A stretch of 64,000 nt of DNA, from positions 1 to 64,000 of the forward strand of contig JAIQEV010000006.1 of the NCBI GenBank assembly GCA_020073585.1, in the 5' to 3' direction. Both the position numbers and the translations under genes were made by a program. The notes beneath the pieces are model-generated. The model was not told where the DNA came from. It saw nothing but the letters and a program-made list of their open reading frames with translations, and searched no databases. Below are positions 1 to 64,000 of the stretch, in pieces. Position 1 is the stretch's first letter. Each line of letters starts with the position of its first letter. Source of the stretch: Terriglobia bacterium. GTDB lineage: Bacteria > Acidobacteriota > Terriglobia > Acidiferrales > UBA7541.

Positions 1-249
1 AGTGGGTCCTCCGCGCTCGAACTTCGTTGATTCTGTGATTGGGCAAGACCGCTAGCGGCCAGAAGCATGCTACAGGCCACCACACCCACGACCGTTATCA
101 AAAAGAAGTCGAGAAAGCCTTTTCGCATAGACATCCCCTAAAAGCAGTCCATGAGCAAGAGCACATCACTTCCGTAATTGTTTCCCGTCGTGCCCAGATC
201 GATTCTGTTGGGATGGCCGCTTATATTCCCGGTTCCGAAATTATAGAAG

Positions 250-504
250 GGCGGGTGGCCCTGACGTAAGCTCAAAGATTGTTTTAGGGTGCCCCTCGAC
301 GTGTCGGTGTTACACGTGGGTCTTCTGAACTTAGGCGGGTGGCCCGGACATGAAGTGCGGAGATGAATTGGGGTGCCCCACGCGTCGTTTTTACGCGTGG
401 GGCACCCTCGTTTCAGTGTGTCATGGTGTATTGCAATAGTGGTATCCTCTCTTCGATGAACGTCGTCAAGAGAAATGATCGGGAGATAGCCCGGGCCACC
501 CGCC
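250..504. repeat. GGCGGGTGGCCCGG repeat, two direct copies and one inverted
   Basis: GGCGGGTGGCCC is seen at 250-261 and GGCGGGTGGCCCGG at 334-347. Its exact reverse complement CCGGGCCACCCGCC lies at 491-504. The paired orientation around the hairpin at 371-407 resembles a BIME/REP composite. No transposase is nearby. Confidence 0.6.
371..407. repeat. Perfect 15-bp inverted repeat (REP-like hairpin)
   Basis: GGGTGCCCCACGCGT at 371-385 is exactly complementary to 393-407, with a 7-base loop (386-392, CGTTTTT). A related but imperfect copy (GGTGCCCCTCGACGTG...ACACGTGGGT) lies at about 288-320. No T-run follows the right arm, so it is not a simple terminator; it fits the dispersed REP class. 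Confidence 0.75.
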
Positions 505-659
505 ACAGGACAACAGATGCTTTCACAGCGCGCAGGAGTAATCGACCAGATTATGGCCAACTCGCCGCTGTACAGAAGCAATGGACAGCCACTGTCTTCC
601 ACCAATCAAGGTGGTTCGGTTGTTAAGGTCGTGCCGCAGTAGCTGCAAGGGAGCCAAAA

Positions 660-1148
660 ATGCAGAAGACCTTTTATGTGGCAGGTTTGTTGACAATGTA
701 CTTGCTCGGAGCAAAATCTACGGCTCAACCAACGGCTACGCAAGCGGACCTAAAGGCAACATCCCTATGCGTCCTACAAAAGCGAGTCGCCGAGGGCAAG
801 CACGAGACCGTGCGTGTTTCCGGTATATACGGGCCTAGCCTGGACCATACGGTTTTAGAGGAACCATCCTGTCCCGATGAAGGTACCTGGGTTGAACTTG
901 AGCTGCGATCCAACCGAAACAAAGGGAAGTTGCGCAAGATGCTCGACCATTCGCGGCGAGCTTACGTCGTGGTGGAGGGCGAATTTTATGGTCCCCCCTT
1001 GCCCGATCCGAAGCTACCCGAGGCTATCCGAAAGTCATACCATCCTGGCTGGGGCCATCTCGCAGCATTTAAGACCAAGCTGGTTGTTCATGCGATCCGT
1101 GACGTGAAGGCTGCACCAACAGAAACGCCGAAAGCCCAGGCCGAGTAA
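660..1148 (+). CDS. Hypothetical secreted protein, 162 aa
   Basis: I do not recognise the family. The start is supported by a strong Shine-Dalgarno sequence (AAGGGAG at 647-653, 6 bases before ATG). The first 22 or so residues look like a signal peptide: a short Lys-containing N-region, then VAGLLTMYLLGA, then a small-residue cleavage region near STAQ. The mature part of about 140 residues is mixed alpha/beta with two cysteines and a charged middle. The tail is Ala/Pro/Glu-rich. It stands alone, flanked by non-coding sequence. Export to the periplasm is an inference from the N-terminus; no catalytic motif is visible. Confidence 0.75.
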   Translation: MQKTFYVAGLLTMYLLGAKSTAQPTATQADLKATSLCVLQKRVAEGKHETVRVSGIYGPSLDHTVLEEPSCPDEGTWVELELRSNRNKGKLRKMLDHSRRAYVVVEGEFYGPPLPDPKLPEAIRKSYHPGWGHLAAFKTKLVVHAIRDVKAAPTETPKAQAE

Positions 1149-1738
1149 TCAAGCGACAGCCCGCTGTGGCGTTCTGCTGGCCGATAGAGCGACGATTAGC
1201 GGGCAGTCCGGCGTCGGTTGCGGACGTTTTCTCTTAGTTGCCTCGGTATAGCCAGGAAGTGAGCGACTAGCGCCGGTCGCTGGTGGTTACCGAAGAGCGC
1301 GGGAAGGGGTATGGTACGTCACCCCAAGTTGGGCGCTGTGGAGCGCAGGACGGCCCGCACGGCCACTACGTTCAGCCTCGCCTACATCGCCTTGACCAAG
1401 TTTGGATGGAAGGCGTTCATCGCCGTAGCTGGCCTGGCGAAGAGCCGCAAACCCCTCCCCGCCCTCGCAATTCCCCCCAATTCCTTCTTGAAGCGCATGT
1501 ACTACTGTGCTAACATGTGCCGTGAGTACGCAGCAGCCACTCCGCCCGCCGCACCCCCTGCCCGCTAACTCTTTTACAATCCACACTTCCGCAAATTCCG
1601 CCCGCAACCCCTTTGGAATCCACACTTCCAAAATCGCTGCACTTAAAGTCCTTTGTAATCCACACTTACAGGAAAATGCCGGGGGTGGGGGCGTTATGTT
1701 TACTTCCGGCCCGCGCCAAGCATCTCGTCGTGCGAGCT
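1149..1738. other. Intergenic region with a three-copy 40-bp-spaced repeat
   Basis: This stretch lies between the secreted-protein gene and the convergent gene ending at 1739. Open frames exist on both strands but none has a credible ribosome site or recognisable protein. The only structure is the AATCCACACTT repeat at 1571-1669. The rest may be decayed coding or repeat sequence; I see no gene in it. Confidence 0.5.
1571..1669. repeat. CTTTnnAATCCACACTT repeat, three copies, 40-bp period
   Basis: Three near-identical words start at 1571 (CTTTTACAATCCACACTTCC), 1611 (CTTTGGAATCCACACTTCC) and 1651 (CTTTGTAATCCACACTTAC). The period is 40 bases, close to four helical turns, and the sequence between the words is not conserved. 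It could be an array of protein-binding sites or a short dispersed repeat. Confidence 0.7.
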
Positions 1739-2815
1739 TCAGGGCCGATGGGCAGTCGCGCCCGATGTTGCCGGCAGGGGAGCAACGGCGGTCGCGTGCG
1801 GCGTCGCGTCCTGCAGCGCCGCGAGGAGGCCGGGGCCGGCGAACAGCATCAGCCGCACCGCTTTGGTGTCCCCGCGGTCCAGCCGCGAAACGTCCGCGCT
1901 TTTCAGCGTTTCCACCAGCGCCGCGCGCTCCGCGGGGTCCAGCCGGGCGCGGGCTTTGGGGTCGTCCAGCGCCAGGCGCGCGAGCAGCAGCAGATTTTCC
2001 AGCAGCCCGGCGAGTTGCCGCGGGGCATCTTCGGAAAGCGCTTCGCCTTCCACGACGATGCGCGTCTGCTCTCCTTCCGGGCGCGCCGCCAGCGTTATCC
2101 AGCGCAGGCTCCCGGCGAGGGCCACGAGTTGCTCCGAGCGCAGGCCGCCGGGAATCCGCGCGGCGAGCGCGGCCAGCGTCCCGGGCTCGGGGTGCAACAC
2201 GGCGAAGACGGGCGAGCCGGCGAGGCGCAGGGCGCGTTCTTCGAGTTCGCCATCGGCCGGGCGGGCGGCCAGCGCGGAGAAGAGCGGGCCGAGATCGCCG
2301 CCGTCGGTCAGCGCGATGCGGTCTTTTTTCAGGAAGGCGAAGGTGATCTTCCGCGCGCTGCCGCTGATGGGCGCGGTAAAGATTTCGCGGCCGCCACGGG
2401 TTTCCCGCGTGCCGGTGCGCAGCGCCTGGGCGGTGATTTTGCGGGCATCGAAACGCCCGTCGGCTACGGCAAAGAGGATGCGGGTTCCGCCGCGCACTAC
2501 GGTGGCGATGGCGGCGCGGTCGAGATCGCGTTCGTAGTCGAAGCCGGTCTCGCGCACGAACTCCGCGTACTCGGCGTCGGCCTGCGGGCTGGGAGCCAGC
2601 GCGCGCAGGCTGGCGAGCATCGGCGACTGGCGCAGGGCCGCGAGATCGAGATAGATGACGGTGGTGGCGTCGGGTGGCAGCGTGCGAACCAGTTCCACGG
2701 GCGGCTCGACGCGGCTGGCCGCGGACTGGCGGTAGAGCCAGAAGCCGACGAGGGCCAGCGCCGTGACGGCGCCCGTGATCGCGATTTTTCTGCCGAGCGG
2801 CATGGCGTGTTTCAC
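1739..2815 (-). CDS. Hypothetical membrane-anchored protein, 358 aa
   Basis: Reading from a GTG at 2815 (an ATG four codons on, at 2803, is an alternative), the protein begins with a basic N-region and one transmembrane or signal-anchor helix (about residues 10-27, IAITGAVTALALVGFWLYR). About 320 residues of alpha/beta sequence follow, rich in Ala, Leu and Arg. Features such as ATTVIYLDLAALRQSP and a later Leu-rich half recall the loosely defined DUF3352-like envelope proteins, but I would not name it. It is a single gene, convergent with the region to its left and divergent from the tRNA block. A periplasmic location is inferred from the N-terminal helix. Confidence 0.75.
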   Translation of the reverse strand: MKHAMPLGRKIAITGAVTALALVGFWLYRQSAASRVEPPVELVRTLPPDATTVIYLDLAALRQSPMLASLRALAPSPQADAEYAEFVRETGFDYERDLDRAAIATVVRGGTRILFAVADGRFDARKITAQALRTGTRETRGGREIFTAPISGSARKITFAFLKKDRIALTDGGDLGPLFSALAARPADGELEERALRLAGSPVFAVLHPEPGTLAALAARIPGGLRSEQLVALAGSLRWITLAARPEGEQTRIVVEGEALSEDAPRQLAGLLENLLLLARLALDDPKARARLDPAERAALVETLKSADVSRLDRGDTKAVRLMLFAGPGLLAALQDATPHATAVAPLPATSGATAHRP

Positions 2816-3116
2816 CCCGGGCTTCCGTGCGATTTGCGGAAGCGTTATTCTTGCATTCCCCAGCGCCGGGCGCGAGTTGAAAGTGCGCGGCGCGCCCTGC
2901 GGGCATTTCCTCCCGGTGGCCCTCGGCGCCCCTAGGCGATGGACGCGCGGGGCCCGGAAATCGGGTGGATGTGGTAAACTGTTCAGGCTTGAGTATTGCC
3001 GGAGCCCAAGCTTCCCGCAAGATATCCACAGGCCTGGCCTTTAACGTGCTTTGGGGCCGCAGAGGGCCCTTGCAATCTTTATGCCTTCTCTGGTAATCTT
3101 GCGTGGTTTGAGCAGT
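2816..3116. other. Intergenic region upstream of the tRNA block
   Basis: About 300 bases separate the divergent gene ending its 5' side at 2815 from the first tRNA. No gene is visible. The only functional signal I can suggest is the promoter-like pair just before tRNA-Thr at 3070-3099. Confidence 0.5.
3070..3099 (+). promoter_or_regulatory. Candidate sigma-70 promoter of the tRNA/tuf operon
   Basis: TTGCAA (3070-3075) and TAATCT (3094-3099) are separated by 18 bases. Transcription would begin around 3106, about 11 bases before the mature tRNA-Thr. The -10 is weak (3 of 6), so this is a position-led guess. Confidence 0.35.
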
Positions 3117-3189
3117 GCTGGCGTAGCTCAGCTGGTAGAGCATCTGATTTGTAATCAGAGGGTCGGGGGTTCGATTCCCTCCGCCAGCT
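3117..3189 (+). tRNA. tRNA-Thr (TGT)
   Basis: This is a complete 73-base cloverleaf: acceptor GCTGGCG/CGCCAGC, D-arm GCTC/GAGC, anticodon loop TTTGTAA with anticodon TGT, and T-arm with GGTTCGATT. No CCA is encoded (TCAG follows). It is the first of four tRNAs leading into tuf. Confidence 0.97.
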
Positions 3190-3332
3190 CAGCCATGAAT
3201 TACGTAGGGGAGTGAGGCGGAGCGAATCCTCGCAGGACAAATGGACGGGCTGGTGTCTTTTGACACGAGTCCGTTTTTGCGTTCCTTCGCGTCCCCTGCA
3301 GACGATGCGCCAGGTGACAAACGTTAGTTTGC

Positions 3333-3352
3333 GTGACCGCGAAGCGGTCAAC
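3333..3352 (+). repeat. Dispersed palindrome, copy 1
   Basis: GTGACCGCGAAGCGGTCAAC: the arms TGACCGC and GCGGTCA pair around GAA. With flanking GC on both sides the palindrome extends to 24 bases. It sits between the first two tRNA genes. Confidence 0.85.
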
Positions 3353-3381
3353 GCGAGCCGGCGACGGATGCAGTTTTCGCG

Positions 3382-3470
3382 GGACGGGTGGGTGAGTGGC
3401 TAAAACCAGCAGACTGTAAATCTGCCGCTCCTTGCGGGCTACGGAGGTTCGAATCCTCCCCCGTCCACCA
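3382..3470 (+). tRNA. tRNA-Tyr (GTA)
   Basis: This is a class II tRNA with a long variable arm (CCGCTCCTTGCGGG region). The acceptor GGACGGG/CCCGTCC spans 3382-3388 and 3460-3466, the anticodon is GTA within CTGTAAA, and CCA is encoded at 3468-3470. Confidence 0.97.
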
Positions 3471-3596
3471 TGCTCTCGCTGAACGCAAGAAACCGCAGGG
3501 CAATCGCTCGAAGTGATCTTCGAACGCGGGTGAAAGACGCGGCGCAAGGCCGAAAGGGCATGGTGCGCCGCTGCGGAAAGCTTTTCTTCGATCTTG

Positions 3597-3616
3597 GTGA
3601 CCGCATGGCGGTCAAC
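3597..3616 (+). repeat. Dispersed palindrome, copy 2 (variant centre)
   Basis: GTGACCGCATGGCGGTCAAC: same arms as the other copies but with ATG-type bases in the centre instead of GAA. It lies between tRNA-Tyr and the second tRNA-Thr. The altered loop with intact arms suggests the stem is what matters. Confidence 0.75.
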
Positions 3617-3635
3617 GGAGGACGAGCCGAGTTTG

Positions 3636-3711
<76 letters not shown>

Positions 3712-3754
3712 GGATTTGCAGGTGCGGGGTAGCGGCGGATTTCGGAGCAACCGG

Positions 3755-3829
3755 GCGGGGGTAACTCAACGGTAGAGTCTCGCTCTTCCAAGGCGATGGT
3801 TGCGGGTTCAAATCCCGTCCCCCGCTCCA
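3755..3829 (+). tRNA. tRNA-Gly (TCC)
   Basis: The acceptor GCGGGGG/CCCCCGC spans 3755-3761 and 3819-3825, the anticodon TCC lies within CTCTTCCAAGG, the T-loop is GGTTCAAATCC, and CCA is encoded at 3827-3829. It lies 78 bases upstream of tuf, as in the classical thrU-tyrU-glyT-thrT-tufB order of Enterobacteria. Confidence 0.97.
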
Positions 3830-3866
3830 GAAATTGCGCGGAAAGCGCGGAACGAAGACGGAAGCA

Positions 3867-3886
3867 GTGAACCGCTTCGCGGTCAC
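3867..3886 (-). repeat. Dispersed palindrome, copy 3 (tuf leader)
   Basis: GTGAACCGCTTCGCGGTCAC, two mismatches from the reverse-orientation consensus, lies in the untranslated stretch 22 bases before the tuf start codon. A hairpin here would form in the tuf leader. Confidence 0.8.
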
Positions 3887-3907
3887 AGAGATAGAGGGTA
3901 CAAGGAC

Positions 3908-5095
<1,188 letters not shown>

Positions 5096-5127
5096 TCACG
5101 CGCAGAGCGCGGAAAGGGCATTGAGGC

Positions 5128-5277
5128 ATGCGCGAGATCATCACGTTGCAGTGCGGGGATTGCAAGAACCGCAACTACACGACGACCAAGAACAAGAAGA
5201 AGCACTCCGAGCGGCTGGAGACCAAGAAGTTCTGCAATACGTGCCGCAAGCAGACCGCGCACAAAGAAGTGAAGTAA
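5128..5277 (+). CDS. rpmG: 50S ribosomal protein L33
   Basis: This small gene encodes 49 residues, the usual L33 size: [12 protein letters not shown], then a Lys-rich middle, ending [12 protein letters not shown]33 is a protein of the large subunit near the E site. Two CxxC pairs (Cys9/Cys12 and Cys36/Cys39) make this the zinc-binding (C+) form rather than the C- paralogue used under zinc starvation. It lies 32 bases after tuf and just before tRNA-Trp and secE, the common rpmG-secE-nusG order. The ATG at 5128 gives the exact family N-terminus. Confidence 0.95.
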
Positions 5278-5311
5278 GGCGGGCGCAGGGGTTTGGGACG
5301 GTCCCGAGTTT

Positions 5312-5387
5312 AGGGGAGTAGGTTTAACGGTTAGACCATCGGTCTCCAAAACCGAGAGTGGGGGTTCGAATCCCTCCTCCCCTGCCA
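5312..5387 (+). tRNA. tRNA-Trp (CCA)
   Basis: The acceptor AGGGGAG/CTCCCCT spans 5312-5318 and 5377-5383, the anticodon CCA lies within GTCTCCAAAAC, the T-loop is GGTTCGAATCC, and CCA is encoded at 5385-5387. Its place between rpmG and secE is conserved in many bacteria. Confidence 0.97.
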
Positions 5388-5454
5388 GATTGAAGGGCGC
5401 GTGCCGGACCGGACGCCGGGCGGCGCGGGGCAGCGGAACGAAGAGGCAGGCAGA

Positions 5455-5733
5455 ATGGCCACGCAGGCGGTCAAAGTGAAGAACGAAGAAGCGCAGGGCG
5501 GAATCGGCGGCGAGCTCGGGCAGAAGGTGACGGGCACGGTGCAGAACACGCGGGAATTTCTGCACGAAGTGCGCGTGGAGATGAAGCAGGTGACCTGGCC
5601 GACGCGCGATGACGTGGTGGCGACGACCGGCGTGGTGATCGGCACGGTATTCTTCTTCGGCGTGTTCCTGTGGCTCGTGGATATGGGCGTGCAGAACGCG
5701 GTGCAGTACGTGTTCAAACTGTTCGGAGTGTAG
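5455..5733 (+). CDS. secE: Preprotein translocase subunit SecE
   Basis: SecE is the small membrane clamp of the SecYEG channel. The 92-residue protein has a short charged N-terminus, the conserved amphipathic segment [19 protein letters not shown] (residues about 37-55), and one transmembrane helix ([22 protein letters not shown]). This is the single-helix form found in most bacteria. I use ATG 5455, preceded by AAGAGGCAGG; the frame is open 54 bases further upstream but without a better ribosome site. nusG follows after 16 bases. Confidence 0.95.
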
Positions 5734-5749
5734 AGGGGAACGCACGTTC

Positions 5750-6283
5750 ATGGCGATGCAGTGGTACATCATTCACACCTATTCCGGGTTTGAGAAGAAG
5801 GTGAAGGAAAGTCTGGAAGGGCGCGTAGCGGCGTTCGGGCTGCAGGACAAGATCGGGCGCGTGCTGATCCCGATGGAAGACGTCGTGGAAGTGCGCGGCG
5901 GGAAGAAAGTGCTTTCGGAGCGGATGTCCTATCCGGGCTACGTGCTGGTGGAGATGGACCTGGACGAGAACACCTGGCACGTGGTGCGGTCGACGCCGCG
6001 GGTGACGGGGTTCGTGGGATCGGCGACGAATCCCTCGCCGCTGAGCACCGAGGAAGTGGATGCGATCATCAATCGCGTGCACGTTCCGGCGGACCGCCCC
6101 AAGCCCAAGGTGATTTTCGAGCGCAACGAACAGGTGCGCATCGTGGACGGCCCGTTCGCGAATTTCAACGGCACAGTGGAGGAAGTGGATTCCGACCACA
6201 GCCGGCTCAAGGTTTCGGTGACGATTTTCGGGCGCTCGACGCCGGTGGAGCTGGATTTCGCGAGCGTGGAAAAGCTGGCGTAG
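5750..6283 (+). CDS. nusG: Transcription termination/antitermination factor NusG
   Basis: This 177-residue NusG binds RNA polymerase and couples it to Rho or the ribosome. The NGN domain begins [19 protein letters not shown] and includes the conserved [10 protein letters not shown] and TPRVTGFVG segments. The C-terminal KOW domain follows ([20 protein letters not shown]) and ends with [15 protein letters not shown]. An AGGGG ribosome site lies upstream. It sits in the secE-nusG-rplK order and is surely co-transcribed with both. Confidence 0.98.
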
Positions 6284-6316
6284 CAGGCGCGGGCCTGAGG
6301 GAGATCGAGGCGGGAC

Positions 6317-6745
6317 ATGGCGAAGAAAGTACAGACAACGGTGAAACTGCAGCTGGCGGCCGCGAAGGCCACGCCGGCGCCGCCGGTGGGCACGGCACTG
6401 GGCCCGCACGGCGTGAACATCATGGATTTCTGCAAGCAGTTCAACGCCAAGACGGCCAAAGAGCCGGAGGGCATGATCATCCCGGTGCTGGTGACCATCT
6501 ACACCGACCGGACGTTCACGTTCATCACCAAGACGCCGCCGGCCAGCGAGCTGCTGAAGCGCGCGGCGGGAGTGGTGAAGGGCTCGGCGGAGCCGAACCG
6601 CAACAAGGTCGGCAAGGTCAGCAAGAAGCAGGTGGAAGAAATCGCCAAGGCCAAGCTCGTGGACCTGAACACCACGAACCTGGAATCGGCCGTGCGCACG
6701 GTGATGGGCACGGCGCGGAACATGGGACTGGAAGTCACGGAATAA
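6317..6745 (+). CDS. rplK: 50S ribosomal protein L11
   Basis: L11 forms the base of the GTPase-associated stalk on 23S rRNA. The 142-residue length is typical. The N-terminal domain begins [40 protein letters not shown], with the Pro-rich hinge between domains. The rRNA-binding C-terminal domain includes [27 protein letters not shown] sequence provides the ribosome site. rplA follows after 28 bases; L11 and L1 are paired in nearly all bacteria. Confidence 0.97.
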
Positions 6746-6773
6746 CGAAGTCGCGGTCAGGGAGCTGCACGCA

Positions 6774-7487
6774 ATGCGGAAGAAATCCGGAAAGAAAATG
6801 GAAAGCGCGCGCAAGCAGGTGGAAGCGCGGGCCTACAAGCTCGCCGAAGCGGCGGAGCTGCTGAAGAAGACGCATCACACCAAGTTCAACGAAACGGTGG
6901 AGCTGGCCGTGAACCTGGGCGTGGACCCCAAGCACTCCGACCAGGTGGTGCGCGGGACGGTGGGGCTGCCGCACGGGCTGGGCAAATCGGTGCGCGTGCT
7001 GGTCATCGCCGGCGGGGACAAAGTGCGCGAGGCGCGGGAAGCGGGCGCGGATTTCGTGGGCGGCGAAGAGATGGTGCAAAAGATCGTGGAAGGGTGGACG
7101 GATTACGAAGCGGTGATCGCCACGCCGGACATGATGAAGTCCGCGGGCAAGCTGGGCAAGGTGCTGGGGCCGCGGGGGCTGATGCCCAATCCCAAGACCG
7201 GCACGGTCACCTTCGAAGTGGGCAAGGCCATCAAGGAGATCAAGGCCGGCAAGGTGGAATTCCGGGTGGAGAAGGCCGGGGTCGTGCACTGCGCGATCGG
7301 CAAGATCCAGTTCGACGCCGCGAAGCTGGCGGAAAACGCGCACGCGGTGCTGGCGGCCATCACCAAGGCCAAGCCCGCGGCGGCCAAGGGCAAGTACATC
7401 AAAAAAATCACGCTGACCTCCACGATGGGACCGGGAATCCTGATTGACCTGGCCGACGTGGAAACGGCGATCGCCGCAGCGGCCTAG
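6774..7487 (+). CDS. rplA: 50S ribosomal protein L1
   Basis: L1 forms the mobile L1 stalk and in many bacteria represses its own operon by binding the mRNA. The 237-residue protein shows the family motifs [35 protein letters not shown], the [16 protein letters not shown] signature and the C-terminal [16 protein letters not shown] lies 8 bases upstream of ATG 6774. The L1 operator usually precedes rplK, but I could not define one here. Confidence 0.97.
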
Positions 7488-7501
7488 CGGAGCGGGAAAC
7501 C

Positions 7502-8029
7502 ATGAAAAAGCGCAGCGAAAAGCAGCAGGACCTGGACAAACTGAAGACCGAGCTGGCCAAGGTGTCGACGGTGATCCTGACGACGTTTCAGGGCATCACG
7601 GTGGAAGACGACACGCGGCTACGCCGCGCGGTGCAGGCGGCGGGCGGGCGCTACAAGGTGGTGAAGAACACGCTGGCGGAGCGCGCCGGGGTGGGCACTT
7701 CCGCGGAGCCGCTGCTCAAAGACCTCAAGGGCACGCATTCCATCGCCTACACGGAAACCGATCCGGTGGCGCTGGCTAAGGCGCTGACCAAGGTGGCCAA
7801 GGATGTGCCGGCGTTCAAGTTCAAGGCCGGAGTGGTGGAAGGGCGCGTGTTGTCGATCGCGGAGATTCAGCAACTGGCGAGCCTGCCGTCGAAGGAGGAG
7901 CTGATCAGCAAGATCATGTTCCTGCTGAACGCGCCGGCGCAGCGCATCGCCACGGCGCTCAACGCCCTGCCGCGCAACCTGGCGGTAACGGTGAGCGAGG
8001 CCGTGAAGGCCAACAAGTTTGGGTCCTGA
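7502..8029 (+). CDS. rplJ: 50S ribosomal protein L10
   Basis: L10 anchors L7/L12 dimers to the ribosome stalk. The 175-residue protein has the N-terminal rRNA-binding domain (KLKTELAKVSTVILTTFQGITVEDDTRLRRAV) and the Gly-Arg-Tyr-Lys-Val-Val-Lys-Asn-Thr-Leu segment. Its C-terminal helix, which binds L12, is rich in Leu and Ala. It begins only 14 bases after rplA, which leaves no room for the structured rplJ leader used for L10 autoregulation in Enterobacteria and Firmicutes. Regulation here is therefore probably at an upstream site. Confidence 0.97.
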   Translation: MKKRSEKQQDLDKLKTELAKVSTVILTTFQGITVEDDTRLRRAVQAAGGRYKVVKNTLAERAGVGTSAEPLLKDLKGTHSIAYTETDPVALAKALTKVAKDVPAFKFKAGVVEGRVLSIAEIQQLASLPSKEELISKIMFLLNAPAQRIATALNALPRNLAVTVSEAVKANKFGS

Positions 8030-8110
8030 CCCGCAAGGGCCGGGGGGCGCGAGCCTTCCGGGAAGGTCCAATAACAATTCATTTTGTTCTTGAGAGGAGA
8101 AGAAACAGTC

Positions 8111-8488
8111 ATGGCGAAAGTGGATACGATACTGGACGAGATCAAGGGGCTGACGCTTCTGGAAGCCTCGGAGCTCGTAAAGAAAATGGAAGAAGCCTTC
8201 GGGGTTTCCGCGGCAGCGGCGACGTCGGTGGTGGTGGCGGGCGGCGGAGCGGCGGGCGCGGCGCCGGCGGAAGAGAAGACGGAGTTCGCCGTGGTGCTGA
8301 CCGACGTGGGCGCGAACAAGATCAACGTCATCAAGGCGGTGCGCGAAGTGACCAGCCTGGGTCTGAAGGAAGCCAAGGACCTCGTGGATGGCGCGCCGAA
8401 GACCGTCAAAGAGGGCGTGAACAAGGACGAAGCGGCCACGATCAAGAAGAAGTTCGAAGACGCCGGCGCCAAGGTCGAAATCAAGTAA
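8111..8488 (+). CDS. rplL: 50S ribosomal protein L7/L12
   Basis: L12 is the multicopy stalk protein that recruits translation GTPases. This 125-residue protein has the N-terminal dimerisation domain, an Ala/Gly hinge (residues about 37-55), and the C-terminal domain with [43 protein letters not shown] start at ATG 8111 because [14 protein letters not shown] is the family N-terminus and AGAGGAGA lies 12-19 bases upstream. The 257-base gap after it holds GC-rich hairpins that may lower read-through into rpoB. Confidence 0.97.
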
Positions 8489-8745
8489 GGGCGGGGGCGG
8501 CGCGAGCCGCCGCCAAGCGGGTTTTGTAGCGAGGCGCGGCGCCCGGGCGGCGGGGCCGCGCCAGAGGAATCGTCGTACGCAATTCGAGACTGAGTGTTAC
8601 TTCAACTTCATACGTCCTGCCGGGACCACCGGCGGCCGTGTGCGCGCTGACTTCGGACGGGAGGCGCCGCACCACGGCCGGGTGTCTTCAGTGTCCGCAC
8701 GCTGCTCGAAAGGGTTGAGTCCGAAAGGGACGAGGTAGATCACGC
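8489..8745 (+). promoter_or_regulatory. rplL-rpoB intergenic region with two GC-rich hairpins
   Basis: Two stem-loops follow rplL: GGCGGC-GCGA-GCCGCC at 8496-8511 and GGCGCGGC...GCCGCGCC at 8533-8562 (8-bp stem, 14-base loop). A short T-run (8522-8525) lies between them. In E. coli the same gap holds a partial terminator and an RNase III site that set the ratio of ribosomal proteins to RNA polymerase. Here the structures are seen; the role is inferred. Confidence 0.45.
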
Positions 8746-13179
<4,434 letters not shown>

Positions 13180-13187
13180 GATCGCCA

Positions 13188-13221
13188 GGGAGACGCTGCG
13201 GTTTCGGCCGCAGTGTCTCCC
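13188..13221 (+). other. rpoB-rpoC intergenic hairpin
   Basis: A 14-bp stem (13188-13201 with 13208-13221, one G-U pair) closes a six-base loop TTTCGG. No T-run follows, so it is not an intrinsic terminator. It could be an RNase processing or mRNA-stability element between the two subunit genes. Confidence 0.6.
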
Positions 13222-13329
13222 CGGCACGAGTTTTGCAATCGGGTTCTCAGCCGTCCGGGAGGCCGCCAACAGGCGCCTGCGGGACGCGACCCGGACCGAC
13301 CAGTTCGGACCGGGAGGGAGGAAACAACC

Positions 13330-17529
<4,200 letters not shown>

Positions 17530-17578
17530 ACCGCGGAAGCGGCGGGGCTCCGCGCGCCCGCCAGGAGAGGTTCGCGAA

Positions 17579-17623
17579 GGCGTCCGGTCCCGGGGTTCAG
17601 GGCCCGGGCGCCTTTTTCCTTTT
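17579..17623 (+). terminator. Intrinsic terminator after rpoC
   Basis: GGCGTCCGGTCCC (17579-17591) pairs with GGGCCCGGGCGCC (17600-17612), with one G-U pair and one mismatch, followed by TTTTTCCTTTT. It closes the long secE-to-rpoC transcription unit. Confidence 0.85.
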
Positions 17624-17789
17624 GGGGCGCCTTGCGGGCGCCCGGGGAAGCGCCGGCGGGGCGCGGGAAGGGTATCATTCAGGAACGTTACTTCGCCGAA
17701 GGGATTGCCGCGGGCGGGGGAACGTTCCTACACTGAATCATCGGCCCGCATGCACCTCTTGGCCCGGGAGACAGTCTTTTTCCGACGTC

Positions 17790-20429
17790 ATGCCCGATAC
17801 TGACCAGCGCGCCTCTGCTCCGCTTGCGGAAGCCCATGGTGCGGGGAGCGCCCGTGCCAGCGATTCCGCCCGGCTGGAGCAGTTCGAGCGGCGGCAGAAC
17901 GAGCTGTGGCAACTGGCCTTTTTCCTGCTGTTCATCCTGACCATTTTCTTCGCGTGGGTTTCCTGGGATTCGACGCGCTTCCCGGCGAACCATTACCGGG
18001 TGCTGCCCATCGGGCTGGTGGTGCTGGTGGCCCTGTTCGGCCTGCATATGTGGAGGAAGTCGCTGGAGATCCACCGCATGCGCGAGCTGTTGCGCGGACT
18101 GAAACAACGCGACGCCGCGCCGCCCAGCGAGAAGCAGCTCGACCACCTCTACGAACTGATTACCCGCTCGCAGCAGGGATACCGCGAACTCATCGATTCG
18201 TTCGACGAACTGCTCCTGGCGCTCACGCCGGAAGGCAACATCCGCGCGGCCAACCGGAGTTTCGCGGAACTGGCGGGAGCGTCGTTTCAGCAGATCATCG
18301 GCCGTCCGATCCTGGATTTTCTGGAGGGCGCGGAGGCCGGCGGGCAGAAGGCGGACGAGCACTCTCTGCAGCATTTTCTGGAGCAGCGCCACTGGGCGGG
18401 GGTGGTGAAGACGCAGGTGCGGGGAAGCAATGCGCCGCGCTATTTCGATTGCGTGGCGCACGCCATGGTCCGCGGGGACAAGGTGCACGGGATCACGCTG
18501 CTGGCGCGGGACATCACCGCGCAGCGCGCCAGCGAAGCGCGCTTCACGGAGCTGTTCGAAACCCTGCAGGAAGGCATCTACATTGCCACGCCGGACGAGC
18601 GCATCGTGGACGTCAATCCGGCGCTGGTGCGCATGCTGGGCTACGCCTCCAAGGAAGAGTTGCTGAACAGGCGGGTTTCCGAGTTCTTCGAGGATGCGCA
18701 GGAGGGCACGCGCCTTTTGCGGGGGGCGGAAAGCCAGCCGGGGCTGCAGGGGCGGGAGATCCGGCTGCGGGGGAAGCAAGGCGCTTCGGTGATCTGCCTG
18801 AATACGGCCACGGCGGTGCGCGACGTCTCCGGAGCGGTGGTGCGCTATCAGGGCGCGCTGATGGACGTGACCGAGCAGCGCAAGATGGAGCAGCGGCTGT
18901 ACAAGGAACAGGAGTTCGCGCGCCAGCTGGTGGAGAGCTTCCCGGACCTGATCCTGGTGCTGGATACGGCCGGGCACTACACGTTTGTCAGCGGGCGGGT
19001 GAAGGACATTCTGGGTTACGACCTGCGCGAAACCGGGGACATAACCTTTGGGGAGCGCGCGCACCCGGAAGACCGCACCGCGCTGTACACGCTGTTCGAC
19101 GAAGTGGTGGCGGGGGAAAAATCGTTCGCATCGCTGGAGACGCGCGTGCAGCACAGACAGGGCGACTGGCGGCGCATGCGGCTGCATTTCAGCCCGCTGA
19201 CCGGCGAGTCCGGGAAGATCGAAGGAGTAGTGATTTCGGCGCGGGACGTCACGCAGCTCAAGCGCCTGGAAGAGCAGCTCATCCAGTCGGAAAAGCTGGC
19301 GGCCATGGGGCAGATGCTCGCCGGCGTGGCCCACGAACTCAACAATCCGCTGACCGCCGTTCTGGGGGTCACCGAGCTGCTCCGGGAGCGCGCCGACCTG
19401 GACGCCGCGGCCCAGCGGCAACTGGAGTTGATGCACCGCCAGGCGCGGCGCGCGGCGCGCATCGTGCAAAACCTGCTGGATTTTTCGCGGCCGGCCGCGC
19501 CGCAGAAAAAGCTGCTGGGCGTCAGCCCGCTCGTGGAGCGTACCCTGCAGCTCCACGAGCACTCCCTGCGGCAGAGCAAGATCGCCGTGGAATTCCACCC
19601 CGATCCGTCGCTGCCCTCGGTGCTGGGAGATGCCAACCAGTTGATCCAGGTATTTCTCAACCTGATCACCAACGCGGAACACGCCATTCGCGAGGTGCGC
19701 GATTCCGGGAAGATCGTGGTGCGGCCGTATCGCGCCGGCGATCGCGTCGCCGTGACCATCCAGGACGACGGCGTGGGGATCGGCCGGGAAGCGCTGCCCA
19801 AGCTCTTTGACCCGTTCTACACGACGAAGCGGCCGGGAGGCGGCACGGGGCTGGGCTTGAGCATCTGCATGGCCATCGTGCGCGAGCATCACGGGAGCAT
19901 CGAAGCCGAAGCGCTGCCGGAAGGCGGGTCGGCGTTCACCGTGTTTCTGCCCGCGGCGGGGCAGCCGCAGGCGGCCTCCACGGTGATGGACACGGCGGCG
20001 CACACCGTCGGCGAACTGCAACAGATGGCCGACATCCTCAAGGGCCGCTCGGTCCTGGTGGTGGACGACGAGGAAAGCATCCGCCAGCTGCTCGAAGAGG
20101 GGCTGACAGCACAGGGCCTGCACGTGGATTGCGCGGCGGATTGCGCGGGAGCGCTGGCGTGCGTGCAGCGCATCGAATATGACGCGGTGCTGTGCGATCT
20201 CAATCTGACGGTGGGCGGGGTGAGCGGCAAGGAGACGGCGGAGCGCATTCTGAGCGCGCAAGCGCGCAAACCCGCGATCATCTTCATGACCGGGGATCTG
20301 ATGACCGATTCCGGCGCCAATGCCGAGGGCGGGCCGCGCTGGCGGCTGCAGAAACCCTTCCGCGTTTCGGAGGCGCTCACGGTGCTTGCCGAGGTCTTCT
20401 CCGCCAGCAAAGAGTCTTTCGCGAAATAG
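17790..20429 (+). CDS. Membrane hybrid sensor histidine kinase with three PAS domains
   Basis: This is a 879-residue orphan two-component sensor. Two adjacent transmembrane helices (about 41-58 and 71-88) leave almost no periplasmic loop, so sensing is probably cytoplasmic through three PAS-like domains (about 130-245, 250-365 and 372-490). The HisKA domain carries the phospho-accepting His515 in GVAHELNNPLTAV. The HATPase domain shows the N box NLITNAEHA, G1 DDGVGIG and G2 GGGTGLGLSI. A C-terminal receiver (about 752-878) has the acidic pair in VVDDEES and phospho-acceptor Asp803. The His box and asymmetric architecture resemble NtrB-type kinases with a fused receiver. No separate regulator gene is adjacent. 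The ATG at 17790 is the most plausible start; the ribosome site is weak. Confidence 0.92.
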   Translation: MPDTDQRASAPLAEAHGAGSARASDSARLEQFERRQNELWQLAFFLLFILTIFFAWVSWDSTRFPANHYRVLPIGLVVLVALFGLHMWRKSLEIHRMRELLRGLKQRDAAPPSEKQLDHLYELITRSQQGYRELIDSFDELLLALTPEGNIRAANRSFAELAGASFQQIIGRPILDFLEGAEAGGQKADEHSLQHFLEQRHWAGVVKTQVRGSNAPRYFDCVAHAMVRGDKVHGITLLARDITAQRASEARFTELFETLQEGIYIATPDERIVDVNPALVRMLGYASKEELLNRRVSEFFEDAQEGTRLLRGAESQPGLQGREIRLRGKQGASVICLNTATAVRDVSGAVVRYQGALMDVTEQRKMEQRLYKEQEFARQLVESFPDLILVLDTAGHYTFVSGRVKDILGYDLRETGDITFGERAHPEDRTALYTLFDEVVAGEKSFASLETRVQHRQGDWRRMRLHFSPLTGESGKIEGVVISARDVTQLKRLEEQLIQSEKLAAMGQMLAGVAHELNNPLTAVLGVTELLRERADLDAAAQRQLELMHRQARRAARIVQNLLDFSRPAAPQKKLLGVSPLVERTLQLHEHSLRQSKIAVEFHPDPSLPSVLGDANQLIQVFLNLITNAEHAIREVRDSGKIVVRPYRAGDRVAVTIQDDGVGIGREALPKLFDPFYTTKRPGGGTGLGLSICMAIVREHHGSIEAEALPEGGSAFTVFLPAAGQPQAASTVMDTAAHTVGELQQMADILKGRSVLVVDDEESIRQLLEEGLTAQGLHVDCAADCAGALACVQRIEYDAVLCDLNLTVGGVSGKETAERILSAQARKPAIIFMTGDLMTDSGANAEGGPRWRLQKPFRVSEALTVLAEVFSASKESFAK

Positions 20430-20480
20430 CCCCGCCGCCGGGCCGGGCTCCGGCCACCGGATGGCCACCCTTTGAAAAGA

Positions 20481-21530
20481 TCAGTTCCGCGGATTCCGGG
20501 GAGTTGCGGCTTTCCCGGGGCCGGACGGCTGCCCGGGCGCGGCGTCCACCGCAAAATCCCAGACGTAGAGATTCATACCTTCGGGAAGGAACTCCGCGAG
20601 GACGTACTCGCCCGGGGGCAGGGGCTGGCTCAGTGTGAAACGGAAGACCGTCGGGGCGGTGTCCCAGCGCTGGAGGGGGATGGTGTCGCGGCGGGTGTCC
20701 ACCTGCTGGCCAAAGAAGCTGCGGATGGATTCCACCTGGCGCTTGCTGCCTTTGACCGTGGCGCGGATGAGTTCCACTTCGGGCCCGGATTCGCCGGGGC
20801 GGCTGCTTTTGCGCACCGGAGAGGCGCGTTCCGGATCGGGCGGCGCTTCCCGGAGATAGAACTCGATGGTGGCCGAGGTGAAGCGCAGACGCGCCTTGCT
20901 CCCCGGAATTTCCAGATTGCGCTTGTCGGGAACGATGGGAATGGGCACGAGCACCTGCTTCAGGAACTGTTTCTTGTCCCGGTGCAACTCCGTGCCGACC
21001 TGTTCGAGCGGGGTCACCACGCGGCCTTCCACGACGAACATTCCTTCGCCCGGGGGGAGGAAGAGGCCCGGGGCGACCTGCAGGCTGGCGTCCACGTCCA
21101 GGGCCAGTTCTGTCCTGCTGGCTTCTTCTTCCGAGTGAACCTTTTTGGCTAGGATTTCGGCCGCGCGGGCCTGTTCCGTTTCGGCTTTCGCCGTGGCTTC
21201 CCAGTCCACGAGCGCGGCGGGCAATTCCTCCCAGGCGGAGCGCTCAATGCTGTAGTAACGGACGCGGTCGCCGTTGCGCTGGTAGGAGCGGACGATGTGG
21301 AAGTTGCCGTCTTTGAGGATGAGTCGTTTGCCGCGGGGGAGCGTCGCGGGCAGGCTGGGGGCCTCGGACTGCGCTGGCGAGGGGGTATCCTGGGCCGCGG
21401 GGGGTTGCTGGGCGGTGTGCCAGGCGGCGCCGACGGGTGCCGCTGGGCAGAGCAGCAGGCCGCAAAAGGCGAACCCGGCTGGGATGCGCAAAGGAAACCG
21501 GCTCGCGATGGGGGAATGCCTCCTGCTCAT
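20481..21530 (-). CDS. Hypothetical secreted protein, 349 aa
   Basis: I do not recognise a named family. The start at ATG 21530 is chosen because AGAGGC precedes it and a clear signal peptide follows (basic N-region, then PAGFAFCGLLLCPAAPVGAAWH). The frame continues further upstream through two palindromic repeats, but those residues are repeat-derived. The mature protein has a Pro/Ala linker and the segment RGKRLILKDGNFHIVRSYQRNGDRVRYYSIERSAWEELP, which looks like a small beta domain. A beta-rich C-terminal half ends in FRFTLSQPLPPGEYVLAEFLPEGMNLYVWDFAVD. A periplasmic or surface location is inferred. The gene is convergent with the sensor kinase. Confidence 0.8.
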   Translation of the reverse strand: MSRRHSPIASRFPLRIPAGFAFCGLLLCPAAPVGAAWHTAQQPPAAQDTPSPAQSEAPSLPATLPRGKRLILKDGNFHIVRSYQRNGDRVRYYSIERSAWEELPAALVDWEATAKAETEQARAAEILAKKVHSEEEASRTELALDVDASLQVAPGLFLPPGEGMFVVEGRVVTPLEQVGTELHRDKKQFLKQVLVPIPIVPDKRNLEIPGSKARLRFTSATIEFYLREAPPDPERASPVRKSSRPGESGPEVELIRATVKGSKRQVESIRSFFGQQVDTRRDTIPLQRWDTAPTVFRFTLSQPLPPGEYVLAEFLPEGMNLYVWDFAVDAAPGQPSGPGKAATPRNPRN

Positions 21531-21567
21531 CAGATGCCTCTGGCCAGAGCGGGTTTGCCTCTCCCGG

Positions 21568-21587
21568 GTTGACCGCTTCGCGGTCAC
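21568..21587 (-). repeat. Dispersed palindrome, copy 4
   Basis: GTTGACCGCTTCGCGGTCAC, exact consensus in reverse orientation. It is one of a tandem pair 27 bases apart, lying about 40 bases upstream of the start codon at 21530, in the leader of that gene. Confidence 0.9.
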
Positions 21588-21594
21588 ACAGAGC

Positions 21595-21614
21595 GTTGAC
21601 CTCTTCGCGGTCAC
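21595..21614 (-). repeat. Dispersed palindrome, copy 5 (tandem with copy 4)
   Basis: GTTGACCTCTTCGCGGTCAC has one mismatch (G to T) in the left arm, so its stem is weakened. It is the second unit of the tandem pair. Confidence 0.85.
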
Positions 21615-21684
21615 GCAGATTGAGGATAGCGCCGGCGGGGGCCGGGGGCAACCGGGGTTGTTCAGCGGGCGCTGGGACGGGTGT

Positions 21685-21722
21685 AAAAGGCGACGGGCTC
21701 CGGAGGAGAAGCCGGAGCCCGT
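21685..21722 (-). terminator. Intrinsic terminator of the MerR-like gene
   Basis: ACGGGCTCCGG (21693-21703) pairs perfectly with CCGGAGCCCGT (21712-21722) around an 8-base loop. Read on the minus strand, the stem is followed by CGCCTTTTAC. It lies 26 bases after the stop codon at 21748. Confidence 0.75.
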
Positions 21723-21747
21723 TCAGGTTCGATCAGAACGCCGAAAG

Positions 21748-21966
21748 CTAATGGGTGCACTTGGGAAAAAGGGTCACAAGCACCATCAGGTCGCTGAGCG
21801 TGAACAGCCACTGGTCGGCCTGCTTGCCGGCAGCTTCGGCGGCGCGGGCGATAAAACCCAGGTGGCGGCTGCGCGCGAAATTGTGGAGGTGGTCCATGCA
21901 GATGCCCGTAAGACTGGCCACTTCCGTATCGGTGAAGATTTTCTGACTCGACTTGACAGTAACCAC
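21748..21966 (-). CDS. Small MerR/excisionase-like DNA-binding protein, 72 aa
   Basis: This short gene is supported by a GTG start with GAGAGGG six bases upstream and by its own terminator downstream. The sequence KIFTDTEVASLTGICMDHLHNFARSRHLGFI has the helix-turn-helix plus short wing pattern of MerR or excisionase-type DNA-binding domains. The C-terminal half ends WLFTLSDLMVLVTLFPKCTH. There is no effector domain, so it would act as a stand-alone DNA-binding module or as part of a larger complex. The function is unknown. Base composition is lower in GC than in its neighbours, and the flanking 235-base gap is AT-rich. Confidence 0.7.
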   Translation of the reverse strand: MVTVKSSQKIFTDTEVASLTGICMDHLHNFARSRHLGFIARAAEAAGKQADQWLFTLSDLMVLVTLFPKCTH

Positions 21967-22201
21967 GACCGCCCTCTCAGTCTCCCCGTTACATCGTGCT
22001 TGCCGAACCCGTTTCCGGTTGCCAGCAGCATAGACGAACGCAATTTATTAGAGCAATAGTAGTTCCGTTCCAGTGACGAAAAACCAACTCTCTAGTACTT
22101 TTGTTCCAACCCTCACGCCATGAATAGGTTATGGGCACAAAATAAAAGAAACGTTGGCCTGCAGGTAGCCTAGGCGGGCAATTTCACTTGGGAAAAATTT
22201 C

Positions 22202-22720
22202 CTATTTCCGCAAGGTGTCTACGATTTCCAGGATTTGCTTGGTGTGGCGCACTTCGTGATTGGCCAGAAGGCGAAACCATTCGTAGAAATTCAGGTTGCC
22301 GAGAAACGGATGCGGCCAGCGGTACGCGCTGAGATCCCGGTCCCGTGTTTCCGTAAGAAACGCGAGTGTGCGTTCGCGGGCCACGCGCAGTTCCGCCAGC
22401 ATATTTTCTTTTGCGCCCAGAAGCGCCGGATCCAGGGGAATCGGTGATTTGCGGCGCAGGATACGCCGGGCGACGATCCACAGCGGCAAGTGCAGGCGCC
22501 GGAAGAAAGGGAGCGGCTTTGGCGGATGCAGGAGCACGCGGCCCGCGCTGTCCGTCACTGTTCGCTCCACCATGGTGAGATGCGCGATCACCTCGGCGGT
22601 GGACCAAGCCTTCGCCGCGGGCCTGGCCAGCCACTGAGCCGGCGCCACGGAGTCCGCGGTATGCAGGAGTTCGGTCCGCGTGGCGCTGAGGGTTTCGAGC
22701 AGGGGATCGAGAGCAGGCAT
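22202..22720 (-). CDS. DinB-family protein
   Basis: This 172-residue four-helix protein of the DinB/DUF664 superfamily contains a metal site usually made of three histidines. Candidate ligands are His in VIAHLTMVE (helix 2) and the two in LANHEVRHTKQIL near the C-terminus, which match the family spacing. Known members include bacillithiol and mycothiol transferases, but the sequence does not tell which substrate is used. I prefer ATG 22720, preceded by GGGAG. A GTG at 22747 overlapping the gatA stop by four bases is an alternative and would imply translational coupling. It is the last gene of the gatC-gatA run. Confidence 0.85.
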   Translation of the reverse strand: MPALDPLLETLSATRTELLHTADSVAPAQWLARPAAKAWSTAEVIAHLTMVERTVTDSAGRVLLHPPKPLPFFRRLHLPLWIVARRILRRKSPIPLDPALLGAKENMLAELRVARERTLAFLTETRDRDLSAYRWPHPFLGNLNFYEWFRLLANHEVRHTKQILEIVDTLRK

Positions 22721-22743
22721 GGTGGATGTCTCCCGAACGGCGA

Positions 22744-24177
22744 TCACAGGTTTGCGCCGCCCGCAAGTTCGAAAGCCTGGGCCAACTGCAGGGCGCGAAC
22801 TTCGGCGAAGGCCGGGGCGAAGATCTGCAGGCCGACGGGCAGGCCGCCGGAAAGCTTGCCGCAGGGCACGGAGATACCCGGGAGGCCCGCGAGCGAGCCA
22901 GTAACCGTATATATATCAGCAAGATACATCTGCAAAGGATCGGCCGTGCGCTCCCCCAGCTTGAAGGGCGGCACCGGCGAGGTGGGGGTGAGGATGGCGT
23001 CCACCTGGGTGAAGGCCTTCTGGAAATCCTGGGCGATGAGGGTGCGCACCTTCTGGCCCTTGAGATAGTAGGCGTCGTAGTAGCCGGCGGAGAGCACATA
23101 GGTGCCGAGGACGATGCGGCGCTTGACCTCCGCGCCGAAGCCCGTGCCGCGCGTCTTGCGGTACATGCCGACGAGGGAATCGCCGTTGACGCGCAGGCCG
23201 AAGCGCACGCCGTCGTAGCGCGCCAGGTTGGAACTGGCCTCCGCAGTGGCGATGATGTAGTAGGTGGCGATGGCGTAATCGGTGTGCGGCATGGCCACTT
23301 CGACGAGCTCGCAGCCGAGCGATTGGAAAAGGGCGATGCCCGCCGCGATCTTCTGGCGGACGCCGAAGTCCATGCCCGCTCCGAAATACTCTTTGGGAAT
23401 GCCCAGCCGCAAGCCTTTGACAGGCTTGGCGGCCTCGGCAGTGTAATCGGGGACGGGGTCGGTGGTGGAGGTCGAATCGCGCGGGTCGCGGCCGGCGATG
23501 ACGCGCAGGACCGCGGCGATGTCGCGCACCGAGGTGGCGAAGGGGCCGATGCGGTCGAGCGAGGAAGCGAAGGCGATCAGGCCGTAGCGCGAGACGCGGC
23601 CGTAACTGCCCATCATGGCCGGGATGCCGCAGAAGGAGCCGGGCTGGCGGATGGAGCCGCCGGTGTCCGTGCCGAGAGCGGCGACGGCCAGGCCCGCTGC
23701 AACGGCGGCCGCGGAGCCGCCGCTGGAGCCGCCGGGGACGCAGCCGGGGGCGGCGGGATTGCCTACCGGGCCGTAGGCGGAGTTTTCGTTGGAACTGCCC
23801 ATGGCGAATTCGTCGCAGTTGGTCTTGCCGAGGAGAACGGCGCCAGCCGCTTCGAGCTTCTCGACCGCCGTGGCATCGTAGGGCGGCATGTAGGTTCCCA
23901 GGATTTTCGAGCCGCAGGTGGTGCGTACGCCGCGGGTGCTGATCACATCTTTAATGGCGATGGGCACGCCGGCCAGCGGCGGCAGGGGCTTGCCGGCGGC
24001 GACGAGCGCATCCACGCGCTCGGCCTGGGCATAGGCGCGCTCCGGGGAAAGCGCCAGAAAGGCGTTCAGCTCCGGATTCCGGGCCTCGATGCGCTTGTAG
24101 AATTCGGCGGTCAGCTCGCGGGCGGAAATCTTCTTCCCCGCGAGGGAATCTCTTACGCCGTCGATTGTCCAGTTCAT
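22744..24177 (-). CDS. gatA: Aspartyl/glutamyl-tRNA amidotransferase subunit A
   Basis: GatA is the amidase subunit that releases ammonia from glutamine for GatB to convert Glu-tRNA(Gln) or Asp-tRNA(Asn) to the amide form. The 477-residue protein has the amidase signature: catalytic Lys in GVPIAIKDVI, the Ser in GGSSGGSAAAVAAG, and the second Ser in GTDTGGSIRQPGSFCGI, completing the Ser-cisSer-Lys triad. Two ATGs lie two codons apart (24183 and 24177); AGGA is 9 bases before the second. gatC is just upstream, but gatB is not in this window. Confidence 0.97.
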   Translation of the reverse strand: MNWTIDGVRDSLAGKKISARELTAEFYKRIEARNPELNAFLALSPERAYAQAERVDALVAAGKPLPPLAGVPIAIKDVISTRGVRTTCGSKILGTYMPPYDATAVEKLEAAGAVLLGKTNCDEFAMGSSNENSAYGPVGNPAAPGCVPGGSSGGSAAAVAAGLAVAALGTDTGGSIRQPGSFCGIPAMMGSYGRVSRYGLIAFASSLDRIGPFATSVRDIAAVLRVIAGRDPRDSTSTTDPVPDYTAEAAKPVKGLRLGIPKEYFGAGMDFGVRQKIAAGIALFQSLGCELVEVAMPHTDYAIATYYIIATAEASSNLARYDGVRFGLRVNGDSLVGMYRKTRGTGFGAEVKRRIVLGTYVLSAGYYDAYYLKGQKVRTLIAQDFQKAFTQVDAILTPTSPVPPFKLGERTADPLQMYLADIYTVTGSLAGLPGISVPCGKLSGGLPVGLQIFAPAFAEVRALQLAQAFELAGGANL

Positions 24178-24205
24178 GGCCATCGTTCCTGATGTCTCAT
24201 TTCGC

Positions 24206-24225
24206 GGGCACGGCATGCCGTGCCC
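24206..24225. repeat. Perfect 20-bp palindrome between gatC and gatA
   Basis: GGGCACGGCATGCCGTGCCC reads the same on both strands. It lies in the short gatC-gatA gap (16 bases after the gatC stop on the minus strand). As RNA it would form a long stem with a tiny loop. No T-run is present, so it is more likely a REP-type or mRNA-stability element than a terminator. Confidence 0.8.
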
Positions 24226-24241
24226 CGGCAAATACGAAGCC

Positions 24242-24544
24242 CTATCTTTCGATCACCTTGGGCACGCGGAAATACGGCGGTTCGGGGTCCGGGGCATGCC
24301 GGAGGACGTCGCCGGCCACGTCGCAGGGCAGGACCGCGTCCTCGCGCAGGGTGGCGTCGGCGGCCTGGTCGCTGGAGAGCACCTGGGCCATGGGCGCGAC
24401 GCCGGTGGTGTCCAGCTCGTTGAGCTTGCCGATGTATTCGAGGATGGAATCGAGCTGGGTGCGGTAGGTTTCGATCTCCGCTTCGCTCAATTCCAGGTAA
24501 GCCAGGTCGGCCACCCGCAACACGTCTTCCCGGCTGATCTTCAT
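24242..24544 (-). CDS. gatC: Aspartyl/glutamyl-tRNA amidotransferase subunit C
   Basis: GatC is the 100-residue adaptor that wraps GatA and GatB together. The family pattern is clear: MKISREDVLRVADLAYLELSE at the start, the central ILEYIGKLNELDTTGVAPM, then the conserved LREDAV segment and the C-terminal PEPPYFRVPKVIER. The start is fixed by the family N-terminus. It is followed by gatA in the same direction. GatCAB is needed when a cell lacks GlnRS and/or AsnRS. Confidence 0.95.
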   Translation of the reverse strand: MKISREDVLRVADLAYLELSEAEIETYRTQLDSILEYIGKLNELDTTGVAPMAQVLSSDQAADATLREDAVLPCDVAGDVLRHAPDPEPPYFRVPKVIER

Positions 24545-24617
24545 GCAAAGCTCCGGCGCAATTCGCGCGAGAAAGCGAGTGAGAATTCTAGCACACGGGC
24601 GGGGTAGGGCCGCGCGG

Positions 24618-25898
24618 CTACTTCGCGGGAACGCCGGCGGTCTTGCGGGGATACTTGGTGGCCACGTAGTTGTCCACGAGGGCTTGGAAGGCGGCAGCCA
24701 GCTCGTCGTAGGTGCCTTCGAGGGTGACGTTCTTCTCGCCGTCAATGTAAACGGGGCAGCGCGGGGCCTCGCCAGTGCCGGGGAGGCTGATGCCGATGTT
24801 GGCGGCCTTGGATTCGCCGGGACCGTTGACGATGCAGCCCATGACGGCCAGGGTCATGGTTTCGACGCCGTCGTACTGTGTCTTCCACGCGGGCATCATG
24901 TCGCGGATGTAGTCCTGGATGCGCTCGGCGAGTTCCTGAAAGGTGCTGCTGGTGGTGCGGCCGCAGCCGGGGCAGGCGGTGACGCTGGGCGCAAAGGAGC
25001 GCAGGCCGAGCGACTGCAGCAGTTCGCAGGCGGCGTAAACCTCTTCGCGGCGGTCGCCGCCGGGGCGCGGGGTGAGCGAGATGCGGATGGTGTCGCCGAT
25101 GCCTTCGTGAAGCAGCACGCCGAGCGAAGCGGCGGACCACACCAGGCCCTTGGCGCCCATGCCCGCTTCGGTGAGGCCCAGGTGCAGGGGCTGCTCGGTC
25201 TTGGTGGAGAGGTCGCGATAGACGGTGATGAGGTCGCGGGGGCGCGAGGTCTTGCAGGAGATGATGATCTGGTCGCGGCGCAGGCCGCATTCCAGGGCCA
25301 GCTCGGTGGATTCCAGAGCGGAGAGGACCATGCAGTCGTTGATGATCTCCTCGGATTCCTTGCCGAGGTTCTTGTCGGTGTTCTCCTGCATCTTGCGCAT
25401 GACCAGCTCCTGATTGAGGGAGCCGCCGTTGACGCCGATGCGCACGGGCTTGCCGTTGTCGCGGGCGATCTTGCAGATGGTGGAGAACTGCTCGTCGCGG
25501 CGCTGCCCGGCGCCGACGTTGCCGGGATTGATGCGGTACTTGTCGAGAGCCTTGGCGCAATCCGGGTATTTGGTGAGCAGGACGTGGCCGTTGTAGTGGA
25601 AGTCGCCGATGATGGGCGCGGTGCAGCCGGCGTCGAGCAGGCGCCGCTTGAGCAGCGGGACGGCCGCGGCGGCTTCCGGGACGTTGACGGTCCAGCGCAC
25701 GATCTCGGAGCCGGCTTCGGCGAGCGCGACGGTTTGCCGGAAAGTGGCTTCCACGTCCACGGTGTCCGTGTTGGTCATGGACTGCACGACGATGGGCGCG
25801 CCGCCGCCCACCTGGACGTGGCCGACCTTTACGCCGCAGGTTTTGCGGCGGGGGTGGCGGCTGCCGGTGGTGTCGAAGCCTTTGATCTGGTTGAGCAT
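24618..25898 (-). CDS. ispG: 4-hydroxy-3-methylbut-2-enyl diphosphate synthase (IspG/GcpE)
   Basis: IspG catalyses the penultimate step of the MEP isoprenoid pathway, reducing MEcPP to HMBPP with a [4Fe-4S] cluster. The 426-residue protein fits the bacterial two-domain form: a TIM barrel beginning [25 protein letters not shown], then the reductase-like cluster domain. The cluster ligands are Cys309, Cys312 (CPGCGR) and Cys355 ([10 protein letters not shown]), with the following Glu as fourth ligand. It lies between the HD gene and gatC on the minus strand; the gaps are 81 and 73 bases, so an operon is likely but not certain. Confidence 0.97.
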
Positions 25899-25979
25899 TC
25901 CTGTTCAATTCTAGCGTGAATCGGGCCCGGGATGAAATCGTGAGGCTTGGTTCGCCTTCCGCTGGGGGCGGCTGTGCGA

Positions 25980-26579
25980 TCAGGAGCCGGGTTGCGCGGC
26001 GACGGCGCCGCGGAGACCGAGGGCGTCGGCGTGTTCGCGGAGGGCGGCGATGCAGAAGGCGATGTGCTCGTCGAGGGGGAGGCCCAGCTCTTCGGCGCCC
26101 TTGCGGACGTCCTCGCGGCTGACGCCGCGGGCGAAGGCTTTGTCTTTGAGGCGCTTTTTGACGGAGCTGACTTCGAGATCGAGGATGCTCTTGGAGGGGC
26201 GGATGTAGGCGCAGGCGGTGAGGAAGCCGGCGAGCTCATCGCAGGCGAAAAGGGTGTGCTCGAGGGGCGACTGGCGGAGGACGCCGGTGTAATCGGCGTG
26301 GGAGAGGATGGCGCGGGCGATCTCTTCGGAGTAGCCCAGCTCGCGCAGGATCTTGACGCCTTCGGCGGGATGTTCCTGGTCGGGGGCATGGGCGTTGTTG
26401 GGCCAGCGCTCGTAGTCGAAGTCGTGGAGCAGGGCGGTGAGGCCCCAGAGTTCTTCGTCCGCGCCGTTCTTGCGGGCGTAGGCGCGGACGCAGGCTTCGA
26501 CGGCCAGGGCGTGTTTGCGCAGGCTTTCGCTGGCGGTGTATTCGCAGAGCAGCTTCCAGGCATCGTCGCGGACGGGCAT
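25980..26579 (-). CDS. HD-domain phosphohydrolase
   Basis: This is a 199-residue single-domain HD protein. The metal-binding pattern H...HD...H is seen: His23 (RKHALAVEAC), His52-Asp53 (LLHDFDYERWP) and further His in NNAHAPDQEHPAEG and ILSHADYTG. Similar small HD proteins are annotated as HDIG hydrolases with unknown nucleotide or phosphate substrates. The start at ATG 26579 has GGAGG six bases upstream. It is divergent from the XRE regulator at 26888 and upstream of ispG. Confidence 0.9.
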   Translation of the reverse strand: MPVRDDAWKLLCEYTASESLRKHALAVEACVRAYARKNGADEELWGLTALLHDFDYERWPNNAHAPDQEHPAEGVKILRELGYSEEIARAILSHADYTGVLRQSPLEHTLFACDELAGFLTACAYIRPSKSILDLEVSSVKKRLKDKAFARGVSREDVRKGAEELGLPLDEHIAFCIAALREHADALGLRGAVAAQPGS

Positions 26580-26887
26580 GCATCTCCTCCGTAAAAGGGG
26601 AGTAGCTTACCGCAGGTGCGGGCGCAGGCCAAACGGCGGGAGGAAGGCGGGGCGGAAAGAGCAGAAAACAGGGAGGAAACGGACGAACCTGTCCGCGCGA
26701 ACAGCGAAGATTTGGCGTAACCGCGGGGGAAGATTTGCGGCGCGGGAAAAAATAGTTGCAAAATCCTCTTGACAGAAAACGGCCATTCGCGGGATAGTGC
26801 CGCTGCGCCAGTTTCTGCCTTCCCCAGAGCACGTTCCTGCGTTTCTTCTCTATCCGCACGCCGGACAAAAGTCAGCGAGGAGCACCG
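26580..26887. other. Divergent intergenic region with a strong forward promoter
   Basis: The 308 bases between the HD gene (minus) and the XRE regulator (plus) hold no gene. The right half is AT-richer than the surroundings and contains the sigma-70 promoter at 26769-26798. I saw no clear operator repeat. Confidence 0.55.
26769..26798 (+). promoter_or_regulatory. Sigma-70 promoter of the XRE regulator
   Basis: TTGACA (26769-26774, perfect -35) and GATAGT (26793-26798) are 18 bases apart. The start codon is about 90 bases downstream, leaving an 80-base leader. Confidence 0.65.
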
Positions 26888-27640
26888 GTGTCGGCACAAA
26901 ACGAAGCGATAAGCACGTTCGAAATGGATCGGGAAGTCATCCGCTGCAAAACTTGCGGCCTCGTGCAGTACCGCACGCGCACCGGCAATTGCCGGAGGTG
27001 CGTACGGGCGCTCCCACAGCGACTGGAGTTCCTGATACCTCCGCCAGCTCCGATGGAGGAGGCAGGTGCCGAGCCCGCCCAAGAGAAGTTGGTCAACCAG
27101 GAGACGGTCGAGAACATTGGCCAGCGCATCCGGCAGTTGCGCGAATCGCGCGGGATGACGCAAAGCCAGTTGCAGTCGCGCTCGAAAGTTTCCCGGTCGT
27201 ACCTCTCGCGCATCGAGAGCGGGCAGATGACGCCGAGTCTCGGGACGCTGGAGAAAATCTCCGAAGCGCTCAGCGTGGGCCTCAACCGCTTCTTCATCCC
27301 GGAATCGGATGGCGAGGCGCTGCTGGAAGATCCCTTCATCCAGGGGCTGCGGCCGTTTCTGCGGCAACTGGACTGGGAACAGTGGCAATCCATCCTGAAG
27401 CGCCTGCAAGCGATCAGCGACCATGTTTCCGGAGGGCCGATTACGCTCCGCCCTATCGGTAACCCGGCGCGGCTGACGCCGGCAGTGCCGGGCCATGGCC
27501 AGTACGGCCACGCGAACAACGGGAACGGCCACGTAAGCGGCCACCTGAACGATCAGACGGCGCACCTGCAGAGTTCCGCGCAGGGTGGATATTTGCGCCG
27601 GCCGGGCGCTCCGGTCTATCAGCGGCCGCTCGCGCGGTAG
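26888..27640 (+). CDS. Zinc-ribbon and XRE-type helix-turn-helix regulator
   Basis: This 250-residue protein combines an N-terminal zinc ribbon (Cys20, Cys23, Cys35, Cys38) with a Cro/C1-type helix-turn-helix at about 76-136 (IGQRIRQLRESRGMTQSQL...VSRSYLSRIESGQMTPSLGTLEKISEAL). The last 60 residues are low in hydrophobics and rich in Gly, His and Asn, so probably disordered or metal-binding. GTG 26888 is preceded by GAGGAGC. It has its own promoter (26769-26798) and a perfect terminator (27666-27707), so it is monocistronic. The targets are not visible; the wide, simple promoter region fits a housekeeping regulator. Confidence 0.88.
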   Translation: MSAQNEAISTFEMDREVIRCKTCGLVQYRTRTGNCRRCVRALPQRLEFLIPPPAPMEEAGAEPAQEKLVNQETVENIGQRIRQLRESRGMTQSQLQSRSKVSRSYLSRIESGQMTPSLGTLEKISEALSVGLNRFFIPESDGEALLEDPFIQGLRPFLRQLDWEQWQSILKRLQAISDHVSGGPITLRPIGNPARLTPAVPGHGQYGHANNGNGHVSGHLNDQTAHLQSSAQGGYLRRPGAPVYQRPLAR

Positions 27641-27665
27641 CTGCGTTCGCGCAGGAAAGTATTTC

Positions 27666-27707
27666 GCGGTGCGCGCGCCCCGGCAGGGCGCGCGCACCGC
27701 TTTTTTT
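27666..27707 (+). terminator. Intrinsic terminator of the XRE gene
   Basis: GCGGTGCGCGCGCC (27666-27679) pairs perfectly over 14 bp with 27687-27700 and is followed by seven T residues. It is among the strongest terminators in the window. Confidence 0.92.
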
Positions 27708-27764
27708 ATTGGCCGTTGCGGGCTGCGCCGCGCCCGCGGGACGGGGTGCGAAACCGCTGTAGGC

Positions 27765-27784
27765 GTGACCGCGAAGCGGTCAAC
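27765..27784 (+). repeat. Dispersed palindrome, copy 6
   Basis: GTGACCGCGAAGCGGTCAAC, exact consensus, ends three bases before the stop codon of the convergent minus-strand gene (27787). Confidence 0.9.
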
Positions 27785-27786
27785 GG

Positions 27787-28527
27787 CTATTCGCGGACGA
27801 CGGTGACGCTGGCGGCGGGCACTTCCAGGCGTTGGAGGCGGTGCTGCGCGTCGAGGTACAGGAGCACTTCGAGATCGGCGGTGGAGACGCGCAGGCCCTC
27901 GTAGGATTTTCCGGCGGAGGTTTGCGTGCCGGTGGCTTCGACGGTGATGGAGCCGGGGGTGAGGTCCTGGGGAATGAGCACGGGAAAGACCTGCGGGCCG
28001 CGCTTGGACCAGTCGTAGAGGCGGGCGAGGATGGCGTAGTGGTGGTAGAGGTTGTTGTCGAGGATGGCGATCCTGGGAGAGGCGAAAGTCAGCTCCTGCT
28101 GGAAGGGCCGGGCGCCTTCCACCTCCAGGTTGATTTTGGCGATGCCGTTTTCGAAGAGGATGTGCGCGCCGTTTTTCTTGTCGCTCTGCGAGGACCACTC
28201 GTAGCTGAGAGGCGCGCCGTCGGGTTGCAGCCGCAGGGCGGAGGTGACGCGCGTGGCGGGGCCGTCCGCAGGCGTGAGCTGTACCGCGCCGCGCGCCATC
28301 CAGTTGCCGCCGTCGGCGGCAATTTCGAACTCCTCGGCGCCCACCTGCCGCCCGTCGAGCAGGATGCGCAGCTTGCCTTTGTCCGTGGCGAGGAGGCCCG
28401 TTGCGGCGGCCGCGGCGCCTTTCTTTTGCTTCTGCGCGGCGGCGTGCAGTCGCGCGGCGCGCGGGGAGAGCCCGGCGGCGAGAAACAAGATGGTGGCGGC
28501 CAAGAGCCAAGTGCGGCGGTGGGTCAT
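27787..28527 (-). CDS. Hypothetical secreted protein, 246 aa
   Basis: ATG 28527 is preceded by GGGAGG. The N-terminus (TWLLAATILFLAAGLSPRAARLHAAAQ) is a signal peptide or uncleaved anchor, followed by a Lys/Ala linker. The rest is a predominantly beta domain (GRQVGAEEFEIAADGGNWMARGAVQL...) of a kind seen in many Acidobacteriota, where it is uncharacterised. Repeated alternating hydrophobic strands suggest a beta-sandwich or lipocalin-like fold, without catalytic residues I can identify. It lies 53 bases after aroK and ends next to a palindromic repeat. Confidence 0.8.
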   Translation of the reverse strand: MTHRRTWLLAATILFLAAGLSPRAARLHAAAQKQKKGAAAAATGLLATDKGKLRILLDGRQVGAEEFEIAADGGNWMARGAVQLTPADGPATRVTSALRLQPDGAPLSYEWSSQSDKKNGAHILFENGIAKINLEVEGARPFQQELTFASPRIAILDNNLYHHYAILARLYDWSKRGPQVFPVLIPQDLTPGSITVEATGTQTSAGKSYEGLRVSTADLEVLLYLDAQHRLQRLEVPAASVTVVRE

Positions 28528-28580
28528 TGCTTCAGCCTCCCTGGGGCGTTCGAAAAATTCACAACAGTCGTGGCCGGCGG

Positions 28581-29177
28581 CTACGACGGCCGCTTCTCGC
28601 CGAGCAGATGCGCCGCGTCACCCGGGGTGACGATGCCCAGTTGCAGAATCCGTGCCACGACGGCCGCGGCGCTGCCGGAGCTGTCCACGCGATAGTCCGC
28701 CTGCTGATAGGAAGGCAGGCGCTGCGCGTAGAGGGCGCGGAAACTGGCTTCGTCGCGGAACAGCGGGCGGCCGGTCATGGTCATACAGCGGGCCAGGAGA
28801 ATCTCGACGGGGCATTCGAGCCAGACGACGGGGACGCCGGCGTTGCGCAGCAGCTCGACATTGGCCGGCTGGGCGTAGGTGCCGCCGCCCAGGGCCAGGA
28901 CGGTGGGCTCGGCGTGCTCGATGGCGCGGCCCAGGACGGCCCGCAGCTGTTCGTGCTCGAGCTGGCGGAAGGCCGGCTCGCCGTGGCGCTCGAAAAATTC
29001 GGGGATGCCCAGGGCGGCGGCCTGCTCGATGCGCTCATCGAGGTCGGCAAAGCGCCAAGCCAACTGGCGGGCGAGGAGCGCGCCGACGGTGGATTTGCCG
29101 CAGCCCATGAAGCCGGCCAGGCAGAGCACGGAGGGGCGTGCGGCGGGGCCGCGCGGAGGCGAAGGTGGCATGGGCAT
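28581..29177 (-). CDS. aroK: Shikimate kinase
   Basis: AroK phosphorylates shikimate at O3 in the chorismate pathway. The 198-residue protein shows the Walker A loop GFMGCGKST (22-30), the shikimate-binding DLDERIEQ, the FRQLEHEQL region, the GGGTYAQ shikimate loop and the lid with RPLFRDE. It is slightly longer than the usual 170-180 residues because of an N-terminal Pro-rich extension. No obvious ribosome site precedes the first ATG, so the start is uncertain. It lies 18 bases after the DUF4097-type gene, which suggests read-through from the sigma/anti-sigma unit. Confidence 0.95.
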   Translation of the reverse strand: MPMPPSPPRGPAARPSVLCLAGFMGCGKSTVGALLARQLAWRFADLDERIEQAAALGIPEFFERHGEPAFRQLEHEQLRAVLGRAIEHAEPTVLALGGGTYAQPANVELLRNAGVPVVWLECPVEILLARCMTMTGRPLFRDEASFRALYAQRLPSYQQADYRVDSSGSAAAVVARILQLGIVTPGDAAHLLGEKRPS

Positions 29178-29195
29178 GCGAGGGCGCGAAACGGA

Positions 29196-30101
29196 TCAAT
29201 CGCGCTTACGGATGCGGATTGTACCACTGAACGAGGAGAGGTTGACCTGGGCCAGGCCGGCGTTGACGCTGCCGGCGAGGCTCTTGGCGAACTTCGAGGA
29301 AAGCTGCCTCAGGCCGTGGGAATCGGGCTTGAGGAAGTCCTGGGCCTGGTTGTCCACGGTGCCGGTGGTGGTCTGGGCCTTGAGATCGAAGGAATCGTTG
29401 CCGGAGAAGCGCACCTCGACCAGGCCCATGCCGCTCTTCATGGTGTAGATGCCGGAACGCAGGAAATCGCCGTCGTAGAGAATGTTGCCGGTGGTGGTGG
29501 AGACGTTGAGATTGTTGAGCTGTGGCTGCAGGAACTGCGCGCTGCCGCTGATGGAGGCGAAGTTGAGCTTGCCGGCGCATTGCAGGCACTGCAGTGATCC
29601 GCTGACGGTCTTCACGATGATGTAGCCGGAGACTTCCTTGAGGTGCACGTCGCCGGCGACGGATTCCAGGGTCATGTCGCCATAGACCTGCTCGACGTAG
29701 ATGGTGCCCATGCTGGTGGTGTGAATCTGCAGCTCGCTCTCTTCGGGAACGGTGATGTCGAAGGAGGTTTCGACCTCGGCGGGCTTGGCGCTCTTGTCGA
29801 GGATGGTGGTGGAGAGGCCGATGCGGTTGTCCGCCTGCTCCATCTCCACGGCGACTTTGCCGGAGGCCTGGTTGCCGGCGATGACCACTTCGGGATTCTT
29901 CCAGGACTTTACCTCGATGCGCCCGTTGGTGGCGTTCTGGATGGTGAGCACCGGGCGGGTGGTCACCGCGAAATGCTTTTCGATGTGCTGGCCGGCGGCC
30001 TGCGCGGGCGGCAGCAGGAAGGCTGCGGCTCCGAGAAGAAAAAGGGCTGACCGCTTCGCGGTCACGCGGAAGATCGTCCAGCAGGTTGTAGGCGTCGGCA
30101 T
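29196..30101 (-). CDS. DUF4097-type secreted beta-helix/adhesin-like protein
   Basis: The protein has 301 residues from ATG 30101 (two bases after the anti-sigma stop, with GGAG nine bases upstream). A signal peptide is clear, but its basic N-region is encoded by a copy of the dispersed palindrome (30046-30065, residues about 13-19). The mature part is a repetitive beta sequence (TNGRIEVKSWKNPEVVIAGN, VAGDVHLKEVSGYIIVKTVSGSLQC, SISGSAQF, STTGNILYDG), the pattern of the DUF4097/DUF4098 beta-strand stack. Such proteins are often next to sigma/anti-sigma pairs, as here. The function is unknown; a structural or adhesive role at the envelope is inference. Confidence 0.9.
   Translation of the reverse strand: MPTPTTCWTIFRVTAKRSALFLLGAAAFLLPPAQAAGQHIEKHFAVTTRPVLTIQNATNGRIEVKSWKNPEVVIAGNQASGKVAVEMEQADNRIGLSTTILDKSAKPAEVETSFDITVPEESELQIHTTSMGTIYVEQVYGDMTLESVAGDVHLKEVSGYIIVKTVSGSLQCLQCAGKLNFASISGSAQFLQPQLNNLNVSTTTGNILYDGDFLRSGIYTMKSGMGLVEVRFSGNDSFDLKAQTTTGTVDNQAQDFLKPDSHGLRQLSSKFAKSLAGSVNAGLAQVNLSSFSGTIRIRKRD
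30046..30065 (-). repeat. Dispersed palindrome, copy 7 (inside a coding region)
   Basis: GCTGACCGCTTCGCGGTCAC, one mismatch from consensus, lies within the first 20 codons of the DUF4097-type gene. It is the only copy I place inside a reading frame, where it encodes part of the signal peptide N-region. Confidence 0.85.
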
Positions 30102-30102
30102 G

Positions 30103-30744
30103 TCAGTAGTCTCCACTCCCGCTGCGATCCATCATCGCAGCGAGCAACTCGGCTTTTTGCTGATACGCGCCGGAAAGATATTCGCGGGCCACATCGTCGG
30201 TCGGATCCTGGCGGACGCGCTGTTCGCAGTCGGCGATGAACTGATCCAGGATCCTCAGATTCTCGCGCAGGGAAGCGTCCACGGGAGAGGCCGTGGTGCC
30301 GGCCAGGGCCATGCCGGCAACCCCGCGCTCCTGCTGCTGGAGCATGGCGGCGGTTTCCGCGTAGGGCAGGGGCTCGGCGGCGGACGGCGGGGGCGTGCGG
30401 CGCAACTGCACGGCGGCGCCGGCCACGAGCAAGAGGCCGACGGCGGCAGTGGCCAGCGCGTGGCTCTGGAAAAGCGCGGCCAGCGAATGCCACCAGAAAG
30501 ATTCCCGCGGCGGGGCCGTCTCCTGGAGGATTCCTTCCGCGGCGAGTTGCGCGCGCAAGGAGAGCCACAGGCGCTGCGGGGGTTCGGCTTCGGCCGGGAG
30601 CGCGCGCGCGGCGGCGGCGATGGCGGTGAAATCGGCGAGCAGGCTCTGGCAGGCGTCGCAGCCCGCCAGATGCGTTTGCGCGGCCTGGCTATCTGCCGCG
30701 AGGCCGTCCTGCTCCAGGGCCCGTTCGAATTCTGTGCACTTCAT
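30103..30744 (-). CDS. Anti-sigma factor with zf-HC2-type domain
   Basis: The 213-residue protein begins with a short anti-sigma zinc domain (Cys3, then the HxxxCxxC motif at His25, Cys29, Cys32), typical of zf-HC2 proteins that hold ECF sigma factors. One transmembrane helix follows at about 94-113 (ALATAAVGLLLVAGAAVQL). About 95 periplasmic residues end in a helical segment (ENLRILDQFIADCEQRVRQDP) that may be the sensing part. It lies 92 bases downstream of the sigma gene, which is interrupted here by a stop. Transcription with the DUF4097-type gene is supported by the overlap-like spacing. Confidence 0.88.
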   Translation of the reverse strand: MKCTEFERALEQDGLAADSQAAQTHLAGCDACQSLLADFTAIAAAARALPAEAEPPQRLWLSLRAQLAAEGILQETAPPRESFWWHSLAALFQSHALATAAVGLLLVAGAAVQLRRTPPPSAAEPLPYAETAAMLQQQERGVAGMALAGTTASPVDASLRENLRILDQFIADCEQRVRQDPTDDVAREYLSGAYQQKAELLAAMMDRSGSGDY

Positions 30745-30799
30745 CTTGCCTTGCTCCGCGGGCGGGGCGCTGGGTGGCCCTCCCGCAACTGCTTCCGGC

Positions 30800-30819
30800 G
30801 TGACCGCGAAGCGGTCAAC
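30800..30819 (+). repeat. Dispersed palindrome, copy 8
   Basis: GTGACCGCGAAGCGGTCAAC, exact consensus with GC flanks, lies between the sigma factor stop (30836) and the anti-sigma start (30744). A hairpin here would sit between the two cistrons and could affect their relative expression. Confidence 0.9.
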
Positions 30820-30835
30820 GCCGCAAATCCCAAAC

Positions 30836-31600
30836 TCAAACGTCCCGCCCGGTGGGGGACTTGGCCGCCTGTTCTTCCTGGCGGACCTGGCGGGCCTGAT
30901 CCCGCAACTCCTCCTGCAGGAGTTCGCGCATGCGGGTCCGCGCCTTGTGCAGCTGCGACTTCGAATTGCCTACCGAACAGCCCATGATGTCCGCGATCTC
31001 GTTGTGCTCGTAGCCCTGGATATCGTGGAGCACGAACACCGTGCGGTACCCCGGGGGCAGCTTTTCGATCGAGCGCTCGAGATTGACGCGATCGACCGCC
31101 CCGTTCAGTTTCAAGTCCGGCGCGCCGAAGTCCTTGCGCGGCCCGCCGCTCTCTTCATCCGGCTCCGTGGCCTCTTCCAGGGAAGTCTAGGGAAGAGCTT
31201 TCTTGCGCAGCCGCATGAGGACCACATTGACGGTCATGCGGTGCAGCCACGTGGAAAACGCCGACTCGCCCCGGAACGTGGCGATCTTGCGGAACAACTG
31301 CAAGAACGCCTCCTGCGCCAGGTCTTCCGCGTCGGACGGATTGTTGACCATGCGCAGGCACAGGGCGTAGACACGGCGGCTGTGCAGCCGGTAGAGAAAC
31401 TCAAAGGCCGCTGCATTGCCGCGCTGCGCCAGGCGGATGGCATCCGCCTCGGTCAGCGTGCTGGGCTCGGTTGGTCTAGGTCGGGCCAACGGTCCAATCG
31501 CGGCGCATCCAGTCCATGCGATGCACCGTGTACCCTCCGGAGTTGTCCCGCGCGTGCGGAACTCTTTCTCAAATAGACACTTTGTAAGCGCGGCCGGCAA
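30836..31600 (-). pseudogene. ECF sigma factor interrupted by an in-frame TAG
   Basis: Two open segments in the same frame make one ECF sigma factor. The upstream part (31187-31600) carries region 2 ([66 protein letters not shown]). The downstream part (30836-31186) carries an acidic linker and region 4 ([47 protein letters not shown]). They are separated only by TAG at 31187-31189, where a Glu codon (GAG) would fit. The N-terminal extension from TTG 31600 is uncertain; homology begins near [10 protein letters not shown]. The flanks look intact, so this could be a recent nonsense mutation, a sequencing error or, less likely, amber read-through. The neighbouring anti-sigma gene is intact. Confidence 0.8.
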
Positions 31601-31638
31601 TGGGCGCCGGTCCGCTGCGCCGCCAGGGGGCAGCGGCG

Positions 31639-32364
31639 CTATTTTCCCGCGATTCCCGCCGGACGTCTACGGCGGATGTTGCGCCAGCGGGCCTTGCGTG
31701 AAGAGGGCGGGCCGGCCTTGCTGTATGCCGCGGACTCGAAGTCCGCCAGCGCGTCCGCGGGCAGGACGTGGAGAAAGGACTTGCACAGGACGATGGTTTC
31801 GCGCAGGCAGGTGTTGAGGTCGTAGTGAAAAAGATCCAGCGCCAGCCAGGTCCGGTCGCGCTCGCCGGAAAACTCCTCGACCAGTTCCTGGACCGTGGCG
31901 GCGAATTCCTGGTCCAGGTCCGCGACCATCTCCTGCAGGGAGTGCAGCTTATGCAGGAATTGCGCGCGCTGGGAAAGCAGGACCATGGAGAACAGGGTGT
32001 TCATGCGGGCGGCGCGCAGGCAGCGCAGGCTCCGGAAATTGGCGGGATTGAGCGGGGCGACGTTGGGCACCGTGCCGTGATGGCGGCCCTGCGCTTCGAT
32101 GGCGCGCAGCAGGGTCTCCAGCGGCTGCGTCAGCAAGCGGCTCAGTTCGCCGCTGACCGCCACGGCCTGCAGCGACCTGGCGATTTGACCGCGCAGGCGC
32201 AGGGCCATCGCTTCGTTCAGCGACACGCTGAGCATGGTGTAGGAGGTTTCCAGCTGCTGGCTGAGCGTCTCGAAGGTGCTGGCCTGGGGCTGCGGCAGCC
32301 AGGCGCACCAGTCTTCCTGTACCGAGGAAAACCGGCCGGGAAGGGATGGAGTCCGTTCTTGCAC
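31639..32364 (-). CDS. Hypothetical helical protein, 241 aa
   Basis: I do not recognise the family. From GTG 32364 the protein is almost entirely alpha-helical: [48 protein letters not shown], then a second long amphipathic stretch with [31 protein letters not shown], and a strongly basic C-terminus ([15 protein letters not shown]). No transmembrane helix or signal is seen. It lies upstream of the sigma factor in the same direction, 38 bases away, and divergent from lysS. A cytoplasmic scaffolding role would fit but is only a guess. Confidence 0.75.
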
Positions 32365-32487
32365 AGTCTTAGCCAGTGAGAAGCGCCGAGTATATCAAAG
32401 TACTCGCGCCGGTGCGCAACCCCTTTCTTGAAGGCGCGGGCCAGCCCCGTTATACTGCGCACGACCTGTCGGAAAGGACGTTTACCC

Positions 32488-34059
32488 TTGCAATTCGAGC
32501 CACTTGACCAGTTCCAGCAACGCCAGAAGAAGCTCGAAGAGATCCGCGCTCTGGGTTATGCCGTCTACCCGCACGAGTTCCGCTGGACGGAGACCCCGGC
32601 GGCGCTGGTGGAGGCCTTTGCGGAGACCCCGGCGGCGGAGCTGGAAGCGCACCGGCGCGAGGTGCGCGTGGCCGGGCGCATCGTCTCCTACCGGCTGATG
32701 GGCAAGGCGGGCTTCGCGCACATTCAGGGAGCGGGGAAGCGCATCCAGGTCTACGTCAAGCTGGACGTGCTGGGGGAACGCGCCTTCAAGCTCTTCCAGT
32801 TGCTGGATCTCGGCGACAACGTCGGCGTGGCCGGGCATCTCTTCCGGACCAAGACCAACGAACTGTCGGTTTGGGTCGAGGAGCTGACCTTTTTGAGCAA
32901 GGCGCTGCTGCCGCTGCCGGAAAAGTGGCACGGGCTGACGGACATCGAGATCCGCTACCGGCAGCGCTACTTGGACCTCCTCGCCAACGAGAAATCGCGG
33001 CAGGTCTTTCTGACCCGGGCGCGCATCGTGCAGGAGATGCGCCGATTTTTCGACGGGCGCGGCTACGTCGAGGTGGAAACGCCGATGATGCACCCCATCG
33101 CGGGGGGCGCGGCGGCGCGGCCGTTCATCACCCACCACAACACCATGGACATCGACTTGTACCTGCGCATCGCGCCGGAGCTGTATCTGAAGCGGCTGGT
33201 GGTGGGCGGGATCGACCGGGTCTACGAGATCAACCGCAACTTCCGGAACGAGGGCATCTCCACCCAGCACAATCCGGAATTCACCATGCTCGAGTTCTAC
33301 GAGGCCTACAGCAACTACCGGGACCTCATGGAGCTGAACGAGCAGCTCTTCGCGCTGCTGGCGGAGAAGGTAACCGGCTCGACGACGGTGCGCTACGGCG
33401 AGCACCAGCTGGACTTCGCAAAGTTCCAGAAGCTGACCATGCGCGAGGCCATCGAAAAGTACTGGCCCGCGGAGGCCGGCGCCGCGCCCACGCCGGCGGA
33501 GTTGGCGGCGCCGGGCGGGCCGCGCGCCGCGGTCGAGCGCTACAACCAGTGGGCCGGGCGCACGGGAGCCGCGCGCATCACGGCCAAGGGCCAGCCCTGC
33601 GACGGCGAATGGACGGGACTGCTGTTCGAAGAGATCGCCGAGAAGCATCTGATCCAGCCGGCGTTCATCTACGATTTCCCCACCGAGATCTCGCCGCTGT
33701 CCAAACAGAAGCCCGAAGATCCCGCGCTGACCGAGCGCTTCGAGATCTTCGCCGGGGGCATGGAGATCGCCAACGGCTTCTCCGAACTGAACGATCCCGC
33801 CGAGCAGGAGCGTCGCTTCCTGGAGCAGATCGCGCAGGGCGGCGAGGAAGCGCCGAAGCAGTTGGACGCGGACTACATTCGCGCGCTGTGCCACGGTCTG
33901 CCCCCCGCTGCCGGCGAGGGCATCGGCATGGACCGCGTGACCATGCTGCTCACCGATTCGCACTCCATCCGCGACGTCATCCTCTTTCCCCTGCTGCGCC
34001 CGGAGGCCCCGGAAGCGAAGACGGAAACGCCCGGCGCTTTCGCCGGCGAGAAAGACTAG
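32488..34059 (+). CDS. lysS: Lysyl-tRNA synthetase, class II
   Basis: LysS charges tRNA-Lys. I start at TTG 32488 (MQFEPLDQFQQRQKKLEEIRALG) because GGAAAGGACG lies 8 bases upstream and the residues match the family N-terminal helix; upstream codons are unlike it. The 523-residue protein has the anticodon-binding OB fold (RVAGRIVSYRLMGKAGFAHIQ), class II motif 1, motif 2 in EINRNFRNEGISTQHNPEFTMLEF, and motif 3 in GEGIGMDRVTMLLTDSHSIRDVILFP. A 30-residue Ala/Pro-rich stretch (about 330-360) lies between the catalytic motifs. The Lol permease gene starts 13 bases later. Confidence 0.97.
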   Translation: MQFEPLDQFQQRQKKLEEIRALGYAVYPHEFRWTETPAALVEAFAETPAAELEAHRREVRVAGRIVSYRLMGKAGFAHIQGAGKRIQVYVKLDVLGERAFKLFQLLDLGDNVGVAGHLFRTKTNELSVWVEELTFLSKALLPLPEKWHGLTDIEIRYRQRYLDLLANEKSRQVFLTRARIVQEMRRFFDGRGYVEVETPMMHPIAGGAAARPFITHHNTMDIDLYLRIAPELYLKRLVVGGIDRVYEINRNFRNEGISTQHNPEFTMLEFYEAYSNYRDLMELNEQLFALLAEKVTGSTTVRYGEHQLDFAKFQKLTMREAIEKYWPAEAGAAPTPAELAAPGGPRAAVERYNQWAGRTGAARITAKGQPCDGEWTGLLFEEIAEKHLIQPAFIYDFPTEISPLSKQKPEDPALTERFEIFAGGMEIANGFSELNDPAEQERRFLEQIAQGGEEAPKQLDADYIRALCHGLPPAAGEGIGMDRVTMLLTDSHSIRDVILFPLLRPEAPEAKTETPGAFAGEKD

Positions 34060-34072
34060 CGGCTACCCGCAC

Positions 34073-35299
34073 ATGCGCTTTGAATGGTTCGTGGCCCGGC
34101 GGTACCTGCGGTCGCCCTACCGGCCGGCGGTGCTGCGCCTGGTGACGGGCTTTTCCGTGCTGGGCGTAGCCGCGGGCGTGGCCACGCTGGTGGTGGCCCT
34201 GGCCATGGACACCGGCTTCCGCGAAACGCTGCAGGAGCGGCTGCTCGGCGTGACCGCGCACGTCTCGCTGACGCGCCCCGGCACGGGCGGCATCCGCGAT
34301 TACGAGGCGCTGGCGGCGCGGCTGGGCGCGGCGCCCGGCGTGCGTTCGATCACCCCCGCGGTATACCAGACGGTGTTGCTGTCGTTCGGCGGCCAGGCGC
34401 GCGGCGTCGTGGCCAAGGGCGTGGACCCCGTGCGGGAGCGGCGCTTCGACGAAGCGCTGCAGCGGGTGGTGGCCGGGCACGCGGATTTTGCGGCGGATGC
34501 CGACGGCGTGGACGCTTTGCTCGTCGGCAAGCAGTTGGCCGAGGAGTGGAAGGTTTCGCCCGGGGACTACGTCACGCTGACCAGCCCGCAAGGACGGCTG
34601 ACCCCGTTCGGGCTGCTGCCGCGCACGCGGCGCTTCCGCATCACCGGCGTTTTCGAATCGGGCTTCTACGATTACGACGAGAACTGGTGCTTCATGACCC
34701 TCTCCGCGGCGCAGAATCTTTCCGGGGCGGGCGACCTGGTGAACGTGCTGGAGCTGCGGCTGGCGCAGCCCGACCGGGCCGGGGAGATCGCGCGAGAGAT
34801 GGAGCGCGCGGCGGGGCCGGGCTACGCGGCCACGACGTGGATGGAAGAAAACAAGGCGCTGTTCCGGGCGCTGCGGCTGGAAAAGCTGGTCACCGCGATC
34901 TTCATCGGGCTGATCACGTTTGTGGCCGGGCTGAACATCCTGGTGGTGCTGACCATGACCGTCACGGACAAGGCCCGGGACATCGCGGTGCTGATGGCCA
35001 TGGGCACGCGCCGCGCGCAGGTGCGGCGGATTTTTCTGTTGCAGGGGCTGGCGATCGGCTCGGCAGGAACGCTGCTGGGACTGCTGGCGGGTTATGGAAT
35101 CGCCGGCATCGCGGGCCACTACCATCTGATACCGCTCGACCCACAGGTCTATTCGGTGGCCTACGTGCCGTTTCATCCGAGTGTATGGGACGGGGTGGGA
35201 ATCGCGCTGGCGGCGATGGGAATTTCCGTGGCCGCCACGCTGGTGCCGGCGCGCGCGGCGGCGCGCCTGCTGCCCGTGGAAATCCTGCGTTATGAGTGA
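34073..35299 (+). CDS. Lipoprotein-releasing ABC transporter permease (LolC/E type)
   Basis: This is a 408-residue FtsX-superfamily permease of the LolCDE system, which moves lipoproteins from the inner membrane to LolA. The N-terminal signature FVARRYLRSPYRPAVLRLVTGFSVLGVAAGVATLVVALAMDTGFR is typical of LolC/LolE. A periplasmic domain (about 50-270) is followed by three transmembrane helices, with ITFVAGLNILVVLTMTVTDKARDIAVLMAMGTRRAQVRRIFLLQG at the cytosolic coupling region. Only one permease gene is present, so it may work as a homodimer, as proposed for LolF-type proteins. The ATPase gene follows after a 347-base gap. Confidence 0.92.
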   Translation: MRFEWFVARRYLRSPYRPAVLRLVTGFSVLGVAAGVATLVVALAMDTGFRETLQERLLGVTAHVSLTRPGTGGIRDYEALAARLGAAPGVRSITPAVYQTVLLSFGGQARGVVAKGVDPVRERRFDEALQRVVAGHADFAADADGVDALLVGKQLAEEWKVSPGDYVTLTSPQGRLTPFGLLPRTRRFRITGVFESGFYDYDENWCFMTLSAAQNLSGAGDLVNVLELRLAQPDRAGEIAREMERAAGPGYAATTWMEENKALFRALRLEKLVTAIFIGLITFVAGLNILVVLTMTVTDKARDIAVLMAMGTRRAQVRRIFLLQGLAIGSAGTLLGLLAGYGIAGIAGHYHLIPLDPQVYSVAYVPFHPSVWDGVGIALAAMGISVAATLVPARAAARLLPVEILRYE

Positions 35300-35646
35300 A
35301 TTGGAAGCGCCGAAGAGAATGGCAAAAGAGACGAATTTGGCGGTCCGGTTGCTCTATATCCGGATGGGCAATCGGATGGCGGGCCGCCCTTTTGCAACGC
35401 GTTTGCATAGGGCTTCCCCGGCGCTCCTGAAGACGCTGATATAGCGTAAGTTAGACCGGTCCGAAAAGCGGGAAAGCCGGGCGTTCGTTGGACGCGAATG
35501 GTCACCGGCCAAAAAAGGAAAGAGTTGGGCATCGAGCGGCAGGGCCGGACAGTACCGCCTGGCCACTACGCCAGGGTGCTGCGGCATCTAATTAAAATAT
35601 AGACGCGGCGCGCGGGCGCCCGGAGTGGGCGGCGCGCAAGAAGATT
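35300..35646. other. Non-coding gap between the Lol permease and lolD
   Basis: No convincing gene is present. The last part has an AT-rich patch (TAATTAAAATATAGA at about 35590-35604) that could hold a -10 element for lolD, but no matching -35 was found. The gap is long for a lolC-lolD pair, so lolD and clpC probably have their own promoter. Confidence 0.5.
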
Positions 35647-36435
35647 ATGGACGCAGGGCGGACAAATCCGGAGCACAAGACGCGCGCAGCGGGCGGCGCG
35701 GCGGAAACGCCCGCGCGGGTGGTGCTCGAGGCGCGCAACCTGGGGAAGAGTTACGGTTCGGGAGCGCAGACCCTGCCGATTTTGAGGGATGTGAATCTGG
35801 CGCTGCGCGAAGGGGAGATGGCGGCGATCGTGGCCCCGTCGGGAGCGGGCAAAAGCACGCTGCTGCACCTGCTGGCTGCGCTAGACACGCCAACAAGCGG
35901 TACAGTATACTTCGACGCGAAAGCCATTGAAACAAACGATGACGCGGCGCTGGCCGCGTTTCGCAATCGCGCCATCGGGTTTATCTGGCAGCGGCATCAG
36001 TTGCTGGCGGATTTTACGGCCGAGGAAAATGTGGCCATGCCGCTGCTGGTGCGCGGCGAAAAATTTGCTCCAGCGCTGGAACGGGCGCGGGAGCTGCTCG
36101 CGGAAGTGGGACTCGCGGAGCGCGCGAGCCACCGGGCAGGAGAGCTTTCCGGCGGGGAACAGCAGCGCGTGGCGATCGCCCGGGCGCTCGTCACCGGGCC
36201 ATCGGTGCTGCTGGCGGATGAACCGACCGGAGATCTAGACGAGCGGAATGCTTGGGCCGTGTTCGAACTGCTGGAACGGCTGCACCGGACGCACCGCCTG
36301 ACGTCGCTGCTGGCGACGCACAATACGGCGCTCGCGGCGCGGTGCGGGCGGGTTCTGGGGCTGGAACACGGCGTTCTGCAATCTCGCGCGGCTACGGCCG
36401 GGGCGAGCGGGACCCGTGGGGGAGAAGCGAGCTAA
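35647..36435 (+). CDS. lolD: Lipoprotein-releasing ABC transporter ATPase
   Basis: LolD powers the release of lipoproteins by the LolC/E permease. The 262-residue protein has a 25-residue N-terminal extension, then Walker A APSGAGKST, a Q-loop in IGFIWQRHQLLADFTAEENVAMPLL, the signature LSGGEQQRVA and Walker B LLADEPTGDLDE. The H-loop lies in LATHNTALA. The P-loop begins with Ala instead of Gly, which the Walker consensus allows. The TAA stop lies only two bases before the clpC GTG, so clpC is probably translationally coupled to it. Confidence 0.93.
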   Translation: MDAGRTNPEHKTRAAGGAAETPARVVLEARNLGKSYGSGAQTLPILRDVNLALREGEMAAIVAPSGAGKSTLLHLLAALDTPTSGTVYFDAKAIETNDDAALAAFRNRAIGFIWQRHQLLADFTAEENVAMPLLVRGEKFAPALERARELLAEVGLAERASHRAGELSGGEQQRVAIARALVTGPSVLLADEPTGDLDERNAWAVFELLERLHRTHRLTSLLATHNTALAARCGRVLGLEHGVLQSRAATAGASGTRGGEAS

Positions 36436-36437
36436 TC

Positions 36438-38864
<2,427 letters not shown>

Positions 38865-38974
38865 AGAATCAGAACACGCACAGCCGGCCCATACCGGGCG
38901 CGGCGGGAGAAGGGCATCTTGCGTTTTGGGGCGCGGCCTTGATGACCTCAAAGGCCGCTTATAGGAGACTCTGT

Positions 38975-41944
38975 TTGTCTGTCCGGGCACTGGGCGCAGG
39001 GGTGTTTCTACTCATATCGTGGTTCCTTCTTCCGGGAGCCGGGGCGGCTCCACCGCCCCCGGCGCGGCAGACTTCCGTCCCCCACGCGGTTTCTTCCCAA
39101 GCCCGCGGCATCTCCGGGCGCAGCGCCGGTGGCGCCGCGCGCACCGCGGCCACGCCGGCCGGTGGCGCAGCGCAGGAGAAGGCGGCGCCGGGGCAGGCGG
39201 CTCTTGGGACGGTGGTGGTGGAGCGCATTGAATTCGTGGGCAACCGCCGGGTGCGCAGCGACACCCTGAAGGCGCGCATTTTCACGCGCGAAGGCGACAC
39301 CTTCAGCGAAGAGACGCTGAAGCGCGATTTTCAGGCGCTGTGGAACACCCAGTTTTTCGAGGACGTGAAGCTGCGCGTCGAGGACAGCCCCAGCCGGGCG
39401 GACGCCAAGATCATCATTTTTGAGCTGAAAGAACGCCCGGTGATCCGGCGCATCCGCTATGACGGCATCCACTCGGTCTCGGAATCGGACATTCTGGACC
39501 GCTTCAAGGAGCGCAAGGTCGGCCTGACGGTGGAGAGCCAGTTCGATCCCACGCGCATCAAGAAGGCCGAAGTGGTGCTGAAGGATCTGCTGGGAGAGCA
39601 CGGGCGGCAGTTCGCCAAGGTGACTCCGCAGTATGAGCGGATCGCGGCGAGCAACGCGGTCGTGCTGGTCTTCAAGGTGGAAGAGGGTCCGAAGGTCAAA
39701 ATCGGCTGGATCCACTTCACCGGGAACCACGCGTTCAGCGACCGCAAGCTGATCCGCGCGATGCGCCATTCGCGGCCCTACGCCATCCCGCTGTACTTTT
39801 TCGAAATCAGCGTGCTGACCAAGACCTACGACCACGAAAAGCTGAACGAGGACCTGGAAGTGGGCGTGCGCGGGCTGTACCAGGACAACGGCTACTTCAA
39901 GGTCCTGGTGAAGGACCCCATTGTGGAGAACGTGGACGTCGAGCGCGGCGGGCTTCCCCTGCCGCTGCCCGGGGTGGGGCGTAAGCGCGGCAAGGCCGTC
40001 AACATCACCATTCCCATCGAAGAGGGCGAGCGCTACCGCATGGGCAAGCTGAACATCATCAGCGCGGACCCGGACAAGGCCCTGTCGCTGAAGGTCGAGC
40101 CGCTGAAGTCGGTTTTTCCCCTGAAGGAAGGGGACATTTTCGCGGTGGGCAAGGTCCGCAAATCCCTCGAGGAGTACCGCAAGATTTACGGGGGATACGG
40201 CTTCATCGATTTCACGGCGGAGCCGGACTCCGAGCTGGACGACGAAGGCAAGCGCATCAACCTGACGCTGAAGTTCAACGAAGAGAAGCAGTACTACGTG
40301 CGGCGCATCGAATTCAGCGGCAACACCACCACCCGCGACAAAGTCATCCGCCGGGAGATCCTGGTGGACGAAGGGCAGCTCTTCAACCAGCGCGCCTGGG
40401 AAGTGAGCATTCTGCGCCTCAACCAGCTCGACTATTTCGAGCAGATCAAGCCGGAAGCCGCGGAGATCTCCCGCAACACCAAAGAAGGCACGGTGGACAT
40501 CAACCTGAAGCTGAAGGAAAAGGGCAAGCAGTCCATCGGCTTGCAGGGCGGCGTGAGCGGGCTGGCCGGGAGCTTCGTCGGCCTGACCTATCAGACCAAC
40601 AACTTCCTGGGTCTGGGCGAGACGCTGACCTTTTCCGCGGAGTTCGGCGACCGTCAGCGCAATTTCATGTTCGGTTTCACCGAGCCCTATCTCTTCGACC
40701 GGCCCATCTCCACCGGCTTCACGCTCTTCTCCAGCCGCTACAGCTTCAACCAGGCGCAGCAGCTGGCCCTGTCGCTGGGGCAGAAAGTGAGCCTGAACCC
40801 GCAGACCATCCAGAACTACAACCAGAACAGCACGGGGTTCACGCTCTTCGCCAGCTATCCCTTGCGCCGGTTTTCCTTCATGCGCCTGGGCCTGAGCTAC
40901 GGGCTGACCAAGACCAACATCACCACCTTCAGCGACGCCTCCAAGCTGCTCTTCCAGAGCGTGCAGTTCCGCAGCTTTGCCGGGCCCAGCGCCATGAGCG
41001 GGATCGTCTCCAGCACCCTGACCCCGACCCTGAGCTACAACACGGTCAACAACCCGGTCAATCCCACCGGGGGCAAGAGCTTCTTCTATTCCCTGGCGGT
41101 GCAGGGCGGCCCGCTGGGCGGCAACGTCAACGCCATCACCAACGTCTTCGAGTACAAGCACTTCCAGCCCGTGCACAAGCACCGCAACGTGCTCGGCTAC
41201 CGGCTGCAGACCTCCTATACCACCAGCTTCGGCGGCCTCGAGCTGCCGCCCTACAGCCGCTTCTACATGGGCGGCGAGGACACCGTGCGCGGTTTCGACA
41301 TTCGCGCCATCTCGCCGGTGACCTTCATCCCCGTGCGCAGCGTGCAGCAGTTTTCCTATCTGGACCCGACCTCGCTGAACTCGGGCGGCAACCCGCAGTA
41401 CAGGACCTTCCAGTTGCCGGTCATGACCTACCAGATTACGTTTCCGGGCGGAGACATGCAGGGCGTGGGCAACTTGGAATACCGCATCCCCATCGTGGGG
41501 CCGGTGACCATGGCCCTGTTCCTGGACGCGGGCACCAACGGCATCGTCAAGCGCAGCGGGTTGCAGCTCTCCGCGACCGGCCTGCAGGATCTGCAGACGG
41601 CCTTTCCCAACGCCAACCTGAAGGCCCAGTTGCCGCTGGCCTCGGGTACCAATTTCCGGCTGCGCTCCTCGGCGGGCGTCGAGTTTGTGGTGCAGTTGCC
41701 GATCGTGCAGGCGCCGTTCCGCATCTTCTACGCCTATAACCTGGCGCGCATGCGCCAGCAACTGGTGGCGCCGCCTGGCCTGTTCAACCAGGCCACGCTG
41801 GACATGATGAAGCTCTCGCTGCCGGCGGGCGTGTACGCCAACGAAATCCTGCCGCAGCTCATGAATTTCCAAAACAATCCCGGGCGCCTGAATTTCTTCG
41901 AACCGTCGCACACTTTCCGCTTTACGGTGAGCCGGACGTTCTAG
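38975..41944 (+). CDS. bamA: Outer membrane protein assembly factor BamA
   Basis: BamA inserts beta-barrel proteins into the outer membrane. I use TTG 38975: AGGAG (38963-38967) is 7 bases upstream and the product then begins with a clean signal peptide (SVRALGAGVFLLISWFLLPGAGA). An ATG at 38942 in the same frame has no ribosome site. After an Ala/Pro-rich linker come POTRA repeats (about 75-440, each starting like VVERIEFVGNRRVRSDTL or YYVRRIEFSGNTTTRDKVI). The C-terminal Omp85 barrel contains the conserved RFYMGGEDTVRGFD, and the protein ends in the aromatic strand HTFRFTVSRTF. The 989-residue length is above the usual 800. It shares the region with clpC, lol and skp genes for envelope biogenesis. 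Confidence 0.95.
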   Translation: MSVRALGAGVFLLISWFLLPGAGAAPPPPARQTSVPHAVSSQARGISGRSAGGAARTAATPAGGAAQEKAAPGQAALGTVVVERIEFVGNRRVRSDTLKARIFTREGDTFSEETLKRDFQALWNTQFFEDVKLRVEDSPSRADAKIIIFELKERPVIRRIRYDGIHSVSESDILDRFKERKVGLTVESQFDPTRIKKAEVVLKDLLGEHGRQFAKVTPQYERIAASNAVVLVFKVEEGPKVKIGWIHFTGNHAFSDRKLIRAMRHSRPYAIPLYFFEISVLTKTYDHEKLNEDLEVGVRGLYQDNGYFKVLVKDPIVENVDVERGGLPLPLPGVGRKRGKAVNITIPIEEGERYRMGKLNIISADPDKALSLKVEPLKSVFPLKEGDIFAVGKVRKSLEEYRKIYGGYGFIDFTAEPDSELDDEGKRINLTLKFNEEKQYYVRRIEFSGNTTTRDKVIRREILVDEGQLFNQRAWEVSILRLNQLDYFEQIKPEAAEISRNTKEGTVDINLKLKEKGKQSIGLQGGVSGLAGSFVGLTYQTNNFLGLGETLTFSAEFGDRQRNFMFGFTEPYLFDRPISTGFTLFSSRYSFNQAQQLALSLGQKVSLNPQTIQNYNQNSTGFTLFASYPLRRFSFMRLGLSYGLTKTNITTFSDASKLLFQSVQFRSFAGPSAMSGIVSSTLTPTLSYNTVNNPVNPTGGKSFFYSLAVQGGPLGGNVNAITNVFEYKHFQPVHKHRNVLGYRLQTSYTTSFGGLELPPYSRFYMGGEDTVRGFDIRAISPVTFIPVRSVQQFSYLDPTSLNSGGNPQYRTFQLPVMTYQITFPGGDMQGVGNLEYRIPIVGPVTMALFLDAGTNGIVKRSGLQLSATGLQDLQTAFPNANLKAQLPLASGTNFRLRSSAGVEFVVQLPIVQAPFRIFYAYNLARMRQQLVAPPGLFNQATLDMMKLSLPAGVYANEILPQLMNFQNNPGRLNFFEPSHTFRFTVSRTF

Positions 41945-41983
41945 GGAGCCGGGAGCGGCCCGGCAACGAGATTGCACCAACGA

Positions 41984-42003
41984 GTTGACCGCTTCGCGGT
42001 CAC
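41984..42003 (-). repeat. Dispersed palindrome, copy 9
   Basis: GTTGACCGCTTCGCGGTCAC, exact consensus, lies 39 bases after the bamA stop and 48 bases before the next start. Confidence 0.9.
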
Positions 42004-42051
42004 GCACACGGAAGAAGCACAGGACGCGAACGAGCAGGGGAGGCAAGTCGT

Positions 42052-45000
42052 ATGAAGGCGCTGCAAATGTGGAAAAAGATGGCGGGGGTACTGGCCGCGG
42101 CCAGCCTGCTGTTGTCCGGCTGCGGTTCCTCGGGCGGCGGCGCGACCAAGGTGAGCGTCAGTCTGAGCGCGAGTGCCCTGGCCCTGTTCGTGAACCAGAC
42201 GTACCAGATAGCGGGGCAGGCGGTCGGCTCGACGGACCAGTCGATCACCTATTCCCTCTCGTACGTTCCGACGGCCACTCCCACCGCCACGCCCACGGCA
42301 TGCCCCACCGGCGCCAGCCCCAATCCCAACTGCGGCACGCTAAGCGCGGTGACCAGCACCTCGACGACCACCACCACGGGCACCACGACCACTACGAACA
42401 CCATCTACACCGTCACCTATACCGCGCCGCCCATCGTGCCCAATCCCGCCGTGACCGTTTACATCGTCGCCACGGCCAATGCCGACAAGACGGCCACCGC
42501 CAAAGTCAGCGTGACGCTGGATTCCGGCATCCGCGTAAGCATCACCCCCACGACGGCGACGATCGGCACGGGCGAGTCGTTTCAGTTCACGGCCAGTCTG
42601 ACGAATGATCCCGTACCGAATGACGTCAACTGGTCGGTCACGCAGACCAACGCCGGCACGGTGAGTGCCAACGGCCTGTACACGGCGCCAGCCAGCGTGC
42701 CCAGCCCGGCCACGGCCACCGTGGTGGCTACGTCCAAGCTGGACCCCACGCAGACCGCCTCGGCCACGGTCACTATCGTCGTCGCGGCAGCTCCCACGTT
42801 TACCGGGGTCAGCCCGGCGCCGCCGGCGACGGTGCCCCAGGGCGCGCTGTTCCAGGACGTCTATCTCACGGCGGGGAATCTGCGCTCGACCTCCACGGTG
42901 ACGTTCAACGGTGCGCCGGTATCCGCCGGTCAGCTCAAAATCGTCAATTCCACGCTGGCGCGCGTGCGCTTGAACTCCACCGACTTGCTGACCGCGGGAA
43001 CATTCGCGTTCGCGATTACTGGCGCTACCTCGCCGGCGCCGCCGAACGATTCCATTACCATCGTGCCGGTGCGTCCGGCGCTGCTCAGCGCGAATCCCGA
43101 TAGCACGGTTCCGCCGCAGGCCGCCGCCTCGATCACCCTGGATGGCGGATACTTCGGTCCGGGCAGCAGTCCGCTCGTGACCGCGCAATTCAACGGCAAT
43201 CCGCGCCCAATCACCGGATCCACGGCGCGGCAACTGGCGGTCACGCTCAATCCCGGCGATCTCAATCTGCCCGGCCTGTATGCCGTTTCCGTGAATAACA
43301 GCAGCGCGCCGCAGCCCATGGCCGCCGGCAATTTCGCGGTGCAGCCGGATCCGGCGGCCAATGGGCCATTCGTCGCGGGCCTGCTATCGCTGAAAAGCAG
43401 CCCCACGGATACGCCGGCGCCCAGCGCCATCGCCGTGGACACTACGATCGGCGCCGCCATCGTAGCCAACACCGGCAATAACACCGTGCAGCTCTTGAAT
43501 CTGAACGGCGCCATGCCGGCGCTGTTCGGCGCGCAGATCCCGCTGCTGGGATCTCCGACAGGAGTAGCCGTGGACGAAGAGCGGCACATCGCCGCGGTTG
43601 CTGTCTCGAATACCGCTGGTACGGTCCGGAACATTACGCTTGTGGATTTGGTGGCTGGCGCCGCGATCGCGGGAGCGACGATTGACTTGACCGCGATGTC
43701 GGCGACTTCGGCGGCCTCGCCGCTGCTGCCCTTCTCGGTGGGCCTGGATCCGGTCAGTGGGCGCGGGATCGTGGCGTTTTCCAAGACGAACATCGGCGCG
43801 ATCTTCAATGTGGACCCGGCCGCGGCCCCCGTGTGTATCCCGGGCCTGGGCACGGCGCCCTATTGCGTGACCGGAGTGGTAACGCTGAACACCGGCACGA
43901 ATCCGCAGATCGCCTTCCAGCCGCGCTTGCGCTGGGCCTTTGTCACCCCGGGCGGGTCCGGCCTGATGTCGGTGGTGGATCTGGGCGCGGCGCCGCACCA
44001 GGCGCCGATTACCGCCTCCACGGGCGCCAAGCGCAGCGGGAACGTGGTGACCATCACCACGGCCACGGCGCATGGACTGGACCCGACGAATCTCGGGGCG
44101 GTGCTGATTTCCGGCGTCGCCGATGCCAGCTTCAACGGCTCGTTCACGGTCACCAGCGTGGTGGACGCCAACAACTTCACCTATTCGCAGACCGCGGCGG
44201 ACGCCACCAGCGGTGGCGGACAGATAAATTTCTCGAAGCCGCTGCAGACCTACTCGATATCCCCGAGCATCCGCGGCATCGCCATCAACCCGCTGACCTC
44301 GCGGGCCGTCCTGGCGGATGCGGGTGGAAACTCGACTTCGATTCTGAGCACCCTGGACCAGACCAATACTGGGATTGCTGTGGGGCATCCGGTGAGCGGA
44401 GCGGGCTTCCAGCCGTTCAACAACGTGGCCGTCGTGGTCAAGCCCGGAACGATCGGGGCCACCGGCGTGGATACCATCACCCTGCTGGACCCGACGGTCA
44501 CCGCGCAGATCGGCACGCTGCCGCGCGGCGTCCTGGCGGAAATCTCCACCACGGGGACGGGCTCGGGCGCGGTGGCCGTGGACCCCGCGCGCAACTGGGC
44601 GCTGGTGGCCAATGCCGGGAGTCACGACATCAGCGTGGTCTCGCTGGGCACGCTGCAGACCCCGCAAGTGGCAAGCGTCTGGATCCCGCTGGCTCAGCGG
44701 CTGTTCCCGCAGGGGACAACGACCTCGGCGTCCGCTCTCTCCGTGAAGATTTTCGGCGCTGGTTTCTCCGGTAGCCCGCAGGTGCGTCTGGACGGCACGG
44801 TGCTTTCCGGAGCAACGCTGGTGAACAGCCGCGAGATCGACGTCAACATTCCGGCGTCGTTCCTGGCGGCGCCGCGGCGCTACGCACTGGATGTCGTGGT
44901 GGGCAGCAATTTCTCCAACGTGACGGACTTCACGGTCGTCGGCGTGGTGGACATGACCAGCGCGAGTTGCCTCACGCCGCTTCCCGCGGGCGTAGCCATC

Positions 45001-45909
45001 GACGAAGTGCGCGACAAGGCCGTTGTCGCCAACAGCGGCTGCAACTCCATTTCCATCATTGACCTGAACACCGCTGCGGCCGCGGCGCCCATTGCGGTAG
45101 GCACGGCGCCGGTGGGCGTGGCCACGATCCCGCGCTTGGGCTTGGCGGTGGTGACCAACAGCAACATGAACCTGGCCACGGGCTCCTCCAACGGCGCCGG
45201 CACGATCTCCATCGTGAATGTCGCCACGGCCTCGGTCCAGGCGCCCATCTCCCTGGGCACCGATCCGACCGGGGTGGCCATCAACCAGGACACGGGCATC
45301 GCCTACGCCGTGAACACCGGGTCCAATACCCTCAGCGCGATTGACCTGACGGCCACGACCCCCACGGCAGTGACGGGAGCGGTGGATCAAAACCCCATCT
45401 CCATCGCCGTGGATCCGAACCGCAACATCGCCGTCGTCGGCGCTATCCAGCAGGCTACGAGCCAGGGCGTTCTGGACGTGGTGGACACCTCCCTGGCCAC
45501 CCCGGCGATCAAAGGGCGGGTCAACGCCTCGCCGAGTCTTCCGACCGGCGTGGTCTACGATCCGGCGAACACCCTGTTCTACGCCGTATCCAGCCTGAGC
45601 AACTCGTTCTACATGCTGAATGCGGATACCGGGCAGGCGCAGGGCGTGCGCGTCGGCGTGAATCCCACGTCGCTGGCGTATAACCCCCAGAGCGCGACGC
45701 TGGTGACCGTGAATTCGGCCAGCAACACGCTGTCCTTCGTGGATACCCTGACGATGCGCACGCGCGAGACCCTGGGCTTCGGCACCGTGACTCCGTCCAC
45801 GATCCCCAGCAATCCGCAGTTCGGCGTGGCCATCCATCCGCGCACGAATCTGGCGGTGATCACCGACGCCAACAACAACCGCGTCCTGCTCCTGCCCTTG
45901 CCGCGCTAG
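42052..45909 (+). CDS. Large beta-propeller lipoprotein with Ig-like and TIG domains
   Basis: This 1285-residue protein has a lipobox LLLSGC (lipidated Cys24) after a basic N-region, so it is predicted to be anchored in the outer membrane. A Thr-rich, low-complexity stretch (about 60-125, with CTTTACCACC-type DNA) is followed by Ig-like and TIG/IPT segments. A series of repeats of the YVTN/NHL beta-propeller type follows (motifs such as VAVDEERHIAAVAV, AINPLTSRAVLADA, VAIDEVRDKAVVANSG, VAINQDTGIAYAVNTG). A sequence resembling the FCCH-type segment of phage tails (KRSGNVVTITTATAHGL...FNGSFTVTSV) is inserted at about 654-727. There is no enzyme motif. Surface display or ligand capture is inference. 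Confidence 0.85.
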   Translation: MKALQMWKKMAGVLAAASLLLSGCGSSGGGATKVSVSLSASALALFVNQTYQIAGQAVGSTDQSITYSLSYVPTATPTATPTACPTGASPNPNCGTLSAVTSTSTTTTTGTTTTTNTIYTVTYTAPPIVPNPAVTVYIVATANADKTATAKVSVTLDSGIRVSITPTTATIGTGESFQFTASLTNDPVPNDVNWSVTQTNAGTVSANGLYTAPASVPSPATATVVATSKLDPTQTASATVTIVVAAAPTFTGVSPAPPATVPQGALFQDVYLTAGNLRSTSTVTFNGAPVSAGQLKIVNSTLARVRLNSTDLLTAGTFAFAITGATSPAPPNDSITIVPVRPALLSANPDSTVPPQAAASITLDGGYFGPGSSPLVTAQFNGNPRPITGSTARQLAVTLNPGDLNLPGLYAVSVNNSSAPQPMAAGNFAVQPDPAANGPFVAGLLSLKSSPTDTPAPSAIAVDTTIGAAIVANTGNNTVQLLNLNGAMPALFGAQIPLLGSPTGVAVDEERHIAAVAVSNTAGTVRNITLVDLVAGAAIAGATIDLTAMSATSAASPLLPFSVGLDPVSGRGIVAFSKTNIGAIFNVDPAAAPVCIPGLGTAPYCVTGVVTLNTGTNPQIAFQPRLRWAFVTPGGSGLMSVVDLGAAPHQAPITASTGAKRSGNVVTITTATAHGLDPTNLGAVLISGVADASFNGSFTVTSVVDANNFTYSQTAADATSGGGQINFSKPLQTYSISPSIRGIAINPLTSRAVLADAGGNSTSILSTLDQTNTGIAVGHPVSGAGFQPFNNVAVVVKPGTIGATGVDTITLLDPTVTAQIGTLPRGVLAEISTTGTGSGAVAVDPARNWALVANAGSHDISVVSLGTLQTPQVASVWIPLAQRLFPQGTTTSASALSVKIFGAGFSGSPQVRLDGTVLSGATLVNSREIDVNIPASFLAAPRRYALDVVVGSNFSNVTDFTVVGVVDMTSASCLTPLPAGVAIDEVRDKAVVANSGCNSISIIDLNTAAAAAPIAVGTAPVGVATIPRLGLAVVTNSNMNLATGSSNGAGTISIVNVATASVQAPISLGTDPTGVAINQDTGIAYAVNTGSNTLSAIDLTATTPTAVTGAVDQNPISIAVDPNRNIAVVGAIQQATSQGVLDVVDTSLATPAIKGRVNASPSLPTGVVYDPANTLFYAVSSLSNSFYMLNADTGQAQGVRVGVNPTSLAYNPQSATLVTVNSASNTLSFVDTLTMRTRETLGFGTVTPSTIPSNPQFGVAIHPRTNLAVITDANNNRVLLLPLPR

Positions 45910-46008
45910 ACGGAGACCTCGCGGACAACCGCGGCGCCCGGCGGGGGCATCGCAAGGGGCAGCACGGGTTTTGCCGGGAGGCGGGGCGCGTCCGGGCTGC
46001 GTTTTCCG

Positions 46009-46038
46009 TTGCGAGGGGAAACGCGGCTCGGCTATACT
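46009..46038 (+). promoter_or_regulatory. Candidate sigma-70 promoter of the Skp-like gene
   Basis: TTGCGA (46009-46014) and TATACT (46033-46038) are 18 bases apart. Transcription would start near 46045, about 86 bases before the GTG. Confidence 0.55.
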
Positions 46039-46130
46039 TCCCGGTTTGTGTGCGGGTCGCCGGGACGCACCGGCGCCCGATCCCAGAGTTTTTGGCCAAT
46101 ACGTAAAGATTGGCGCACAAGGAGAGAAAA

Positions 46131-46751
46131 GTGAGAGTGGAAACCATGATTCGAACGGCGGCCCTGGCCGCTGCCTGCGTGTTCGGTGCGGCAGCCGCAA
46201 TGGCCCAGGGGACTCCCGCGCCGGCGACCAAAGTCGGCACCATCAATGTCCGGCAGGCGATCGTCAACACCGCGGAGGGCAAGCAGGCCTCGGCGGAACT
46301 GCAGTCGCAGTTTGCTCCCCGGCAGAACGAGCTCGAGAACCTGAACAAGCAGATCAGCGACCTGCGGCAGCGCCTGGCCGCTGGCGAGCGCACGCTCAGC
46401 GAGGAAGAGAAGGCCCGCCTGACGCAGCAAGGGCAGAAGTTGGCGCAGCAGTTGGAGCGCAAGCAGACCGAATACCAGGAAGACGTGAACGGCGCGCAGG
46501 GCGAAGTGATCGACCGCATCGGGCGGAAGATGCTGGACGTGCTGGACCGTTACGCGCGGGAGAACGGCTACGTCGCGGTGTTTGACACCTCGTCGCAGAA
46601 TTCGCCGATTCTCTATGCTTCCAGCCAGATCGACGTGACCGCGGACATCGTCCGCCTCTACGACCAGGCCTACCCGGTTAAGGGCGCGGCCCCGGTCGCC
46701 AGGCCGGCGGCCAAACCCGCCGCCGCGGCCCCCAAGCCGCCGCAGCAGTAA
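46131..46751 (+). CDS. Periplasmic chaperone of the Skp/OmpH family
   Basis: The 206-residue protein is read from GTG 46131 (AAGGAGAG four bases upstream; an ATG five codons on is an alternative). It has a signal peptide (MIRTAALAAACVFGAAAAMAQ), then the Skp core: a small beta part KVGTINVRQAIVNTAEGKQ, two long charged coiled-coil arms (residues about 55-120, ENLNKQISDLRQRL...KARLTQQGQKLAQQLERKQTEYQEDVNG) and the closing strand segment GYVAVFDTSSQNSPILYAS. The Pro/Ala tail is extra. Skp holds unfolded outer-membrane proteins for BamA, encoded two genes upstream. A terminator follows. Confidence 0.9.
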   Translation: MRVETMIRTAALAAACVFGAAAAMAQGTPAPATKVGTINVRQAIVNTAEGKQASAELQSQFAPRQNELENLNKQISDLRQRLAAGERTLSEEEKARLTQQGQKLAQQLERKQTEYQEDVNGAQGEVIDRIGRKMLDVLDRYARENGYVAVFDTSSQNSPILYASSQIDVTADIVRLYDQAYPVKGAAPVARPAAKPAAAAPKPPQQ

Positions 46752-46779
46752 GCTCCTGCTTCCGGACGGGAAGCCCGGG

Positions 46780-46819
46780 CAGCCGCACAGCAGGGCGCTG
46801 TGCGGCTGTCTTGTTTTTT
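46780..46819 (+). terminator. Intrinsic terminator after the Skp-like gene
   Basis: CAGCCGCACAG (46780-46790) pairs perfectly with CTGTGCGGCTG (46798-46808) around a 7-base loop, followed by TCTTGTTTTTT. It separates this unit from the rimP-nusA promoter. Confidence 0.88.
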
Positions 46820-46896
46820 GCGCCGCGGCGGGCGGAAAATAGAGACGCCCAGGGCCTGTTTTGCGGGCCTGGGGCCGGTCGCGAAGCCCGCTTCTC

Positions 46897-46925
46897 TTGC
46901 TTTTGCATGTATGAATGTCTATACT
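46897..46925 (+). promoter_or_regulatory. Sigma-70 promoter of the rimP-nusA-infB operon
   Basis: TTGCTT (46897-46902) and TATACT (46920-46925) are separated by exactly 17 bases. The start point would be near 46932, which leaves about 100 bases of leader before rimP. Confidence 0.75.
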
Positions 46926-46957
46926 ATAACTTCGCTCAGAAGCGGGTCGCACGGATG

Positions 46958-46980
46958 AGTGGGCGCGAGCCCACTTTTTT
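46958..46980 (+). promoter_or_regulatory. Terminator-like leader hairpin before rimP (candidate attenuator)
   Basis: AGTGGGC (46958-46964) pairs with GCCCACT (46969-46975) over a GCGA loop, followed directly by TTTTTT. It lies only about 25 bases after the predicted transcription start and 52 bases before the rimP GTG, i.e. inside the operon leader. A short terminator here is a good candidate for attenuation, as NusA-dependent termination in the nusA leader is known in Bacillus. Confidence 0.7.
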
Positions 46981-47031
46981 GTTGCACCAAACAGGATGTA
47001 GCGACCGAGCGGCGGGTAGGGGACTCTTCAC

Positions 47032-47538
47032 GTGAATCTGGAGCGCATCCGCGAGGCCGCCGAGCGGGTGGCCCGTTCGGAAGGCCTGGAAGTTGTTGAT
47101 GTCGAATGGAAAATCGGCAAGCAGCGCTTCCTGCGGGTGTACATCGACCGCCCTTGGCCGCCTCCTCCGGGGGAGGCAGGGGCCTTGCCCGGGACGCATG
47201 CCACGGGCATCAGTCACGCCGACTGCGAACGGGTGAGCCAGCAATTGAGCGTCATTTTGGACGTCGAGGAGCTGATTCCGGGTCCCGAGTATGTCCTGGA
47301 AGTGAGCTCGCCGGGGCTGGACCGGCAGCTCCGGAAACCCGCGGAGTTTGCGCGGTTTACGGGCCGCCTGGTGAAGATTACGACTGCCGAGCCGGTCGGC
47401 AACGCCAGTTTTTTTGAGGGCCGCCTGGCCGGGCTGGCGGAGGGCAAAGTCCTCCTGGAACTGAAGGGCCGGGAGGCGCGGACGCTGGAGCTGCCGCTCG
47501 CGGCGATCCGCAAAGCGCAATTGGTGGTGGAATTCTAG
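47032..47538 (+). CDS. rimP: Ribosome maturation factor RimP
   Basis: RimP assists 30S assembly. The 168-residue protein is read from GTG 47032, with GGGTAGGGGA upstream. The N-terminal domain has LEVVDVEWKIGKQRFLRVYIDRP and the conserved SHADCERVSQQLSVILDVEELIPGPEYVLEVSSPGLDRQLRKP signature. The C-terminal SH3-like domain follows. A Pro/Gly-rich insertion (residues about 43-58) interrupts the usual IDRPxG segment. nusA starts nine bases after its stop. Confidence 0.95.
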   Translation: MNLERIREAAERVARSEGLEVVDVEWKIGKQRFLRVYIDRPWPPPPGEAGALPGTHATGISHADCERVSQQLSVILDVEELIPGPEYVLEVSSPGLDRQLRKPAEFARFTGRLVKITTAEPVGNASFFEGRLAGLAEGKVLLELKGREARTLELPLAAIRKAQLVVEF

Positions 47539-47547
47539 GAACGAGTT

Positions 47548-49005
<1,458 letters not shown>

Positions 49006-49011
49006 GAACGC

Positions 49012-51867
49012 ATGACAGACGCAAACCAAGTTCGCATTAACGAGCTGGCCCGCGACCTCGAGGTCAAGGCCAAGGCGATCATCGACGTGTTGCCGAAAGT
49101 CGGCCTCACCGAGAAGAAGACCCACTCCAGCTCGATCCCCGCGGATATCGCGGAGAAGGTGCGCCAGCACTTTCAGTCGTTGGCCAGGGCCGAAGCTACC
49201 GCCGAGGCCGCGGCCAAAGCCGAAAAAGAAGCCAGGGATGCCGCGGCCAAAGCGGCGCGGCAGAAGCCCGCTGCGCCGGCCCCGGCCCCCGTTGCGCCCG
49301 CGCCTGTTGCGGCGCCTCCCACGCCCGTAGCGGTGAAGCCTGCCGCGCCGGTGGCCGTACCTGCCCCCGTAGTGGCCAAGCCTGCTGCGCCGGCCGCAGC
49401 CCCTGTTGCGCCCGCGCCTGTTGCGGCGCCTCCGGCGCCCGCAGTGGCCAAGCCTGCTGCGCCGGTGGCCGTGCCCGCTCCCGTCGCCAAGCCTGCCGCG
49501 CCTCCCGCCGGCCCTGTGCGCCCTGCCGCGCCGCGTCCTCCGCAAGTTCCGGCAGTTCCTGGCCAGCGTCCGCCTCTGCGCCCGGCTGCGGGTGCGCCGC
49601 CGATGCGCACCGGGAATCGTCCTCCTATCTCTGCGCAGACCTCCGGTCCGCGTCCCGGCACGCCCATCGGGCAGCGTCCGGGTGGACCGCGCCGCGGAGA
49701 GCCCATCAGTCAGCGCCCTCCGCAGCAAGGCGGGCCGCAAGGCCGACCGCCGTTTACCGCGCGCCCGGGTGCGCCCGGAGCGCCGCAGGGCCGGCCATTT
49801 GGCGGGCGCCCCGGTGCGCCGCCGATGGGCACGCGCCCCGGTCCGCGCCAGCCCGGACGGCCGGGCATGCTCCCGCCGTTTCCGGAAAAGGCGCCGCCCA
49901 AGGCCGAACCCGGCAAGCCGCTGTACACGCGCAAGCCGGCCCAGCGGCAGCGCCCCATTTTGGACAAACGCGAGGCCGAGGGCGAGCGCAAGCTCCATCC
50001 GGTGCGTTCGCGCGCGGGTGTGGGCGACCGCCGCACCGCGATTGCCGCGCCGGTCGCGCCGCCGGTGCCCCGCGAGCCCCGCGAGGTCACCATTACCGAA
50101 GGCATCACCATCCGCGACCTCGCGGAGAAGCTGGACATCCGCGCCAAGGACCTGCTGAAGACCCTCCTGGACCGCGGGATTTTCGCCAGCATCAACCAGG
50201 CTCTGGACGTGCCCACGGCCAAGACCCTGGCGGAAAGCTTCAACGGCATCGTCAACGTGGTCTCCTTCGAAGAGGAGATGGTGCTGGAAGTCGCCAAGGA
50301 AGAGACCAAGGAAAACCTGAAGCCCCGGCCCCCGGTGGTCACCGTCATGGGCCACGTGGACCACGGCAAAACCAGTTTGCTGGACGCCATCCGCTCTGCG
50401 GAAGTGGCCGCGGGCGAGGCCGGCGGCATCACCCAGCACATCGGCGCCTACAAGGTGCAGGTGGGCAACCGCAGCGTGGTGTTCGTGGATACCCCGGGTC
50501 ACGAGGCCTTCACGCGCATGCGCTCGCGCGGCGCCAAGGTCACCGATATCGTCGTGCTCGTCGTGGCCGCGGATGACGGCGTGATGCCGCAGACCCGCGA
50601 AGCCATCGACCACGCGCGCGCCGCCAACGTGCCCATCCTCGTGGCCATCAACAAGATCGACAAGCCGGAAGCCCAGCCCGAGCGCGTGAAGCGCCAGTTG
50701 AGCGACGCCGGGCTGATGGCCGAAGACTGGGGCGGCGACACGGTCTTCGTGGAAGTGTCCGCGAAACAGAAAAAGAACATCGACAAGCTGCTGGAGATGC
50801 TGCTCCTGGTGGCCGATATGCGCGAACTGCGCGCCAATCCCGACGCCCCGGCGAGCGGCACGGTCCTGGAATCGCGCGTGGACAAGGGCCGCGGCCCGGT
50901 GGCCACGGTGCTGGTGCAGAACGGCACATTGCGCGCCGGCGACTTCTTCATCTGCGGCGCCGTCTTCGGCAAGGTGCGCGCTCTCTTCGACGATCACGGG
51001 CGCACCGTGAAGGAAGCGCCGCCGTCCACCCCGGTGGAAGTGATCGGCGTGCAAGGCGTGCCCGAGGCCGGCGACCATTTCCAGGTGACCGACGAAGCCA
51101 AGGCCCGGCACATCGTGGAATACCGCCAGGCCAAGCAGCGCGACGCGGCGATGGCCCGCAGTTCCGGGGCCCGCATCACCCTGGACCAGTTGCACGAGCA
51201 GCTCAAGGTCGGCGAGGTCAAGGAACTCGGCATCGTCATCAAAGCCGACGTGCAGGGCTCGGTGGAAGTGCTCAGCGAAATGCTGCCCAAGCTCTCCACG
51301 GACCTGGTGAAGCTGAAGATCATTCACGCCAGCGTGGGCGCGGTCACGGAAAACGACGTGCTCCTGGCTTCGGCTTCCGGCGCCATCGTCATCGCCTTCG
51401 GCGTGCGTCCGGACCGCAAGGCCGCGGACCTCGCGCAGCAGGAACACGTGGACATCCGCACCCACAACATCATCTACGAAGTCTCCGACGAGCTGAAGAA
51501 GGCCATGGAAGGCCTGCTCGAGCCGGTGGTCCAGGAAACCCATCTGGGCCGCGCGGAAGTGCGCAATACGTTCCGCGTCAAGGGCGCGGGCGCGATTGCC
51601 GGCTGCCACGTGCTGGATGGCATCCTCAAGCGCGACGCGCAGGTGCGCGTCCTCCGCGAGGGCACGGTCGTCTACACCTCCAAGCTCAGCTCGCTCAAGC
51701 GCTTCAAGGAAGACGCCGGCGAAGTGCGCGCGGGCTTCGAGTGCGGCGTGGGCATCCAGAACTTCAACGACGTGAAGGTCGGGGATATCCTCGAATGCTT
51801 CAGCGTGCAGAAGCTCACCGCCGCGGAAGCGGCGGCGCAAGCCGGCGCAACCGCCGGGCGCAGGTAA
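49012..51867 (+). CDS. infB: Translation initiation factor IF-2
   Basis: IF-2 is the GTPase that places initiator tRNA on the 30S subunit. The 951-residue protein has an N-terminal helical IF2_N domain, then a 260-residue Pro/Ala-rich linker (about 80-340) with internal repeats of [12 protein letters not shown]-type units and Arg/Pro/Gly-rich stretches. A second IF2_N domain follows ([28 protein letters not shown]). The G domain starts at GHVDHGKTS (residue 447 on), with DTPGHEAF and NKIDK, and the C-terminal domains end in [20 protein letters not shown]. The start is six bases after nusA. Confidence 0.97.
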
Positions 51868-51893
51868 CTGCACGCAGTCTCGCGGAGCCGCTG

Positions 51894-52175
51894 ATGCCTG
51901 TCGGCCTGCTTACCCTGGACGTACATATTCCCGAAGCGCATTCGCTGAAGGACAAGCGGCAGGTGCTGCGCAGCCTGAAGGACCGCCTGCGCGGGCAGTT
52001 CAACGTGGCCGTGGCCGAGCTGGACCACGAAGAGACCTGGCAGCGCTCGGTCGTGGGCATCGTCACGCTGTCGAACGAAGAGCGCCACGTGCAAGAGACA
52101 CTGCAGAAAGCGCTGGCGGAGGCCGACCGCTTGCTCGGTCCGGCGCTCATCAGCCACGCCATGGAAGTGCTGTGA
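51894..52175 (+). CDS. DUF503/YlxP-family protein
   Basis: The 93-residue protein begins MPVGLLTLDVHIPEAHSLKDKRQVLRSLKDRLRGQFNVAVAELDHEETWQRSVVGIV, the DUF503 (YlxP) pattern. This is a small ferredoxin-like fold found next to rbfA in most bacteria. The role is not established, but its constant neighbours point to ribosome assembly or translation. I start at ATG 51894, which gives the family N-terminus. rbfA follows after seven bases. Confidence 0.92.
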   Translation: MPVGLLTLDVHIPEAHSLKDKRQVLRSLKDRLRGQFNVAVAELDHEETWQRSVVGIVTLSNEERHVQETLQKALAEADRLLGPALISHAMEVL

Positions 52176-52182
52176 GAGTAGG

Positions 52183-52554
52183 ATGACCACACCGGGACGC
52201 CGTCACGAACGCATCGGAGAAGAGATCCAGCACGAGCTGGCCGCCATGGTCGCGGGGGAGCTGAAGGACCCGCGCCTGGATGTGGGCCTCACGGTCACCG
52301 GGGTGAATGTCACTCCGGACCTGAAGCAGGTGCGCGCCTCCGTGGCCGTGTACGCCGAGGCCCAGGAACAGCTCGAGGCCATCAAGGCCCTGGAGCACGC
52401 CGCGGGGTTCATCCGGCGGGAGCTGGTGGCGCGCCTGCATCTGCGCCGGCCCCCGGAGATCCATTTCATCCTGGACCGCTCGCAGCAGTACACCGAGCGC
52501 GTCGAAGAGCTGTTGCGGGAGTTGAAGAAGAAAGACGAGCCGCCCAAGTCCTGA
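52183..52554 (+). CDS. rbfA: Ribosome-binding factor A
   Basis: RbfA is a KH-fold factor that binds 30S precursors near helix 1 and the 3' end of 16S rRNA. The 123-residue protein has RRHERIGEEIQHELAAMVAGELKDPRLDVGLTVTGVNVTPDLKQVRASVAVY and the conserved RREL and PEIHFILDRSQQYTERVEELL segments. It sits in the standard infB-rbfA-truB order. Confidence 0.95.
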   Translation: MTTPGRRHERIGEEIQHELAAMVAGELKDPRLDVGLTVTGVNVTPDLKQVRASVAVYAEAQEQLEAIKALEHAAGFIRRELVARLHLRRPPEIHFILDRSQQYTERVEELLRELKKKDEPPKS

Positions 52555-52581
52555 GCCCGCATGCCCATGACCTTTGTTTCC

Positions 52582-52601
52582 GCAACCGCGAAGCTCTCAA
52601 C
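52582..52601 (+). repeat. Dispersed palindrome, copy 10 (degenerate)
   Basis: GCAACCGCGAAGCTCTCAAC keeps the centre and part of both arms but has about five changes from consensus. It lies between rbfA and truB. Confidence 0.5.
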
Positions 52602-52629
52602 GCTTTCCTTTTTCCAAGGATTCTGACCC

Positions 52630-53604
52630 ATGCCACGCCAGCCCCAGCCCGCGCCCTTTGACGGCGCTCTCGTGGTGGACAAGCCGCGCGGGAAGACCTC
52701 CCACGATGTCGTGGACGCGGTGCGCCGTCTGGCGGGCTTCCGCCAGATCGGCCATCTCGGCACCCTGGATCCCCTGGCCACCGGCGTGCTCGTGCTCTTG
52801 CTGGGCCGCGCCACGCGCCTGGTGCAGTTCTATACCGGGCGGCGCAAGCGCTACGCCACCGCCTTCCGCTTCGGCTTCGCCACGGACACCTACGACGCCG
52901 ACGGCGAAGCCCAGGGCCCGGACGCCGCGCCGCAGCTCGATGCCGCGCTTCTCCAAAAATTGGCCGCCGAGCGCGTCGGCCGCTTCGAACAGATGCCGCC
53001 GCCGTTTTCCGCCAAGAAGATCCACGGCCGCCCGGCCTACGAGCTGGCGCGCCGCAAGCAGCCGGTGGAGCTGAAGGCCGCGCCCGTCGAAGTCTTCGAA
53101 TACAAGCTCCTGGGCATCGAAGGCAGCGTGGCCCGCTTCGCCATCGAATGCTCTTCGGGCACCTACATCCGTTCGCTGGCCCACGAAATGGGCCAGCAGC
53201 TGGGCTGCGGCGCGCATTTGGCGGAGATCACGCGCACGGCCGTGGGTGAATTTTCGAGCGAGCAGGCCATCGGCCTCGAAGAACTGGCCGCCGCGGCGCA
53301 GGCCGGCCGGCTGGCGGAGCTGGTGATTCCCCTCGAGGGCCTGCTGCCCAATTTGCCGCGCGCCAACGTGCTCCCGGTGGTCGAGCGCCGGGTGCGCCAC
53401 GGCGCGCGCTTCAATGTCTCCATCGCGCAGATCCAGCCTGGGCGCGTCGAGCTGCCCCCCGGCGCCACCGCGCAGCTCGATGCCGGCGAGCCCAAACCCC
53501 CGCGCCTGCGCGTCTTCAGCCAGGAGAACAAGCTCCTGGCCATCGCCGAAGCGGTTGTCCCGCGCACCTACCAGCCCCTCGTGGTCTTCGATCCGCTTCC
53601 CTGA
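52630..53604 (+). CDS. truB: tRNA pseudouridine(55) synthase TruB
   Basis: TruB makes pseudouridine 55 in the T-loop of tRNA. The 324-residue protein has the N-terminal GALVVDKPRGKTSHDVVDAVRR and the catalytic motif HLGTLDPLATGVLVLLLGRATR with nucleophile Asp47. The later IECSSGTYIRSLAHEMGQQLGCGAHL carries the second family signature. It is the last gene of the rimP-to-truB run, and the next gene is convergent. Confidence 0.96.
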   Translation: MPRQPQPAPFDGALVVDKPRGKTSHDVVDAVRRLAGFRQIGHLGTLDPLATGVLVLLLGRATRLVQFYTGRRKRYATAFRFGFATDTYDADGEAQGPDAAPQLDAALLQKLAAERVGRFEQMPPPFSAKKIHGRPAYELARRKQPVELKAAPVEVFEYKLLGIEGSVARFAIECSSGTYIRSLAHEMGQQLGCGAHLAEITRTAVGEFSSEQAIGLEELAAAAQAGRLAELVIPLEGLLPNLPRANVLPVVERRVRHGARFNVSIAQIQPGRVELPPGATAQLDAGEPKPPRLRVFSQENKLLAIAEAVVPRTYQPLVVFDPLP

Positions 53605-53713
53605 CTCCCCGGGGACACTCCAGGCTTTCTCTCCGCCGTCTAACGGTTGCAATGTCGCACAGCAAAAAGTTTTTCCTCGCTGGAAAGGCGCAGCCGCGTC
53701 CGCAGGCGGTGCG

Positions 53714-56677
53714 TTACTGGTCCACGGGCGGCTCCGGTGCCGCGCCGGAAACGCCGCCGCCGCGCCCGGCGTAGATCGTGCGCGAGATCTTGTGCGGCAG
53801 GCGCAGGCGGTGCGGCGTGACGAGGATCAGCATCTCGGTTTCGCTCGGCCGTTTTTCCCGCGCTCCCGCCAGGTAGCCCGCGCCGGGCACGTTGGCGAAG
53901 CCCGGCAAGCCGCTGAGCGCGCGCGTCTCTTCCTTGTCCAGCAGGCCCCCGATCAGCGTCGCCTCGTCGTCGCGCACCCGGATGGTCTGGCTGATGGTGC
54001 GGTTGGAAAGAATGGGGATGCCGTTGACGCTCTGCCCCGAGCGCGAGCGAATCTCGAATTCCATCTGCAGCGTCACCTCCCCGTTGGGATGCAGAGCCGG
54101 CGTGGCTTTCACCTTCACGCCCAGATCCACGTATTCCGAAGCGGGGTAGGGCTGCTGCACAGCGCCCCCGGCGCCGCCGCCGAAGCTCACGGGATCGAAG
54201 ATGATGGACACCTGGTTGGCCGTGGCTTCGCTGAAGGCCGCATCCGGGCGCGCGTCATTATTGAAATCGGCGGCCACCACGGCGCTGGGGCCCGCGGCGG
54301 TGGGCAGCGCAAAGCGCGGCGCGAAGAGGCCCGCGCCCAGCCCCAGATGCACGCTGATCGTGTTCAGGCCCGCATTGGTCACCAGGAGATCGCCCGTGCC
54401 GTCGCTGTTGAAATCGGCGATGGCCACGCCCGAGGGCGCGGCGCCGGTGGCCAGCGGGGAATTGGTCGCGGCTTGAAAAGTCCCGTCGCCGTTGTTCAGC
54501 AGCACGGTGACGGAGTTGTCCGCCTGGTTCACGATGGCCAGGTCCGGGCGCGTATCGCCGTTGAGGTCTCCGGCGGCGAGGGCCACGGGCGTGGCGCCCA
54601 CGGCGATGGGCGAGCCGGACGCGGCGTGGAACGTCCCGTCGCCGTTGCCCAGCAAAATAGAAACGTTGTTGCTCGTGCGGTTGACCACCGCGAGATCCGC
54701 TTTGCCGTCGCCGTTGAAATCCGCGGTGCCCAGCGCCACGGGGCCCTGCTCGCCCCCGGGGAGCAGAAACGGCGAGCCGGGCGCGGCGCTGAAACCGCCC
54801 AGGCCGTTGCCCAGAAAAACGGAGACCGTGTTGTCGCTGAAATTGCTCACCGCGAAATCGCGCTTGCCGTCGCCGTTGAAGTCCCCGGTGACGATGGCGC
54901 TCGGCCCGTTGCCCGCGGCGATGGGCGAGGCCGCGGCGGGGGTGAACGTGCCGTCGCCCTTGCCGAGCAGCACGGTCACGTTGTTGGACGACTGATTGGC
55001 CACCACCAGGTCGGGGAGCGAGTCGCCGTTGAAGTCCCCGCTGGCGATGGCCGAAGCTCCGGTCTGGTTGGCGCCGAGCACGATGGGCGAACCGCTGGCC
55101 GCGCTGAAATTGCCGCTCCCGCGGTTGAGCAGGATGGTGACCGAACTATCGTTGTGGTTGGCCACCGCGAGGTCGCGCAGGCCGTCGGCGTTGAAGTCCG
55201 CGGCCACCAGCGCGAGCGGATCGTTGCCGGTGTTGAAATCGCTGCGCGGTAGGATGTTGGCCCCCAGCGCGGGTGTGAAGGAAGGCGTGCCCAGGCTGCT
55301 CGAGAGCAGCGCCAGCGTCACCGGAAAGCGGTCCCCCACGAAGAAGCTGGCGGGCTTGCCGTCCTGCGCGCGCAGCAGGATGCGCCGCCCGCTGCGCACC
55401 AGCGAGAGCGCCTGCGAAAATTGCGCCGCCGCGCCGGGCAGCGTTGTCAGCAGCGTGCTCTGGCCCCCGCCGAAGGCGATGAGCGGCGGCAGCAGGGCGC
55501 TGGCCCCGAGCTGTCCCGCGCTCACCAGCGAGGCGATCTGGCTCGCCGAGCCCCCCAGCGCGCCCTGCGCCCCGAAGATGCGCTGCAGGATGCCGATCAG
55601 CGTGGCCAGGTCGGGGGCCTGCTCCAGCGCGGTGATGTCACTGGGGCTCAGCGCGAAAACCCGCGTCGAGGAAGGCGGCGTGATGCCCAGCTTCAGCGCT
55701 TCGCTGCGGTTCACTTCCAGCAGCTCGATCTCCAGCAGCAACTCGCCGCGGGCCTGCTCCAGCTCGCGGATCAGCTCCCCGGCCAGGGCCACCACGCGCG
55801 GCGTGTCCCGGATCGTGATGGTGCGCCCGGCGGTATCCACCTGGCTGCGCGTGGCTCCCGCGATCTCCCGCAGCATGCGCTGCATCTCGGTCATCTCCTC
55901 GGGTGACGCGGAGGCGGGCAGAAGAAAAGTCTGCTCGATCTGCTGGTCGTACTCGCGGCGCTTGGCCGGGGTGTCGGCGGTGACGAAAAAAGTGTCCGCG
56001 GCCATGGGCCGCAGGAACGTGCCGGTCTGCGCCGCGACGATGCCCGCGACAGTGGGGAAGTCCACGTCGCTGAGCCGCAGGCGGACCGTGCGCGACGGCA
56101 GCTCGGGATCGAAGAGCGCCTTGAGGCCGAAGGCCTGCGCGATCTGCTGGTAGGCGTTCTGCGTGTCCCCGCGCAGATCGAAGCTGCGATTCCCGGCGCG
56201 CGGCTGCAGCCGGGCGGCTCCCGCGAAGCGCGGCTCGCCGGGCCCGGCGGGTTGCGCCTGCGGCGGCGCAGCCATGGCCGCGATCTGCGCCAGCCGCTCG
56301 GCGACGTTGCTGTTGCCGGGATCGAGCCGCAGCGCCGCGCGCAGTTCCGCCGTGGCCTGGTCCGCGCTGCCCGCCAGCGCCAGGCGCTCCGCATCGTCCA
56401 CGTGCCGGTGCACCAGCCGCGAGCGCAGCAGCGCGCCGCGCTCCAGCGCCGTGGTCTCCCGCGGGTCGCGCCGCGCCGCGGCGTCGTAGGCCGCCAGCGC
56501 CTCCTCGAAGCGCCCGGCAGCTTCGGCGCGTTTCCCGTCTTCCAGCAAGCGCTGCGCGCCCCGCGGATCGGGCCGCGCGGAGCCCTGCACCGCACTCTGC
56601 TGCCCTGCCGCCGGGCCGGAGCAGCCCAGCGCCAGCACCAGGAGTAGGGCGGCGGCGCGCTGGGAGAGACAAAGCAT
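53714..56677 (-). CDS. TPR-secretin with an internal seven-repeat FG-GAP propeller
   Basis: This is a 987-residue outer-membrane secretin. In order: a signal peptide with a possible lipobox-like LALGCS (Cys19), TPR repeats (about 40-130), STN/N-domain (about 160-240), an N1-type domain (about 247-305), and the start of the secretin domain (ARGELLLEIELLEVNRSEALKLGI, about 308 on). A block of seven repeats follows (about 490-825), each with DFNGDGxxDLAVVN-type Ca-binding loops at Asp494, 548, 599, 653, 704, 755 and 804. The secretin then resumes (EYVDLGVKVKATP, about 848 on) and ends in GGLLDKEETRALSGLPGFANVPGAGYL and TEMLILVTPHRLRL. Seven repeats fit a beta-propeller. No type II or type IV pilus genes are adjacent. 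ATG 56677 has no clear Shine-Dalgarno sequence. Confidence 0.9.
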   Translation of the reverse strand: MLCLSQRAAALLLVLALGCSGPAAGQQSAVQGSARPDPRGAQRLLEDGKRAEAAGRFEEALAAYDAAARRDPRETTALERGALLRSRLVHRHVDDAERLALAGSADQATAELRAALRLDPGNSNVAERLAQIAAMAAPPQAQPAGPGEPRFAGAARLQPRAGNRSFDLRGDTQNAYQQIAQAFGLKALFDPELPSRTVRLRLSDVDFPTVAGIVAAQTGTFLRPMAADTFFVTADTPAKRREYDQQIEQTFLLPASASPEEMTEMQRMLREIAGATRSQVDTAGRTITIRDTPRVVALAGELIRELEQARGELLLEIELLEVNRSEALKLGITPPSSTRVFALSPSDITALEQAPDLATLIGILQRIFGAQGALGGSASQIASLVSAGQLGASALLPPLIAFGGGQSTLLTTLPGAAAQFSQALSLVRSGRRILLRAQDGKPASFFVGDRFPVTLALLSSSLGTPSFTPALGANILPRSDFNTGNDPLALVAADFNADGLRDLAVANHNDSSVTILLNRGSGNFSAASGSPIVLGANQTGASAIASGDFNGDSLPDLVVANQSSNNVTVLLGKGDGTFTPAAASPIAAGNGPSAIVTGDFNGDGKRDFAVSNFSDNTVSVFLGNGLGGFSAAPGSPFLLPGGEQGPVALGTADFNGDGKADLAVVNRTSNNVSILLGNGDGTFHAASGSPIAVGATPVALAAGDLNGDTRPDLAIVNQADNSVTVLLNNGDGTFQAATNSPLATGAAPSGVAIADFNSDGTGDLLVTNAGLNTISVHLGLGAGLFAPRFALPTAAGPSAVVAADFNNDARPDAAFSEATANQVSIIFDPVSFGGGAGGAVQQPYPASEYVDLGVKVKATPALHPNGEVTLQMEFEIRSRSGQSVNGIPILSNRTISQTIRVRDDEATLIGGLLDKEETRALSGLPGFANVPGAGYLAGAREKRPSETEMLILVTPHRLRLPHKISRTIYAGRGGGVSGAAPEPPVDQ

Positions 56678-56720
56678 CGCCAATGATTGTAGCCTGATGG
56701 TGGGCAGGGCGGGAGTTGGC

Positions 56721-56749
56721 TTGACGGGGCCATTCCCGTCGCGTACACT
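56721..56749 (+). promoter_or_regulatory. Sigma-70 promoter of the FTR1 operon
   Basis: TTGACG (56721-56726) and TACACT (56744-56749) are exactly 17 bases apart. Transcription would start near 56756, about 33 bases before the GTG at 56789. Confidence 0.75.
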
Positions 56750-56761
56750 AAATTCCGTATT

Positions 56762-56783
56762 TGCAACTGAAGTGCAACTGGAG
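56762..56783 (+). repeat. Tandem 11-bp repeat in the FTR1 leader
   Basis: TGCAACTGAAG (56762-56772) is followed directly by TGCAACTGGAG (56773-56783). The second unit supplies the GGAG ribosome site. An 11-base period places both copies on the same DNA face, which would suit a regulator; no standard Fur box is seen. Confidence 0.6.
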
Positions 56784-56788
56784 ATCCG

Positions 56789-58060
56789 GTGTTCTCGGCC
56801 TTTCTCATTGCCCTCCGCGAGGGTGTTGAAGCCGCTCTCGTCGTGGGCATCGTTCTCGTCTACCTCTCGCGCACGGGACGCTCGCATCTCACCCGTTTCG
56901 TCTGGTCCGGCGTGGCCGCCGCGGCGGCCCTCAGCCTGGGCGTGGCCGCGGCCCTCGAGCGCTGGCAGGTCAGCCAGGACGGCTTCGAAGGCCTGCTGCT
57001 CCTGGTGGCCGCCTTCTTCGTGGTCACCATGATCGTCTGGATGAACCGCGTGGCCCGGCGCCTGAAAAAGCATATCGAAACGCGCGTCGAGTCCTATGCC
57101 GGGCGCGCGGGCCGCGCCGCCGGCTTGGGCCTGTTCCTCTTCGTATTTCTGATGGTGCTGCGCGAAGGCGCGGAGATGGCCCTGATCCTGCGCGCCGTCG
57201 AGCTCTCCACCGAGGGCCTGCAGATCTGGATCGGCACGCTCGCCGGAATCGCCGCCGCCGTGGCCGTGGGCCTGTTCTTCTTCCAGGGCACGCTGCGCGT
57301 GGCCTTGCCGCGTTTTTTTGCCGCCACCAGCCTGATCCTGATGCTGGTGGCCTTTCAACTCGGCCTGACCGGCCTGCACGAGCTGAGCGAGGCGCGCTGG
57401 CTGCCCTCCAGCAAGGGCGAGATGGCGCTGATCGGCCCGATCGTCCGCAACGACCTCTTCTTCTTCGTTTTCATTCTCGGCGCTGCGGCCCTGCTGGTTT
57501 TCCGCGAGTGGACCTCGCTGGCCCACGCCGCGGCCGCTGCGCAGCCCGCGCCCGCCGCCACTGAAGCCGAGCGCCGCCGCGGCGAATGGGAGCGCCGGCG
57601 CCAGCGCCGCTGGATGATGGCCGCGGCGTCCGCCTGCCTCGCGGTGATTCTGGCGCTGACCGCCGACTTCGTCTACGCCCGGGTGCATGCCGCGCCGCCG
57701 GCGGCGCGCGGCATCGAGGCGCGCGATGGGGAAGTGCGCGTCCCCATCGCCGAGGTCAATGACGGCAACCTGCATCTCTTCACCATCAAAATAGGCGGCA
57801 GCGCCCTGCGCTTTCTGGTGATCCGCAAGCCCAATGGCTGGGGCACGGCGCTGGACGCCTGCCGCATCTGCGGCGCCGCCGGCTACCGCCAGGACGGCCA
57901 GAACGTCATCTGCCGGCACTGCGCTTCGGCGATCTATATCCCGTCCATCGGCGACCAGGGCGGCTGCAATCCCATCGGCGTGCCCGCGCGCCTGGACGGC
58001 GCGGAGCTGGTCCTGAACGTCTCGTCGCTGACGGAAGCATTTCGCGAGGTTCCGCAGTAA
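56789..58060 (+). CDS. FTR1-family iron permease fused to a DUF2318 domain
   Basis: The 423-residue protein joins two modules. Residues 1-245 form an FTR1 permease of seven or so helices with both REGxE motifs (REGVE at 10-14 and REGAE at 125-129), the iron-binding pairs of this family. After a charged linker and another helix (about 276-292), residues about 305-420 match the DUF2318 pattern: Cys358-x-x-Cys361-Gly, Cys375-x-x-Cys378 and GGCNPIGV with Cys393. Related systems (Campylobacter P19, E. coli FetMP) pair FTR1 with a periplasmic iron-binding protein; none is seen here. GTG 56789 follows GGAG. The next three genes overlap or follow closely. Confidence 0.92.
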   Translation: MFSAFLIALREGVEAALVVGIVLVYLSRTGRSHLTRFVWSGVAAAAALSLGVAAALERWQVSQDGFEGLLLLVAAFFVVTMIVWMNRVARRLKKHIETRVESYAGRAGRAAGLGLFLFVFLMVLREGAEMALILRAVELSTEGLQIWIGTLAGIAAAVAVGLFFFQGTLRVALPRFFAATSLILMLVAFQLGLTGLHELSEARWLPSSKGEMALIGPIVRNDLFFFVFILGAAALLVFREWTSLAHAAAAAQPAPAATEAERRRGEWERRRQRRWMMAAASACLAVILALTADFVYARVHAAPPAARGIEARDGEVRVPIAEVNDGNLHLFTIKIGGSALRFLVIRKPNGWGTALDACRICGAAGYRQDGQNVICRHCASAIYIPSIGDQGGCNPIGVPARLDGAELVLNVSSLTEAFREVPQ

Positions 58061-58088
58061 ACTTGAGGCCGACCGCCAACGCGCTCCT

Positions 58089-59390
58089 ATGTTCCTTCGA
58101 CTCGTCGCCGACTCCTTCTCGCGCCGCTTGAGCCGCAAGCTCCTGACGGCGGGCGCCCTGGCTCTCGGCATGGCCGTGGCCACCGCGGCGCTGAGCGTCT
58201 CGCTGGACGTGGGCGACCGCCTGGCCAGGGAGTTCCGCAGCCTGGGCGCCAACCTGCTCCTCACCCCGCACGCCGATTCGCTGCCCCTGGAGATCGGCGG
58301 CGTGGACTACCGCCCCGCAAACGCCGGCGCGTATCTCCCCGCAGCCGACCTCCCCAAGCTCAAAACAGTTTTCTGGCGCCACAATATCGTGGGCTTCGCG
58401 CCCATCCTGGAAGTTCCGGTGGAGGCCTGGTCTGCCGCATCGCAAACGCCTCCCGCGCCGGGCGCCGCCGCCCGCGCGACGCTGATCGGCACCTGGTCGC
58501 AGCATGCCATTGCCGTTCCGGACGGCGGCACGTTTGTCACCGGGGTGGAAAAGACGAACCCCTGGTGGAACGCGGAACCCCGCTGGTTCGCCGAGAATGA
58601 GAAAGAGTGCGTCGTGGGCCAAGCCTTCGCGCGGCGCGCCGGCGTGCGCCTCGGAGACACGCTGCAAATCCGCGCCGGCGGCGAGACTCTCGCGCTCACG
58701 GTCAGCGGCCTGCTCACCACGGGCGGACCCGAGGATGAGGCCATCGTCGCGCCCCTGGCCCTGGCGCAGCAGCTCGCCGGCCAGCCGGGGATGTACCGCC
58801 GCCTGTATGTCAGCGCGCTGACCAAGCCCGAAGACGCCTTCGGGCGCCGCGATCCGAAATCCATGACCCCGGCGGAGTTCGACCGCTGGTTCTGCACACC
58901 CTATGTTTCCGCCATCGCCCTGCAAGTCGAGCAGGCGCTCCCCGGCACGGACGCGCGGGTAATCCGCCGCGTGGCCGAGGGCGAAGGGCGCGTCCTGACG
59001 CGCGTGCGCAACCTGCTGTGGCTGGTGGCCGCGGCGGCCTTGCTGGCCGCGGCGCTGGCCGTGGGCGCCACCTCCGCGGCGATGATCATCGAGCGGCGCA
59101 CCGAGATCGCCCTGATGAAGGCCCTGGGCGCGGGCTCTGGCATGGTCAAGAGCCTCTTCGCGGCGGAGCAGATCCTCCTGGCGCTGGTGGGCGGCGCGGC
59201 GGGTTACGCGATCGGAATCGTTCTCGCGCGCCTGCTCGGCCAGATCGTCTTCGGCGCGGCGCCCGAGCCTTCGGGCCTGGTGTTTGCGGTGGTGCTGGCG
59301 CTGGCCGTGGGCGTGACCCTGCTCGGCAGCTTTTTCTCCATGCGCCGCGCCGCGGCCTTTGAACCCGCGCCGATTCTGCGAGGCGAATGA
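58089..59390 (+). CDS. FtsX/MacB-like ABC permease (first)
   Basis: The 433-residue permease has an N-terminal helix (KLLTAGALALGMAVATAALSV), a large external domain (about 45-300) and three C-terminal helices. Between the first two lies the coupling segment SAAMIIERRTEIALMKALGAGSGMVKSLFAAEQILLALVGG, typical of FtsX/MacB-type permeases. It is 28 bases downstream of the FTR1 gene. Such permeases usually move substrate between the periplasm and beyond rather than across the inner membrane, or transmit mechanical force. The stop overlaps the next start by four bases (ATGA), so the two permeases are translationally coupled. Confidence 0.9.
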   Translation: MFLRLVADSFSRRLSRKLLTAGALALGMAVATAALSVSLDVGDRLAREFRSLGANLLLTPHADSLPLEIGGVDYRPANAGAYLPAADLPKLKTVFWRHNIVGFAPILEVPVEAWSAASQTPPAPGAAARATLIGTWSQHAIAVPDGGTFVTGVEKTNPWWNAEPRWFAENEKECVVGQAFARRAGVRLGDTLQIRAGGETLALTVSGLLTTGGPEDEAIVAPLALAQQLAGQPGMYRRLYVSALTKPEDAFGRRDPKSMTPAEFDRWFCTPYVSAIALQVEQALPGTDARVIRRVAEGEGRVLTRVRNLLWLVAAAALLAAALAVGATSAAMIIERRTEIALMKALGAGSGMVKSLFAAEQILLALVGGAAGYAIGIVLARLLGQIVFGAAPEPSGLVFAVVLALAVGVTLLGSFFSMRRAAAFEPAPILRGE

Positions 59391-60535
59391 TGTTCTGGCG
59401 GATTCTAAAACGGCTGTTGCAGGCCAATCGCGGGCGCCTGGTGACGGTATTGCTCGCTCTGGGTGCGGGCGCCGCGGTCACCGCCGCGCTGCTCAACCTC
59501 CAGGTGGACGCCGAAGAGCGTCTTACGCGCGAATTCCGGTCCTTCGGCGCCAACGTGGTGGTCGCGCCGCGCGCCGCCGAAGCGGGCGGCGGCGCGACGC
59601 TGGACGAGGCCGTGCTGCAGCGCGTGCCCCGGCAGTTCCAGAGCGCGCCGGTGGCCGCCGTGCCGTTTCTCTATCTGGTGGCCGACGTTTCCGATTCCGA
59701 CGCCGCGCTGCGCAAGGTCGTGCCCGCGGTGATCGCCGGGACCCAGCTCGAGGGCCTGGCCCGCGTCGGCCCCGGTTGGCGGATCGCGCCGGCGTCCCCG
59801 CTGGCCCTGGCCGGAGCGCACTGCCTGGTCGGTGCGCGGGTGGCGGCGCAATTCGCCGCGCGCCCCGGCGAAAAGCTGCTGCTGCGCTTGGACGGCCGGG
59901 AAGAGACATGCGTGGTCAGCGGGATCGTCTCCGCGGGCGGCACGGAAGATAACCAGGTCTTTGTGGATTTGACGGCGGCGCAGCGCCTGGCGGCCCAGCC
60001 CGGCCGCGTCAGCCTGATCCAGGTCAGCGTGGCGGGCACCCCGCAGGGCATCGAGAGTTTTCTGGGGCAGTTGGCCGCCGCGCTGCCGGGGGCCAGCGTG
60101 CGCGGGGTGCGGCAGTTCAGCGACGCCGAAGCGCGCCTCTACGAGCGCATCCGCGGCCTGCTGGTGGCCACCGTGGCGCTCATCCTGGTCCTCACCGGCC
60201 TGTGCGTGATGGCCGCCATGACCAACGCGGCCATGGAGCGCACCCACGACGTCGGTTTGATGAAGGCCCTGGGCGGCCCGGTGGACCGCGTGCTCCGCCT
60301 GTTCCTCGCCGAAGCGGCGATCCTCGGCGTGGCCGGAGGGATTCTCGGCGCGGCGGCGGGTATCGCCCTCTCCGTGTGGCTGGGCCAGGCGGTCTTCGGC
60401 GTGGCGGCGCGCCCGCGCCTGATTGTGTATCCTGTAAGCGTGGCTCTCACCATGCTGGTCGCCGTGGCCGGCGCGTTTCCGCTGCGCCGCCTGGCCAGCG
60501 TGAAGCCCGCCGACATTTTCCGGGGAGATTCATGA
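59387..60535 (+). CDS. FtsX/MacB-like ABC permease (second)
   Basis: The 382-residue permease has the same topology as its neighbour: one helix at about 17-37, an external domain, then three helices at the C-terminus with TNAAMERTHDVGLMKALGGPVDRVLRLFLAEAAILGVAGG. It shares the segment RLxREFRSxGAN with the first permease, so the two are old paralogues that probably form a heterodimer. It starts inside the stop of the first permease and its own stop overlaps the ATPase start (ATGA). Confidence 0.9.
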   Translation: MMFWRILKRLLQANRGRLVTVLLALGAGAAVTAALLNLQVDAEERLTREFRSFGANVVVAPRAAEAGGGATLDEAVLQRVPRQFQSAPVAAVPFLYLVADVSDSDAALRKVVPAVIAGTQLEGLARVGPGWRIAPASPLALAGAHCLVGARVAAQFAARPGEKLLLRLDGREETCVVSGIVSAGGTEDNQVFVDLTAAQRLAAQPGRVSLIQVSVAGTPQGIESFLGQLAAALPGASVRGVRQFSDAEARLYERIRGLLVATVALILVLTGLCVMAAMTNAAMERTHDVGLMKALGGPVDRVLRLFLAEAAILGVAGGILGAAAGIALSVWLGQAVFGVAARPRLIVYPVSVALTMLVAVAGAFPLRRLASVKPADIFRGDS

Positions 60536-61614
60536 GCGCGCAGGTGGTTGTCGAATCGCTGGTCAAACAATATGGGGTGCTGCGCGCGCTCGACGGCCTC
60601 ACTCTTTCCGTGGACCCCGGCGAGTGGATCGCCCTCATGGGCCCCTCCGGCTCCGGGAAGACCACGCTGATCAACATTCTCGGCGGCCTGGATATCCCGA
60701 CCTCCGGCCGCGTGGTGGTGGACGGCGTGGAAGTCTCGCGCCTCAGCGAATCGGAACTGGTGCGCTACCGCGCGGAGAAGGTCGGCTTCGTCTTCCAGCA
60801 ATTCCATCTCGTGCCCTATCTGACCGCGGTCGAAAACGTGATGCTGGCCCAGTATTTTCATAGCGTCACCGACGAGCGGCAGGCCGCCGAGGCTCTGCGC
60901 CGCGTCGGCCTCGGCGAGCGCCTCACGCATCTCCCCTCGCAGCTTTCCGGCGGCGAGCAGCAGCGCGTGGCCATCGCCCGCGCGCTCATCAACCAGCCCA
61001 AGCTCATCCTCGCCGACGAGCCCACCGGCAATCTCGACGAGGCCAACGAAAAAATCGTTATGGAAATTTTCCGCGAGCTGCACAGCGCCGGCCACACCAT
61101 CCTCATGGTCACCCACGACACGCTCATCGCCCGCGAAGCCGACCGCCGCATCGAGCTGGCGCACGGCCGCCTCGAGCAGATCTCCGCGCTCTCCGCCGAG
61201 GATCAGGACCGCTTCGATCATCTCCTCGAGCAGATCTGGGTTTGCGGCGAAGAGGGCACCGCCGCCAGCGTCGAGCGCATCCGCACTCCCGGCTCGGTGA
61301 ACCCCGTCAAAACTCTGGGCCGCCTCGTGGACTTGCACCTCGCCGAGATCCGCGGCTCCGAAGTGCGCCTCACCGAGCGCGGTAGCCGCCGCGCCCGCGA
61401 CGTCATCCGCCGCCACCGCCTGGCCGAGCGCCTCTTCAAGGACACTTTCGCCATCGCCGATTCCGAGGCCCACACCCAGGCCTGCAAATTCGAGCACATC
61501 ATCAGCCCCGAACTCGACCAGCGCATCTGCGCCTTCCTGGGCCATCCCAAGACCTGCCCCCACGGCAATCCCATCCCCCCGGGCGATTGTTGCCCGGAGA
61601 AATCCGCCAAGTAG
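60532..61614 (+). CDS. ABC transporter ATPase fused to a DtxR-type metal sensor
   Basis: The 360-residue protein has a complete MacB/LolD-type ATPase at 1-220: Walker A GPSGSGKT (37-44), Q-loop FVFQQF, signature LSGGEQQ (138-144), Walker B LILADEPTG (158-166) and H-loop His195. The frame then continues, without a stop or an in-frame start codon, into a DtxR-like domain (about 225-355). The six C-terminal ligands of DtxR align with the exact spacing: His295, Glu299, His314, Cys318, Glu321 and His322. His230 falls where DtxR has Met10. The helix-turn-helix part is about four residues shorter than in DtxR, so DNA binding is doubtful. ATGA overlap couples it to the permeases. Confidence 0.92.
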   Translation: MSAQVVVESLVKQYGVLRALDGLTLSVDPGEWIALMGPSGSGKTTLINILGGLDIPTSGRVVVDGVEVSRLSESELVRYRAEKVGFVFQQFHLVPYLTAVENVMLAQYFHSVTDERQAAEALRRVGLGERLTHLPSQLSGGEQQRVAIARALINQPKLILADEPTGNLDEANEKIVMEIFRELHSAGHTILMVTHDTLIAREADRRIELAHGRLEQISALSAEDQDRFDHLLEQIWVCGEEGTAASVERIRTPGSVNPVKTLGRLVDLHLAEIRGSEVRLTERGSRRARDVIRRHRLAERLFKDTFAIADSEAHTQACKFEHIISPELDQRICAFLGHPKTCPHGNPIPPGDCCPEKSAK

Positions 61615-61628
61615 GAGCCTGCGACCTC

Positions 61629-62015
61629 ATGCCCATCCCCCTCGACAGCCGCAAGAAGCCCGCCAGCGTGAAGATTCACGTCTCCACCGGCGCGGGCGTG
61701 GACATCGTCTGGGCCGACGGCCACCCCAGCCACTACGACTTCGCCTATCTCCGCGAGGAGTGCCCCTGCGCCTCCTGCAACGAGGAGCGCAACAAGAAAG
61801 CGGTCCTGGCGGGGTTCGCGGGCCCGTCGTCCTCGCCGCTGCTGCCCATGTACAAGCCCAAGCCCCGCGCGCAATCCGCGGTGCCCGTGGGCAACTACGC
61901 CATCCAGATCAGCTTCACCGACGGCCACGGCGCGGGCATCTTCAGCTACGACCACCTGCGCTCCATCTGCCCCTGCCCCGATTGCGCCCGCGAATTCCGC
62001 TCTCCCGGCGCCTAG
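61629..62015 (+). CDS. DUF971-family protein
   Basis: The 128-residue protein is the DUF971 (GBBH-like N-terminal) fold. It shows VDIVWADGHPSHYDFAYLREECPCASC at about 24-50 and a mirrored second half with ISFTDGHGAGIFSYDHLRSICPCPDCAREF. The two CPCxxC motifs (near residues 47-50 and 116-121) look like a metal or Fe-S site. In many bacteria DUF971 is linked to the Mrp/ApbC Fe-S carrier, which fits an operon about iron, but no mrp gene is seen here. ATG 61629 is 14 bases after the ATPase stop. Three tandem repeats begin at its own stop codon. Confidence 0.9.
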   Translation: MPIPLDSRKKPASVKIHVSTGAGVDIVWADGHPSHYDFAYLREECPCASCNEERNKKAVLAGFAGPSSSPLLPMYKPKPRAQSAVPVGNYAIQISFTDGHGAGIFSYDHLRSICPCPDCAREFRSPGA

Positions 62016-62142
62016 AAGCTCTCCCACAAATAGCGCAATGCCTAACCAACTTTTCTGCTGGAAGCTTTCTCACAACTAGCGCAATGCTTAACCAACTTTC
62101 TGCTGGAAGCTGTCTCACAAATAGTGCAACGCCTAATCAACA
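62015..62142 (+). repeat. Tandem 45-46-bp repeat, about 2.8 copies
   Basis: Units start at 62015, 62061 and 62106. Each has the words GAAGCTnTCnCACAA, TAGnGCAAnGC and TAAnCAAC, ending TTTCTGCTG in the first two. Unit length is 46 then 45 bases. The first unit starts at the last base of the DUF971 stop codon, so it is a 3'-flanking element. Confidence 0.8.
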
Positions 62143-62144
62143 CC

Positions 62145-62180
62145 GTCATTTCGAGCGCAGCGAGAAATCTCTCTTCGATT
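62145..62180. repeat. Dispersed repeat CGTCATTTCGAGCGCAGCGAGAAATC
   Basis: The sequence around 62145-62170 contains an inverted core (ATTTCGAGCGCAGCGAGAAAT, about 62149-62168) and resembles a REP-like element that I know from many unrelated bacterial genomes. No transposase is near it. It lies between the tandem repeat and the permease gene. Confidence 0.6.
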
Positions 62181-62305
62181 TCTTGTATTTGTGAGATCTG
62201 TTGCAGCCGTTCCTCTTGCGTCACTTGCCGCTCTTCCCCGGCGCTGGACAATCCCCGCGAAACATGGGAACATTTTTCCCCGCAACCTAGTGAATACTTT
62301 CTTTC

Positions 62306-64000
62306 ATGCCATCTGAACCTATCTCTCCCGGAGCTGCCGCGCAGCCCAGCAGCAACATTCCCCGCGTGCTCGTGGCCACCACGGCCATGCTCACTTTCAT
62401 CTCCTTCTGGCGTGCCGCGGCCATCGTCCTCAACGACCTCGCCTCCTCGGCCTACTACGCCGGCGGCGAAGCTGAAGGCTTCGTCGGCAAGTCCGCTCCG
62501 TGGTTCATTCTCGGCATCATGCTGTTTTCCTACGCCGTGCGCGCCATCTACGTCGAAAGCTCCAGCATGTTCGTGCGCGGCGGCGTCTACCGCGTGGTCA
62601 AGGAAGCCCTCGGCGGCACGCTCGCCAAGTTCTCAGTTTCCGCCCTGATGTTCGACTACATCCTCACCGGCCCGATCAGCGTCGTGGCCGCCGGGCAATA
62701 CCTGGTGGGGCTCACCAATGAGGTGCTGCCCTACGCGAATAGCCATCACCAGCTTCCCGAAAACAGCACCGCCGCGATGTTCGCGGTTCTCGTCACCCTC
62801 TATTTCTGGTGGCAGAACATCAAGGGCATCCCGGAGTCCAGCGACAAAGCCCTGAAGATCATGAAGCTGACGACCGTCATGGTCGTTCTGCTGATTGTCT
62901 GGTGCAGCTACACCGTCTGGTTGCGCCACCTGCACCTGCCGCCCTTCCCGAGCGTCCACAACATCCGTCTGGACAAGAATTCCATGGGCTGGCTCGACGG
63001 CGTCCATCTCGGCCGCCTGTTTACCCTGGTGGCCGTGTTTGTCGGCCTGGGTCACTCCGTGCTGGCCATGAGCGGCGAGGAGTCCCTCGCCCAGGTCTAC
63101 CGCGAAATCGAGCACCCCAAGCTCCCCAACCTCAAGAAGACCGGCCTGATCATCTTCCTCTACAGCCTCCTCTTCACCGGCCTGGTCTCCATCTTCGCGG
63201 TCATGATCATCCCCGACGCGCCGCGGCAGAAGTTTCTCGAGAATCTGATCGGCGGCCTGTCCATGTACCTGGAAGGCCCGCTGCTCCTGCGCCTCTTCTT
63301 CCACGGCTTCGTGGTGCTGGTGGGCGTGCTGATTCTTTCCGGCGCGGAAAATACCTCCATCGTGGGCGCCAACGGCGTGCTCAACCGCCTCTCCGAAGAT
63401 GGCGTGCTCCCGGACTGGTTCCGCCATCCCCACCGCCGCTTCGGCACCAGCCACCGCCTCATCAACATCATCGCCATCCTGCAGTTGACCACCATCGTCA
63501 TCAGCCGCGGCGACGTCACCTACCTGGCCAACCTCTATGCCTTCGGCGTCATCTGGAGCTTCGCCATGAAGGGCTTCGCGGTTCTGGTGCTGCGCTACAC
63601 GCACCCCGGCGATCGCGAATACCGCGTGCCCGGCAACTGGAAGATCGGCACTCTCGAACTCCCCGTCGGTCTCGCCTTCATCACCCTCACCCTGCTGCTC
63701 ATCGCCGTCGTGAACCTCTTCACCAAGCCCAGCGCCACCGTCGCGGGCCTCACCTTCTCCATCTTCCTCTTCACCGTCTTCACCGCTTCCGAGTACATGA
63801 CCCGCCAGCGCGGCACCCACCAGGCGGAGATGGACCAGTTCCACGTCACCACCCAGGACGAGCTGACCCCCCAGAGCGTCGGCGCGCGCCCCGGCAACAT
63901 CGTCGTGCCCGTCAGCAACTATCACTCCCTCTACCATCTCGGCAACGTTCTGGACCGCTTCAAGCCCGAGCGCCGCGACCTCGTCGTTCTCCACGTGCGC
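62306..64000 (+). CDS. APC-family permease with a C-terminal Usp-like domain (partial)
   Basis: The gene is open to the end of the window; at least 565 residues are encoded. From ATG 62306 a short hydrophilic N-terminus is followed by about 12 transmembrane helices. The APC-type start is seen in FISFWRAAAIVLNDLASSAYYAGG, with conserved MFDYILTGPISVVAAGQYLVG and a periplasmic segment GEESLAQVYREIEHPKLPNLKKTG. After the last helix the sequence turns soluble (about 510 on) and begins PGNIVVPVSNYHSLYHLGNVLDRFKPERRDLVVLHVR, the start of a universal-stress-type domain. Such APC-Usp proteins are known in several phyla. The substrate cannot be deduced. It has its own start, 290 bases after DUF971. 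Confidence 0.85.
   Translation, partial: MPSEPISPGAAAQPSSNIPRVLVATTAMLTFISFWRAAAIVLNDLASSAYYAGGEAEGFVGKSAPWFILGIMLFSYAVRAIYVESSSMFVRGGVYRVVKEALGGTLAKFSVSALMFDYILTGPISVVAAGQYLVGLTNEVLPYANSHHQLPENSTAAMFAVLVTLYFWWQNIKGIPESSDKALKIMKLTTVMVVLLIVWCSYTVWLRHLHLPPFPSVHNIRLDKNSMGWLDGVHLGRLFTLVAVFVGLGHSVLAMSGEESLAQVYREIEHPKLPNLKKTGLIIFLYSLLFTGLVSIFAVMIIPDAPRQKFLENLIGGLSMYLEGPLLLRLFFHGFVVLVGVLILSGAENTSIVGANGVLNRLSEDGVLPDWFRHPHRRFGTSHRLINIIAILQLTTIVISRGDVTYLANLYAFGVIWSFAMKGFAVLVLRYTHPGDREYRVPGNWKIGTLELPVGLAFITLTLLLIAVVNLFTKPSATVAGLTFSIFLFTVFTASEYMTRQRGTHQAEMDQFHVTTQDELTPQSVGARPGNIVVPVSNYHSLYHLGNVLDRFKPERRDLVVLHVR

Follow-up and report, generated by a model that had tools for sequence, protein, structure and literature searches.

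A DtxR-type metal domain fused to the ABC ATPase of an FTR1 iron operon in Acidobacteriota: a candidate iron gauge on a transporter motor

The window analysed here, a stretch of 64,000 nucleotides from a Terriglobia bacterium (Acidobacteriota), contains a gene in which an ABC ATPase is joined to a domain of the DtxR family, whose members are repressors by default. A known metal sensor is thus covalently joined to a transporter motor, and the question arises as to what it does there. In bacterial iron uptake, protein-level feedback is, in our judgement, far less charted than transcription control by Fur and DtxR. The reading that we favour, with a probability of about 0.6, is that the protein serves as ATPase in an FtsX-type ABC complex associated with FTR1 and that its C-terminal DtxR-derived part is an Fe(II) gauge throttling the motor post-translationally, the genes being controlled by Fur. 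The features of the locus are as follows.

56721..56749, plus strand: promoter-like site TTGACG-17-TACACT, 5' of the operon (9/12 matches)
56761..56777, strand not applicable: Fur-box-like dyad TTGCAACTGAAGTGCAA, just 3' of the promoter-like site (11/16)
56789..58060, plus strand: FTR1 iron permease (residues 1-202) and FtrD-like domain (residues 323-416) in one protein (PF03239, 2.4e-38; PF10080, 5.2e-23)
58089..59390, plus strand: permease 1, FtsX/MacB-type (PF02687, 1e-13; PF12704, 1.6e-10)
59387..60535, plus strand: permease 2, FtsX-type (PF02687, 1.6e-10)
60532..61614, plus strand: ABC ATPase-DtxR fusion, 360 aa (Pfam domains; fused relatives)
60532..61176, plus strand: ABC ATPase domain, residues 1-215 (PF00005; invariant motifs)
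61195..61254, plus strand: first helix of the DtxR part, residues 222-241 (invariant E233)
61258..61356, plus strand: degenerate helix-turn-helix and wing, residues 243-275 (low identity; PF01325 nearly absent)
61372..61593, plus strand: DtxR metal-binding/dimerisation domain with Cys tail, residues 281-354 (PF02742; invariant residues)

The fusion is the last of four genes in the order FTR1-FtrD / FtsX / FtsX / ATPase-DtxR, and permease 2 overlaps each neighbouring gene by 4 bases. The promoter-like site is the only one found across 56500-62400, with 0.4 expected. An earlier note, made from the letters of this DNA, had placed the fusion in an FTR1 iron operon, and the Pfam matches bear this out, with FTR1, the FtrD-like domain, two permeases and the ATPase all in one operon. 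A scan of the six ORFs between 56789 and 64000 gave no match to P19 or thioredoxin.

The gene at 60532-61614 is a single open frame without internal stops. Pfam finds ABC_tran (PF00005) at residues 20-165 with E 1e-36 and Fe_dep_repr_C (PF02742) at residues 281-349 with E 1.2e-28, and a phmmer search of solved chains matches residues 221-360 to IdeR at E 3.5e-18. The in-frame fusion of a complete ABC ATPase with a DtxR-like domain, as the earlier note described it, is therefore real. A sequencing frameshift, a chimera or chance is ruled out, since 20 further genomes carry the same fusion and gene order. The junction of the window was also correctly described as having no ATG, GTG or TTG in frame (residues 209-246 scanned). 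A separate DtxR product could not arise from such an internal start within the linker as scanned in the window and in five relatives (L122, L126, L130, L133, L135). The other 15 of the 21 fusions do have in-frame linker starts, with GTG recurring at one site in 8/21 and ATG, GTG or TTG at another in 9/21, so part of the family, the window not included, may make a separate, shortened DtxR product. AlphaFold2 gave a pLDDT of 82-95 in blocks within residues 1-210 and below 50 at residues 216-360, where the input sequences provided no alignment depth.

At least 21 of 297 Acidobacteriota genomes carry the intact fusion, and in all 21 it ends an operon of the order seen in the window. A search for proteins with both an ATPase and a metal domain, suggested in the earlier note, thus yielded an Acidobacteriota family with a constant operon and none in the five other phyla sampled (77, 148, 150, 148 and 194 genomes), where no match reached into the ATPase part at E 1e-20, a limit that a degenerate fusion would escape. 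One such protein, L212 of genome G200, is a further fusion that has lost the primary metal ligands. Hidden fusions were sought in 20 frames fetched around weaker DtxR matches, a subset of the long frames (17 from the same phylum, and G607, G913 and G988 from others): none has LSGG, and no ATPase match is better than E 0.041. The 427 aa frame of L196 (genome G431) was likewise rejected as a fusion, with no ABC match. No relative turned up in viral contigs, and among 15 plasmid entries listed of 80 records all are annotated stand-alone regulators. In a pattern scan of genome contigs the signature motif outweighed the other pattern elements, so that ATPases lacking the DtxR domain came back; of the 80 loci, 13 served as non-fused relatives.

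The ATPase part is complete. The residues of Walker A, Q-loop, signature, Walker B, D-loop and H-loop are invariant in 21/21 fusions, which confirms the claim that the N-terminal part holds every ATPase motif. Its FtsX-type partners, two PF02687 proteins directly upstream in the window, have counterparts in 20/20 fused relatives, each with two permeases. With a mean identity across fusions of 0.65 against 0.66, the metal domain is conserved as strongly as the ATPase.

The closest stand-alone relatives turned out to be DtxR-FeoA proteins that share the tail motif and lie directly after FeoB in 32/37 loci, whereas a FeoB match occurs anywhere within 10 kb in only 1/21 ordinary DtxR loci. All 36 FeoB-type relatives have a FeoA domain (36 rows, with L154, L158, L189 and L196 dropped); conservation figures for this branch refer to 35 rows, from which L154, L157, L158, L189 and L196, 5 of 40 non-fused loci, were dropped. 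The window's own genome has no FeoB_C match.

PF02742 is found in 21/21 fusions. The earlier note had matched H295, E299, H314, C318, E321 and H322 to the two-site ligand set of DtxR. In the window these residues stand exactly where it placed them; across the family the claim holds in part. The primary ligands C102/E105/H106, here C318/E321/H322, are kept in 21/21 fusions, as is E299 (E83 of DtxR), while H295 (His79) is His in 16/21 and Gln in 5/21, and H314 (His98) is His in the window only, the others having Glu (17), Ala (2) or Ser (1). H79, E83 and H98 are therefore all present in the window alone, not in the family as a set. E233, which we take to be the position of MntR E11, is invariant in 21/21 fusions and 35/35 FeoB-type relatives. 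Manganese had been put on a par with iron, which is not supported: Cys at the DtxR C102 position goes with Fe under the Cys/Glu rule for metal choice, and it points to Fe together with the operon.

A second set of residues, C333, H338, C342, H344, C353 and C354, is absent from the earlier note and invariant in 21/21 fusions; C333, C342, H344, C353 and C354 are also invariant in 35/35 FeoB-type relatives, whereas the first three corresponding positions of IdeR are Val, Ser and Phe. This set would fit another role, in which the Cys/His residues hold an Fe-S cluster or a second iron and the domain accepts or chaperones incoming iron or senses oxygen or redox state, as FeoC does for FeoB. FeoC is a winged-helix protein. 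A passage of PMC10710835 describes it as an Fe-S protein that controls FeoB at the protein level. The DtxR primary ligands are just as invariant, however, the convergence of the cysteines is putative, some could bind structural Zn, and CPHG occurs in two of 21 ordinary DtxR proteins as well (L154, L256). We regard such a role as rather unlikely.

The DNA-binding part presents a very different picture. Residues 243-267 of the fusions have a mean pairwise identity of 0.29 (median 0.17), whereas 21 ordinary DtxR/MntR proteins have 0.43 in the helix-turn-helix against 0.56 in the dimer domain. At E 0.1, the DtxR helix-turn-helix profile PF01325 matches a single fusion out of 21 (E 0.097), which is not that of the window, compared with 20/21 ordinary proteins (best 1.9e-18) and 4/36 FeoB-type relatives (best 0.0027). 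The earlier note relied on a shortened helix-turn-helix; it is shorter than that of IdeR, but by about 3 residues only, and its lack of conservation is the stronger point. Low identity argues against a shared operator, and lineage-specific DNA binding may persist. It could be supposed that the DtxR part still binds DNA and that the ATPase also represses its operon in response to iron, its release or recruitment perhaps depending on the state of the transporter. The length of the winged-helix outline is nearly kept, and HTH_27, like PF01325, still matches one fusion (E 0.018). According to the relevant part of PMC8464063, IdeR reads DNA largely indirectly and still binds with an altered base-contact residue. 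On the other hand, a long insert interrupts the wing of six fusions (L133-L138), and IdeR- and MntR-like boxes are found at p <=0.05 in none of 35 upstream regions (21 fused, 14 unfused). A tethered repressor appears improbable to us, and the fusion presumably does not bind DNA.

Transcription, moreover, seems to be covered already, because none of the 21 fused operons lacks both a fur gene and a Fur-like box. Such a box lies upstream of 18/21 at p <=0.05; L121, L124 and L129 have none at p 0.05, and all three have a fur-type gene. A fur-type gene lies directly beside FTR1 in 12/21, with PF01475 confirming 4 of these 12. The dyad in the window matches the Fur box at p 0.016 against 500 shuffles, the consensus being delta-proteobacterial (PMC545781); alone it is a weak candidate, with stronger boxes in relatives. 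The E. coli Fur box reaches p <=0.05 in L120, L124 and L133-L138, and the window's genome has one Fur-family gene. These data suggest that Fur acts at the operon boxes.

The domain is dispensable. In one genus of the same class the ATPase lacks it in 14/14 operons, ending 14-20 aa past the aligned ATPase, and no Fur-like box was found in these 14. These ATPases cluster with the fused ones of the class (support 99/97); the 14 operons form one clade and so count as one event. Two more operons (L203, L217) also lack the domain, and the 21 fused ATPases may form a single clade (p-AU 0.096). This genus offers a natural comparison for the fusion. That the domain only dimerises ATPases or docks partners, its metal binding being vestigial, would agree with these losses, the ligand-free L212 and the overall conservation of the dimerisation domain, yet is very unlikely given that site residues beyond the core ones are invariant in 21/21.

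The post-translational iron gauge is thus the reading that we retain. Since the DNA-binding part is worn away, the DtxR part probably reports the iron content of the cell straight to the transporter. At high cytosolic iron, Fe(II) would be bound at C318, E321 and H322, with further contributions from E233 and from residue 230, which is acidic or His; the metal-bound domain would then dimerise or repack so as to span the complex's pair of ATPase subunits and keep the motor in a low-activity state. At low iron it would let the motor go, and Fur would handle transcription of the operon separately. Metal binding, the dimer geometry and inhibition rather than activation are what we infer here. The idea of an iron sensor built into the transporter, raised in the earlier note, therefore gains from a constrained metal domain, an unconstrained helix-turn-helix, the Fur genes and boxes and the FeoA/FeoB kin, and loses the exact two-site ligands and the equal standing of Mn.

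Several known systems resemble the fusion in part. FTR1/P19 uptake operons, such as Campylobacter jejuni 1649-1655 with FTR1, P19, a membrane protein, two ABC permeases, an ATPase and a thioredoxin-like protein (as set out in part of PMC6083913), share the FtrD-like domain, the FtsX-type permeases and an ATPase 55-63% identical (11 aligned). The loci of the 13 non-fused relatives have an FTR1 match in 9/13 and a DtxR match in 0/13. The window differs in that FTR1 and FtrD form one protein, the ATPase carries the DtxR domain and the six ORFs lack P19 and thioredoxin matches. With DtxR, IdeR and MntR the fusion shares the PF02742 metal/dimer domain and its C102/E105/H106-type ligands, but its helix-turn-helix is barely recognised, His98 is unconserved, there is no SH3/FeoA domain, and an invariant Cys/His set and an ATPase are added.

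In MetN and ModC, too, a complete ABC ATPase is followed by a regulatory domain that seems to sense the nutrient being transported. Its fold differs from that of the DtxR-type domain, and MetN and ModC belong to classical importers with a binding protein, whereas the window encodes an FtsX/MacB-type complex. To our knowledge, permeases of this type are not known as classical importers. The analogy drawn in the earlier note holds as regards a domain appended to a complete ATPase and is otherwise loose, because the permeases are FtsX/MacB-type. The C-terminal domains of MetN and ModC act by trans-inhibition, as a section of PMC10710835 describes.

The FeoB-linked DtxR-FeoA proteins share the Cys tail and the worn helix-turn-helix; they have FeoA, and the fusion has the ABC ATPase in its stead. 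They are possibly the 'R' gene after feoB1 in the Geobacter/Desulfuromonas table of PMC545781. According to part of PMC8980893, a FeoA-FeoB fusion hydrolyses GTP faster once its FeoA part is removed. We tentatively suggest that an entire DtxR branch with the tail [IV]CxxLxHPxxCxHxxxIPxGxCC and a worn helix-turn-helix left transcription and now gauges iron on board Fe(II) transporters, attached to FeoA next to FeoB and, in Acidobacteriota, to the ATPase of the FTR1/FtsX system, and that it gained a second site, of Cys and His, for a metal or an Fe-S cluster. Should this be so, the 'regulators' adjoining FeoB would be transporter subunits. The FeoB-linked branch occurs in two further phyla sampled, and an answer on the fusion would therefore bear also on the FeoB-adjacent gene, which is usually taken for a transcriptional regulator.

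The frame at 60532-61614 encodes an ABC ATPase and a DtxR-type domain in one protein, as the earlier note had proposed: it is free of stops, and the same fusion and gene order recur in 20 further loci. The protein and its neighbours are the following.

56761-56777: weak Fur-box-like dyad (11/16, p 0.016)
56789-58060, 5' of the ATPase-DtxR gene: FTR1 iron permease and FtrD-like domain in one frame
5' of the ATPase-DtxR gene, with 4-base overlaps: two FtsX-type permeases
60532-61614, + strand: ATPase-DtxR fusion, 360 residues, stop-free frame
Residues 20-165 of the fusion protein: complete ABC ATPase domain (Pfam PF00005, E 1e-36)
Residues 281-349 of the fusion protein: DtxR-type metal-binding/dimerisation domain (Pfam PF02742, E 1.2e-28)
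61629-62015, 3' of the ATPase-DtxR gene: DUF971-like gene

Among solved chains, the DtxR part matches IdeR (E 3.5e-18) and DtxR (E 6.7e-14); LolD, MacB and FtsE rank highest for the fusion protein in NCBIfam (among the best 25 of 200 matches, all 25 under cut-offs). The DUF971-like gene is outside the conserved operon unit, since as a query it found no match in the 20 fused and 20 other loci compared. A long minus-strand frame at about 53714-56700, with a secretin-like reading, holds repeats such as DFNADGLRDLAVANHNDSSVTILLN, which we take to resemble FG-GAP repeats.

Residues 195-360, searched against 297 genomes of the same phylum at a match limit of 1e-10, gave matches in 153. The 20 non-window loci were chosen for a long frame and a match extending into the ATPase part, and all 20 carry FTR1-FtrD, FtsX, FtsX and ATPase-DtxR in this order on a single strand; in one (L127), the second permease is best matched by permease 1 of the window. 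The intact fusion is thus present in at least 21/297 genomes. In the subset of other long frames inspected, the ATPase was absent from 17 of the same phylum and 3 from other phyla. A single frame holds both FTR1 and the FtrD-like domain in the window and the 20 fused loci, whereas the two are separate in Campylobacter-type operons. The FtrD-like profile PF10080 was found in 52/297 genomes, with one stretch inspected in each: 21 have intact fusions, one has a fusion with degenerate ligands (L212 in G200), 14 of the genus g4 have FTR1-FtrD, both permeases and an unfused ATPase (4 kb distant in L224), two more are unfused (L203, L217), six are short systems with no detectable FTR1, four are truncated by contig ends, and four lack a matching ATPase in the inspected stretch. 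A search centred on an Aminicenantes genome returned fusion matches in 10/149 genomes, on contigs of the same numbers and at near-identical coordinates, which makes Acidobacteriota, as GTDB defines it, the probable phylum. Searches centred on genomes titled Nitrospirae, Desulfovibrio, Gemmatimonadetes, Bacteroidetes and Spartobacteria (five other phyla; 77, 148, 150, 148 and 194 genomes) gave no match into the ATPase part at E 1e-20.

The full DtxR ligand set claimed in the earlier note holds in part. C318, E321 and H322 (DtxR C102, E105 and H106) and E299 (E83) are invariant in all 21 fusions, but H295 (H79) is replaced by Gln in five (His in the other 16), and H314 (H98) is His in the window only (1/21), the others having Glu (17), Ala (2) or Ser (1). 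E233, presumably at the place of MntR E11, is invariant; position 230 is Glu in 17, Asp in two and His in two. Likewise invariant in 21/21 are C333, H338, C342, H344, C353 and C354, whereas IdeR has Val, Ser and Phe at the places of C333, C342 and H344 (the compared IdeR stretch stops before the last two Cys). A Cys at the position of C102, where a Glu would be the alternative, points to Fe over Mn.

The DNA-reading part is kept differently. Averaged over pairs of the 21 fusions, identity is 0.66 in the ATPase, 0.65 in the metal domain and 0.29 in the HTH (median 0.17), vs. 0.56 in the metal domain and 0.43 in the HTH (median 0.37) of 21 ordinary DtxR/MntR proteins, 20 hand-picked from weaker matches of the 297-genome search plus the own-genome protein. 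At E 0.1, the DtxR HTH profile PF01325 matches 1/21 fusions (0.097), 4/36 FeoB-type relatives (best 0.0027, under cut-off) and 20/21 ordinary proteins (best 1.9e-18); one fusion has a weak HTH_27 match (0.018). In six fusions of one class (L133-L138), about 30 extra residues are inserted into the wing of the DtxR-type domain, with NPCHD in five. The low HTH identity, the few profile matches and these inserts argue against a DNA-binding role shared by the 21 fusions, and are compatible with DNA binding by single members. The inserts include a His-rich stretch, possibly a further metal site. IdeR reads much of its operator indirectly, according to PMC8464063.

HTH wear seems to predate the fusion, because stand-alone DtxR-FeoA relatives also keep this part poorly (35 rows; HTH identity 0.21 vs. 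0.57 in the metal domain). Among 40 non-fused DtxR loci (L139-L158 of the same phylum; 13 of the phylum of G299, L177-L188 and L196; seven of the phylum of G307, L189-L195), the tail motif [IV]CxxLxHPxxCxHxxxIPxGxCC occurs in 37, a sharing partly due to selection, as most were best matches to the fused domain; the FeoB neighbour was unselected. FeoB is matched immediately 5' on the same strand in 32/37 and unmatched in the locus in five, all of the phylum of G307 and one close to a contig end; only 1/21 ordinary DtxR loci has a FeoB match. Of the ten FeoB query proteins, the four examined all have FeoB_N, Gate and FeoB_C. FeoA (PF04023) is found in 36/36 tail-motif proteins scanned and also in 20/21 ordinary proteins, so by itself it is no mark of this branch. 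The fusion has no FeoA, and carries the ATPase in its place. In a 2004 regulon study (PMC545781), feoB1 of Geobacter and Desulfuromonas is followed by a gene 'R' under Fur boxes; in our own reading, 'R' is the FeoB-linked DtxR gene. L158 (G125, 5551-6636) has a DtxR metal domain and two FeoA stretches, lacks both an HTH match and the Cys tail, and has a partial FeoB match close 3'. Is it a second kind of FeoB-linked DtxR?

On the ATPase tree (55 rows), the 14 unfused g4 ATPases cluster with the six fused ATPases from their class (support 99/97), a grouping that reads as loss of the DtxR domain in g4. The fused/unfused label must change at least five times on the best tree, and well-supported branches require two of these changes; monophyly of the 21 intact fusions is not rejected (p-AU 0.096). 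L212 (9212-10243) forms a very long branch; its C102/E105/H106-type ligands are gone and CPHG is retained, as if the domain were degenerating or repurposed. The unfused operon ATPase of L217 (G291) ends in a tail that contains CPNCGMNL, which we take to resemble short heavy-metal-binding motifs; could this be a further metal-binding extension of the same ATPase?

Transcription of the fused operons seems to be covered already, judging from fur genes and Fur-like boxes. A fur-type gene adjoins FTR1 in 12/21 (L121-L132; divergent in L124), and the four of these that were examined all match PF01475 (E no higher than 5.5e-29). Boxes resembling the delta-proteobacterial Fur-box consensus WTGAAAATNATTTTCAW (PMC545781) lie within 700 bases of FTR1 in 18/21 fused operons at p ≤0.05 (14/21 at p ≤0.01) and in 0/14 unfused g4 operons, an absence counting as one correlated loss since g4 operons form a single clade. 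The three box-less fused operons (L121, L124, L129) each have a fur-type gene. The window dyad directly follows the only promoter-like site in the scanned region. In many of the 14 g4 operons (L197-L202, L221-L228), TTGACGACCAATTTAGT or a close variant of it lies some 115-150 bases upstream of FTR1, a candidate for a different control site or a promoter. The window's genome holds a single Fur-family gene and gives no match to the FeoB_C profile, so the operon may be the host's main Fe(II) route.

From the observed architecture, conservation and context, we interpret the fusion as an iron gauge mounted on an ABC motor. We infer that Fe(II) would bind the DtxR-type domain, that by its geometry the loaded domain would alter contacts between the two ATPases, and that the sign of the effect would be a slower transporter cycle. 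The AlphaFold2 model is good for the ATPase and poor for the DtxR-type domain, owing to the restricted set of input sequences. As the task of the FtsX-type complex beside FTR1, driving periplasmic partners and import are equally likely. PMC10710835 offers precedents in the trans-inhibition of MetN and ModC and in the control of FeoB by FeoC; in a FeoA-FeoB fusion, GTP hydrolysis is faster once FeoA is removed, according to PMC8980893, whose survey excluded DtxR-FeoA proteins. Our literature search, which covered few subscription papers, found no published DtxR domain behind an ABC ATPase and no report of a DtxR branch having left DNA. ABC ATPases followed by a regulatory domain are known; the DtxR identity of that domain, and a branch of the DtxR family seemingly off DNA, may be new.
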